The notes below the pieces were generated by a model, which saw nothing but the letters and a program-made list of their open reading frames with translations, ran no database searches and was not told the DNA's origin. The position numbers and the translations under genes were made by a program. From Hyphomicrobiales bacterium (GTDB taxonomy: Bacteria; Pseudomonadota; Alphaproteobacteria; Rhizobiales; Devosiaceae): 41,153 bases of DNA. The DNA is taken from contig JAMONS010000049.1 of NCBI GenBank assembly GCA_027065555.1, positions 1 to 41,153 on the forward strand, in the 5' to 3' direction. This document shows positions 1 through 41,153 of the stretch, one piece after another (position 1 is the first letter of the stretch; each line of letters opens with the position of its first letter).

Positions 1-236
1 AGACGCTATCAAATGATGAAATACAGCAAAATGAACTAAGTGAGACAATCACAATTATTGCACCTTCTGTAAAAGAGGCGATGACGCAGTTTAAGGTTAG
101 GGGTCTTGATGTTTTGGGTTATGCAATCGCTGGTAAAATTGTGCGCCAAGAATTTTCTTTGGTTGGTGGTTCAAAAAGTGAGCCAATGTTTGATGGCAAG
201 CCAATGTTCTCGGCCACTTGGATTCGTAAAATATAA
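1..236 (+). CDS. C-terminal fragment of an unidentified protein
   Basis: An open frame enters from the left edge (codons begin at base 3) and stops at TAA 234-236. The visible 77 residues end in SATWIRKI and include APSVKEAMTQF and RGLDVLGYAIAGKIVR. I do not recognise the family. The codon use is like that of the neighbouring genes, and the frame stays open up to the window edge, so it looks like the end of a real gene. It lies 72 bases upstream of aceA on the same strand, so co-transcription is possible. It does not resemble the RamB/ScfR-type regulators that often sit beside glyoxylate-shunt genes. Confidence 0.6.
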   Translation, partial: TLSNDEIQQNELSETITIIAPSVKEAMTQFKVRGLDVLGYAIAGKIVRQEFSLVGGSKSEPMFDGKPMFSATWIRKI

Positions 237-283
237 GGTTTGGGTTCGCAAAACATAAAACTAATAATTATAAAATTAGAAAC

Positions 284-303
284 TAGGAATCCTAATTAAG
301 GAG
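284..303 (+). promoter_or_regulatory. aceA leader: small palindrome and ribosome binding site
   Basis: The 72-base spacer before aceA holds a perfect 11-base palindrome TAGGAATCCTA at 284-294, closely followed by a strong Shine-Dalgarno AAGGAG at 298-303, five bases before the ATG at 309. The Shine-Dalgarno fixes the start codon. Whether the palindrome is an operator is unknown. Confidence 0.4.
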
Positions 304-308
304 CTAAA

Positions 309-1622
309 ATGCTTACGCGTAATGATGATAAAATGAATAATGATCAAAATGGCAATCAATTTGATGCGCCATTATGGGCGCCAGATAGATGGCAAAATAT
401 AAAAAGAAATTATACTATTGATGATGTCAGGAAACTATCTGGCTCTTTGCCAATTCACTATAGTTTGGCAGAAAATGGGGCAAGGAAACTCTGGGAATTG
501 CTACATAGTGAAGAATTTGTCCCAACACTTGGCACTTTTACTGGCAACCAAGCAGTGCAACAAATTAAAGCTGGTCTAAAGGCGATATATCTTTCTGGTT
601 GGCAAGTGGCAGCTGATGCCAATACTAGTGGAAATATGTATCCTGACCAAAGTCTTTACCCAGTTGATAGCGTGCCATCTGTTGTTAAGCGCATAAATAA
701 GGCGCTACAGCGTGCTGATCAGATTCAGACTATGGAGCAGCTTGAGGGTAAAGAAACTAGTGAATATGATTTTTTTGCGCCGATAATTGCCGATGCGGAG
801 GCTGGTTTTGGCGGTGCGCTTAATGTGTTTGAATTGATGAAAGCAATGATTGAGGCAGGTGCTGGGGCGGTGCATTTTGAAGATCAGTTGGCATCTGAAA
901 AGAAATGCGGTCATTTGGGCGGCAAAGTACTTGTGCCTACTCGCACCTTTATCAAAACGCTAAATTCAGCACGCTTAGCGGCTGATACAATGAATGTACC
1001 AACTCTTATAATGGCTCGGACTGATGCTGAGGCTGCTCGTTTAATAACTTCTGATATTGATGAATATGATGCGCCTTTTATTACGGGTGAGCGCACAGAA
1101 GAGGGCTTTTATAAATTAAAAGGTGGCTTTGAATGTGCCATTGCTCGTGGGCTTGCTTATGCCCCTTATGCTGATTTAATTTGGTGTGAAACTTCAACGC
1201 CAAATCTTGATGATGCCAAAAGATTTGCAGAAGCGATTAAGGATAAATATCCAGAGCAAATGCTAGCTTATAATTGCTCACCTTCGTTTAATTGGGCGAA
1301 ATATATGGGTGAAAATGATATGGCAAAATTCCAGCGTGAGCTTGGAGAGATGGGTTATAAATATCAATTTATCACACTAGCTGGCTTTCATAACCTTTCG
1401 CTTAGCACATTTAATCTGGCTCGTAATTATGCAAAAGATGGCATGAAGGCATATTCTCAATTACAACAGGCAGAATTTGCGGCTGAGAAAGACGGCTTTA
1501 GCGCTACACGTCATCAAAGAGAAGTTGGTACGAGCTATTTTGATGCTGTTAGTATGGCGGTTTCGCAAGGGCAATCTGCAACCACTGCAATGGCTAATTC
1601 AACTGAAAATGCGCAATTTTAG
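309..1622 (+). CDS. aceA: Isocitrate lyase
   Basis: This enzyme cleaves isocitrate to glyoxylate and succinate, the first step of the glyoxylate shunt in the cytosol. The protein is 437 residues, the usual length of the short bacterial class. It carries the family signature [11 protein letters not shown] with the catalytic cysteine at residue 200, the metal/substrate segment [11 protein letters not shown] near residues 157-167, and [15 protein letters not shown]. The start at 309 has AAGGAG five bases upstream. The gene converges with the deaminase gene on the other strand, 18 bases away. Malate synthase G (17680-19875) and acetyl-CoA synthetase (26616-28553), its usual metabolic partners, lie in the same window, so acetate or C2 growth is expected. 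No regulator gene is adjacent in the visible sequence. Confidence 0.97.
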
Positions 1623-1640
1623 GATAAAGCGTGCGTTGTT

Positions 1641-2243
1641 CTAAGATAGTGGAATATTATTTTCGTTCTTTTGATCTTGATAGACCTTTGATAAATCATC
1701 ATAAAGTTTGCTGATAGTTTCTATTCTATCAGCAAATTTTTCTTTATCATTTTTGCTTAAGTGCTCTTTCATTTGCGTGATAGAATGGGCGGTAAAAAAT
1801 TCGTTTTTCCTATTATAAAGTTCTTTTTGTGGCCTGTTCTTATTGCCATAGACTTGCTTTAAGATATTTATATCGTGGGGAATGGCAAAATTATCTCTTG
1901 TTTGCTCATAGCTAAATAAATAATAAAAATTATCATATCCTGCCCATGTGATGGCTGAAAGACATAAAGAGCAAGGCTCATGAGTTGCTAAGAAAATGCA
2001 ATCTTTTGGATCTGGTAGGTCTTTATGATCTCGTTCATAAAGCTTTTTTATGGCGTGCATTTCCCCATGCCAAAGTGGGTTTTCTATTTCATTATTGGTC
2101 TCGGCAATAACTAAAGAATGATCCTTTTTTAACAAGATAGCTGCCCCAAAAATCTTATTGCCCTTTTTAACTTCTTTTGCTGTTAGGGGCACAATGTCGT
2201 GCTCTATTACATCTAATAATCTAGTGACTAAACCTTGTTTCAT
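1641..2243 (-). CDS. CDA-fold nucleobase/nucleoside deaminase of unknown substrate
   Basis: A 200-residue zinc-dependent deaminase of the cytidine deaminase superfamily. The zinc site is clear: H59-G-E61 (WHGEMHAI) gives one ligand and the proton-shuttling glutamate, and EPC91-SLC94 gives two cysteine ligands. It is the last gene of the minus-strand ureide operon; its ATG overlaps the stop of allA by four bases (ATGA), so it is translationally coupled. The place in the operon suggests a purine-related substrate such as guanine, but a TRAP-type guanine deaminase is already encoded at 16356. The C-terminal 60 residues beyond the core are charged and probably helical. It is not TadA: the length and motif context differ. 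The substrate cannot be told from the sequence. Confidence 0.85.
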   Translation of the reverse strand: MKQGLVTRLLDVIEHDIVPLTAKEVKKGNKIFGAAILLKKDHSLVIAETNNEIENPLWHGEMHAIKKLYERDHKDLPDPKDCIFLATHEPCSLCLSAITWAGYDNFYYLFSYEQTRDNFAIPHDINILKQVYGNKNRPQKELYNRKNEFFTAHSITQMKEHLSKNDKEKFADRIETISKLYDDLSKVYQDQKNENNIPLS

Positions 2244-2743
2244 AATTCAACTCTATAAGGCTTTTCAAAATCATAAAGCTCAAGATTATTTTCTTCGCCC
2301 TCTCTATCAACAACCAAAAAATCGGTTTCTTTTTCAAGTGCTACTAATGCGCCATGCCAAACATTGCTATGATAATTTACGCCCTGTCCTTCACTAGCCA
2401 AAAAGGCGATTGGATTAGTTGGCACTCCATCTTTATCTTTTGCTACAATGATTAAAAACTTTGATGGAATAAGTGGCATAAAACTTTGGCTGCCATAGGG
2501 GTGACGCTCCATAAAATTTAGCGAATAGGGCAAATCAAAAGGGCTAGCACGAAATATTGAAATAGCAGTTCTGGCATTAGTCCCTTTTATTTGAACTTTA
2601 GCTAAATCATGATAGCGTTTTGTTGTGCCATTATTTATTGCTATGAAATCTGAATGTTTATCTATTTCAATAACCTGCCCAAACGAGGCAAATGCTTGTT
2701 GAGAAAGTTGTTTGATTTTAATGGTTTTCATTTTATTTTTCAT
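2240..2743 (-). CDS. allA: Ureidoglycolate lyase
   Basis: This enzyme cleaves (S)-ureidoglycolate to glyoxylate and urea, the last step of the ureide pathway. The protein is 167 residues, normal for AllA. Family features seen are ERHPYGSQSFMPL, the cupin-like histidine segment NYHSNVWHGAL, and FLVVDREG near the C-terminus. The start is uncertain between the ATG at 2743 and the methionine four codons later (MKTIKIKQL). Both ends are coupled: four-base overlaps with allE upstream and the deaminase downstream. The glyoxylate product would feed malate synthase G, encoded at the end of the divergent operon. The urea would need urease or excretion; no urease genes are in the window. Confidence 0.93.
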   Translation of the reverse strand: MKNKMKTIKIKQLSQQAFASFGQVIEIDKHSDFIAINNGTTKRYHDLAKVQIKGTNARTAISIFRASPFDLPYSLNFMERHPYGSQSFMPLIPSKFLIIVAKDKDGVPTNPIAFLASEGQGVNYHSNVWHGALVALEKETDFLVVDREGEENNLELYDFEKPYRVEL

Positions 2744-3558
2744 ATAGTTAGAGCTGGATGTCGATTTACATCTTTATATAATAAATAGCGAAATTGCGTT
2801 GAGCCAGTTGCAATGCAGGCCTGCGGGCAAAAGGCACGTAGCCACATATAATCACCCGGCCCAACATTTATCCAATCTTCATTTAGGCGATATTTTGCGC
2901 TGCCCTGAAGTACAAAAAGCCCATGTTCCATCACATGAGTTTCGGCAAAGGGAATTTGCGCTTCTGGCTCAAGAGAAACAATATTAACATGGCAATCATG
3001 ACTGATATCATTTGGGTCAACAAAGCGTTTTGTTGTCCATTTATTGTTGGTATTGGGCATGGCTGTTGGTGCAATATCTTGCTCATTTGTTACAAAAGAT
3101 TTTGGGGTTTTTAGGCCTTTTATTTTTTGATATTTTTTCCTAATCCAGTGAAAACTTACATTTTTAGTACTATTATTTTTCACGCTCCATTGGCTTTTAG
3201 GTGCAATATAGGCATAACCGCCCTCTGCCATCCTATGAGTTTTTCCCTCAAGAATAAATGTTAACTCGCCAGAAGTTACAAATAAAATTCCTTGTGCTTT
3301 TTTATTTGGCTCAGGATTATCTGATCCGCCATTTGGTGCAACTTCCATAATATATTGGCTAAAAGTTTCAGCAAATCCAGATAGGGGACGAGCTAGTATC
3401 CAAGCTCTAGTTTTTTGCCAAAATGGAAATTGCGAGGTTACAATATCCGACATAACGCTTTGCGGGATAAGCACATAGGCTTCATTAAAAACCGCCCTAT
3501 CATTGGCAATTCTATCTTGCGGATAAAGCCCGCCTTTTGGGGTAAAATATTTCCTCAT
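2740..3558 (-). CDS. allE: (S)-ureidoglycine aminohydrolase (bicupin)
   Basis: This enzyme hydrolyses (S)-ureidoglycine to (S)-ureidoglycolate and ammonia. The protein is 272 residues with two cupin domains. The N-terminal cupin holds GILFVTSGELTFILEG, and the C-terminal cupin holds ETHVMEHGLFVLQG, where the manganese ligands of this family sit (a Glu, two His and a Gln are visible: E-T-H, E-H, L-Q). Length and motif order match bacterial UGLYAH. The ATG overlaps the puuE-uraD stop by one base (TAATG), and the end overlaps allA by four bases. Its presence implies that ureidoglycine is made, so an allantoate amidohydrolase should exist elsewhere in the genome. Confidence 0.93.
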   Translation of the reverse strand: MRKYFTPKGGLYPQDRIANDRAVFNEAYVLIPQSVMSDIVTSQFPFWQKTRAWILARPLSGFAETFSQYIMEVAPNGGSDNPEPNKKAQGILFVTSGELTFILEGKTHRMAEGGYAYIAPKSQWSVKNNSTKNVSFHWIRKKYQKIKGLKTPKSFVTNEQDIAPTAMPNTNNKWTTKRFVDPNDISHDCHVNIVSLEPEAQIPFAETHVMEHGLFVLQGSAKYRLNEDWINVGPGDYMWLRAFCPQACIATGSTQFRYLLYKDVNRHPALTI

Positions 3559-4973
3559 TATTTTAATATCTCATTTAAGCGCAACTGCGCAATGCGCTCA
3601 ACTTGTTTGCAAGCTGTTGCAAATTCTTGCTCTATATTATTTTCTATTCTTTCTTCAAAATTTTGCAAAATGCTTTTTTTGTCATAATCTTTGACTGCAA
3701 TAATAAAGGGAAAGCCAAACTTTTCTGTGTAAGCAGTATTGAGAGCTATAAATTTTTCAAGCTCTTGCTCGCTTAAATCGTTAAGCCCTGCGCTTGCTTG
3801 CTCCTTTGTGCTGTGTTTTGTTAGTTTTTTAGCAAGCGCTAATTTGCCTGCTAGGTCTGGGTGCGCTCTTAAAACCTCTAATCTCTCTTCTTTATCTGCT
3901 AGGCGAAATTGCATTCTTAAAGCAAAACCAAGCCCAAGCGCATTATCATTTGCTGGGGCAAGTTCAGCTTCATAAGTTCGCTCAGCCACCCATTCAGAAC
4001 TCTCATAAATGCCACCAAACAGACTTAAAAAATCATCTTTCGCTAGCCTTGATGGTTTGATATTTAGCCTTTCAAATGGGTGATGTTCAATCCAATGATT
4101 AGCAATATCAATGCGCTTAGCAATCCAAACCTTATCATGGCTTTTGATATATTTGATAAATTCTTTAAGTGCCTTTGTGCGCGAAGCTCTGCCAACAAGC
4201 CGATTATGTAGGCCAATAGACATCATTTTTGGCGAGCCATTTTCTCCCTCTTTATATAGTACATCAAAACTATCTTTTAGATAGGTTAGAAATTGCTCAG
4301 AATTATTAAAGCCATTAGCAGTTGCAAAACGCATATCATTGCAATCAAGGGTGTATGGAATTATTAGCTGCGCATCTCGCCAATGTTCACGCCAATAGGG
4401 CAAATCATCATCATAGGCATCGCTTAGATAGGTAAAACCATCTTCTTCTGTTGCTAAATCTAGCGTGTTTATTGAACAACGTCCAAGATAAAATCCTTTT
4501 GGACGCTCCCCTGTTGCCGCTTTATGTAATCGAATTGCCTCATGCAAATCATCTCGCTCGTCATTGGCACTATAATCCTTATAATCTATCCATTTTAGCC
4601 CATGGCTAGCTATTTCCCAACCAGCTTTTATCATTGCTTCGCTTTGATGGGGGGAGCGCAAAAGAGCATTTGCTACGCCAAAAACCGTGATGGGAATATC
4701 CTCACTGACAAATAAATCGTGTAAACGCCAAAAGCCAGCCCTTGCACCATATTCATATATGCTTTCCATATTCCAATGGCGCTGTTTTTTCCAAGCTTTA
4801 GCGCCAATTATTTCAGATAGGAATTTTTCTGAGCTTTCATCATTATGTAAAATATTGCTCTCTGCGCCTTCCTCATAATTTAGCACAAATTGCACCGCAA
4901 TATTTGCCCCGTTAGGCCAATTAACTTTTGGCTTGTTTTCGCCATAGCCGAGCATATTTCTAGGATAACGCAT
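3558..4973 (-). CDS. puuE: Allantoinase PuuE fused to OHCU decarboxylase UraD
   Basis: A two-domain ureide enzyme. Residues 1 to about 300 are a PuuE-type, polysaccharide-deacetylase-fold allantoinase (MRYPRNMLGYG, ASHGLKWIDYKDY, MSIGLHNRLVGRASR), which opens allantoin to allantoate and is metal-independent in known members. Residues from about 305 to the end are 2-oxo-4-hydroxy-4-carboxy-5-ureidoimidazoline decarboxylase, with the catalytic HPDLAGKLA near residue 372, SAGLNDL, and LNTAYTEKFGFPFI. The fusion joins two consecutive steps (OHCU to allantoin to allantoate). I chose the ATG at 4973 (471 residues) because GGAG lies six bases upstream and PuuE proteins start at this motif. A TTG at 5006 and an ATG at 4985 are in frame but lack a ribosome binding site. 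First gene of the minus-strand operon. Confidence 0.95.
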   Translation of the reverse strand: MRYPRNMLGYGENKPKVNWPNGANIAVQFVLNYEEGAESNILHNDESSEKFLSEIIGAKAWKKQRHWNMESIYEYGARAGFWRLHDLFVSEDIPITVFGVANALLRSPHQSEAMIKAGWEIASHGLKWIDYKDYSANDERDDLHEAIRLHKAATGERPKGFYLGRCSINTLDLATEEDGFTYLSDAYDDDLPYWREHWRDAQLIIPYTLDCNDMRFATANGFNNSEQFLTYLKDSFDVLYKEGENGSPKMMSIGLHNRLVGRASRTKALKEFIKYIKSHDKVWIAKRIDIANHWIEHHPFERLNIKPSRLAKDDFLSLFGGIYESSEWVAERTYEAELAPANDNALGLGFALRMQFRLADKEERLEVLRAHPDLAGKLALAKKLTKHSTKEQASAGLNDLSEQELEKFIALNTAYTEKFGFPFIIAVKDYDKKSILQNFEERIENNIEQEFATACKQVERIAQLRLNEILK

Positions 4974-4999
4974 GAGATACTCCATTATAGTATTTTCTA

Positions 5000-5022
5000 A
5001 ATTCAATTATGCTAATTGAATT
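5000..5022. promoter_or_regulatory. Palindrome in the divergent purine promoter region
   Basis: A perfect 10-base inverted repeat, AATTCAATTA and TAATTGAATT, separated by TGC. It lies 27 bases upstream of the chosen puuE start, where a transcription factor dimer would control the minus-strand operon. The interpretation as an operator is inference; no regulator gene is nearby. Confidence 0.4.
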
Positions 5023-5068
5023 ACGCTGACTTCGTCGCGCACCGCACTCGCTATCGCTTCATGCGATG

Positions 5069-5101
5069 ATAGTATTTAGCATTAAAAATGCTAAATACTA
5101 T
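5069..5101. promoter_or_regulatory. Long perfect inverted repeat in the puuE/uraH intergenic region
   Basis: Two 15-base arms, 5069-5083 (ATAGTATTTAGCATT) and 5087-5101, are perfectly complementary around AAA. No U-tract follows on either strand, and the region is the divergent start of two operons, so a terminator is unlikely. It could be an operator, an RNA hairpin in the uraH leader, or part of a repeat. Between it and the palindrome at 5000-5022 is a notably GC-richer stretch (about 5024-5067) with a further small hairpin, ATCGC-TTCAT-GCGAT. From 5102 to 5254 only AT-rich leader sequence and the uraH ribosome binding site (AGGGGAA, nine bases before the ATG) are seen. Confidence 0.45.
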
Positions 5102-5254
5102 AGATTACACTATTTTAATATGCGCCTAAAATATAAAGCTTACAAGTTGATTTGAAAAAAATAGACCAAAAGGTAAAAAATCACTAGTATTTTTGATATT
5201 TTGAGTAGTATTCTATTTTGATTAAACGCTAAAATATGAAGGCAGGGGAAAATA

Positions 5255-5617
5255 ATGGCAAATTTAGGTTATTTAACAACGCATGTGCTGGATACTATGT
5301 TTGGCTCTCCTGCTAGCGAAATGAAGATTGAATTGTTTGAAATTCAGGGGGCAGATAAAAATCTGCTTGTTGAGGCAACAACCAACCAAGATGGGCGTTG
5401 TGAAAAACCTTTGTTAGCTAAAGGAAGTTTTAAGCTGGGCACGTATGAATTATTATTTTATGTCAGTGATTATTTTGCAAAAAATAATGTTGAGCTACAA
5501 AATGGGCAGTTTTTAGATATAGTTCCTGTGCGTTTTACACTATCAGATGAAAAAGCGCATTATCATGTGCCGTTATTAGTTTCGCCCTATGGATATTCCA
5601 CATATCGGGGTAGCTAA
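5255..5617 (+). CDS. uraH: 5-hydroxyisourate hydrolase
   Basis: This transthyretin-like enzyme hydrolyses 5-hydroxyisourate, the product of urate oxidation, to OHCU. The protein is 120 residues, the usual size. The N-terminal LTTHVLDT holds the active-site histidine, and the C-terminus ends in YSTYRGS, matching the Y-R-G-S signature that separates these enzymes from transthyretin. No signal peptide is seen, so it acts in the cytosol. It is the first gene of the plus-strand purine operon; its TAA overlaps the xdhA ATG by one base. Its substrate would come from PuuD (15136-16359), and its product goes to the UraD domain of the divergent fusion gene. Confidence 0.95.
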   Translation: MANLGYLTTHVLDTMFGSPASEMKIELFEIQGADKNLLVEATTNQDGRCEKPLLAKGSFKLGTYELLFYVSDYFAKNNVELQNGQFLDIVPVRFTLSDEKAHYHVPLLVSPYGYSTYRGS

Positions 5618-7062
5618 TGGGAGTGCGTAATGAAATAAGATTTTTGCTCAATGATGAAGAAATTCGTCTAAAAAATCTATCGCCAGATCTTAGCTTGTTA
5701 GATTATTTGCGCTTGAATAAAGATTTGGTTGGCACAAAAGAGGGCTGCAACGAGGGCGATTGTGGTGCTTGTACTGTGTTGGTTGGAAAATTGGTTTTTG
5801 GAGAGCTTATTTATGAGAGCGTAAATGCTTGTATTAGGTTTGTTCCTTCGCTTGATCTTTGCCATATTATAACGATTGAGCATCTTAAAAGAAATGATGT
5901 TTTGCACCCTATCCAACAAGCAATGGTTGAATATCATGGTTCGCAATGCGGCTTTTGCACACCGGGTATAATCATGTCGCTTTATGCTTTATTGCTCAAA
6001 GATCCAAATGCCAACAAGCATGAAATAGAAAAAGCCTTGCAGGGAAACCTATGCCGTTGCACTGGTTATGCGCCCATTATTAAGGCGGCTTTATCGCTTA
6101 GTGAAAGTGGCGGTTTACAGAATGATATTTTGCTTAAACAGCGTGAGGAAATAGCGCAAAAACTTAAAGATATGTCTGATGGCAATAGGGTTGAAATGAG
6201 TAGCGAAAAGGGTGAGTTTTTTATTCCCAAAGATATTGCTGATTTAATTTTATTGTTAGAGCAAAAATCAAATGCGACAATTCTTGCTGGCTCAAGCGAT
6301 ATTGGCCTGTGGGTAAATGTTGCGCATAAGGATATTTCACCGATAATTTTTATTGCTAATTTAAGTGAGTTGAAAAATATTTCGCAAACTAAAGCAGGTT
6401 TGGAATTTGGTGCTTGTGTTACATATTCTGAGTCTTACGAAATAATAGCGAAATTCTTTCCGCACTTAAGTGAATTTTGGGCGCAAATTGGCGGCAATCA
6501 AATTAGAAATATGGGAACATTGGGCGGCAATATTGCTAATGGCTCACCCATTGGAGATTTAGCGCCTGCTTTTATTGCGCTTGGGGCAAAGCTGAATTTA
6601 GTAAAGGGCAAAACTGAGCGCACTATTTTGCTTGAAGATTTCTATATTGCTTACGCAAAACAAGATTTACAAAAAGGTGAATTTATAAAAAGCATATTTA
6701 TTCCCTTCATTAAAGAAAATGAAAAACACGCTATTTATAAAATTTCTAAACGAAAATATGAGGATATTTCAACTGTCTGTGCTGCCTTTAAGTTAGAGAT
6801 AGGAAACAAGAAAATCACAAAAGCGATTTTTGCTTTTGGTGGCATGGCGGCAAAACCAAGCCGAGCGAGAGAAACAGAAAAGGCTCTTGAGGGGAAAGCA
6901 TTTAACGAGGAAAACATCAAAAAAGCTAGCATAGAATTAGCAAATGATTTTGCGCCAATAGATGATGTCCGTTCAAGCGCTCAATATCGAATGCTCTTGG
7001 CGCAAAACCTGCTTTATAAATTCTTTATGGAGCAAAAATATGGGCAAAAAAATGAGCGATAA
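5617..7062 (+). CDS. xdhA: Xanthine dehydrogenase small subunit (2Fe-2S, FAD)
   Basis: The electron-transfer subunit of the molybdenum enzyme that oxidises hypoxanthine and xanthine to urate with NAD+. The 481 residues show a plant-type ferredoxin domain with C44-x4-C49-x2-C52 and C72, a second cluster domain with C111-x2-C114 and C146-x-C148 (CGFCTPG, CRCTGY), and a CO-dehydrogenase-type FAD domain from about residue 195 with TILAGSSDIGLWV and NMGTLGGNIANGSPIGD. All eight cluster cysteines are present. It overlaps uraH by one base and xdhB by about 23 bases. The arrangement of separate A and B subunits plus XdhC is the Rhodobacter-type form. Confidence 0.97.
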   Translation: MGVRNEIRFLLNDEEIRLKNLSPDLSLLDYLRLNKDLVGTKEGCNEGDCGACTVLVGKLVFGELIYESVNACIRFVPSLDLCHIITIEHLKRNDVLHPIQQAMVEYHGSQCGFCTPGIIMSLYALLLKDPNANKHEIEKALQGNLCRCTGYAPIIKAALSLSESGGLQNDILLKQREEIAQKLKDMSDGNRVEMSSEKGEFFIPKDIADLILLLEQKSNATILAGSSDIGLWVNVAHKDISPIIFIANLSELKNISQTKAGLEFGACVTYSESYEIIAKFFPHLSEFWAQIGGNQIRNMGTLGGNIANGSPIGDLAPAFIALGAKLNLVKGKTERTILLEDFYIAYAKQDLQKGEFIKSIFIPFIKENEKHAIYKISKRKYEDISTVCAAFKLEIGNKKITKAIFAFGGMAAKPSRARETEKALEGKAFNEENIKKASIELANDFAPIDDVRSSAQYRMLLAQNLLYKFFMEQKYGQKNER

Positions 7063-9352
7063 AAACAAAGAAATTGCGCATGATAGCGCTATAAAACATG
7101 TAAGCGGTGAGGCAGTTTTTATTGATGATATGGTTGAGCCAAAGGGGTTGTTACACGCCTATTTGGGGCTAAGCACTATTGCGCATGGTGAAATTGAGCA
7201 GCTTGATTTAAGCGAAGTTAAAAAAGCTGATGGGGTTATTTGTACTCTAAGCGCTAAAGACATTATCGGGGTCAATGATGTTAGTCCAATGCACTTATTT
7301 GATGATCCTATATTTGCTGAAAAGCTAATAGAATTTCATTCGCAAGCAATTTTTGCAGTGGTAGCAAAAACTCGTCTCGAGGCAATGAAAGCTGCAAAAT
7401 TGGCAAAGATAAAATATAAGGAACTTCGTGCAAAAATAGATATTGCCAGCGCTCTTGAAGAGGGGGGTGAGCAAGTTGCTAACTCCATGACACTAAAAAA
7501 TGGCAACGCAAAAAAAGCACTAAAAGAGGCTCAAAATAGGCTTGAAGGATCAATTCAAATTGGTGGGCAAGAGCATTTTTATCTTGAGGGGCATATTGCT
7601 TTGGCAATCCCGCATGAGGGTGCTGAAATGGAGATATATTCTTCAACTCAGCACCCAAGTGAAGTGCAATTAATGGTGGCAAATGCGCTTGATGTATCAA
7701 GCAATGAAATAGTGGTTAAAAATAGAAGGGTTGGAGGGGCGTTTGGCGGCAAAGAAACGCAAAGCAACCTGTTTGCGGTGGTTGCGGCGTTAGCTGCTAA
7801 AAAGACCGGAAAAGCGGTAAAACTTCGCCCAAATAGAGAAGATGATATAAAAATTACTGGCAAACGGCATGATTTTTTAGTTGATTATGATGTGGCTTAT
7901 GAAAATGATGGCACTATTAGTGCGTTAAGTGCTAATTTTGCTGCTCGGTGTGGGTTTTCTGCTGATTTAAGCGGCCCTATTACCGATAGAACTTTGTTTC
8001 ATGCCGATAATTGTTATTTCTATGAGAATGTTGAATTAAAATCACAACCATTAAAAACCCATACGGTTTCAAATACTGCCTTTCGTGGCTTTGGTGGGCC
8101 GCAAGGCATGGTTTTGGCTGAAAGAGTGATTGAAGAAATTGCTTATAAATTGAAAAAAGATAGTCTTGAAATTCGCAAGAAGAATTTTTATGGCATAAAA
8201 GAGCGTAATATCACGCCCTATCATCAAACAATAAAAGATAATATTATTGCTCGCCTTGTTGATGAATTAGAGATTAGCTCTGACTATCAAAAGCGGCGAA
8301 AAGCAATAATTAAATTTAATGAAAATAATGAATTTATCAGAAAAGGCATTGCTCTTACGCCAGTGAAATTTGGCATATCTTTTACTGCAACTTGGTATAA
8401 TCAGGCAGGGGCGCTTATTCATATTTATCGTGATGGCTCAATCATGCTAAACCATGGTGGTATAGAAATGGGGCAGGGGCTTTATACCAAAGTGGCGCAA
8501 GTTGTTGCCAGCGGTTTTGGGGTTGATTTAGGCGATGTAAAAATCAGTGCAACAGCAACCGATAAAATAGCCAACACTTCTGCAACTGCTGCTTCTTCTG
8601 GCTCAGACCTAAATGCAATGGCGGCGCAAAATGCTATTGATAAAATCAAACAACGATTAGTTGAATTTGCCGCCAAAAAATATAAGTGCCAACAAAAGGA
8701 TATTAGTTTTGCCAATGGTGAGGTAATGGTTGGGAGCAAGGTTTTAAGTTTCGCTGATTTTATCAATCAGGCCTATTTGGCACGGGTGCAATTATTTGAT
8801 AGTGGCTTTTATAAAACTCCAGATATTCATTGGGATAGAGAAAAGGGTAAGGGCAATCCATTTTATTATTTTTCTTATGGGGCTGCGGTTTCTGAGGTGA
8901 GCATAGATTTATTAACGGGGCAAAGCACTATTGAGCAGGTTGATATATTGCACGATGTTGGAAATTCGCTAAATGAGGCGCTTGATATTGGGCAAATTGA
9001 GGGTGGCTTTGTGCAAGGTTCTGGCTGGCTTACTTCAGAAGAATTGGCGTGGGACGAAAATGGAAAATTATGGACGTTTTCTCCCTCAACTTATAAAATT
9101 CCACTAGCTAGTGATATTGCAAAAGAGTTTAATGTAAAATTGGCTAGCTGGTCAAAAAACCCTGCCAATACTATTAAACGCTCAAAAGCAGTTGGTGAGC
9201 CGCCTCTTATGTTAGCAATTTCAGTTTTAGAGGCGATTTCTATGGCGATAGCTTCTGTTGCAAATTATGAAATCTGCCCAAGATTAAACACACCCGCAAC
9301 TAGTGAAAATATTTTAATGAGCATTGAGCGTCTAAAAAATGAAATGCTTTAA
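7040..9352 (+). CDS. xdhB: Xanthine dehydrogenase large subunit (molybdopterin)
   Basis: The molybdenum-cofactor subunit, where hypoxanthine and xanthine are hydroxylated. Motifs seen are RVGGAFGGKE, TAFRGFGGPQGM, GGIEMGQGLYTK and the segment AVGEPPLMLA, which holds the catalytic glutamate. I place the start at the ATG at 7040 (770 residues, MGKKMSDKN) because GGAG stands seven bases before it. An open extension upstream to 6962 only overlaps xdhA and shows no family similarity. A second ATG at 7052 is also possible. The 23-base overlap with xdhA points to translational coupling, and xdhC follows after two bases. Confidence 0.96.
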   Translation: MGKKMSDKNKEIAHDSAIKHVSGEAVFIDDMVEPKGLLHAYLGLSTIAHGEIEQLDLSEVKKADGVICTLSAKDIIGVNDVSPMHLFDDPIFAEKLIEFHSQAIFAVVAKTRLEAMKAAKLAKIKYKELRAKIDIASALEEGGEQVANSMTLKNGNAKKALKEAQNRLEGSIQIGGQEHFYLEGHIALAIPHEGAEMEIYSSTQHPSEVQLMVANALDVSSNEIVVKNRRVGGAFGGKETQSNLFAVVAALAAKKTGKAVKLRPNREDDIKITGKRHDFLVDYDVAYENDGTISALSANFAARCGFSADLSGPITDRTLFHADNCYFYENVELKSQPLKTHTVSNTAFRGFGGPQGMVLAERVIEEIAYKLKKDSLEIRKKNFYGIKERNITPYHQTIKDNIIARLVDELEISSDYQKRRKAIIKFNENNEFIRKGIALTPVKFGISFTATWYNQAGALIHIYRDGSIMLNHGGIEMGQGLYTKVAQVVASGFGVDLGDVKISATATDKIANTSATAASSGSDLNAMAAQNAIDKIKQRLVEFAAKKYKCQQKDISFANGEVMVGSKVLSFADFINQAYLARVQLFDSGFYKTPDIHWDREKGKGNPFYYFSYGAAVSEVSIDLLTGQSTIEQVDILHDVGNSLNEALDIGQIEGGFVQGSGWLTSEELAWDENGKLWTFSPSTYKIPLASDIAKEFNVKLASWSKNPANTIKRSKAVGEPPLMLAISVLEAISMAIASVANYEICPRLNTPATSENILMSIERLKNEML

Positions 9353-9354
9353 TT

Positions 9355-10155
9355 ATGGAATTAAGAATAGCAAAAATTGAGCAGTTTTTAGCGAAAAATA
9401 AATCTGTTATTTTAGTTAGTGTAAAACAAGTAAAGGGCTCAACCCCAAGAGATATTGACGCTAAAATGTTGGTTAGTTCAAGTAAGTCAATCGGCACAAT
9501 AGGAGGCGGAAAGCTTGAGTTTAGCGCAATAGAAAAAGCGCAAATAATGCTTAAAAATAAGCAAAAAGAGCAGGAGTTAGAAATAAGTTTGGGGGTTAAA
9601 AGCCAGCAATGTTGCGGTGGCTTTGTAGTATTAAAGCTAGAATTAATTGATGAAAATATATCTCAAAAATTATTACAAGAAGCCAAAGAGCAGGAAGAAA
9701 CATTACCTTGTATATATTTATTTGGTGCTGGGCATGTTGGCATTGCGCTGGCTAATCTTTTGGCGCACATGCCCTATAGAACTACGCTTATTGATAGTCG
9801 TCAAAACCTAGCGCCAAATAATATTGCTAATATTGAATTGATTATAAGCCCGTTGCCAGAAGCTATTGTTAGAGAGGCAAAACCTAATAGTGCCTTTGTT
9901 ATTTTTACTCATGATCATGAATTAGATTTTTTAATTTTGAGCGAAGTCCTTAAAATAGAAAACGCTAAATATGTTGGTATGATTGGATCGAATACTAAAC
10001 GCAAAAAATTTGAAAGCTGGTTTATAAAAAATGCTGGAACAAATCAGCAGTTGGAAAAATTAATTTGCCCAATAGGGGGTGATGAGGTTGGGGATAAACG
10101 CCCTAATATAATTGCGGCTTTGACTCTTAGTGAAATAATCGGCAAGCTTTATTAA
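9355..10155 (+). CDS. xdhC: Xanthine dehydrogenase accessory protein XdhC
   Basis: XdhC binds molybdenum cofactor, promotes its sulfuration and inserts it into the XdhB subunit; it is not part of the final enzyme. The 266 residues show the XdhC/CoxI N-terminal region with KGSTPRDIDAKMLV and GTIGGGKLEFSAIEKA, the conserved QCCGG segment, and a Rossmann-like C-terminal domain with LFGAGHVGIALANLL and YVGMIGSNTKRKKF. It starts two bases after the xdhB stop. The C-terminal CPIGG...KRPNIIAALTLSEII is typical of the family. Confidence 0.94.
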   Translation: MELRIAKIEQFLAKNKSVILVSVKQVKGSTPRDIDAKMLVSSSKSIGTIGGGKLEFSAIEKAQIMLKNKQKEQELEISLGVKSQQCCGGFVVLKLELIDENISQKLLQEAKEQEETLPCIYLFGAGHVGIALANLLAHMPYRTTLIDSRQNLAPNNIANIELIISPLPEAIVREAKPNSAFVIFTHDHELDFLILSEVLKIENAKYVGMIGSNTKRKKFESWFIKNAGTNQQLEKLICPIGGDEVGDKRPNIIAALTLSEIIGKLY

Positions 10156-10160
10156 TAGTG

Positions 10161-10188
10161 TTTGAGGGAGGGCTTTTGAGGGAGGGCT
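10161..10188 (+). repeat. 14-base tandem duplication containing a ribosome binding site
   Basis: TTTGAGGGAGGGCT occurs twice head to tail, at 10161-10174 and 10175-10188. Each copy carries a strong GGGAGG; the second lies about five bases before the ATG at 10192. The duplication leaves two possible ribosome docking sites in the 36-base gap between xdhC and the ABC transporter. Confidence 0.8.
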
Positions 10189-10191
10189 TTA

Positions 10192-11760
10192 ATGAATAAT
10201 GAGCAAGGCTTGCGCTTAGAGCTTGATGGGATAGTGAAAGCGTTTCCTGGTGTTTTGGCCAATGATGATATTTCTTTTTCTATTAAAAAGGGCGAAATCC
10301 ATGCGCTGTTGGGTGAAAATGGCGCTGGTAAATCAACTTTAGTTAAGATGATTTATGGCATTATGAAGCCAGATGAGGGTACTATTGCTTGGAATGGTAA
10401 GCCAATGAACATTGTTAATCCAAAAGCCGCACGGGCGCTTGGAATTGGCATGGTATTTCAGCATTTTTCATTATTTGAAGCAATGACTGTTCTTGAAAAT
10501 ATTGCGCTTGGTATGGACGAAAAAATGTCCAAAAAAGCGCTTGAGGAAAAAGTTGTAAATATTATGCAAAAATATGGGTTGTCGCTCAATCCAAAGCGTA
10601 TTGTTTCGACTTTGGGGGTTGGTGAGCGCCAACGTATCGAAATTGTACGGGCGCTTTTATTGAATCCAAAATTGCTTATTATGGACGAGCCAACTTCGGT
10701 TTTAACACCGCAAGAGGTTGCGCAATTATTTAATGTTTTGCGCCAACTTAGCTCTGATGGTTGTTCAATATTGTATATTTCTCATAAATTAGATGAGATA
10801 AAGGAGCTTTGCGACAGCGCAACAATTTTGCGAGGCGGCAAGGTTGTTGCTACATGCGATCCAAAAAAAGAAACCGCTAAAACTATGGCGGCAATGATGA
10901 TAGGAACATCGCTGCAAGCAATTAATAAGGTTAAGTCTAAAGAGCTTTTAGAAATTGGCTTTAGTGTAAATAATCTGTCCCTTAAGGGGGGCGGTGATTT
11001 TGGTGTAAGTCTTAAGGATATTTCCTTTGATGTTTATAGGGGTGAAATTTTAGGAATTGCAGGGGTTGCTGGTAATGGACAAAACGAATTGCAGCTAGTT
11101 TTAAGTGGTGAGATAGTGCTTAAAGATAAAGCAAAAATTAGCATGAACAATATTGAAATTGGCAATATGAGCGCAAAAGAGCGGCGAAAACACGGGCTTT
11201 GCGCAGTGCCAGAAGAGCGGCACGGACATGCAGCAGTTCCAGAATTTAGCTTAAATGATAATGCTATTCTTACGGCTCGCAATCGACAAAATATGGTAAG
11301 GGCTGGTATGATAAATGCTAATATCGCCAAGCAATTTACTACAAAAATTATCGATGAATTTAATGTAATGACGACAGGTCATGGAGCAAGCGCCTCTTCG
11401 CTTTCTGGGGGGAATTTACAAAAATTTATTATGGGGCGTGAAATATTGCAAGTGCCAGATGTTTTGGTGGTATCCCAACCAACTTGGGGGGTTGATGCGG
11501 GGGCTGCTAGCGCTATCCATCAAGCGTTGATTGATTTAGCAAAGGGCGGGGCAGCTATCGTTATTATTTCGCAAGACCTAGATGAATTGTTGGAGCTTTG
11601 TGATAGTTTGGCAATAATTAATGAAGGCACGCTTTCGCAAAAGCAAAAAGTGGGCGTAATGAGCATTGAAGAAATTGGCTTGCTTATGGGCGGTGTGCAT
11701 GGCGAAGCTAAGCCTTCCTCTTCTGAAGTGGGGCATGAGGGAATAGCCAATGCAAATTAG
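10192..11760 (+). CDS. BMP-type purine/nucleoside ABC transporter, duplicated ATPase
   Basis: ATP-binding subunit of a BmpA/YufNOPQ-like importer. The 522 residues contain two ATPase halves. The first has a full Walker A (GENGAGKST), the signature STLGVGERQRIE and Walker B LLIMDEPTS. The second has an altered Walker A (GVAGNGQNE), the signature LSGGNLQKF and VLVVSQPTWG instead of the usual D-E pair, as is common in this family, where only one site is fully catalytic. The substrate is probably a purine nucleoside, base or derivative, judged from the operon; homologues import nucleosides. It overlaps the next permease gene by 11 bases. Confidence 0.9.
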   Translation: MNNEQGLRLELDGIVKAFPGVLANDDISFSIKKGEIHALLGENGAGKSTLVKMIYGIMKPDEGTIAWNGKPMNIVNPKAARALGIGMVFQHFSLFEAMTVLENIALGMDEKMSKKALEEKVVNIMQKYGLSLNPKRIVSTLGVGERQRIEIVRALLLNPKLLIMDEPTSVLTPQEVAQLFNVLRQLSSDGCSILYISHKLDEIKELCDSATILRGGKVVATCDPKKETAKTMAAMMIGTSLQAINKVKSKELLEIGFSVNNLSLKGGGDFGVSLKDISFDVYRGEILGIAGVAGNGQNELQLVLSGEIVLKDKAKISMNNIEIGNMSAKERRKHGLCAVPEERHGHAAVPEFSLNDNAILTARNRQNMVRAGMINANIAKQFTTKIIDEFNVMTTGHGASASSLSGGNLQKFIMGREILQVPDVLVVSQPTWGVDAGAASAIHQALIDLAKGGAAIVIISQDLDELLELCDSLAIINEGTLSQKQKVGVMSIEEIGLLMGGVHGEAKPSSSEVGHEGIANAN

Positions 11761-12820
11761 GTTTGAAAAAAAGCTAGAGCCAAGCAGAAAAATGCTATTT
11801 GCAACGCCAATATTGGCGGTTATTTTGACTATGATTTTGGGGGCGATAGTTTTTTCTATTTTGGGTTATGATGGTTTGGGGGCGGTGCGTGAGATTTTTT
11901 TAACTCCCCTAACTAATTCACTAAAATGGCAAGATTTAGCGGTAAAAGCAGCACCGCTTATTATTATTGGGGTTGGGCTATCTATTGGCTATCGTGCTAA
12001 TGTGTGGAATATTGGTGCTGAGGGGCAATATATTGCTGGTGGTTTGGCGGCAACTGGCATGGCGCTTTTAACTCATAATATGAGTGGTTGGTATTTGTTG
12101 CCCTTGATGGGAATTGCTGGAATGTTGGGCGGTATGGCGTGGGTGTTTTTACCTGCATTGTTGCGCACTAAATTAAAAGTCAATGAGATTTTAACTTCGC
12201 TAATGCTAACTTATGTGGCAATTCAGTTACTTAATTATCTAATTTTTGGCCCATGGAAAAGCCCAACTTCTTTTGGGCAACCGCAAACTGTTTTGTTTAA
12301 TGATTGGCAAATATTACCCTATATAATTAAAGGAACTATTGTGCAAGCAGGTGCGCCAATAGCGGTTTTAATTGCTATCATGGCTTGGCTAATTATGTCC
12401 AAATCGGTATTTGGCTTTCAGGTGAGAACGGTTGGTTCAGCACCCAATGCCGCTCGTTATGGTGGTTTTTCAGAAAATAAAACTATCTGGCTTGTGTTGT
12501 TAATTAGCGGTGGTTTGGCGGGATTAGCTGGTATGTTAGAGGTTGCAGGGCCGTTTAACCGTATGGTGCCGCAATTTCCAGCTGGTTATGGATTTACCGC
12601 CATTATTGTTGCGTTTTTAGGGCGGTTGCACCCAATAGGAGTGCTAATTGCTGGTGTTGTTTTGGCCATTACTTTTGTTGGTGGGGAGGTAGCGCAAACA
12701 ACCATTGGCCTGCCAAATGCGGCGGTTGGATTATTTCAGGCCATGATGTTGTTTTTGTTGTTAGCTGGTGATGTTTTGGTGCGCTATAATATAAAAATAA
12801 TTAGGGCAAGAAGAGCATGA
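11750..12820 (+). CDS. BMP-type purine/nucleoside ABC transporter permease 1
   Basis: A 356-residue inner-membrane permease of the BPD_transp_2 family with about eight to ten hydrophobic helices. The first runs from about residue 18 (FATPILAVILTMILGAIVF). The family segment NVWNIGAEGQYIAGGLAATG near residue 84 is clear, as is GSAPNAARYGGF, the cytoplasmic coupling loop. It overlaps the ATPase gene by 11 bases and the second permease by four (ATGA), so the subunits are made together. The two permeases are homologous but different, and probably form a heterodimer. Confidence 0.9.
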   Translation: MQIRFEKKLEPSRKMLFATPILAVILTMILGAIVFSILGYDGLGAVREIFLTPLTNSLKWQDLAVKAAPLIIIGVGLSIGYRANVWNIGAEGQYIAGGLAATGMALLTHNMSGWYLLPLMGIAGMLGGMAWVFLPALLRTKLKVNEILTSLMLTYVAIQLLNYLIFGPWKSPTSFGQPQTVLFNDWQILPYIIKGTIVQAGAPIAVLIAIMAWLIMSKSVFGFQVRTVGSAPNAARYGGFSENKTIWLVLLISGGLAGLAGMLEVAGPFNRMVPQFPAGYGFTAIIVAFLGRLHPIGVLIAGVVLAITFVGGEVAQTTIGLPNAAVGLFQAMMLFLLLAGDVLVRYNIKIIRARRA

Positions 12821-13746
12821 GTATTGATCTAACTATTGCTATTATCATTACAATGGTTGGCGCTTCAACGCCATTATTGCTGGCGGCACTTGGCGAGTTG
12901 GTGGTTGAAAAAAGCGGTGTGCTTAATCTTGGGGTTGAGGGCATGATGCTTACAGGAGCGGTGGTTGGGTTTGCCGTAACTTACACAACGGGCAATCCTT
13001 GGCTTGGCATATTAGCCGCTGGTTTTGCTGGTGCATGTGTTTCAATGATTTTTGCTTTTCTAACTCTAAGTCTTTTTGCCAATCAAGTGGCGACAGGTTT
13101 GGCGCTGACAATTTTTGGTGCTGGTTTTTCGGCTTTGTTTGGGCAGGCATTTACTGGTAAACCAATAAAATTATTCAAATCTATTTTTCCTGATTATCTT
13201 ACCGATCACCCAATATTGCGAGTGTTTTTTGATCATTCACCATTGGTATATTTTTCATTATTTATGGTTTTTGCAGTTTCTTATTTTTTATATAAAACTA
13301 GAGCTGGCTTAGTTTTGCGTGCAGTTGGCGAAAATGATCATTCTGCTCACTCAATAGGATATTCGGTAATTAAGGTTCGTTATGGCGCTGTTGGCTTTGG
13401 CGGCATGATGGCAGGAATTGGCGGGGCGTGCTTTCCGCTATTATTAACTCCGCAATGGGTTGAGGGCTTAACGGGTGGTCGAGGCTGGATTGCATTAGCA
13501 TTAGTTGTGTTTTCTGCGTGGAAACCCACACGTTTACTTGCAGGCGCTTATCTTTTCGGGTTAATTGCTACTATGGAAGTTTATGCAAAAGCTGCGGGGG
13601 GTGGATTTAGAATTATCCCATCAGAATTATGGGCGAGCCTACCCTATCTTGCCACAATATTAGTGCTTGTTCTTATTTCGCTACGACATAAGATGAGTTC
13701 AAGTGCCCCAGCGTGTTTGGGAAAACCATTTATTCCGAGTAATTAA
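12817..13746 (+). CDS. BMP-type purine/nucleoside ABC transporter permease 2
   Basis: A 309-residue inner-membrane permease, partner of the preceding one. It holds the family pattern GVLNLGVEGMMLTGAVVGF near residue 33 and the coupling loop RAVGENDHSAHSIGYSV near residue 166, with about eight hydrophobic helices. The gene starts inside the previous stop (ATGA). It ends 39 bases before the binding protein gene; that gap contains the AGGAGA ribosome binding site and no terminator. Confidence 0.9.
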   Translation: MSIDLTIAIIITMVGASTPLLLAALGELVVEKSGVLNLGVEGMMLTGAVVGFAVTYTTGNPWLGILAAGFAGACVSMIFAFLTLSLFANQVATGLALTIFGAGFSALFGQAFTGKPIKLFKSIFPDYLTDHPILRVFFDHSPLVYFSLFMVFAVSYFLYKTRAGLVLRAVGENDHSAHSIGYSVIKVRYGAVGFGGMMAGIGGACFPLLLTPQWVEGLTGGRGWIALALVVFSAWKPTRLLAGAYLFGLIATMEVYAKAAGGGFRIIPSELWASLPYLATILVLVLISLRHKMSSSAPACLGKPFIPSN

Positions 13747-13785
13747 TATATATAGCTAAACTATAACAACAAACAGGAGAATATC

Positions 13786-14871
13786 ATGAAACTAATTAAT
13801 CGTCGTAATGCCTTAAAGATTGGCGGTGCAGCAGCAGCTCTACCGCTTATCGGAATACCAGCCTTTGCACAAAAAGAAAAAGTAAAAGCTGCTTTTGTAC
13901 TTATTGGAACGCCTGATGATAATGGCTGGAACTATGGTCATGATCTTGGTCGTATAGAAATGATTGAAGCGCTTGGTGCAGATAGAGTTGAAACAACTGT
14001 TGTTACCAATGTTGCTTATGGACCTGATAGTGAACGTGTGTTTCGTGAATTAGCGCAACAGGGGCATGATATAATTTTTGGCGCAAGCTTTGGTTATGGT
14101 GATGCTATGCTTAAAGTTGCAAAACAATTTCCTGATGTGAAATTTGAATGGGCAACAGGTTATAAAACTGCCCCCAATCTTTCAACTTATAACGCTCGTT
14201 TTCACGAAGGCCGCTCAGTGCTTGGAACGATTTCTGGCATGATGAGTAAAACTGGCATTGGCGCATATATTGGCTCGTTCCCAATTCCTGAAGTTGTGAT
14301 GGGAATTAATGCGTTTCACCTTGCAGCTCGTAAAGCTAATCCAGATTTCATCACTAAAGTTGTTTATGTTGATAGCTGGTTTGACCCTGCAAAAGAAGCT
14401 GATGCGGCTCGTGCTTTAATTGATCAAGGTGTTGATGTTATCACTCAACATACTGATGGCCCAGCAGCGCTGCAAGTTGCAGAAGAGCGTGGAATTATTG
14501 GTGGTTTTGGGCAGGGTGCTGATATGAGCGCATTTGCTCCTGATGCACATTTAACTTCAATTATTGATATTTGGTCTCCTTATTATATTAAGGCGGTTAA
14601 ATCAGTGCTTGATGGTAATTGGAAAGAGGGAACTTCTTGGGAAGGTATTGCTGGTGGTGAAGTTGTCATTGGTCCATATAACAAGAAAATCCCTGCAGAC
14701 GTTGTGGCAGCGGCAGAAGCTGTTCGGTTAGGCATTATTGATGGATCATATCATCCGTTTACTGGCCCTATCACTGATAATAAAGGTGAGCTTCGTGTTG
14801 AGAAAGGCGATATTATTGATGATGGCGAGTTCTGGGCTGTTGATTGGTATGCTGAGGGTGTTGAGGCTTAA
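13786..14871 (+). CDS. BMP-family periplasmic binding protein
   Basis: The substrate-binding component of the importer (Bmp/Med family). The 361 residues begin with a twin-arginine-like signal, NRRNALKIGGAAAALPLIG, ending at a likely signal-peptidase site after AFA (residue 28). The mature part contains TPDDNGWNYGHDLGR and QGVDVITQHTDGPAALQVAEERG, typical of BMP proteins that bind nucleosides. No lipobox cysteine is seen, so it should be a free periplasmic protein as usual for Gram-negatives. The purine operon context suggests a purine nucleoside, base or ureide ligand; the exact ligand is unknown. Confidence 0.9.
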   Translation: MKLINRRNALKIGGAAAALPLIGIPAFAQKEKVKAAFVLIGTPDDNGWNYGHDLGRIEMIEALGADRVETTVVTNVAYGPDSERVFRELAQQGHDIIFGASFGYGDAMLKVAKQFPDVKFEWATGYKTAPNLSTYNARFHEGRSVLGTISGMMSKTGIGAYIGSFPIPEVVMGINAFHLAARKANPDFITKVVYVDSWFDPAKEADAARALIDQGVDVITQHTDGPAALQVAEERGIIGGFGQGADMSAFAPDAHLTSIIDIWSPYYIKAVKSVLDGNWKEGTSWEGIAGGEVVIGPYNKKIPADVVAAAEAVRLGIIDGSYHPFTGPITDNKGELRVEKGDIIDDGEFWAVDWYAEGVEA

Positions 14872-14873
14872 AG

Positions 14874-14894
14874 AGGGCTAATTTTGTTAGCCTT
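14874..14894 (+). terminator. Possible weak terminator after the binding protein gene
   Basis: GGCTAA and TTAGCC (14876-14881, 14887-14892) form a stem around TTTTG just after the binding protein stop, extendable by a G-U and an A-U pair. The following bases, TTGTATAAT, are only mildly U-rich, so termination would be partial at best; an mRNA 3'-end stabilising hairpin is equally possible. Confidence 0.35.
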
Positions 14895-14905
14895 GTATAA
14901 TCTGC

Positions 14906-15035
14906 TACCCTTCGATGTCATTCCTGCGAAAGCAGGAATCCAGTAGACTGCTGTCCAGCGGGCAAAAGACTCTATTGCACCAAAGACTTGGCTTGACTGG
15001 ATTCCGTATCAAGTACGGAATGACAACGGAGGGTA
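14906..15035. repeat. Compound palindromic repeat element (REPIN/MITE-like)
   Basis: About 130 bases inside the purine operon with nested symmetry. The outer arms 14906-14924 and 15017-15035 are complementary at 17 of 19 positions. Each side also folds locally: ATTCCTGC-GAAA-GCAGGAAT at 14920-14939 and ATTCCGTA-TCAAG-TACGGAAT at 15001-15021. The inner flanks GGAATCCAGT and ACTGGATTCC are also complementary. The sequence resembles the CATTCCTGCGAAAGCAGGAA-type repeats found in many proteobacterial genomes. A short open frame across it is not a gene. The remaining spacer to puuD (15036-15135) shows nothing further except a weak AAAGG before the start. Confidence 0.75.
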
Positions 15036-15135
15036 TAGGAATGATAATGGAAGTCATTGTAAAGATTCACAATTTTGCTGACAGAAATAGAATATTATTT
15101 AAGCGGTGGGGGACACAAACAAACAAAGGCATTAA

Positions 15136-16359
15136 ATGACAGATCCAACAATAATAATGGAATGGCTAACATTCGCTTTTCGCTGGCTACATGTAATTGT
15201 TGCCATTGCGTGGATTGGCTCATCATTTTATTTTATTGCGCTAGATTTGGGTTTAAGAAAAACTAAGAATTTGCCTGACAAAGCCAAAGGCGAAGAATGG
15301 CAGGTGCATGGGGGCGGGTTTTATCATATTACTAAATATATGGTTGCGCCATCGACTTTGCCAGAGCATTTAATCTGGTTTAAGTGGGAATCTTATAGTA
15401 CTTGGCTTAGCGGGTTTGCTATGCTTATTTTGGTTTATTATCTTGGAAATAGCTATTATTTAGTTGATATTGATATTTTAGATATGCCTAAATGGGTAGC
15501 GATTTTAGTCTCATTATTTTCACTTATGATTGGCTGGCTAATTTATGATTTATTGTGCAAATCGCCTTTAGGTAAAAGTCAAAATGGGTTAATGCTGGTT
15601 TTATTTGGCGTGCTAGTTTTAATGGCTTGGGGATATGCGCAGATATTTAGCGGCCGTGCTGCATTGCTTCATCTTGGTGCTTTCACTGCCACAATAATGA
15701 GCGCCAATGTGTTTTTCCTTATTATTCCTAATCAAAAAATCGTGGTAAAAGACCTCAAGGCGGGGCGAACACCAGCAGCGCATCTTGGGGCGCAAGCAAA
15801 GCAACGTTCCTTACATAATAATTATCTAACGCTACCAGTGATATTTTTAATGTTAAGTGTGCATTACCCACTAGCATTTGCCACGCAATATAATTGGCTA
15901 ATTGCTTCAATAATTTTTTTAATTGGCGTGTTAATTCGTCATTATTTTAACACTAAACATGCTAGAATTGGCAAGCCTAACTGGACTTGGTTTTTGGCGC
16001 TTGCTTTGTTTATTGTCATTATTTGGCTTTCGTCTTTTGGCAAACAAAATACTGAGGCAATTATATTAAATGAGAGTTCTTCATTTTATCAAAATGAGAA
16101 GTTTAGCGAGGTAAATAATATTGTTTTATCTCGATGTTCAATGTGCCACACTCAAGAGCCTTTTTATGAGGGGGTAGGTCGTGCGCCAAAGGATATTATT
16201 TTAGATAGTGAGGCGGATATTGTTAAATATGCTAAAGTCATAACATTACAATCTGGATATTCGAGTGCTATGCCACCGGGTAATATTACTTATATGGAGG
16301 ATGGTGAGCGCCAGATAATTGTTAAATGGTATTTAGAGAGTATAGATAATAAATCATGA
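15136..16359 (+). CDS. puuD: Membrane cytochrome-c urate oxidase PuuD
   Basis: This integral membrane enzyme oxidises urate to 5-hydroxyisourate and passes electrons to its own cytochrome c domain instead of making hydrogen peroxide. The 407 residues have about eight membrane helices in the first 310 residues (HVIVAIAWIGSSFYFIALDLGL, AALLHLGAFTATIMSANVFF), including the urate-binding region GGGFYHITKYMVAP near residue 56. The C-terminal heme domain has C334-S-M-C337-H338 and a likely methionine ligand in SSAMPPGN. It fills the urate oxidase step, since no uricase or HpxO gene is present. Its ATGA overlaps guaD, confirming one operon. Confidence 0.95.
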   Translation: MTDPTIIMEWLTFAFRWLHVIVAIAWIGSSFYFIALDLGLRKTKNLPDKAKGEEWQVHGGGFYHITKYMVAPSTLPEHLIWFKWESYSTWLSGFAMLILVYYLGNSYYLVDIDILDMPKWVAILVSLFSLMIGWLIYDLLCKSPLGKSQNGLMLVLFGVLVLMAWGYAQIFSGRAALLHLGAFTATIMSANVFFLIIPNQKIVVKDLKAGRTPAAHLGAQAKQRSLHNNYLTLPVIFLMLSVHYPLAFATQYNWLIASIIFLIGVLIRHYFNTKHARIGKPNWTWFLALALFIVIIWLSSFGKQNTEAIILNESSSFYQNEKFSEVNNIVLSRCSMCHTQEPFYEGVGRAPKDIILDSEADIVKYAKVITLQSGYSSAMPPGNITYMEDGERQIIVKWYLESIDNKS

Positions 16360-17645
16360 GTGTAAAAATCCTGCGTTCTTCAGTGCTTTCTTTTATTTCT
16401 GAGCCACAAAATATTGATGATGAGCAAAGCTATAAATATTTTGAGCATGGCGCATTGGCGATAAGGGGTGGCAAAATCATTGATATTGGTGATTTTGAAA
16501 ATGTGAAAAAACAAAATCCAAAAGCGCAAATAATTGATCATAGGCCTTATTTGTTGATGGCAGGATTTATTGATCCGCATATTCATTTTGTGCAAATGCA
16601 AGTGCTTGCCTCTTATGCGGCAAATTTACTTGAGTGGTTAAATAAATATACTTTTGTTGAGGAACAAAAATTTGCAGCTATTGAGCATGGAAAAATGATT
16701 GCTAAAGCATTTTTTGATGAATTAATAAATCATGGTACAACAACGGCTAGTGCTTTTTGCTCGGTACATTCAAATTCTGTTGAGGCATATTTTACGGAAG
16801 CAAAAAAGCGTAATATGCTTATGATTGGCGGCAAAGTTATGATGGATAGGGGCTGTCCAAAAGCTTTGCAAGATAATGCTCAACAATCTTATGATGAAAG
16901 CAAAGCACTGATTGAGAAGTGGCATGGGGTGGGGCGTGCAAAATATGCCATAACCCCAAGATTTGCTATTACTTCAACTCCAGAACAATTAGATCTTGCT
17001 GGCGCTTTATTAGAAGAAAATGCAACCTGCTATTTGCAAACTCACCTAAGCGAAAATAAAGAAGAAATAGCGCTCACTAGACAGCTTTATCCTATGCACA
17101 AGGATTATTTCTCAATTTATCAGCATTATGGGTTATTGGGTAATAAGAGCCTATTTGGTCACTCTATTCATTTATCTGATGCTGAAAAAAACATGATGGC
17201 TGAAAGTAATTCGGTTGCTGTTTCTTGCCCAACTTCAAATCTGTTTTTGGGTAGTGGATTATTTGATTTAGAGCAAATGAATAAAGCAGGAGTACGCTGC
17301 GCTGTTGCAACAGATATTGGCGGTGGAACTTCTTATTCAATGTTAAAAACATTTGATGAGTTTTATAAGGTTCAGCAATTAAATGGTAACCGTTTGAACC
17401 CGTTAATGTCATTTTATATGATGACTTTAGGTAATGCCAAAGCGCTTAGCCTTGAAAAAAATATTGGTAATTTAGAGGTGGGCTCTGATGCTGATATTGT
17501 GGTGTTAAATAGCAAGGCAACTTCTGCAATGGCTCTAAGGGCAAAAACTATATCGTCATTGAGTGAAGAATTATTTTTATTGCAAACTATGGGCGATGAT
17601 AGAGCAATAGAGCAGGTCTATATTGCTGGTGTTGCAATGAAATAA
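16356..17645 (+). CDS. guaD: Guanine deaminase (amidohydrolase type)
   Basis: This enzyme converts guanine to xanthine and ammonia, feeding XdhAB. The 429 residues belong to the amidohydrolase superfamily. The zinc-binding H-x-H is in FIDPHIHFVQ near residue 73, further metal ligands are expected in TCYLQTHLSE and LFGHSIHLS, and the catalytic aspartate is in VATDIGGGTSYSML. The length is near the usual 430-450. It overlaps puuD by four bases and is followed by glcB after 34 bases. It is unrelated in fold to the small deaminase at 1641-2243. Confidence 0.94.
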   Translation: MSVKILRSSVLSFISEPQNIDDEQSYKYFEHGALAIRGGKIIDIGDFENVKKQNPKAQIIDHRPYLLMAGFIDPHIHFVQMQVLASYAANLLEWLNKYTFVEEQKFAAIEHGKMIAKAFFDELINHGTTTASAFCSVHSNSVEAYFTEAKKRNMLMIGGKVMMDRGCPKALQDNAQQSYDESKALIEKWHGVGRAKYAITPRFAITSTPEQLDLAGALLEENATCYLQTHLSENKEEIALTRQLYPMHKDYFSIYQHYGLLGNKSLFGHSIHLSDAEKNMMAESNSVAVSCPTSNLFLGSGLFDLEQMNKAGVRCAVATDIGGGTSYSMLKTFDEFYKVQQLNGNRLNPLMSFYMMTLGNAKALSLEKNIGNLEVGSDADIVVLNSKATSAMALRAKTISSLSEELFLLQTMGDDRAIEQVYIAGVAMK

Positions 17646-17679
17646 AGTATATATTTATAATATAATTTAGGAGAGTTTA

Positions 17680-19875
17680 ATGTCATCATATGAAAATCGC
17701 TCAGGGCTAAAAATTGAGAAAGAGCTATTAGGTTTTGTTGAAAATCAAGCGCTAAAAGGTACTGACATAAAGGCTGATAGCTTTTGGTCTGGCTTTGCCA
17801 ATATGGTGAAAATTGCTATGCCACGCAATGTTGTGTTGTTGGCAAAGCGTGATGAATTGCAAAGTAAAATTGATGATTGGCATAAAGAGAATGGTGCGGT
17901 GGCTGACGATTATCAGGCCTATGAGGGTTTCTTAAAAGAAATTGGCTATTTGGTTGATGAGCCAGCAGATTTTGAAATTTCTAGTAAAAATTTAGATGAA
18001 GAAATCTCAAATATTTGTGGCCCTCAGCTGGTTGTGCCAGTGTCAAACGCTCGCTTTGCGCTAAATGCCGCTAATGCTCGTTGGGGATCACTCTATGATG
18101 CTTTTTATGGCACGGATGTCATCTCTAAAACGGGTGAATTAGCGCCAGCAAAACAATATAATGTAAAACGAGGGGATGCGGTTTTTGCTAAAGCTAGCGA
18201 GTTCCTAGATACAGTTTTTCCGCTGGTTAATGGCTCACATGCAGATGTGTTGGCATATTTTGTTGAGAATAATGAATTGCTGGCAGGTGAAAAAGATGGC
18301 GCTAGTAAGCTTAAAGATGAGGGGCAATTTGTTGGTTATTTAATTGAGGGCGATAAGCAAAGATTGTTATTGAAAAATAATAGTCTGCATGTTGAATTAT
18401 TGATTGATAGGGAAAGTCAAATTGGCGCAGTGCATAAGGCTGGGCTAGCCGATATTATTGTTGAAAGTGCTATTAGCACTATTCAAGATTGTGAAGATTC
18501 GGTTGCGGCGGTTGATGCTAGCGATAAGGTTGCGGTCTATAAAAATTGGCTTGGGCTCATGGATGGCACGCTTAAGGAAAGTTTTGAAAAGGGCGGCAAA
18601 ATTATTAATCGCCAACTTAGCGAGGACAGAAAATATCAAGGGGTCAATGGGCATGAATTAGTGCTTAAGGGACAGGCGCTTTTATTGGTGCGAAATGTTG
18701 GGCATCTTATGAGTACAGATGCAATATTAGATCAAAATGGTGCGCCAATAGGTGAGGGGCTAATGGATGCGCTCATTACCACGCTTTGCGCTATGAGCGG
18801 TCTAAAAGATAAGTTAAATTCAAAAACTGGCTCTATTTATATTGTGAAGCCAAAAATGCATGGGCCAGATGAAGTTGAATTTGCTTGTGATATTTTCTCT
18901 ATGGTTGAGGATATCCTATCCTTGCCAAAAAATACTATCAAAATTGGCATAATGGACGAGGAACGCCGCACTTCGGCTAATCTTAAGGCGTGTATTTATG
19001 CGGCACGAGAGAGATTGTTTTTTATCAATACTGGCTTTTTAGATAGAACTGGCGATGAAATTCATACTTCAATGCAGGCTGGGCCTGTCTTGCGTAAAGA
19101 TGAGATTAAGAGCGAAAAATGGATTAAAGCCTATGAGGATAGAAATGTACTGATTGGTCTTAATTGCGGATTATCCGGCAAAGCGCAAATTGGCAAGGGC
19201 ATGTGGGCAATTCCTGATAATATGGCGGAGATGTTGGCAACAAAAGCCATGCACCCAAATATGGGGGCAAATTGCGCTTGGGTTCCCTCACCAACGGCTG
19301 CAACATTACATGCCTTGCATTATCATGAAATTGATGTGTTTGAAGCACAAAAACGCCGTCATATATTCTTGTCGCCGTTGCTCGCTACGACACCCCCGCC
19401 TAATGAAAAAACACCGAGCTTATCTGAGTTGTTTTCTATGCCAGTGCTTGATGTTAACTCGCTTAGCAAGCAAGAAATAATGCGTGAATTAGAGAATAAT
19501 GCGCAAGGGATTTTGGGTTATGTAGTGCGGTGGATTGATAATGGGGTTGGCTGTTCAAAAGTGCCTGACATTAATAATGTTGGTCTAATGGAAGATAGAG
19601 CGACTTGTCGTATTTCATCACAAGCGATTGCTAATTGGCTTGAGCATGGGGTTGTGAGTCAAGATGAGGTGCGAGCGATTTTTGAAAAAATGGCAAAAAT
19701 TGTTGATGAGCAAAATAAGGGCGATGCGCAATATGTGCCAATGGCAGGGGATTTTGAAAATTCCATTGCCTTTGATGCGGCTTTAAGATTGGCTATTGAG
19801 GGGGCGGTGCAACCTTCTGGTTATACTGAGCCGATCTTGCATGAAATGCGGGCAAAGAAAAAGGCGCTTAGTTAA
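17680..19875 (+). CDS. glcB: Malate synthase G
   Basis: This enzyme condenses glyoxylate and acetyl-CoA to malate. The 731 residues match the monomeric G isoform in length and carry KTGSIYIVKPKMHGPDEVEF, the acid segment GIMDEERRTSANL and NTGFLDRTGDEIHTSM. AGGAGA lies before the ATG at 17680. It follows guaD by 34 bases with no clear terminator, so it may be expressed with the purine genes and use glyoxylate made by ureidoglycolate lyase, as well as glyoxylate from isocitrate lyase. It converges with the hydrolase gene on the other strand; the two stop codons share the bases TTAA. Confidence 0.97.
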   Translation: MSSYENRSGLKIEKELLGFVENQALKGTDIKADSFWSGFANMVKIAMPRNVVLLAKRDELQSKIDDWHKENGAVADDYQAYEGFLKEIGYLVDEPADFEISSKNLDEEISNICGPQLVVPVSNARFALNAANARWGSLYDAFYGTDVISKTGELAPAKQYNVKRGDAVFAKASEFLDTVFPLVNGSHADVLAYFVENNELLAGEKDGASKLKDEGQFVGYLIEGDKQRLLLKNNSLHVELLIDRESQIGAVHKAGLADIIVESAISTIQDCEDSVAAVDASDKVAVYKNWLGLMDGTLKESFEKGGKIINRQLSEDRKYQGVNGHELVLKGQALLLVRNVGHLMSTDAILDQNGAPIGEGLMDALITTLCAMSGLKDKLNSKTGSIYIVKPKMHGPDEVEFACDIFSMVEDILSLPKNTIKIGIMDEERRTSANLKACIYAARERLFFINTGFLDRTGDEIHTSMQAGPVLRKDEIKSEKWIKAYEDRNVLIGLNCGLSGKAQIGKGMWAIPDNMAEMLATKAMHPNMGANCAWVPSPTAATLHALHYHEIDVFEAQKRRHIFLSPLLATTPPPNEKTPSLSELFSMPVLDVNSLSKQEIMRELENNAQGILGYVVRWIDNGVGCSKVPDINNVGLMEDRATCRISSQAIANWLEHGVVSQDEVRAIFEKMAKIVDEQNKGDAQYVPMAGDFENSIAFDAALRLAIEGAVQPSGYTEPILHEMRAKKKALS

Positions 19876-21509
19876 ATATCATATATTGGAAGCTCTAGCT
19901 TGCTGGGATATTGCTCATTATGAAAAATTTCTTGTTTCGCTATTTTTAGCTCGGTAGCGCTCAAAATGGATTCGCTCGTTCCCGGATTGCGAGAAAAGCG
20001 TGGAGCTGCGCCAGAAGATATTTGCAAGCGCAAACGATGGCCTGTTTGGAATTGATGGGCGAAATTATGTAAATCTATTTCAATTTGCCAAATTCCTGAT
20101 TTATCTTTTTTTGCATTGTCGGGGTTTAAGCGAATAAAACCATCGCAAATATTTGTTGATTTCCCGTTGGGCGCAACATCGCAAAGCCGAGCAAAAAAAT
20201 CACTATAATCAAGGCTTGAGCGTGCAAACAAAGTCAGTTTTGGCTGGCCAATAAAGCTAAGTGGTTTTGTTAAAACCTCGCCTGTAAATATTATTACATC
20301 ATTTCTCGCTTCTAACTCACGATTATCTTTTGCTCCTGCTCCATTAAAGGCAAAAATTGCGCCGCCCAAATTTGGAGTTGGATCATTTGGGTCATATATA
20401 TATTTACTTGGCTGCTCTTTATCTGTTGGACTATTTGAAGAAAGATTATCTTTTGAGAGAAATTGAGTTTCAACGCTAGCATTAGGTGGCGGAAAGCTCT
20501 CATATTCTTTCCATTGATCAAGCCCTGAAATATGAATGCGAACTGGCTTTTTTCGTAATGTTGAAAAGTCGTCTTTAAGGTGGGCACGCATCCAGTCAAG
20601 GGTAGATTTTACGCCTTCGGCTATGAGTTTTGGGTGAACATGAAACCATGGGCCAATAGTTAGATAGGGGTTGTTACCTGCAACTTTGAGGGTTTTATAA
20701 TCACGAATTAGCTGATCGAGAATAAAATCATACCAGCCAGATACAAAGAAATTGGGGGGAGTTTTTTCGTTCAATAAATCACTATGATCAATCTTTTTCC
20801 AAATCTTTTCATCATTGATGTAATCGTTCATCCAATCTCGCCAAAAAGGAACTTTTTCATTGCAAGCCGTAATATCAGCTTCAATTAGAGGAAGAGTTTT
20901 TGCAGCCTCCACTGTGCGCTTTTGAATTTTCCCAGACAATACATTAAAGGTGAATTTAAGAGGAGATTCTTCTAATCCCTTTATGAGCTGCATCCATGAA
21001 AGCCATAATTGCAAATCAATCGCGCCTTTTGGCATCATGACTGAGCGATATTCTGAACTTACTATATGAGTAGAAAGTGCCGATTTTTCTGGCATTAAAT
21101 CACAAATAGCCCACTGCACATATCCGAGATAAGATGGGCCAGTTGTGCCTAATCTGCCATCAAACCAGCTTTGCTCTTTCAGCCAATCAAGAGTTGCTAT
21201 TCCATCGTCTCTTTCGCTAATTAATGGGTCAACTTCACCTTCCGATCCATCTGTGCCACGACAGGCTTGCAAAATAGTGATAAAACCTCTCTCAGCATAA
21301 ATTTGAGCAAATGTTTTAAATCCTGCACGTAAATATGGAGTGCGAATTAGGATTGTAGGGAAAGGGCCATCGCCTTTTGGAAAATAAATATCACTAAGCA
21401 GTGTGATATTGTCTTTCATATTCATAGAGGCGTTTTTTTCGCATCTGATTGAATATTGTTTTTTGCCAAAGTTATTTTTTTTTGCTGCTAGAAAAGTTGC
21501 GATGCTCAT
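19872..21509 (-). CDS. CocE/NonD-family alpha/beta hydrolase (peptidase S15-like)
   Basis: A 545-residue hydrolase of the X-Pro dipeptidyl-peptidase/cocaine esterase family. The N-terminal alpha/beta hydrolase domain has ILIRTPYLRAGF, the oxyanion region QACRGTDGSEGE and the nucleophile serine S126 in GTTGPSYLGYVQW. The C-terminal jelly-roll-like domain (RLCDVAPNGKSTNICDGFIRL, HRLRLQISSGAAPRFSRN) is complete. No signal peptide is evident. GAGG seven bases upstream supports the ATG at 21509. The substrate (ester, amide or acyl amino acid) cannot be told. It lies upstream of nothing obvious in purine metabolism except ade, which precedes it on the same strand by 35 bases, so the two may be co-transcribed. 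Confidence 0.9.
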   Translation of the reverse strand: MSIATFLAAKKNNFGKKQYSIRCEKNASMNMKDNITLLSDIYFPKGDGPFPTILIRTPYLRAGFKTFAQIYAERGFITILQACRGTDGSEGEVDPLISERDDGIATLDWLKEQSWFDGRLGTTGPSYLGYVQWAICDLMPEKSALSTHIVSSEYRSVMMPKGAIDLQLWLSWMQLIKGLEESPLKFTFNVLSGKIQKRTVEAAKTLPLIEADITACNEKVPFWRDWMNDYINDEKIWKKIDHSDLLNEKTPPNFFVSGWYDFILDQLIRDYKTLKVAGNNPYLTIGPWFHVHPKLIAEGVKSTLDWMRAHLKDDFSTLRKKPVRIHISGLDQWKEYESFPPPNASVETQFLSKDNLSSNSPTDKEQPSKYIYDPNDPTPNLGGAIFAFNGAGAKDNRELEARNDVIIFTGEVLTKPLSFIGQPKLTLFARSSLDYSDFFARLCDVAPNGKSTNICDGFIRLNPDNAKKDKSGIWQIEIDLHNFAHQFQTGHRLRLQISSGAAPRFSRNPGTSESILSATELKIAKQEIFHNEQYPSKLELPIYDI

Positions 21510-21544
21510 GATTTACCTCTTTTTTTGAGGTTAGTTTTGCAGAA

Positions 21545-23254
21545 TCAGTCAATAAAGTCAAAACTATCGACATCAAAAAGTCCCATGTCAGTCATTTTAA
21601 GATGCGGAATAACTGGTAATGCTAGAAAAGAAATTTGTAGAAAAGGCTCGGGCAGGGTGCAACCAAGATCCTTTGCGCTATCTCGTAATATCTCAAGCTT
21701 CTTTGCAACGCTTTCAAATGGTTGTTCGCTCATTAGACCTGCAATCGGCAAAGCAATTTCGGCGCTAATTTTGCCCTCATTAGCAACAGCAAAACCGCCA
21801 TTTATTTCTATAACTCTATTAACTGCAAGCGCCATATCTTCGTCATTTGCGCCCACCACAATAATATTATGGCTATCATGACTGACGGAGGAGGCTATTG
21901 CGCCATTTTTGAGACCAAAGCCTGTAACAAAGGAGCGCCCAATATTACCATTTTTTCCATGACGCTCAATTACCGCAACTTTTATCACGTCTTGATTTAT
22001 ATCAGCGATTAGACCTTTATCTGTTACCTCTAAATTTGCGTCTTCACGAAATGTAATAATTAGGCCGGGTTTAACGCCAATTACTGGGGTTAGGTTTTGC
22101 CCTGCTTTTGGTTGGCAAATAAAATTATCAGGCTTTACTGGCTTGGCTTTCATTGAATTAAGCCCAACTGGTTCTATATTTTTTCTGGTGGCAAATAGCT
22201 GAGGGGTAACTAAACGTCCCCCTGAAATTACTTTGTTAATTTTGCAAGTCTCAAGATTATCTAACAAAACAATATCAGCACGATAACCTGGGCCAATTAT
22301 TCCACGATCACTAAGCCCAAAAATTCTAGCGGCAGAATGAGAGGCAGCACGATATACATGGTGTAAGGGGCGACCTTTAGCAATTAAACGCCTAATTAGT
22401 GCATCAAGATGGCCCTCGTGCGCAATATCAAGAGGATTTCTATCATCGGTGCAAAGTGCCATAAAGCTAGATGTGTTTTCGTCTAATAATTCAGCTAGAG
22501 CTTCTAAATCTTTTGAAACAGAGCCTTCACGAATTAGAATGTTCATGCCTTTAAGCAGTTTCTCTTTTGCCTCTTTTAAGCTAGTTGCTTCGTGATCAGT
22601 ATGAATTTTTGCGGCCATATAGCCATTAAGATCTTTACCTGACAACAGGGGAGCGTGGCCATCAATATGCTTGTCTTGAAAAGCGTGAAGTTTGGCGATG
22701 ATATCAGGGTCAGAATTTAGAACACCTGGAAAGTTCATCATCTCAGCTAGACCAATGACCTTCTCGTGATCAGCAAGAGGCAAAATATCTTCAATGGAAA
22801 GTTCAGCTCCTGAGGTTTCAAATTTTGTGGCGGGAACACAAGAAGAGAGGTTTATGCGAATATCCATTATGGCAACATTAGCGCATTCAAGAAAATATTT
22901 AATGCCTTTTATTCCTATGACATTGGCTATTTCGTGCGGGTCGCAAATTACTGTTGTTACACCATAGGGCAGGACGCAGCGATCAAACTCTAATGGGGTG
23001 ACGAGGGAAGATTCAATATGAAGGTGGGTATCTATAAAACCGGGGACTGCAAATAAATTAGTGCCATCAATTTGTTCTTTGCCGTGATAAATATCATGAG
23101 TGCCAACAATGCGATTGTTGGTGATAGCGATATCTGAGCGGTTAATTGCACCGCTTATTACGTCTAATAATTGCACATTCTTTATAACTAGATCAGCTTT
23201 TTTAGTGCCTTTTCCAGCTTGTATCATATCTATGAGGGTGTTTTTTGAAATCAT
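21545..23254 (-). CDS. ade: Adenine deaminase
   Basis: This enzyme converts adenine to hypoxanthine, the entry point of adenine into the xanthine dehydrogenase route. The 569 residues are normal for the amidohydrolase-type enzyme: the metal motif FIDTHLHIESS near residue 73, TTVICDPHEIANV, the catalytic acid region MALCTDDRNPLDIAHEGH, and the C-terminal HDSHNIIVVGANDEDMA. The start at 23254 has only a weak AGAAG upstream, which lies in one arm of an inverted repeat. The preceding gene on this strand (GGDEF protein) ends 65 bases before. Confidence 0.95.
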   Translation of the reverse strand: MISKNTLIDMIQAGKGTKKADLVIKNVQLLDVISGAINRSDIAITNNRIVGTHDIYHGKEQIDGTNLFAVPGFIDTHLHIESSLVTPLEFDRCVLPYGVTTVICDPHEIANVIGIKGIKYFLECANVAIMDIRINLSSCVPATKFETSGAELSIEDILPLADHEKVIGLAEMMNFPGVLNSDPDIIAKLHAFQDKHIDGHAPLLSGKDLNGYMAAKIHTDHEATSLKEAKEKLLKGMNILIREGSVSKDLEALAELLDENTSSFMALCTDDRNPLDIAHEGHLDALIRRLIAKGRPLHHVYRAASHSAARIFGLSDRGIIGPGYRADIVLLDNLETCKINKVISGGRLVTPQLFATRKNIEPVGLNSMKAKPVKPDNFICQPKAGQNLTPVIGVKPGLIITFREDANLEVTDKGLIADINQDVIKVAVIERHGKNGNIGRSFVTGFGLKNGAIASSVSHDSHNIIVVGANDEDMALAVNRVIEINGGFAVANEGKISAEIALPIAGLMSEQPFESVAKKLEILRDSAKDLGCTLPEPFLQISFLALPVIPHLKMTDMGLFDVDSFDFID

Positions 23255-23258
23255 TTTC

Positions 23259-23333
23259 TAGCTTCTAATTGTTTAAGATTTAGAATGGGAACAACATGTT
23301 GCTAGGTCAAGCAAAATTATCAATTAGAAGCTA
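23259..23333 (-). promoter_or_regulatory. Inverted repeat covering the ade ribosome binding site
   Basis: Two perfect 13-base complementary arms, 23259-23271 and 23321-23333, are 49 bases apart. On the minus-strand transcript the first arm is the last codons and stop of the GGDEF gene, and the second ends four bases before the ade ATG and contains the AGAAG. A 10-base palindrome, CAACATGTTG (23292-23301), lies between them. The pairing would hide the ade start region until a ribosome finishes the upstream gene. Confidence 0.5.
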
Positions 23334-25587
23334 CTTGGTCGCCCCAAACTTCAATTTCATCAGACATACCAGCTGATTGCTTGACTTTATTTTTTGAATT
23401 TTCAAGCGCCATTTGTATCCATTCTGCTTGCGAAGAAAGTGAGAATAAATCGCCCTGAAAACTCATGCAACCCATACGCGCTAAGAAATCTTTTTGCTCA
23501 ATGCTATCAACTCCATCTGCTGTCACTTCAACACCAATGGCACGAGCTAACCATACAACAGCGTGGGTGATTGCTTCTGGGTCGGGTGATTGTGCTAATT
23601 GTGCGATGAATGAGCGAGATATTTTTATACGATCAACTTGAAATTCTTGTAATAATCTCAATGAGGTAAAGCCTGTGCCGAAATCTCCTAAAGCGATGCG
23701 AACTCCGTTTTCTCTAAACTTGTTCAAATTATCTATAGTAATAGTTTCAGCATTTGTGAGGGTGCATTCATTAATTTCTAATTCTAAATCAGAGGGTTTA
23801 ATTCCAGTTTTGTCGATAATTGAAAATAACCTATCAAAGAATTTTGGATTGCTTAGTTGTGCTGAAAAAATGCGAACCGCCATTATTTGCCCCGGAGTTT
23901 TAGCTCCAGCTTTACATGCCCAGCTAAGCAATAGTTCGCCAACAACTTCTATTAAGCCACAGGTTTTTGCGATGGGTAGAAAGGTCTCAGGTTCGATAGT
24001 TCCAAGTTTTGGGTGCTGCCATTCTAACTTTGCCTCTACGCCAATTATGTCTGTTCCATTTTTTCGCACAAGATGATCGAAAACAACTCGTAATTGGTTT
24101 TTATCAATGAGGGCTTTTCTAAGTTCGGTTTCTATAAGCTGTCTATGTTGCACAGCTTCATTCATTTGCTCTTGATATAATTTATATTGATTGCGGCCAT
24201 TTTCTTTAGCAGCATAAAGTGCGATATCTGCTTGGCGGGTTAATTCTTCACCGTTAAAATCTGAATTTGAAGCAAGAGAAACTCCAATAGAAACCCCAAC
24301 AAATGCTTGACCAGCTTTTAAGTTAAATGGTTTGCGAATTGCTTCAACCATTCTAGAGCAGACAGCCTCTATGTCAGTAAGTGAAGTAACAGAATTAACG
24401 ACTATTGCAAATTCATCACCACCAATGCGTGTGATTACATCTGAATTACGAACTAGTGGTTGCAAGCGTGTTGCTACTTCACAAATAAGTTCATCACCAG
24501 CTTGATGACCAAGAGTGTCATTGACTATTTTGAAGCGATCTAAATCAAGAATTAGTAGGGCAATTCGATTGTCCTTGCTTTTGATATTGCTTATTGCTTC
24601 TAACAATGAGCTTTCAAATTTTGCTCGGTTGCCTAAGCCTGTCAAAGGATCGTGATAGGCTAAATGTTGTGCTTCAGCACGACCTCTTTGAAGTTCTTTT
24701 GTTGATTTATTTAAGCGCATTACTAATAATGTAATAATAAATGAAGCAAAAAGAGCAATCATAATTAGTGCTGGTGCAATTTCAACAAACATCTCAGCGC
24801 CAGGATAATCTGGCTGCCATAAGAAGTTGGTGATTATTTCGCCATTCATATTTTTGATAGGCAGAACCACTTCACCTTCAGGAGTATCAGAGCTGAGTGA
24901 AAAATATCCCCCCTTTAGAAGTAATAAATCATATAATTCGAGCGCTAATTCATCATTAAGAAACTCAATACTTATATGAATATATTCTTTACCTGCTCCT
25001 TGCTCGCCAACTCGCTTGTCGCTAGCTATGGGCATTAATGAAATAATAGCTGGCTTGCCTTCAATCTTAGCAACATCAACAATATTTGGGATGCTTCCTG
25101 AGTGACCGTAAATATAAGAACTTAATGCTCCTTGCCAATTTATCTCTTTTAGCCGTCGTGCAAACGGTTCAAGCACCTCTCGGGATTTTTCAAAACTTTC
25201 TGGTAAAGCGGTCATTCCATCACTCATGGCGTAGAGCGCAATTAGGTCTGGATTTAATAAATATGTGCGATCGTGGCCAAAAAACTCATTCATTCCTTTT
25301 CCAAGATTAGTTTCAATCCATTTAAAATCAAAATTTCCTTGAACTGCTTTTAGTGCTTTATCCCAGGCAACTGCGTCTGCTTGTTCTTTTATTATAAGTA
25401 CTTTTTGCTGATTTATAGCGTGGGAAACTAGCTTCATCTGACGCGTAACAGCAGCCTCATCATTGCGAGATGCTGTCCAAAACATGAAGGAGCCAAATGA
25501 TGTAAGTGTTACAACGACTGCCAGGATAATTGGCAATAATACACGATAAGAAAAACGCCAATTCTCACTTTTTGATAGTTTTTGCAT
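23320..25587 (-). CDS. CHASE4-GGDEF protein with degenerate EAL domain
   Basis: A membrane-bound diguanylate cyclase candidate of 755 residues. One helix lies near residues 15-35, a periplasmic CHASE4-like sensor follows, and a second helix is near 270-290. The GGDEF domain is intact (RIGGDEFAIV near residue 390), with an inhibitory-site R-N-S-D five residues before the motif. The EAL domain (about 500-745) is eroded: the usual N-L-S is R-I-F-S, D-D-F-G-T-G is G-D-F-G-T-G, L-K-I-D is I-K-I-S, and E-G-V-E is D-G-V-D, while the glutamate in V-E-A and the Q-G pair remain. I infer c-di-GMP synthesis without hydrolysis, the EAL perhaps binding c-di-GMP or a partner. Confidence 0.92.
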   Translation of the reverse strand: MQKLSKSENWRFSYRVLLPIILAVVVTLTSFGSFMFWTASRNDEAAVTRQMKLVSHAINQQKVLIIKEQADAVAWDKALKAVQGNFDFKWIETNLGKGMNEFFGHDRTYLLNPDLIALYAMSDGMTALPESFEKSREVLEPFARRLKEINWQGALSSYIYGHSGSIPNIVDVAKIEGKPAIISLMPIASDKRVGEQGAGKEYIHISIEFLNDELALELYDLLLLKGGYFSLSSDTPEGEVVLPIKNMNGEIITNFLWQPDYPGAEMFVEIAPALIMIALFASFIITLLVMRLNKSTKELQRGRAEAQHLAYHDPLTGLGNRAKFESSLLEAISNIKSKDNRIALLILDLDRFKIVNDTLGHQAGDELICEVATRLQPLVRNSDVITRIGGDEFAIVVNSVTSLTDIEAVCSRMVEAIRKPFNLKAGQAFVGVSIGVSLASNSDFNGEELTRQADIALYAAKENGRNQYKLYQEQMNEAVQHRQLIETELRKALIDKNQLRVVFDHLVRKNGTDIIGVEAKLEWQHPKLGTIEPETFLPIAKTCGLIEVVGELLLSWACKAGAKTPGQIMAVRIFSAQLSNPKFFDRLFSIIDKTGIKPSDLELEINECTLTNAETITIDNLNKFRENGVRIALGDFGTGFTSLRLLQEFQVDRIKISRSFIAQLAQSPDPEAITHAVVWLARAIGVEVTADGVDSIEQKDFLARMGCMSFQGDLFSLSSQAEWIQMALENSKNKVKQSAGMSDEIEVWGDQVASN

Positions 25588-25703
25588 TTATTATTACCCA
25601 ATAGTTCATTCCCAAAGACACATTAGGGTGAATTGCGTAAAATAAAAGTTATCTCAAAAGGATAAAATAGATTGATAGTTAATCAAATATTACTGGAAAG
25701 GTC

Positions 25704-25795
25704 GAGGGAGGACATTTGGGAATATTGGTATTAAATACCACTGTATCCTCCCTCTAAAGAATGTGGCCGAGGACGCAATGGCCACATCCTATTCT
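25704..25795. ncRNA. Structured element A (candidate RNA or palindromic repeat)
   Basis: Three stems are visible. Stem 1 pairs 25704-25712 with 25746-25754 (9 bp), enclosing an unpaired GGGAAT at 25718-25723 and stem 2 (TGGTAT-TAA-ATACCA, 25726-25740). Stem 3 pairs ATGTGGCC with GGCCACAT (25761-25768, 25780-25787) around a loop containing GAGGACGCA, followed by CTATTCT. It shares architecture, loop and bulge with element B at 26519-26616, although the stem sequences differ. It lies in the divergent spacer between the GGDEF gene and the Lrp gene. The strand of transcription is not clear, and no U-tract terminator follows. Confidence 0.5.
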
Positions 25796-25902
25796 TAAAA
25801 TAGAAAAAAATTACTAATTACATTGGGAAATTTACTTAAAGAAAATATTTCTTTATAGTCTCATTGTGTGCATTCCTATGAGTATATATAATAGGATTTA
25901 TC

Positions 25903-25935
25903 AGGGATATTATCCCTAACTTAGAACTATTCTAA
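25903..25935. promoter_or_regulatory. Candidate Lrp-type operator pair
   Basis: Two palindromes lie just upstream of the Lrp/AsnC gene: AGGGAT-ATT-ATCCCT at 25903-25917 and TTAGAA-CTA-TTCTAA at 25921-25935. The second resembles the TAG...CTA arms of Lrp-family binding sites, and the position 44 bases before the ATG suits autoregulation, which is common in this family. The rest of the 391-base spacer (25588-25978) holds element A and AT-rich sequence without another gene. Confidence 0.45.
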
Positions 25936-25978
25936 ACAAATATCAAGAGTTTTTACTAAATTTTACAGGGGATGTGAA

Positions 25979-26443
25979 ATGAAATTGCAAATTGATAATA
26001 TTGATAGAAAAATCTTACGACTATTACAAATCGATAGTCGTAAGTCAGTACAAGAAATTGGTGATGATGTGGGACTTAGTAGCTCTGCATGTCATCGTCG
26101 TATTAAGTCTTTAGAAGATAGTGGAATAATTGAAAAATACAAGGCGATTTTAAACGCTAGGAAACTAGGCTTCCAAATGAAGTTTTTTATTCAGGTATCA
26201 CTTATTTCACAAGGTGAGGAGGCCTTAATTGCCTTTGAAAAAGCAGTTCAAAATGTGCCAGAAGTTCTTGAGTGTTTTTTAATGGCAGGAAACTCTGATT
26301 TTTTATTGCAAGTAATATGCCGTGATCAGGAAGATTTTGAACGTTTACATAAAATGCTATTAACTCGTCTTCCAAGTGTGGCTCAAGTACATTCAAACCT
26401 ATGTATTCGTACTTTGAAAGAGGGTGGTAGTTTGCCTGTATGA
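25979..26443 (+). CDS. Lrp/AsnC-family transcriptional regulator
   Basis: A 154-residue DNA-binding regulator. Residues 1-60 form the winged helix-turn-helix (NIDRKILRLLQIDSRKSVQEI, then LSSSACHRRIKSLEDSGIIEKY), and residues 65-145 the ligand-sensing RAM domain (FFIQVSLIS, VPEVLECFLMAGNSDFLLQV). Members respond to amino acids or related small metabolites as dimers to octamers. GGGGAT seven bases upstream supports the ATG. Palindromes upstream suggest autoregulation. It stands alone on this strand between the GGDEF gene and acs, flanked by two related structured elements. The effector is unknown. Confidence 0.94.
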   Translation: MKLQIDNIDRKILRLLQIDSRKSVQEIGDDVGLSSSACHRRIKSLEDSGIIEKYKAILNARKLGFQMKFFIQVSLISQGEEALIAFEKAVQNVPEVLECFLMAGNSDFLLQVICRDQEDFERLHKMLLTRLPSVAQVHSNLCIRTLKEGGSLPV

Positions 26444-26518
26444 AAATATATTATATTTATTTAATATAGGGCAATCTTGAAAGTTAGGGAGCAAGTTAAT
26501 GGCGAGCAAGTTAATAGC

Positions 26519-26616
26519 GAGGAAGAGCGCCTAGGAATGATGACATTGTAAAACAATGTCGGCGCTCTTCCTCTAGAAGTGCACCTGAGGACGCAGGGTT
26601 GCACTTCTATTCTGAT
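26519..26616. ncRNA. Structured element B (candidate RNA or palindromic repeat)
   Basis: Second copy of the architecture of element A. Stem 1 pairs 26519-26531 with 26561-26573 (13 bp), enclosing an unpaired AGGAAT at 26533-26538 and stem 2 (GACATTGT-AAA-ACAATGTC, 26542-26560). Stem 3 pairs TAGAAGTGCA with TGCACTTCTA (26574-26583, 26600-26609) around a loop with GAGGACGCA, followed by TTCT. It fills most of the 172-base gap between the Lrp gene and the end of acs, which converge here. It may help end transcription on either strand, but no U-tract follows on the acs side and only a weak one on the plus side. Confidence 0.5.
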
Positions 26617-28553
26617 TATTTTATCTGTTTTGAACCTGCAATAAGTTGGTCAATTATGCTTGGATCGGCTAGAGTTGAAATATCCCCTAAATTATCAAAA
26701 TCATTTTCAGCAATTTTGCGTAAAATCCTACGCATAATTTTTCCTGATCGTGTTTTTGGTAAATCTTGAGTAAAATGTATGTGATCTATCGTAGCGATTG
26801 GACCTATTTCTTTTCTGACCCATTGTTTGAGTTCTATTATTAATTCTTCACTTTTAATAGCACTAGACATCAATGAAACATAGGCATAAATACCTTGCCC
26901 CTTAATATCATGGGGATAACCTACAACTGCAGCTTCTGCTACTTTTTCATGCGCCACAAGAGCGCTTTCTATCTCGGCGGTTCCCAAACGATGACCTGCA
27001 ACATTTATCACATCATCAACACGACCAGTTATCCAATAATAATTATCTTCATCTCGTTTTGCGCCATCGGATGTAAAATACTTGCCCCTATAGGTTGTGA
27101 AATAAGTATCCACAAAGCGCTGGTGATCATTATAAATTGTTCGTGCTTGGGCTGGCCAAGATGAGAGGATACATAGATTGCCAGATGCCGCTCCCTCTAA
27201 TATTTCACCTTCATTATTAACCAGCTCAAGATCAATGCCAAAAAACGGGAAAGTCGCAGATCCCGGTTTGAGATCTGTTGCGCCGGGTAGTGGGGTGAGT
27301 AACATGCCCCCTGTTTCGGTTTGCCAATAATTATCAATTACACGGCATTTTCCATTACCAACTTTATGATGATACCATTCCCACGCTTGTGGGTTTATTG
27401 GCTCGCCGGCGGTTGCTAGAATTTTTAGTGAAGAGCGATCTGTTTTGCTTACATATTCATCACCCATTGCCATTAATGCTCGAATTGCGGTTGGGGCGGT
27501 GAAAAATTGATTGACCTTATATTTGTCGATTATTTGCCAAAATCTAGAAGCATCGGGATAGTTTGGTACGCCTTCATACATTATTGTTGTTGCGCCGTTT
27601 GCGAGGGGGGCATAAAGCGTAAATGAATGGCCAGTAATCCAGCCAAGATCTGCACCGCACCAATAAACATCACCCTTTTGATAGTCAAATATCACTTCAA
27701 ATGCGAGGCTTATATAGGTGAGATAACCGCCACTTGTATGCACGACACCTTTTGGTTTGCCAGTTGAGCCAGAAGTATAAAGCACAAAAAGTGGCTCTTC
27801 TGCATTCATGGGTTCGGCTTCGCATTGATCTGAAATATCTTTGTTAATTTCATGCCAAAAGATATCACGCCCTTCATGCCATTCTATCTCAGAACCAGTA
27901 TGTTTAACTACCAAAGTAGTTTTAAGAATTGGGGCTAGTTTTGCGGCTGCATCTACATTTTTCTTTAGTGGAATTTTTTTGCCACCACGCCGACCTTCAT
28001 CAGACGTTATCACAATGCTTGATTGGCAATCATTAATGCGACCAGCCAAACTATCAGGTGAAAATCCTGCAAAAACTACTGAGTGAACTGCGCCAATCCT
28101 AGCGCATGCGAGCATGGCAAAGGCCGCTTCTGGTATCATGGGCAAGTAAACAGTTACCCTATCACCCTTTTTTACACCAAGTTTTTTTAGGGTATTTGCC
28201 CATTTATTTACTTCCAAATGTAATTGGGCATAGGTGAAGATGCGCTGTTTTTCATTGGGCTCATCAGGTTCCCAAATTAGTGCAATTTGATCTGCTCTTT
28301 TGTCTAAATGTCTATCAATGCAACTTGTAGTTACGTTAAGAATACCGTCCTCGAACCACTTAATATCTACTGGATCAAAACTAGCGTTTTTTATTATTGT
28401 GGGTGCTTTAATCCAGTCAATACGCTTTGCCTGATCGCTCCAAAAACTATTTGGATCAGAAATAGATTGGGCGTACATTTTTTTATAAAGCGCACTATCT
28501 ATATAGGCGTTTTTTTTCCAAATATCTGGGACTTTGTAGAGTTTTTCACTCAC
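26616..28553 (-). CDS. acs: Acetyl-CoA synthetase (AMP-forming)
   Basis: This enzyme activates acetate with ATP and CoA to acetyl-CoA. The 645 residues contain the P-loop [15 protein letters not shown], the pocket segments GWITGHSF and [10 protein letters not shown], whose tryptophan is the residue that limits the pocket to acetate or propionate, and the C-terminal [16 protein letters not shown] with K605, the lysine acetylated in homologues. It is the last gene of the minus-strand ABC transporter operon, 12 bases after an ATPase gene. That position suggests that the transporter brings in the acid it activates. The structured element B follows its stop. Confidence 0.96.
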
Positions 28554-28565
28554 AGTTTTTACCTT

Positions 28566-29300
28566 TTAGATAGCTAAATATTCATGCATTAGTTCTTCAT
28601 TTTCTAGCATTTCTTTAGCGGTGCCAGTGAAAACAATTTCTCCTGTATCAAGAATTGCAGCTCTATCGCTAAGGCGTAAAGCAGCTACTGCGTTTTGCTC
28701 GACAATAATAGTTGTAATGCCGAGTTTTTTTATGGAGAGTAGGATTTTTTCAATTTCTTGTACGATGACAGGAGCAAGGCCCTCATAGGGTTCATCAAGT
28801 AATAATAATTTTACATCACGAGATAGGGCACGTGCTACGGCAAGCATTTGTTGCTCGCCTCCTGAAAGAGTTGTCCCCTCTTGTTTTCGTCTTTCGCCAA
28901 GGCGTGGAAAATGGTCATAAACTTGCTCAAGCGTCCAGCCATGACCGGGAGCGACTTGTGCTAGAGTGAGGTTTTCTTCAACCGTTAGCCCTTGAATAAT
29001 TCGCCTATCTTCTGGGACGAGTTGTACACCAGCAAGTGCTGCTTCATGGGCTTTCATTTCGTGTAAAGCCTGTCCATTAAGCCAAATTTCGCCAGATTTT
29101 ACTTCTGGGTCATCGGCTCTAGCTATGGAGCGTAAAGTTGAACTCTTCCCTGCACCATTACGCCCTAAAAGAGCTAGGATTTCTCCCTCTTTCACATCAA
29201 AAGAAACACCTTGAACAATGTAACTTTCACCGTAATATGCGTGCACATTATTAATTGAGAAAAACTTTTCTTCAGTTTGATTTTCATCTGTTTGGCTCAT
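28566..29300 (-). CDS. HAAT-family ABC transporter ATPase (LivF-like)
   Basis: A 244-residue ATPase of the branched-chain amino acid/amide/carboxylate importer family. It has Walker A GRNGAGKSSTLRSIA, signature LSGGEQQMLAVARAL, Walker B LLLLDEPYEGLAP and switch histidine region TTIIVEQN (Q-loop and H-loop equivalents as in LivF). It starts at the stop of the partner ATPase gene (one-base overlap) and is followed by acs after 12 bases. It pairs with the LivG-like subunit on the cytoplasmic face of the permeases. Despite the usual annotation, no evidence points to amino acids as substrate. Confidence 0.93.
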   Translation of the reverse strand: MSQTDENQTEEKFFSINNVHAYYGESYIVQGVSFDVKEGEILALLGRNGAGKSSTLRSIARADDPEVKSGEIWLNGQALHEMKAHEAALAGVQLVPEDRRIIQGLTVEENLTLAQVAPGHGWTLEQVYDHFPRLGERRKQEGTTLSGGEQQMLAVARALSRDVKLLLLDEPYEGLAPVIVQEIEKILLSIKKLGITTIIVEQNAVAALRLSDRAAILDTGEIVFTGTAKEMLENEELMHEYLAI

Positions 29301-30070
29301 TATGATGCTTCTCCCAGATAGGCTTTTTTAACGATTGTACTGGCACGCATTTCATCGGGTGTGCCTTCTGCAATAATACGTCCCCCAGCCAAAACAGAAA
29401 CCTTGTCGGCAAGAGAAAAAACCACGTGCATATCATGTTCAATAATAACGATTGTCATGCCTGTTGCCTTAATATCTTTAAGTAGATCAATCGTTGTGTT
29501 GGTATCGTGGCGTGACATGCCAGCGGTTGGCTCGTCCAATAGTAAAATGCGTGGTTGTTGAATGAGGCACATTGCAAGTTCTAACCGACGTTTATGACCA
29601 CGCGATAAAGACCCTGCATGTTCTTGCATTTTATCCTCTAATCCAAATTCTGTGAGGATTTTAACGGCTCTTTGATTTATTTCTTTTTCGTTTTCAAGTG
29701 ATTTTGAAAATTTTAACTTAAAAGCACCATCACGCTTTGCAAAAGCTGACACCATGACATTATCTATAACTGAAAGGTCGATAAATATTTCAGGAGTTTG
29801 AAAAACTCTTGCCACTCCCATTTGGTTAATTTCATGCGGTTTTTTGCCTGTTAAAACTTCACCATCAAGCACAACAGCACCACGTGTAGGGGGAAGCAAG
29901 CCAACTATTACGTTTAACAATGTTGATTTTCCAGCGCCGTTTGGTCCGATAATTGCGTGGGTTTTAGCTTCTTCAATCGATAGATCAACATCAGATAGAG
30001 CATGTAAACCACCAAATGTTTTATGCACATCTGCAACATGGAGAACGATGTTTTCACTAGCTTTAGCCAT
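29300..30070 (-). CDS. HAAT-family ABC transporter ATPase (LivG-like)
   Basis: A 256-residue ATPase, partner of the LivF-like subunit. It shows Walker A GPNGAGKSTLLNVIVG, Walker B ILLLDEPTAGMS and the switch segment VIIEHDMHVVFSLADKVSVL, typical of LivG. The signature is LSRGHKRRLELAM instead of the common LSGGQ, a moderate deviation. One-base overlaps join it to the genes on both sides. Residues VARVFQTPEIF form the Q-loop. Confidence 0.93.
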   Translation of the reverse strand: MAKASENIVLHVADVHKTFGGLHALSDVDLSIEEAKTHAIIGPNGAGKSTLLNVIVGLLPPTRGAVVLDGEVLTGKKPHEINQMGVARVFQTPEIFIDLSVIDNVMVSAFAKRDGAFKLKFSKSLENEKEINQRAVKILTEFGLEDKMQEHAGSLSRGHKRRLELAMCLIQQPRILLLDEPTAGMSRHDTNTTIDLLKDIKATGMTIVIIEHDMHVVFSLADKVSVLAGGRIIAEGTPDEMRASTIVKKAYLGEAS

Positions 30071-31212
30071 TAGCCTTCTCCTTTTTCACTATCAGATGAT
30101 TGTTTGGTTTTTTTGTCTTTGTTATTTTTAAACATTGTGCCTATTCGTCTTGCACCTTCCATAATGCCACCTGGTAAGAACACCACAACTAATACAAACA
30201 TTAGACCAAGCGTTAAGTGCCAACCCTCGCCAACAAATTTAGATGAAATTGTCACCACGATGTCTTCAAAACCATCGGGTAAGAAGGCAAAGAAACCATG
30301 CAACACGCTTTCATTCCATGCTGAAAAAATATTTTCGAAATATTTAATAAGCCAAGCACCAATGACTGGGCCAATCAATGTACCAACACCACCAAGAATA
30401 GTCATCAAGACCAATTCGCCAGAGGCAGTCCATTGCATACGCTCAGCGCCTGCAAGAGGATCGGTAATGGAAAGTAAGCCACCTGCAACACCTGCATAAA
30501 TTCCTGAAATAACAAACACGGTCAACATATAGGGTTTGGTATTAAAGCCTGTGTAATTCATGCGGTTTTCGTTAGACTTTATTCCTTTAAGCATCATTCC
30601 AAAAGGCGATGAGGTAATTTTTTGTGCAATAAAAAACCCAATTAATAAAATAATGGCGGTGAAATAAAAACCAGAATAACCACTCATCGATATCCCAAAA
30701 AGGTTAGAGGTTGGCAAAGAGCTACCACGTTCAATAAACATTAAATCTATTGCTCTTGGATCTTGCAAAGTAAGCTGCAACCCAGTTTCGCCATGTGTTA
30801 TTGGGCTTAAAACAGAATATGCCAATTTGTAACTCATCTGAGCAAAGGCAAGGGTTAGGATTGAGAAATAAATCCCAGAACGTCTAAGGGATATATAACC
30901 AATTGCTAAAGCAAATATGCCAGAGAATAATATAGCAAAGGATAGTGCCAAAACAGGGTTCATTGATAATAGTTTGAACGACCAGACCGCTGCGTACGAT
31001 CCGACTCCTAAAAAGGCAGCATGACCAAAACTTAAATATCCAGTTAGCCCAAACAACAAATTATAACCAACCGCAAGCAGGGCATAGATTGCAAATTTTT
31101 GTAATAGAGCTGGGTAAGAAGCGCCAAACGGGGTTAGCCAAATCGGCATGGTTAGAACTACTATTGCAAACAGCACAAATGTGATGGCATCTTTTTTTGG
31201 AATATTAAACAT
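30070..31212 (-). CDS. HAAT-family ABC transporter permease (LivM-like)
   Basis: A 380-residue inner-membrane permease with about ten hydrophobic helices. The LivM patterns are clear: [29 protein letters not shown] near the N-terminus, the coupling loop [24 protein letters not shown] near residue 195, and [16 protein letters not shown]. The C-terminus ends in a charged cytoplasmic tail rich in lysine and serine. It overlaps the LivG-like gene by one base and starts one base after the LivH-like stop. The insert around residues 145-175 between helices is longer than in LivM. Confidence 0.92.
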
Positions 31213-31213
31213 A

Positions 31214-32242
31214 TTAATTCTCCATCACGCCACGTTTGCCAAGTAAGCCGCGAGGGCGAACTAACAAAATAATAACAGCAATTAAATAGATAATGATTTG
31301 ATCAATGCCGGGAATAATGTCTTTAACTTCGGTCATTGAGGCAAGAGATTGCACTACTCCAAGCATAAAGCCAGCCAATACTGCACCCGGTAATGACCCC
31401 ATTCCACCAACCACAACAACGATGAATGAAAGAACCAAAAAGTCCATGCCAAGTGTATAATCTGGTGGTAGGATCGGAGTGTACATAACACCTGCCAAAC
31501 CTGCAACTACTGCGGCAATGCCAAACATGATGGTAAATCTTTTATCGATATTTATTCCTAGCATGGAAACAGTTTCACGATCGCTCATACCAGCGCGCAC
31601 CACCAAACCAAAAGTGGTAAATCTGAGGAAAGCAAATACCGCCGCGATTACTCCAAGTGAGAAGAATAAATATACAAGTCGCCATTTTGGATAGGTAATT
31701 ACGTTTTCTGCCATTCCTACCATTACTCCAAGATCAGCAGCCCCCATGAAAATCTGTGGTATGGGCTGAGGATTTGGGTTGGCGCCAAAAAATGCCTTGA
31801 CGATTTCTTGCAATACAATCGCCAAACCAAATGTTACAAGAATTTGCTCGGCATGCGGGCGTTTATAAAAATGCTTAATAATTCCTCGCTCCATAGCAAT
31901 GCCAATAAACAGCATAACAGGGATGGCCAGCAGTAAGGAGAATGGCACAGAATATTCAATTAAAACATTGCCAAAATCGCCAAACCATTGCTGGGCATAA
32001 GGCGTGCGAATTTCAAGAGGTGTTCCCCATGGGCTTAATTCGGTTTTGCTTAATACAATTTGCTCGAGGGTGATGATTTTTTTGAAAGTAACGGCGCAAA
32101 AAGCACCAAGCATAAATAATGCACCATGAGCAAAATTGACAACGCCCAAAGTGCCAAAAACGAGAGTTAGCCCTAATGCGATGAGTGCATAAGCCCCACC
32201 TTTATCTAGACCATTTAGGACTTGCAAAATTAACGCGTCCAT
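31214..32242 (-). CDS. HAAT-family ABC transporter permease (LivH-like)
   Basis: An inner-membrane permease of 342 residues from the ATG at 32242 ([20 protein letters not shown]). A second ATG four codons upstream (32254) is in frame but lacks a ribosome binding site, whereas GGGGGT precedes 32242. LivH patterns are [16 protein letters not shown], the coupling loop [20 protein letters not shown] and [22 protein letters not shown] polar insertion at about residues 55-90 lies between the second and third helices and is not in classical LivH. The terminator-like hairpin at 32276-32303 lies between this gene and the binding protein gene. Confidence 0.92.
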
Positions 32243-32275
32243 TTTTACCCCCATAGATTACAATTACAATTAAAA

Positions 32276-32303
32276 CTATCGGGACTATTTTTAGTCCCGA
32301 TAG
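32276..32303 (-). terminator. Hairpin between binding protein and permease genes (attenuator)
   Basis: CTATCGGGACTA and TAGTCCCGATAG form a perfect 12-bp stem with a four-base loop. On the minus strand it is followed by TTTTAATTG. It sits in the 85-base gap between the binding protein stop and the permease start. Such hairpins commonly stop part of the transcripts, so that the binding protein is made in excess of the membrane subunits. Confidence 0.6.
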
Positions 32304-32327
32304 ATATTATTTATTTTAGTATAGTTT

Positions 32328-33674
32328 TTAAGAAACTTCGTATGGTCCGAGCTCGCCACCAAAGATAGAAGCATCATACTCAACTTGAGCACGAGGAACT
32401 TCTTGCACAACTTCAAGCAAATCAAATTGTGAAGTTGGGTTAGCATTCCCTCTCACAACTAGAACGTCTTTGAAGCACTGGTGATCTTCAGCGCGATACT
32501 CAGTTGCGCCATTGCCCATGCCATCAAATTTATGACCCTCAAGCGCCTTAATAACTTCAGGCGGGTAAAGAGTGCCAGCACGCTCACATGCATCAGCATA
32601 AAGCAATGTTTGCACATAACATGTATGAGCAGCCATTGATGGCGGGAAGCCATATTCAGCACCAAATGATTTAACAAAGGCTTTTGAACCTTCGTCTTGT
32701 AATGACCAGTTCCAGTTGGCTGAACCAAGAATACCTTTAATATTATCACCAGCACCCTGCGCCATAAGGCGAGAGAATAATGGCACAACAATTTCAACAT
32801 TTTTACCATTAACCTGACGATCTTTAAGACCAAACTGAATGGATTGTGTCAATGAATTGACCATATCTTTGCCATAGTGGTTTAGAATAAGAACATCAGC
32901 ACCTGAATTTAGGAATGGTGTAATATACTGGGAAAAATCACCTTGCCCAACAGGCGTAAGTACGGTTTTTTCAGTTCTCCAACCAATAGCTTCGGTCGCA
33001 TCTTTAATCGCTCTTTGTTGCGTATAACCCCAGTTATAATCAGATGTTAAGTGATAAGCGACACGATCAGAGCCATATTCGTCCTTAAGCACAGGAGCGA
33101 GTGCAGCGCCAGTCATATAGGTATTAAAGAAATGTCTAAAGCCATAACGCTTTTTATCTTTACCTGTTGTGTCATCAGAGTGAGTGAGGCCTGCCATAAA
33201 GATTGTGCCCATTTCTTGGCAAAGAGCTTGCACAGCAACTGCCACACCAGAAGACGAACCACCAGTAATGATTAAAGCACCATCACGTTCAATCATACGA
33301 CGAGCGCTATCACGAGCGGCATCTGACTTGGTTTGAGTGTCACCAGTAACATAAGTAACCTTTTGACCAAGAATACCGTTACCTTTAAGATTAGACGGTT
33401 GCATAGTATTTAGCATGCCGCCATCGCCTTCACCATTTAGATGTTTAACGGCAAGCGTATAGGCACGCAATTCATCAGCACCCTCATCAGAATAGGGACC
33501 AGTTTGAGGTACATTAAAACCAAGAATAACATCACCGCCCTTAGGGTCGTTACGGAACTCTTGCGCCCATGCGCCTTTAGTAAAAATTGTAGGTGCTACA
33601 CCAGCAGTAATAATACCCGCTGTTGCTCCCTTTAGCACTTTACGACGATTAACGCCGTTTTTAATATTGCTCAT
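32328..33674 (-). CDS. HAAT-family periplasmic binding protein
   Basis: The substrate-binding component, first gene of the transporter-acs operon. The 448 residues begin with a twin-arginine signal, NRRKVLKGATAGIITAG, and a cleavage site after GAWAQ near residue 38. The mature domain is type I periplasmic binding fold (VILGFNVPQTGPYSDEGADE, VTYVTGDTQTKSDAARDSARRMIE, LIITGGSSSGVAVAVQ). AAGGAGG stands before the ATG. It does not look like UrtA or LivJ in its N-terminal ligand region. As the last gene of the operon is acs, a short carboxylate such as acetate, propionate or lactate is my inferred ligand. Confidence 0.92.
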   Translation of the reverse strand: MSNIKNGVNRRKVLKGATAGIITAGVAPTIFTKGAWAQEFRNDPKGGDVILGFNVPQTGPYSDEGADELRAYTLAVKHLNGEGDGGMLNTMQPSNLKGNGILGQKVTYVTGDTQTKSDAARDSARRMIERDGALIITGGSSSGVAVAVQALCQEMGTIFMAGLTHSDDTTGKDKKRYGFRHFFNTYMTGAALAPVLKDEYGSDRVAYHLTSDYNWGYTQQRAIKDATEAIGWRTEKTVLTPVGQGDFSQYITPFLNSGADVLILNHYGKDMVNSLTQSIQFGLKDRQVNGKNVEIVVPLFSRLMAQGAGDNIKGILGSANWNWSLQDEGSKAFVKSFGAEYGFPPSMAAHTCYVQTLLYADACERAGTLYPPEVIKALEGHKFDGMGNGATEYRAEDHQCFKDVLVVRGNANPTSQFDLLEVVQEVPRAQVEYDASIFGGELGPYEVS

Positions 33675-33791
33675 TATTTTCCTCCTTTAGGAATGATGAG
33701 GCGTACATCATTTATGACGCAATCCTCCAGAAGTAATCTTATTATTAGTTTGAAAATGATTGCAATAGAGCATTGTAATTATTATAAAATC

Positions 33792-33839
33792 TTGTAAATA
33801 ATTGAACTATAGGCTAGTTATTTTTGTAAATTATTTGAC
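33792..33839. promoter_or_regulatory. Direct repeats in the divergent transporter/regulator promoter
   Basis: TTGTAAATAATTGAAC (33792-33807) and TTGTAAATTATTTGAC (33824-33839) match at 13 of 16 positions and start 32 bases apart, close to three DNA turns, so both face the same side of the helix. They lie just before the regulator gene start, which suits autoregulation and repression of the divergent operon. The remainder of the 179-base spacer (33675-33853) shows the AAGGAGG of the binding protein gene and AT-rich sequence only. Confidence 0.45.
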
Positions 33840-33853
33840 AAAGTGAGATTTTT

Positions 33854-35428
33854 ATGCGTGCTCCAATAGGCTTTAGAATACGTAACCAACGGAAGATATT
33901 GAGTATTTCTCAGGTTAATCTAGCTAAGATAATTGGTATATCGCCAAGCTATCTTAACCTGATTGAGGCATCAAAGCGTGATGTGGGGGGGCTTTTACTG
34001 CAAAAAATTGCTAAAGCGCTAGAAATGGAGCTCCATCTTTTAAGCGGGGAGGGTGAGCAAAGGCTTATTTCAGATATTGAGGAATTGCTGGCTGATCCGA
34101 TTATTAAGGGATTTGATTTAAGCGCCAAAGAGATAAGAGAATTTGTTGCGCAATTTCCAGATTTGGCTGCTGTTTTAATTAGAATATATCGCTCTTATAT
34201 TGATGCAAATGCTAATATTGAAGCCTATGTTAATCGCCTAGAATCTGATCCGCTTTTTTCTGAATTATTGCACCAAGTGCTTAGTAAAATAACTGCAATC
34301 CACTCCAGTGCTGAAATTTTGCAAAATGTTGATGATCTTTCTGATGAGGAAGAAAAGAAATTTTTACGCTCGATTGGGCAATATTCAAATAATCTATCCG
34401 ATGTAGCACAAAATCTAATTGGGCATTTTGATCAAAGCACACAATTACGCAAAACTGTTACTCCAGTTCGTGAACTTGATGATTTAATTATTGCTGAGAA
34501 AAATTATTTTCCAGTTCTTGAGGGTAGGGCGCAGGTTTTACACAAAGAAATAGTTAAAGATGGAGTGATGAATGAAGCTGCCCTCCGTTTTAGTTTGCAG
34601 GAAAGGTTTGGCATAAAAGTTGAGGAGGCTTGGCTGCCAGATAATCATGAGAAGAATTTTCTTAGGCATCATTATTTTGATGAAGAAAATAAAACTATGT
34701 TCTTTCAAGGCTCAACGAGATCAGCAACTCGGCAATTTCAATTAGCAAGCCTTTATGGTAGCTTGGCAGAGGAAGATTTATTAAACGCTTTAGCAAATGA
34801 TAAAAGATTAACTTCTTATAGCGCTAAAAATTTGGCACTTAGATCTTTCTCTAATTATTTAGCTAGCGCCATAATATTTCCCTATGATCAGATTTTAGAT
34901 GACGCAAATAAAAGCAATTATGATATTGATTATTTAGTGCAAAAATATGCAACAAGTTTTGAGCAAGTGGCGCATCGTCTTGTGACCTTAAGAAAGAAAG
35001 ATAATTCAGGAATTGCTTTTGGATTTTTACGATCAGATCCTGCTGGACGACTAACCAAACATTTTCCGCTTGAGGGATTATTATTGCCTAGTTCAGGTCA
35101 TGCTTGTCCCTTGTGGGCAATATATAAGGCCTTTCAAACAGGCTCGCAAACTGTTCGTCAGATTGTAAGATTTTCAGATGGTTCTCGTTATTTATTTATT
35201 GCAAAAACTGTTACTAAGCGCCTAGCGACTTTTAAGGAACAACGGTTTTATTCATCTGTAATGTTGGCGTGCGAAATATCTGATGCTAGGGACACAATTT
35301 ATGCCCGTGGTTTAGATCTTGATGATGAGCAAACTGATATATTGGTTGGGGCAGCTTGCCGCTTATGTGTGCTAGATGATTGTGTTCATCGTCAAGAAGA
35401 AGCGCTTTATCCAAATCAAATGATGTAA
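33854..35428 (+). CDS. XRE-family short-chain acyl-CoA-type regulator (ScfR/RamB/PrpR-like)
   Basis: A 524-residue transcription factor of the COG3800 type. Residues 8-62 are an XRE helix-turn-helix (GFRIRNQRKILSISQVNLA, ISPSYLNLIEASKR). The middle resembles an ImmA/IrrE domain but lacks the HExxH zinc motif (LASLYGSLAEEDLL stands in its place), so it is not a peptidase. The C-terminal DUF2083-like domain has cysteines C418 and C502-x2-C505-x4-C510 (CRLCVLDDC). Relatives (RamB, PrpR) control acetate, glyoxylate-shunt and propionate genes and sense acyl-CoA; PrpR is reported to hold an Fe-S cluster. Divergent from the transporter-acs operon, it probably controls it. Confidence 0.9.
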   Translation: MRAPIGFRIRNQRKILSISQVNLAKIIGISPSYLNLIEASKRDVGGLLLQKIAKALEMELHLLSGEGEQRLISDIEELLADPIIKGFDLSAKEIREFVAQFPDLAAVLIRIYRSYIDANANIEAYVNRLESDPLFSELLHQVLSKITAIHSSAEILQNVDDLSDEEEKKFLRSIGQYSNNLSDVAQNLIGHFDQSTQLRKTVTPVRELDDLIIAEKNYFPVLEGRAQVLHKEIVKDGVMNEAALRFSLQERFGIKVEEAWLPDNHEKNFLRHHYFDEENKTMFFQGSTRSATRQFQLASLYGSLAEEDLLNALANDKRLTSYSAKNLALRSFSNYLASAIIFPYDQILDDANKSNYDIDYLVQKYATSFEQVAHRLVTLRKKDNSGIAFGFLRSDPAGRLTKHFPLEGLLLPSSGHACPLWAIYKAFQTGSQTVRQIVRFSDGSRYLFIAKTVTKRLATFKEQRFYSSVMLACEISDARDTIYARGLDLDDEQTDILVGAACRLCVLDDCVHRQEEALYPNQMM

Positions 35429-35494
35429 TGAAATAAATTACTTGGTTCTGTTGCTGGTTTGTAGTTTAATCAATTTAAGTAAAAGGAGGGGCTT

Positions 35495-35911
35495 TTGAAC
35501 GTTGATGTTCTTATAGCAGAAGACGAGCCGGGGATATTAGAATCTTTGGAGTTTATTCTTAAGCGTGCTGGTTTTTCAGTTAGTTCTGTAACTGATGGCG
35601 AGGCGGCGCTTGAAACTATTAAGGTGCTAAAACCTAAAATGATGGTTTTAGATGTTATGCTACCTAAATTATCTGGTTTTGAAGTTCTAAAACGCTTGCG
35701 TGCTAATGAACAAAGCAGAAACTTACCAGTGTTAATTTTAACCGCTAAGGGGCAAAGGCAAGATAAAAAGCAGGCAGAAGAATTTGGTGCTAATGCTTTT
35801 ATTACAAAACCCTATGCCAATGATGATGTTGTTGATGGGGTTAGGCAATTATTGAATTTAGCTGGTTTTTATGATCAGCAAAATAAAGAGACTGATAATG
35901 AGCAATCGTAG
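35495..35911 (+). CDS. Single-domain response regulator
   Basis: A 138-residue receiver without an output domain. The phosphorylation site D53 (MMVLDVMLPK), acidic pocket E9-D10, T83 and K105 are all present, so it should be phosphorylated. The start is TTG at 35495, supported by AGGAGG five bases upstream; no suitable ATG is near. It lies 66 bases after the regulator gene and overlaps the small membrane protein gene by about 14 bases, with the SLC5-type histidine kinase next. The kinase downstream is the likely partner. With no DNA-binding part, it must act through another protein, possibly the XRE regulator upstream. Confidence 0.93.
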   Translation: MNVDVLIAEDEPGILESLEFILKRAGFSVSSVTDGEAALETIKVLKPKMMVLDVMLPKLSGFEVLKRLRANEQSRNLPVLILTAKGQRQDKKQAEEFGANAFITKPYANDDVVDGVRQLLNLAGFYDQQNKETDNEQS

Positions 35912-36158
35912 GAAAATAGAAAATGGTGCGTTGGCACTTCCTATCTTTGGTGCGATTTTAATTGTGCCACCATTGCTAAATGTTTTTAATGTAGAGGTGC
36001 TAATATTTGGTGCGCCACTTATAATTATTTATCTATTTTCGCTTTGGATATTATTGATCATTGCAACATTTTTCCTCTCAAGACACCTCCCCGATAACCC
36101 TACTTTAGAGCAGAATAATGATAGTTTTGAAGCTGATGATATTGAAGGCGAGAATTAA
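35898..36158 (+). CDS. Small two-TM membrane protein next to the SLC5 kinase
   Basis: An 86-residue protein (from the ATG at 35898, MSNRRKIENG) with a short basic N-terminus, two hydrophobic helices (about 11-28 and 33-58) and an acidic C-terminal tail. I do not recognise a named family with certainty. The pattern of two helices joined by a P-P-L-x-N and F-G-A-P resembles the small subunits (DUF485, DUF4212, DUF3311 type) encoded before SLC5 sodium:solute symporters. It overlaps the receiver gene by 14 bases and the kinase gene by one base (TAATG). The coupling suggests that it works with the kinase, whose N-terminal half is an SLC5 domain. Confidence 0.75.
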   Translation: MSNRRKIENGALALPIFGAILIVPPLLNVFNVEVLIFGAPLIIIYLFSLWILLIIATFFLSRHLPDNPTLEQNNDSFEADDIEGEN

Positions 36159-38866
36159 TGTTATCGGCTAATTTTGTAATATTTATAGCTGTTGCCTATA
36201 TATTCCTATTATTTATTTTGGCATATTTTAGTGATAGAAGCCAAAAAATGGGTAAGAAGAGTTTTCTTAATTCACCCCTAGTTTATACGCTTTCAATTTC
36301 GGTTTATTGTACTTCTTGGACATTTTATGGGGCGGTTGGCTCAGCTGCTCGTAATGGGTTAGAATTTTTAGCTATTTATCTTGGGCCAACCCTTGTTTTT
36401 GTTGGGTGGTGGTTTATTTTGCGAAAACTTGTTCGGGTAGGGCGAGAGCAACGAATAACTTCTATCGCGGATCTTTTATCGTCAAGATTTGGTAAATCAA
36501 ATAGGCTTGGTGTGCTGGTTACACTAATAGCGGTGATTGGCACAACTCCATATATTGCTCTGCAATTAAAAGCTATAACTAATTCTATTCAGGTGATTTC
36601 AGCTAGTGGTAGTTCAAGTGCAATATCTGGGTTTGGTGATGGAACATTAGCACTTGGTATTGCCGCTTTAATGGCGCTATTTACTATCTTTTTTGGAACA
36701 AGAAATGTCGATGCCAATGAGCAACATCATGGTGTTGTGGCAGCGATTGCGTTTGAAGCGATTGTTAAATTGGTGGCGTTTATTGCGGTTGGTATTTTTG
36801 TTGTATTTTTTGTTGGCGGGGGGGTTGGCAATATTTTTGCAAAAGCCAATGAAGCTGGAATAGATATATATAGGGCGGATAGTTTTGGCCCACGCTGGAT
36901 AGCCATATTATTTCTCTCGGCGGCGGCAATTCTATGCCTGCCACGCCAGTTTCAAATTACGGTTGTTGAAAATTCAAATGAGAGACATTTAAGAACTGCT
37001 GGTTGGGCGTTTCCTGCTTATTTGTTTTTGATGAGCTTGTTCACTATCCCGATAGCGCTTTATGGCTTAACAGCATTACCAGAAGGCTCTAACCCTGATA
37101 TGTTTGTGCTTACTTTGCCTTTAGCGGAGGGCAATACATTATTAGCATTATTTGCGTTTATTGGTGGGTTTTCTAGTGCCACATCAATGATTATTATCGC
37201 AACTATTGCGCTCTCAATTATGATTTCAAACCATATTGTGATGCCAATCGCACTTAGGAGTTCAGAAAATCTAGGTACAGCAGATGGGCGTGGAGTTACA
37301 AGATTGTTACTCACATCAAGGCGAGTTTCTATTATTTTTGTATTGTTTTTAGGGTTCTTATATTTTTGGTTCTCTGGCAATTCTGATGCTCTAGCTTCGA
37401 TGGGTTTAATTGCGTTTGCAGGGGTGGCGCAATTTTTACCTTCAATGATTGCGGCGCTTTATTGGCGAGAGGCCAGCGTTAACGGTGCAATTTGGGCAAC
37501 CTTTATCGGGTTTTTAGTTTGGGCATGGACGTTATTTTTGCCAAGTTTTGAAACCTCAAGCATAATGGTTGCTAATCTTATTTCTGAGGGGCCTTTTGGC
37601 TTAGAATTTTTACGTCCGCAAGCTCTATTTGGCATGAGTAATATGGATCCGCTCGTGCATTCAGTTTTTTGGTCTGTTTTGCTAAATGTTGTAACTTTAA
37701 TTGTGGTTTCTTTATTTACCAAACAATCAAGCTTAGAGAGAATTCAGGCAAATATGTTTGTTGATGTTTTTTCGCTTAAAAAAAGAGGTCAGGCAGAATT
37801 AGTTAGAGGTTCGGCTACTGCCAATGATTTAATGTTTGTGGCGCAAAGGGTTTTGGGGGGCAAAAGAGCCTATGAAATATTTGAAGGTTTTGCCAAACAA
37901 AGTGGTGTTAGGCGAGAGGAGTTAATCGTTACTTCTGAATTTATTTCACGACTTGAAAAAGAATTGGCAGGAACTATTGGGGCGGCATCAGCGCATGTGG
38001 TGCTTTCAAAAGTTTTATCTGGCGGTGAAGTATCGCTTGAAGAAGTGATGCAAATTGCCGATGAAACCCAACAAGTAATTGAATATTCGCAACGATTAGA
38101 GCAAACAACAAAAAAACTAAGAGCAACGGCAAAAGAGCTAAAAAAAGCGAATGAAAGCCTAACGCAATTAGATAAACAAAAAGATGATTTTCTATCAAAA
38201 GTTAGCCATGAGGTGAGAACGCCCATGACTTCTATTCGCTCGTTTTCAGAAATATTGCTGACCCATGATGATATAAATGACGAGCAGCGCAATAAGTTTG
38301 TTTTAACAATTAATCAGGAAAGTAAGCGATTGACTAATTTGCTTGATGAAATTCTTGATCTAAATGCGCTTGAAAAGGGCGAGAGAATTTGGGTGAATCG
38401 CTTGGTGAATGGTGAAGAAATATTGGAGAGGACTATTAATATTTGTAGTCCGATAGCTATGCAAAAAAATGTGCAGCTTAAGAGAGGGGAAAAAGCTAGC
38501 AATGATAATATTAATGCTGAGCCTGATCGATTGGCGCAGGTTTATATTAATATTATTACCAATGCGATTAAATATAATGATGCTAAAAACCCAATTATTA
38601 CTATATCATCTATGTCAAAAGCAGGGTTTTATATTGTAGATATAGCTGATAATGGTTCTGGAATTGCAAAACAAGATACTGAAATAATATTTGAAAAATT
38701 CTCTCGTGGGCGACGAACTAAGGGAGGAGACGATGGTGGTTTGGGGCTTGGCTTGGCAATTTCTCGTGAGATTATTGATAAAATGAGTGGTAGTTTGGAA
38801 TTAATAGAGACTAATAATAGTGGTGCATGTTTTCGTGTAAAAATACCACTAACAAAGGAGGAATAA
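36158..38866 (+). CDS. SLC5-STAC-histidine kinase (CrbS/CbrA-like)
   Basis: A 902-residue membrane sensor kinase. Residues 1 to about 510 are a sodium:solute symporter (SLC5) domain with about 13 helices (TSWTFYGAVGSAARNGLEFL, RSPQ-like LPRQFQITVVEN). Residues about 550-645 form a STAC domain (AQRVLGGKRAYEIFEGF, ELAGTIGAASAHVVLSKV). A coiled coil precedes the HisKA domain with H684 in SKVSHEVRTPMTS and an ATPase domain with NIITNAIKYN, DNGSGI and GLGLGLAISREI. No PAS and no receiver domain are seen, unlike many CrbS proteins. In Vibrio and Pseudomonas, CrbS-CrbR controls acs. acuI follows after four bases. Confidence 0.94.
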   Translation: MLSANFVIFIAVAYIFLLFILAYFSDRSQKMGKKSFLNSPLVYTLSISVYCTSWTFYGAVGSAARNGLEFLAIYLGPTLVFVGWWFILRKLVRVGREQRITSIADLLSSRFGKSNRLGVLVTLIAVIGTTPYIALQLKAITNSIQVISASGSSSAISGFGDGTLALGIAALMALFTIFFGTRNVDANEQHHGVVAAIAFEAIVKLVAFIAVGIFVVFFVGGGVGNIFAKANEAGIDIYRADSFGPRWIAILFLSAAAILCLPRQFQITVVENSNERHLRTAGWAFPAYLFLMSLFTIPIALYGLTALPEGSNPDMFVLTLPLAEGNTLLALFAFIGGFSSATSMIIIATIALSIMISNHIVMPIALRSSENLGTADGRGVTRLLLTSRRVSIIFVLFLGFLYFWFSGNSDALASMGLIAFAGVAQFLPSMIAALYWREASVNGAIWATFIGFLVWAWTLFLPSFETSSIMVANLISEGPFGLEFLRPQALFGMSNMDPLVHSVFWSVLLNVVTLIVVSLFTKQSSLERIQANMFVDVFSLKKRGQAELVRGSATANDLMFVAQRVLGGKRAYEIFEGFAKQSGVRREELIVTSEFISRLEKELAGTIGAASAHVVLSKVLSGGEVSLEEVMQIADETQQVIEYSQRLEQTTKKLRATAKELKKANESLTQLDKQKDDFLSKVSHEVRTPMTSIRSFSEILLTHDDINDEQRNKFVLTINQESKRLTNLLDEILDLNALEKGERIWVNRLVNGEEILERTINICSPIAMQKNVQLKRGEKASNDNINAEPDRLAQVYINIITNAIKYNDAKNPIITISSMSKAGFYIVDIADNGSGIAKQDTEIIFEKFSRGRRTKGGDDGGLGLGLAISREIIDKMSGSLELIETNNSGACFRVKIPLTKEE

Positions 38867-38870
38867 GTTT

Positions 38871-39857
38871 ATGAAATTTTCTGCATTGCTAAGTGAAAAA
38901 AATGAAGAGGGTAGGGTTACCTCATCAATTAAAATGCTTGATGAGAGCGATTTGCCTAAGGGAAATGTTTTAGTAAAAGTTGAATGGGCGGGACTTAATT
39001 ATAAAGATGGTCTTTGTTTAAATGGCGCTGGTGGATTAGTGCGCAATTATCCGCATGTGGCAGGGATTGATTTTTCAGGGGTGGTGCAATCAAGTTCTGA
39101 TGAGCGTTATAAAAAAGGCGATAAGGTAATTCTTACTGGTTGGCGAGTTGGTGAAAATCGCTTTGGCGGATATGCTGAATTGGCAAGAGTTGAGGGTGAT
39201 TATTTAGTTCCATTACCTAAGAGCATGTCAACACGTGATGCTATGGTAATTGGTACGGCTGGGCTTACGGCGCAATTAGCTATTTCTCGCCTAAAAGAAA
39301 ATGGGCTTGAACCCACGAGCGGTGAAATATTAGTGACCGGTGCGGGGGGCGGAGTTGGCTCTATTGCTACATTATTATTGGCTAATGAAAATTACGAAGT
39401 GGTTGGCGTTACTGGCAGAGAAGAAACTAAAAAGCTACTAATGGAGCTTGGCGCAAGCACTATTATGGATCGCTCAGAATTAGCTGAGTCCAGCAAGCGA
39501 GTGCTTGAAAGCGAAAGATGGGCAGGGGTGATTGATAGTGCCGGTGGGGAGAGTTTGGGCAATATCCTCAAACAACTTAAATCTGGTGCTGGTGTTGCGC
39601 TAATTGGATTAGCAGGCGGTGCGACATGGGACGCTTCGGTCATTCCATTTATCATTCGGGGCGTAAATTTATATGGTATTGATAGTGTTATGGCGCCGTT
39701 TGAAAAACGCCAAAAAGCATGGAAAAATCTAGCGCAAAATTTTGACCAAGAAAAATATGCACCCCTAGTTAGCGAGGTGACGCTTGAGCAATTACCCCAA
39801 TATGGAAGTCGCATATTAAAGGGCGAAATTATGGGTCGAGTAATAGTGCAGCCTTAA
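38871..39857 (+). CDS. acuI: Acryloyl-CoA reductase (NADPH), AcuI/YhdH type
   Basis: A 328-residue medium-chain reductase without zinc. The N-terminal GroES-like part has WAGLNYKDGLCLNGAGG and PHVAGIDFSGVV, and the Rossmann part has the NADPH motif VTGAGGGVGSIATLLL near residue 160 and VVGVTGREETKKLL. AcuI reduces acryloyl-CoA to propionyl-CoA in 3-hydroxypropionate and DMSP use and in acrylate detoxification. It starts four bases after the kinase stop with GGAGG upstream, so it belongs to the sensor operon. That ties the locus to C2-C3 acid metabolism. A general quinone oxidoreductase is a weaker alternative. Confidence 0.9.
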   Translation: MKFSALLSEKNEEGRVTSSIKMLDESDLPKGNVLVKVEWAGLNYKDGLCLNGAGGLVRNYPHVAGIDFSGVVQSSSDERYKKGDKVILTGWRVGENRFGGYAELARVEGDYLVPLPKSMSTRDAMVIGTAGLTAQLAISRLKENGLEPTSGEILVTGAGGGVGSIATLLLANENYEVVGVTGREETKKLLMELGASTIMDRSELAESSKRVLESERWAGVIDSAGGESLGNILKQLKSGAGVALIGLAGGATWDASVIPFIIRGVNLYGIDSVMAPFEKRQKAWKNLAQNFDQEKYAPLVSEVTLEQLPQYGSRILKGEIMGRVIVQP

Positions 39858-39859
39858 AA

Positions 39860-41153
39860 CTATTCTTCTTCTACCCATTTTAATATAGGCTTTCTTGCCG
39901 CTAATGTTTCATCAATGCGATTGCGTGGCGCTCGCATTGGTGCATTTGTAAAACGTTCAACATTTCCTGCTTTTGCGTCAGCTGCAAGTTCAAGCATTTT
40001 TTGGCAAAAATTATCAAGTGAATATTTAGATTCAGATTCTGTTGGCTCGATTAACATTGCCCCCTGCACCACTAGTGGGAAATACATGGTCATGGGGTGA
40101 AAGCCCTCATCAATCATTGCTTTGGCAAAATCAAGCGTTGTTACGCCCGTTCCTGCTAAAAAACTATCATCAAACAAAACTTCGTGCATTGTGTGTTGAT
40201 TGCCAAATGGTAATGAAAAATCACCCTCTAATTTTACTTTAACATAATTGGCGTTTAATACTGCATCTTTTGCTACCTGCTCAATTCCGTCAATTCCGTG
40301 CGAAAGAATGAAAGAAAGCGAGCGGATAAACATGCCTATTTGTCCATGAAAAGCGGTTAGGCGACCTAGCGATTGGCTGCCCTTTACATGCTCGACAAGT
40401 GTAAGGTTTTCGCCATTCTTTCTAATGAATGGAACTGGAGCAAACGGAGCAAGTGCGTCTGAAAGCACAACTGGTCCTGCGCCCGGCCCTCCGCCACCAT
40501 GTGGGGTTGAAAAGGTTTTGTGTAAATTTATGTGCATGGCATCTATGCCTAAATCACCGGGGCAAACTATGCCCATAATGGCGTTAAAATTTGCTCCATC
40601 ACAATAAAAATATGCTCCTGCATCGTGGATAGCATCGGCGATTTTTATAATATCAGGCTCAAACAGACCGCAGGTATTTGGGTTGGTTAGCATTATGGCG
40701 GCAACATTTTCATCCATTGCTTCAATCACTGCACTTACATCAACTGTGCCATTTTCATTGGCTTTAATTGCGCGCACTTGATAGCCAAGAAAGGCAGCAG
40801 TTGCTGGATTTGTGCCGTGCGCACTTTCTGGCACAAGCACAATATTGCGCTCGCTTTGCCCCTTAGCTTTGTGCGCTGCTTTAATTGCCATCATGCCGCA
40901 TAATTCGCCATGTGCCCCAGCTTTTGGTGACATAGAAATGGCGGGAGTGTTGGTTAGTTTCATTAGCCAATCAGCAAGCTGCTCAATCATTTCAAGCGCC
41001 CCTTCAACCGTATTAGCTGGTTGTAACGGATGAATGTTAGCAAAACCATTTAGGCGTGCCATTTGCTCATTTAGACGAGGATTATGCTTCATGGTGCAAG
41101 ATCCGAGCGGGTAAATGGAAGCGTCTATTGAAATATTTAGACGAGACAGACGC
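39860..41153 (-). CDS. gcvPB: Glycine dehydrogenase (decarboxylating) subunit 2, partial
   Basis: The C-terminal subunit of the split P-protein of the glycine cleavage system, which decarboxylates glycine with pyridoxal phosphate and passes the aminomethyl group to the H-protein. The frame is open through the right window edge; just before an internal ATG at 41092 it reads YPLGSCT followed by MKHNPR, the conserved family motif, so the true start lies beyond the window. About 431 residues are visible. The PLP-lysine segment is NLHKTFSTPHGGGGPGAGP, with YCDGANFNAIMG before it. It converges with acuI two bases away. The split form (gcvPA plus gcvPB) implies gcvPA just upstream, outside the window. 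Confidence 0.95.
   Translation of the reverse strand, partial: RLSRLNISIDASIYPLGSCTMKHNPRLNEQMARLNGFANIHPLQPANTVEGALEMIEQLADWLMKLTNTPAISMSPKAGAHGELCGMMAIKAAHKAKGQSERNIVLVPESAHGTNPATAAFLGYQVRAIKANENGTVDVSAVIEAMDENVAAIMLTNPNTCGLFEPDIIKIADAIHDAGAYFYCDGANFNAIMGIVCPGDLGIDAMHINLHKTFSTPHGGGGPGAGPVVLSDALAPFAPVPFIRKNGENLTLVEHVKGSQSLGRLTAFHGQIGMFIRSLSFILSHGIDGIEQVAKDAVLNANYVKVKLEGDFSLPFGNQHTMHEVLFDDSFLAGTGVTTLDFAKAMIDEGFHPMTMYFPLVVQGAMLIEPTESESKYSLDNFCQKMLELAADAKAGNVERFTNAPMRAPRNRIDETLAARKPILKWVEEE

Follow-up and report, generated by a model that had tools for sequence, protein, structure and literature searches.

The window, the whole stretch of 41,153 nucleotides that was analysed, contained a run of genes in the order ScfR-type regulator, lone receiver (REC), small two-helix protein and SLC5-STAC histidine kinase. 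The regulator carries a DHp-like insert that is homologous to HisKA and nearest to that of the cognate kinase, and in the survey of ScfRs this insert was restricted to those near such a system. The best explanation, which is considered probable, is that the kinase acts on the REC and the REC on the DHp-like domain of the regulator, with a CbrX-like subunit on the kinase.

Gene order, lone receiver and kinase

The ScfR-type XRE transcription factor (524 aa) is located at 33854..35428 on the + strand and is followed on the same strand by the REC (138 aa, 35495..35911), the 86-aa protein (35898..36158) and the kinase (902 aa, 36158..38866). The REC has a TTG start behind aaaaggagggg, and the overlaps were 14 nt between the REC and the small protein and 1 nt (TAATG) between the small protein and the kinase. 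The order ScfR, REC, small protein and kinase was found in 19 of the 20 relatives fetched with long flanks; the exception was L061, in which no ScfR was found.

A gene for an acrylyl-CoA reductase family protein (YhdH/AcuI-like; 38871..39857, + strand) starts 4 nt 3' of the kinase; it matched TIGR02823 above its cut-off (E 1e-122), and the AcuI equivalog model was below its own cut-off. UrtABCDE-like ABC transporter genes (28566..33674, - strand) are divergent from the regulator and are kept beside ScfR-type relatives, with all three genes scanned of the five falling under the urea cut-offs. The divergent cluster ends with the acetate-CoA ligase gene acs (26616..28553, - strand; TIGR02188, E 4e-292, above cut-off).

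The REC matched Pfam Response_reg (E 9e-28), no output domain was found with Pfam, and the phosphorylation residues D10, D53, T83 and K105 were invariant in 19 sequences, which makes it a single-domain response regulator. Receiver ORFs of 77 loci were measured from stop to stop; 56 were of 170 codons or fewer, 17 of 171-260 codons and 4 longer, so that lone status is not established for every one of them. A REC of more than 100 bits was absent from three of the 80 named loci (L074, L103 and L106), and in L103 and L106 the contig ends less than 1 kb after the kinase.

The kinase showed Pfam matches to HisKA (E 7e-15) and HATPase_c (E 1e-22), and none to PAS or receiver domains at E<=1 or to the SSF model. 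Residues 5-578 matched the SLC5-STAC chain of CbrA (10ed_A, E 9e-77), and the kinase is thus a member of the SLC5/STAC histidine kinases, in which SLC5 and STAC are joined to HisKA-HATPase. An earlier note on this DNA had placed at 35495-38866 a receiver with complete phosphorylation residues and no output domain, a kinase with SLC5, STAC, HisKA and ATPase parts and neither PAS nor receiver, and an 86-residue protein between them coupled to both by overlaps; all of this agreed with the coordinates, overlaps and domain matches obtained here.

The DHp-like insert of the regulator

The regulator consists of an HTH (residues 9-60), a DHp-like hairpin (about 125-197) and a PrpR-like CoA/[4Fe-4S] module (about 202-524). 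It belongs to ScfR (PF09856), with the HTH and the PrpR-like module over the Pfam cut-off (ScfRs E 4e-37, 128 bits against a cut-off of 24; HTH_3 E 2e-8; IrrE-like E 7e-10). Its structure model (pLDDT 85) aligned with 6cyj_A over 314 residues (Z 36.5, rmsd 2.4). A C-X2-C-X4-C motif and a further cysteine are present, and C418, C502, C505 and C510, invariant in 18 sequences, are candidate [4Fe-4S] ligands; from the motif order, C418 might be guessed to correspond to Cys363 of PrpR.

The DHp-like segment lies at 34220..34438 (+ strand) and includes His140. It appears to be of the HisKA/DHp type, having the acceptor His in an H-box and a predicted helical hairpin over residues 133-198 (modelled helices 133-158 and 164-198). 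The tblastn search with the regulator found the HisKA of the kinase. On its own genome, profile A7, of whose 19 rows this segment is one, gave the insert 103 bits. The insert profile ranked the regulator first and the cognate SLC5 kinase second (53-69 bits) in 12 of 12 genomes, with other kinases at 37 bits or less. Of 19 insert segments, 12 matched Pfam HisKA, with E 3e-11 at best; the window's own insert did not, and its identification therefore rests on the orthologues and on the tblastn match to the kinase. Among the best 50 structure matches of the regulator model there was no histidine-kinase DHp; the list was filled by HTH, PrpR and IrrE-like chains, so that this absence weighs neither way.

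After one duplicate was set aside (49 to 48 distinct segments), the insert His was present in 45 of 48 segments (47 of 50 regulators) and S/T/N at H+4 in 46. An acid at H+1 was found in only 6 of the 48 and Pro at H+5 in none, so the hallmarks of an active kinase were lacking, whereas at H, H+1, H+4 and H+5 the 80 named kinases all carry H, E, T and P. According to PMC3510030, the H+1 acid serves kinase activity and T/N at H+4 serves phosphatase activity. Likeness between the insert and the kinase of the same operon showed a slight excess over mismatched pairs (0.356 vs 0.336; 28 of 38 positive).

The ScfR survey gave 39 matches in 115 genomes, and 38 were classifiable after a partial one (G315, L200) was set aside; L086 had a fragment of ScfR only. 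The DHp-like insert was present in 15 of the 38 and absent from 23. All 15 insert-bearing ScfRs were near parts of the REC, small protein and SLC5-kinase system, with a REC within about 3.6 kb in 13 of them. The REC was about 7.5 kb away in G293; in G327 the small protein and kinase were adjacent, with no REC in 13 kb; in G258 (L209) the ScfR was paired with a REC and the kinase was on another contig; and in G313 the ScfR stands next to a REC that goes with a different kinase. The 3.5-16.5 kb read around each insert-free ScfR contained neither a lone REC nor the small protein nor an SLC5 kinase in any of the 23 cases; these loci were of about 16 kb, with 4 of the 23 shortened by contig ends to 3.5-10.7 kb. 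In two of them, large ORFs contained receiver matches that were weak (43 bits), and another kinase was present in two. A REC within 8 kb was found for 14 of 15 insert-bearing and 0 of 23 insert-free ScfRs (Fisher, 1.6e-9). The ScfR of L074 had no insert and its locus showed no REC; an isocitrate-lyase-family gene is about 0.7 kb away from this ScfR. The earlier note had proposed a receiver that has to work by contact with another protein and had named the XRE regulator as a partner to test; this is supported, since the DHp-like domain of the regulator was found only near such systems; the contact itself would be between the REC and this domain.

A stronger form of the same explanation is a true phosphorelay, in which the phosphoryl group of REC~P passes to His140 and makes the regulator a phosphohistidine transcription factor. 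The retention of His140 in nearly all regulators and the modelled helical hairpin point this way, and the mostly lost H+1 acid is reported as needed for kinase and not phosphatase activity (PMC3510030). However, three segments have no His, and exonuclease proteins beside the REC in other lineages carry a degenerate DHp with Glu in that place (11 of the 13 segments listed, by eye), which fits docking better than transfer. Phosphotransfer is considered unlikely.

Somewhat less likely still is that the segment was taken over from the kinase as a spacer that serves structure or dimerisation, with the REC not touching it and acting elsewhere or only as a phosphate sink. It would be consistent with the loss of the H+1 acid in most segments, of H+5 Pro in all and of His in 3 of 48, with the weak likeness to the same-operon kinase, and with the finding that 44 of the 80 named loci have a downstream REC but contain no ScfR. 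A mere spacer needs no tracking of the REC, so the association of insert and REC counts against it, as do the kept His and S/T/N, the absence of the segment from all 23 ScfRs away from the system and its presence in the ScfR-REC pair of L209, which has no kinase alongside. Recognition of the DHp-like domain by the REC is the preferred reading.

The small protein upstream of the kinase

The 86-aa protein is a two-TM hairpin (modelled helices 4-21 and 41-63, pLDDT 74). Its family was found directly upstream of 79 of the 80 named PAS-less SLC5 kinases, with 5 of the 79 matches below 20 bits; the remaining one is L074, whose contig begins at the kinase, so that the upstream position falls outside. 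A chance ORF is ruled out by this recurrence. Upstream of 14 longer, mostly hybrid SLC5 kinases (10 with a receiver in the same ORF) the family was not found at E<=0.01.

Comparison of the broad alignment (52 members) with CbrX by hhalign gave 95.6% (E 1.1e-8), against 1.2-1.6% for reversed controls; a narrow alignment of near relatives gave 73% (E 3e-5). The top PDB match of the family was also CbrX (10ed_X), weak on its own (E 0.51), and the PDB search with narrow alignment A1 gave no match. Pfam and NCBIfam gave nothing usable. By profile comparison, the protein thus appears to be a distant relative of CbrX, and its gene for a hairpin protein stands directly upstream of, and overlaps, that of an SLC5-STAC kinase, as expected of a CbrX-like subunit. 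It is likely an accessory subunit of the kinase, and by homology to CbrXA it would contact the SLC5 domain. Mutual information between the small protein and the SLC5 domain, computed on 109 non-redundant pairs with an effective number of 58, showed no interpretable interface: the strongest pairs were scattered and repeat a few small-protein columns, as a lineage split would also give.

A distant relation to DUF3311 is possible, judging from a profile match of 77% over 29 columns in the second helix. Membership in that family was rejected: Pfam DUF3311 matched 5 of 52 members (best E 5e-4), PF11755 exceeded its curated cut-off in 0 of 61 genomes, and the window protein had no match. The CbrX and DUF3311 profiles did not match each other (1%). 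DUF4212 (PF13937) was also rejected (0.3%, no match in the own genome), and DUF485 was absent from the Pfam matches of P0001 and, for A6, from the 25 families listed out of 36.

Conservation of the small protein with SLC5 kinases, as the earlier note expected, therefore holds for the PAS-less subclass and not for the longer kinases. Its likeness to small partners of SLC5 proteins stood for CbrX, itself a partner of an SLC5 kinase, and more weakly for DUF3311, and fell for DUF4212. The wiring had also been called unusual. This is not supported: for a small subunit of an SLC5 kinase, CbrXA provides a solved precedent (PMC13022988), and the arrangement is common.

It is improbable that the protein, like CbrX as originally proposed, serves only as a translational coupler and has no part in a complex: the gene overlaps, the support of CbrA translation by CbrX of altered sequence (as described in PMC6591292) and the growth on histidine of P. 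putida without CbrX (as described in PMC13022988) would fit, but P25 and W50 are invariant across the 52 members, which is more constraint than an ORF needed only for its translation would show, and the cryo-EM structure (PMC13022988) shows CbrX still attached to CbrA.

Proposed signal route and comparison with known systems

In the proposed route, the kinase would be a transporter-like sensor with the CbrX-like two-helix subunit packed on its SLC5 domain, and it would detect some small carbon compound, a short-chain acid being the probable candidate. Movements of SLC5 and STAC would set autophosphorylation, and the kinase would phosphorylate the lone REC, as its intact residues and the gene order suggest. 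The output-less REC would recognise the kinase-dead DHp copy that separates the HTH from the CoA/[4Fe-4S] module. On binding of REC~P there the regulator would change state, and the domain might in addition receive the phosphoryl group on His140 or dephosphorylate REC~P. The regulator may then act, in one direction or the other, on the divergent ABC-transporter and acs genes as well as on its own operon, and would bring together a signal from outside the cell with the acyl-CoA inside it.

This would answer, in a testable way, how a receiver with no output domain reaches a gene regulator, and would make one transcription factor the meeting point of outside (SLC5 kinase) and inside (acyl-CoA) signals. 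Tentatively, it may represent a new output route in which effectors capture a kinase-dead DHp copy of their own sensor kinase that its receiver can read, with ScfR as effector in Alphaproteobacteria and, next to the same REC in many Beta- and Gammaproteobacteria, a membrane pseudokinase-DEDDh exonuclease. For the CbrX subunit, which the portions of the literature at hand treat in connection with Pseudomonas and its family only, the range would widen to a broad class of SLC5 kinases.

Among the closest known systems is CbrXA-CbrB of Pseudomonas, which, as described in PMC13022988 and PMC6591292, likewise combines an SLC5-STAC kinase with a two-helix membrane peptide, whose gene is upstream of the kinase gene and overlaps it; the homology covers SLC5-STAC over residues 5-578, and the small proteins are related by profile. 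CbrA has a PAS domain and CbrB joins REC to output domains, whereas in the window the kinase is PAS-less, the REC stands alone and the regulator is an ScfR (PMC13022988, PMC6591292). The CbrX hairpin is bound to the SLC5 domain of CbrA (PDB 10ed; PMC13022988), and binding to TM3/TM8 of that domain defines the CbrX-like class; the window protein would make this contact by analogy.

CrbS/R and RpuS/R, as described in PMC5715377 and PMC9100948, also have SLC5-STAC histidine kinases, and CrbS/R controls acs, which in the window sits in the divergent cluster. They differ from the window system in that CrbS is of the hybrid kind and LuxR-type regulators are used (PMC5715377, PMC9100948), and all 14 longer SLC5 kinases are without the small protein that accompanies the window kinase. 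DUF3311 proteins, to which the small protein has a weak profile relation, stand beside MctP-type SLC5 symporters, so that their partner is a symporter and not a kinase (PMC9100948).

The ScfR family members RamB, PccR and MccR/PrpR share with the window regulator the HTH, the PrpR-like CoA/[4Fe-4S] module and the cysteine motif, as described in PMC6765138 and PMC10370305. The DHp-like insert of the window regulator was absent from all 23 ScfRs located away from such a system, and the ScfR homologue Pden_1785 is reported to cluster with two-component genes (PMC10370305).

Conservation of the kinase gene set

The three genes were found on the forward strand where the earlier note had placed them: the lone receiver REC (35495-35911, Pfam receiver), the gene for the small two-helix protein (35898-36158) and the kinase gene (36158-38866, Pfam HisKA and HATPase_c). 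Both claimed overlaps were present, the small-protein gene sharing 14 nt with the REC gene and one base, within TAATG, with the kinase gene. The claimed SLC5, STAC, HisKA and ATPase parts of the kinase were confirmed; the Pfam SSF model did not match it, and its residues 5-578 aligned with the SLC5-STAC chain of the Pseudomonas kinase CbrA (10ed_A, E 9e-77). Neither PAS nor receiver was found in a Pfam scan of the window kinase, as had been claimed.

Among 20 relatives of the window genome with long flanks, the ScfR-type XRE regulator, REC, the small protein and the kinase occurred together in 19 loci, and L061 was the sole exception, with no ScfR found. A wider set was gathered with the kinase alignment and the best 80 of 594 loci were named. 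A member of the small-protein family was encoded immediately ahead of the kinase in 79 of these 80, which bears out the family's conservation with this class of SLC5 kinase; in the remaining locus the contig begins at the kinase. A receiver match above 100 bits was obtained in 77 of the same 80, upstream of the kinase in 32 and downstream in 45. Beside 14 longer SLC5 kinases (1,171-1,405 residues; the ORF of 10 also encodes a receiver), no small protein was found at E<=0.01; two matches (E 0.2 and 1.0) were both on the opposite strand.

The DHp-like insert of the ScfR regulator

The XRE protein upstream (33854-35428, forward strand) was an ScfR family member by Pfam (128 bits, cut-off 24). Residues 202-523 of its model (pLDDT 85) matched Mycobacterium tuberculosis PrpR (Z 36.5, rmsd 2.4, 314 residues, 28% identity), which is reported to bind CoA, and to ligate a [4Fe-4S] cluster by Cys363 and a C-X2-C-X4-C motif (PMC6765138). 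This motif was kept in the regulator (C502, C505, C510), and C418 was likewise invariant in 18 sequences. With the regulator as tblastn query, the SLC5 kinase was matched in its HisKA region in 28 of 30 loci (small database) because the regulator carries a DHp-like insert of about 65-70 residues. The insert was predicted to be a helical hairpin (133-158 and 164-198), with pLDDT mostly about 67-85 and below 50 at 193-201.

Presence of the insert in ScfR follows presence of the SLC5-kinase system. A Pfam profile run over 115 genomes of the class gave 39 ScfR matches, a survey unbiased as to the insert since the genes were gathered by that profile; the insert was present in 15 and absent in 23, and one match was a partial ScfR. 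REC lay within 8 kb in 14/15 cases with the insert against 0/23 without (Fisher 1.6e-9), and within about 3.6 kb in 13/15 (Fisher 1.9e-8), both values being guides only because the genomes are related. In G293 REC was about 7.5 kb away, while G327 had the small protein and kinase adjacent and no REC in 13 kb. The REC and kinase adjoining the insert-bearing ScfR of G313 were of a different type; its SLC5 operon was on a separate contig, with an ORF in the exonuclease position bearing a DHp-like match. In G258 a REC accompanied ScfR, and the SLC5 kinase lay on another contig with a REC of its own. Lone REC, small protein and SLC5 kinase were all absent from the loci around the 23 insert-free ScfRs, which include the second ScfR of the window genome (L295). 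These loci spanned up to 16.5 kb, 19 of them at or close to full length and 4 cut to 3.5-10.7 kb by contig ends. Weak receiver matches within large ORFs occurred in 2/23 and other kinases in 2/23.

The insert profile was run over 12 genomes picked because the system was present. In all 12 the regulator ranked first and the cognate SLC5 kinase second (53-69 bits), every other kinase scoring 37 bits or less. The phosphoacceptor-position His was retained in 45 of 48 distinct inserts and H+4 was S, T or N in 46; an acid at H+1 occurred in 6/48 and Pro at H+5 in none. The kinases of the 80 named loci (best 80 of 594) had H, E, T and P at those positions throughout. For HisKA proteins, the H+1 acid is reported to serve kinase activity and T/N at H+4 phosphatase activity (PMC3510030). 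Pfam HisKA matched 12 of 19 insert segments, the window's own not among them. With this residue pattern and the cognate SLC5 kinase as nearest kinase, the insert has, by sequence, the appearance of a DHp copy that has lost kinase activity but could still contact a receiver.

Degenerate DHp segments in other lineages

A DHp-like segment was matched, with E from 4e-9 to 0.2, in an ORF close to REC at 34 of the 80 named loci (best 80 of 594). These ORFs were mostly of 600-970 codons (for example L095:11158-13329); in seven scanned with Pfam, a DEDDh exonuclease domain was found in all and PAS above cut-off in three. By-eye reading of 13 of the segments showed Glu where the DHp His would stand in 11. 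Because a second kind of effector with a degenerate DHp thus occurs near the same REC, these sequences support docking as a general route.

In all seven scanned proteins the DEDDh domain is a 3'-5' exonuclease fused to the degenerate DHp part. At L085:4808-7108 a DEDDh exonuclease-CBS-DUF294 fusion lay upstream of the lone REC, in the place taken by ScfR in other Alphaproteobacteria. At L071:10846-11499 (reverse strand) REC was adjoined by an orphan, about 217 residues long, whose only match was HisKA-like (E 2e-5, under the Pfam cut-off).

The small protein, genomic context and precedent

The window's small protein had no Pfam match; among 52 family members DUF3311 and DUF6232 were the commonest matches (5/52 each; best DUF3311 E 5e-4). 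The best PDB match of the family profile was the CbrX peptide (10ed_X, E 0.51), no proof by itself. The small-protein profile scored 95.6% against the CbrX profile (E 1.1e-8; reversed controls 1.2-1.6%). The proposed likeness to partners of SLC5 symporters held in part: DUF3311 scored 77% (E 2e-5; reversed control 0.5%), and DUF4212, at 0.3%, did not rise above its reversed controls (0.3-0.4%). A narrow alignment of 26 near relatives gave 73% for CbrX, 25% for DUF3311 and 0.1% for DUF4212; the CbrX and DUF3311 profiles scored 1% against each other. CbrX relatives were matched in 18 of 200 genomes, an SLC5 kinase adjoining in 17 of the 18 loci. CbrX-like ORFs adjoined SLC5 kinases in several families (L222-L238) beyond one 92-98% identical to the Pseudomonas sequence.

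By cryo-EM, CbrX is reported to contact the CbrA SLC5 domain at TM3 and TM8, and growth on histidine not to require it (PMC13022988); an earlier study has it working by translational coupling (PMC6591292). Homology to CbrX makes the small protein a likely accessory subunit of the kinase, with a putative signalling role.

Divergent from the regulator were UrtABCDE-like ABC transporter genes, then an acetate-CoA ligase gene (26616-33674, reverse strand), and an acrylyl-CoA reductase family gene followed the kinase. The position of the transporter genes beside ScfR was conserved. Eighteen of the 20 long-flank relatives carried the transporter's binding-protein gene (at least 68% identity), as did 19 of the 80 named loci (best 80 of 594), these 19 all lying within the 22 with an ScfR match; in 11 of the 80 an acs-like gene instead ended shortly before the small-protein gene. 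From this context, our guess is that the signal may be a short-chain acid.

No description of the insert or of the kinase-REC-ScfR wiring was found among the matches listed from the open-licence literature (titles and abstract starts). The nearest precedent there is Pden_1785, an ScfR homologue reported in one sentence to cluster with two-component genes (PMC10370305).
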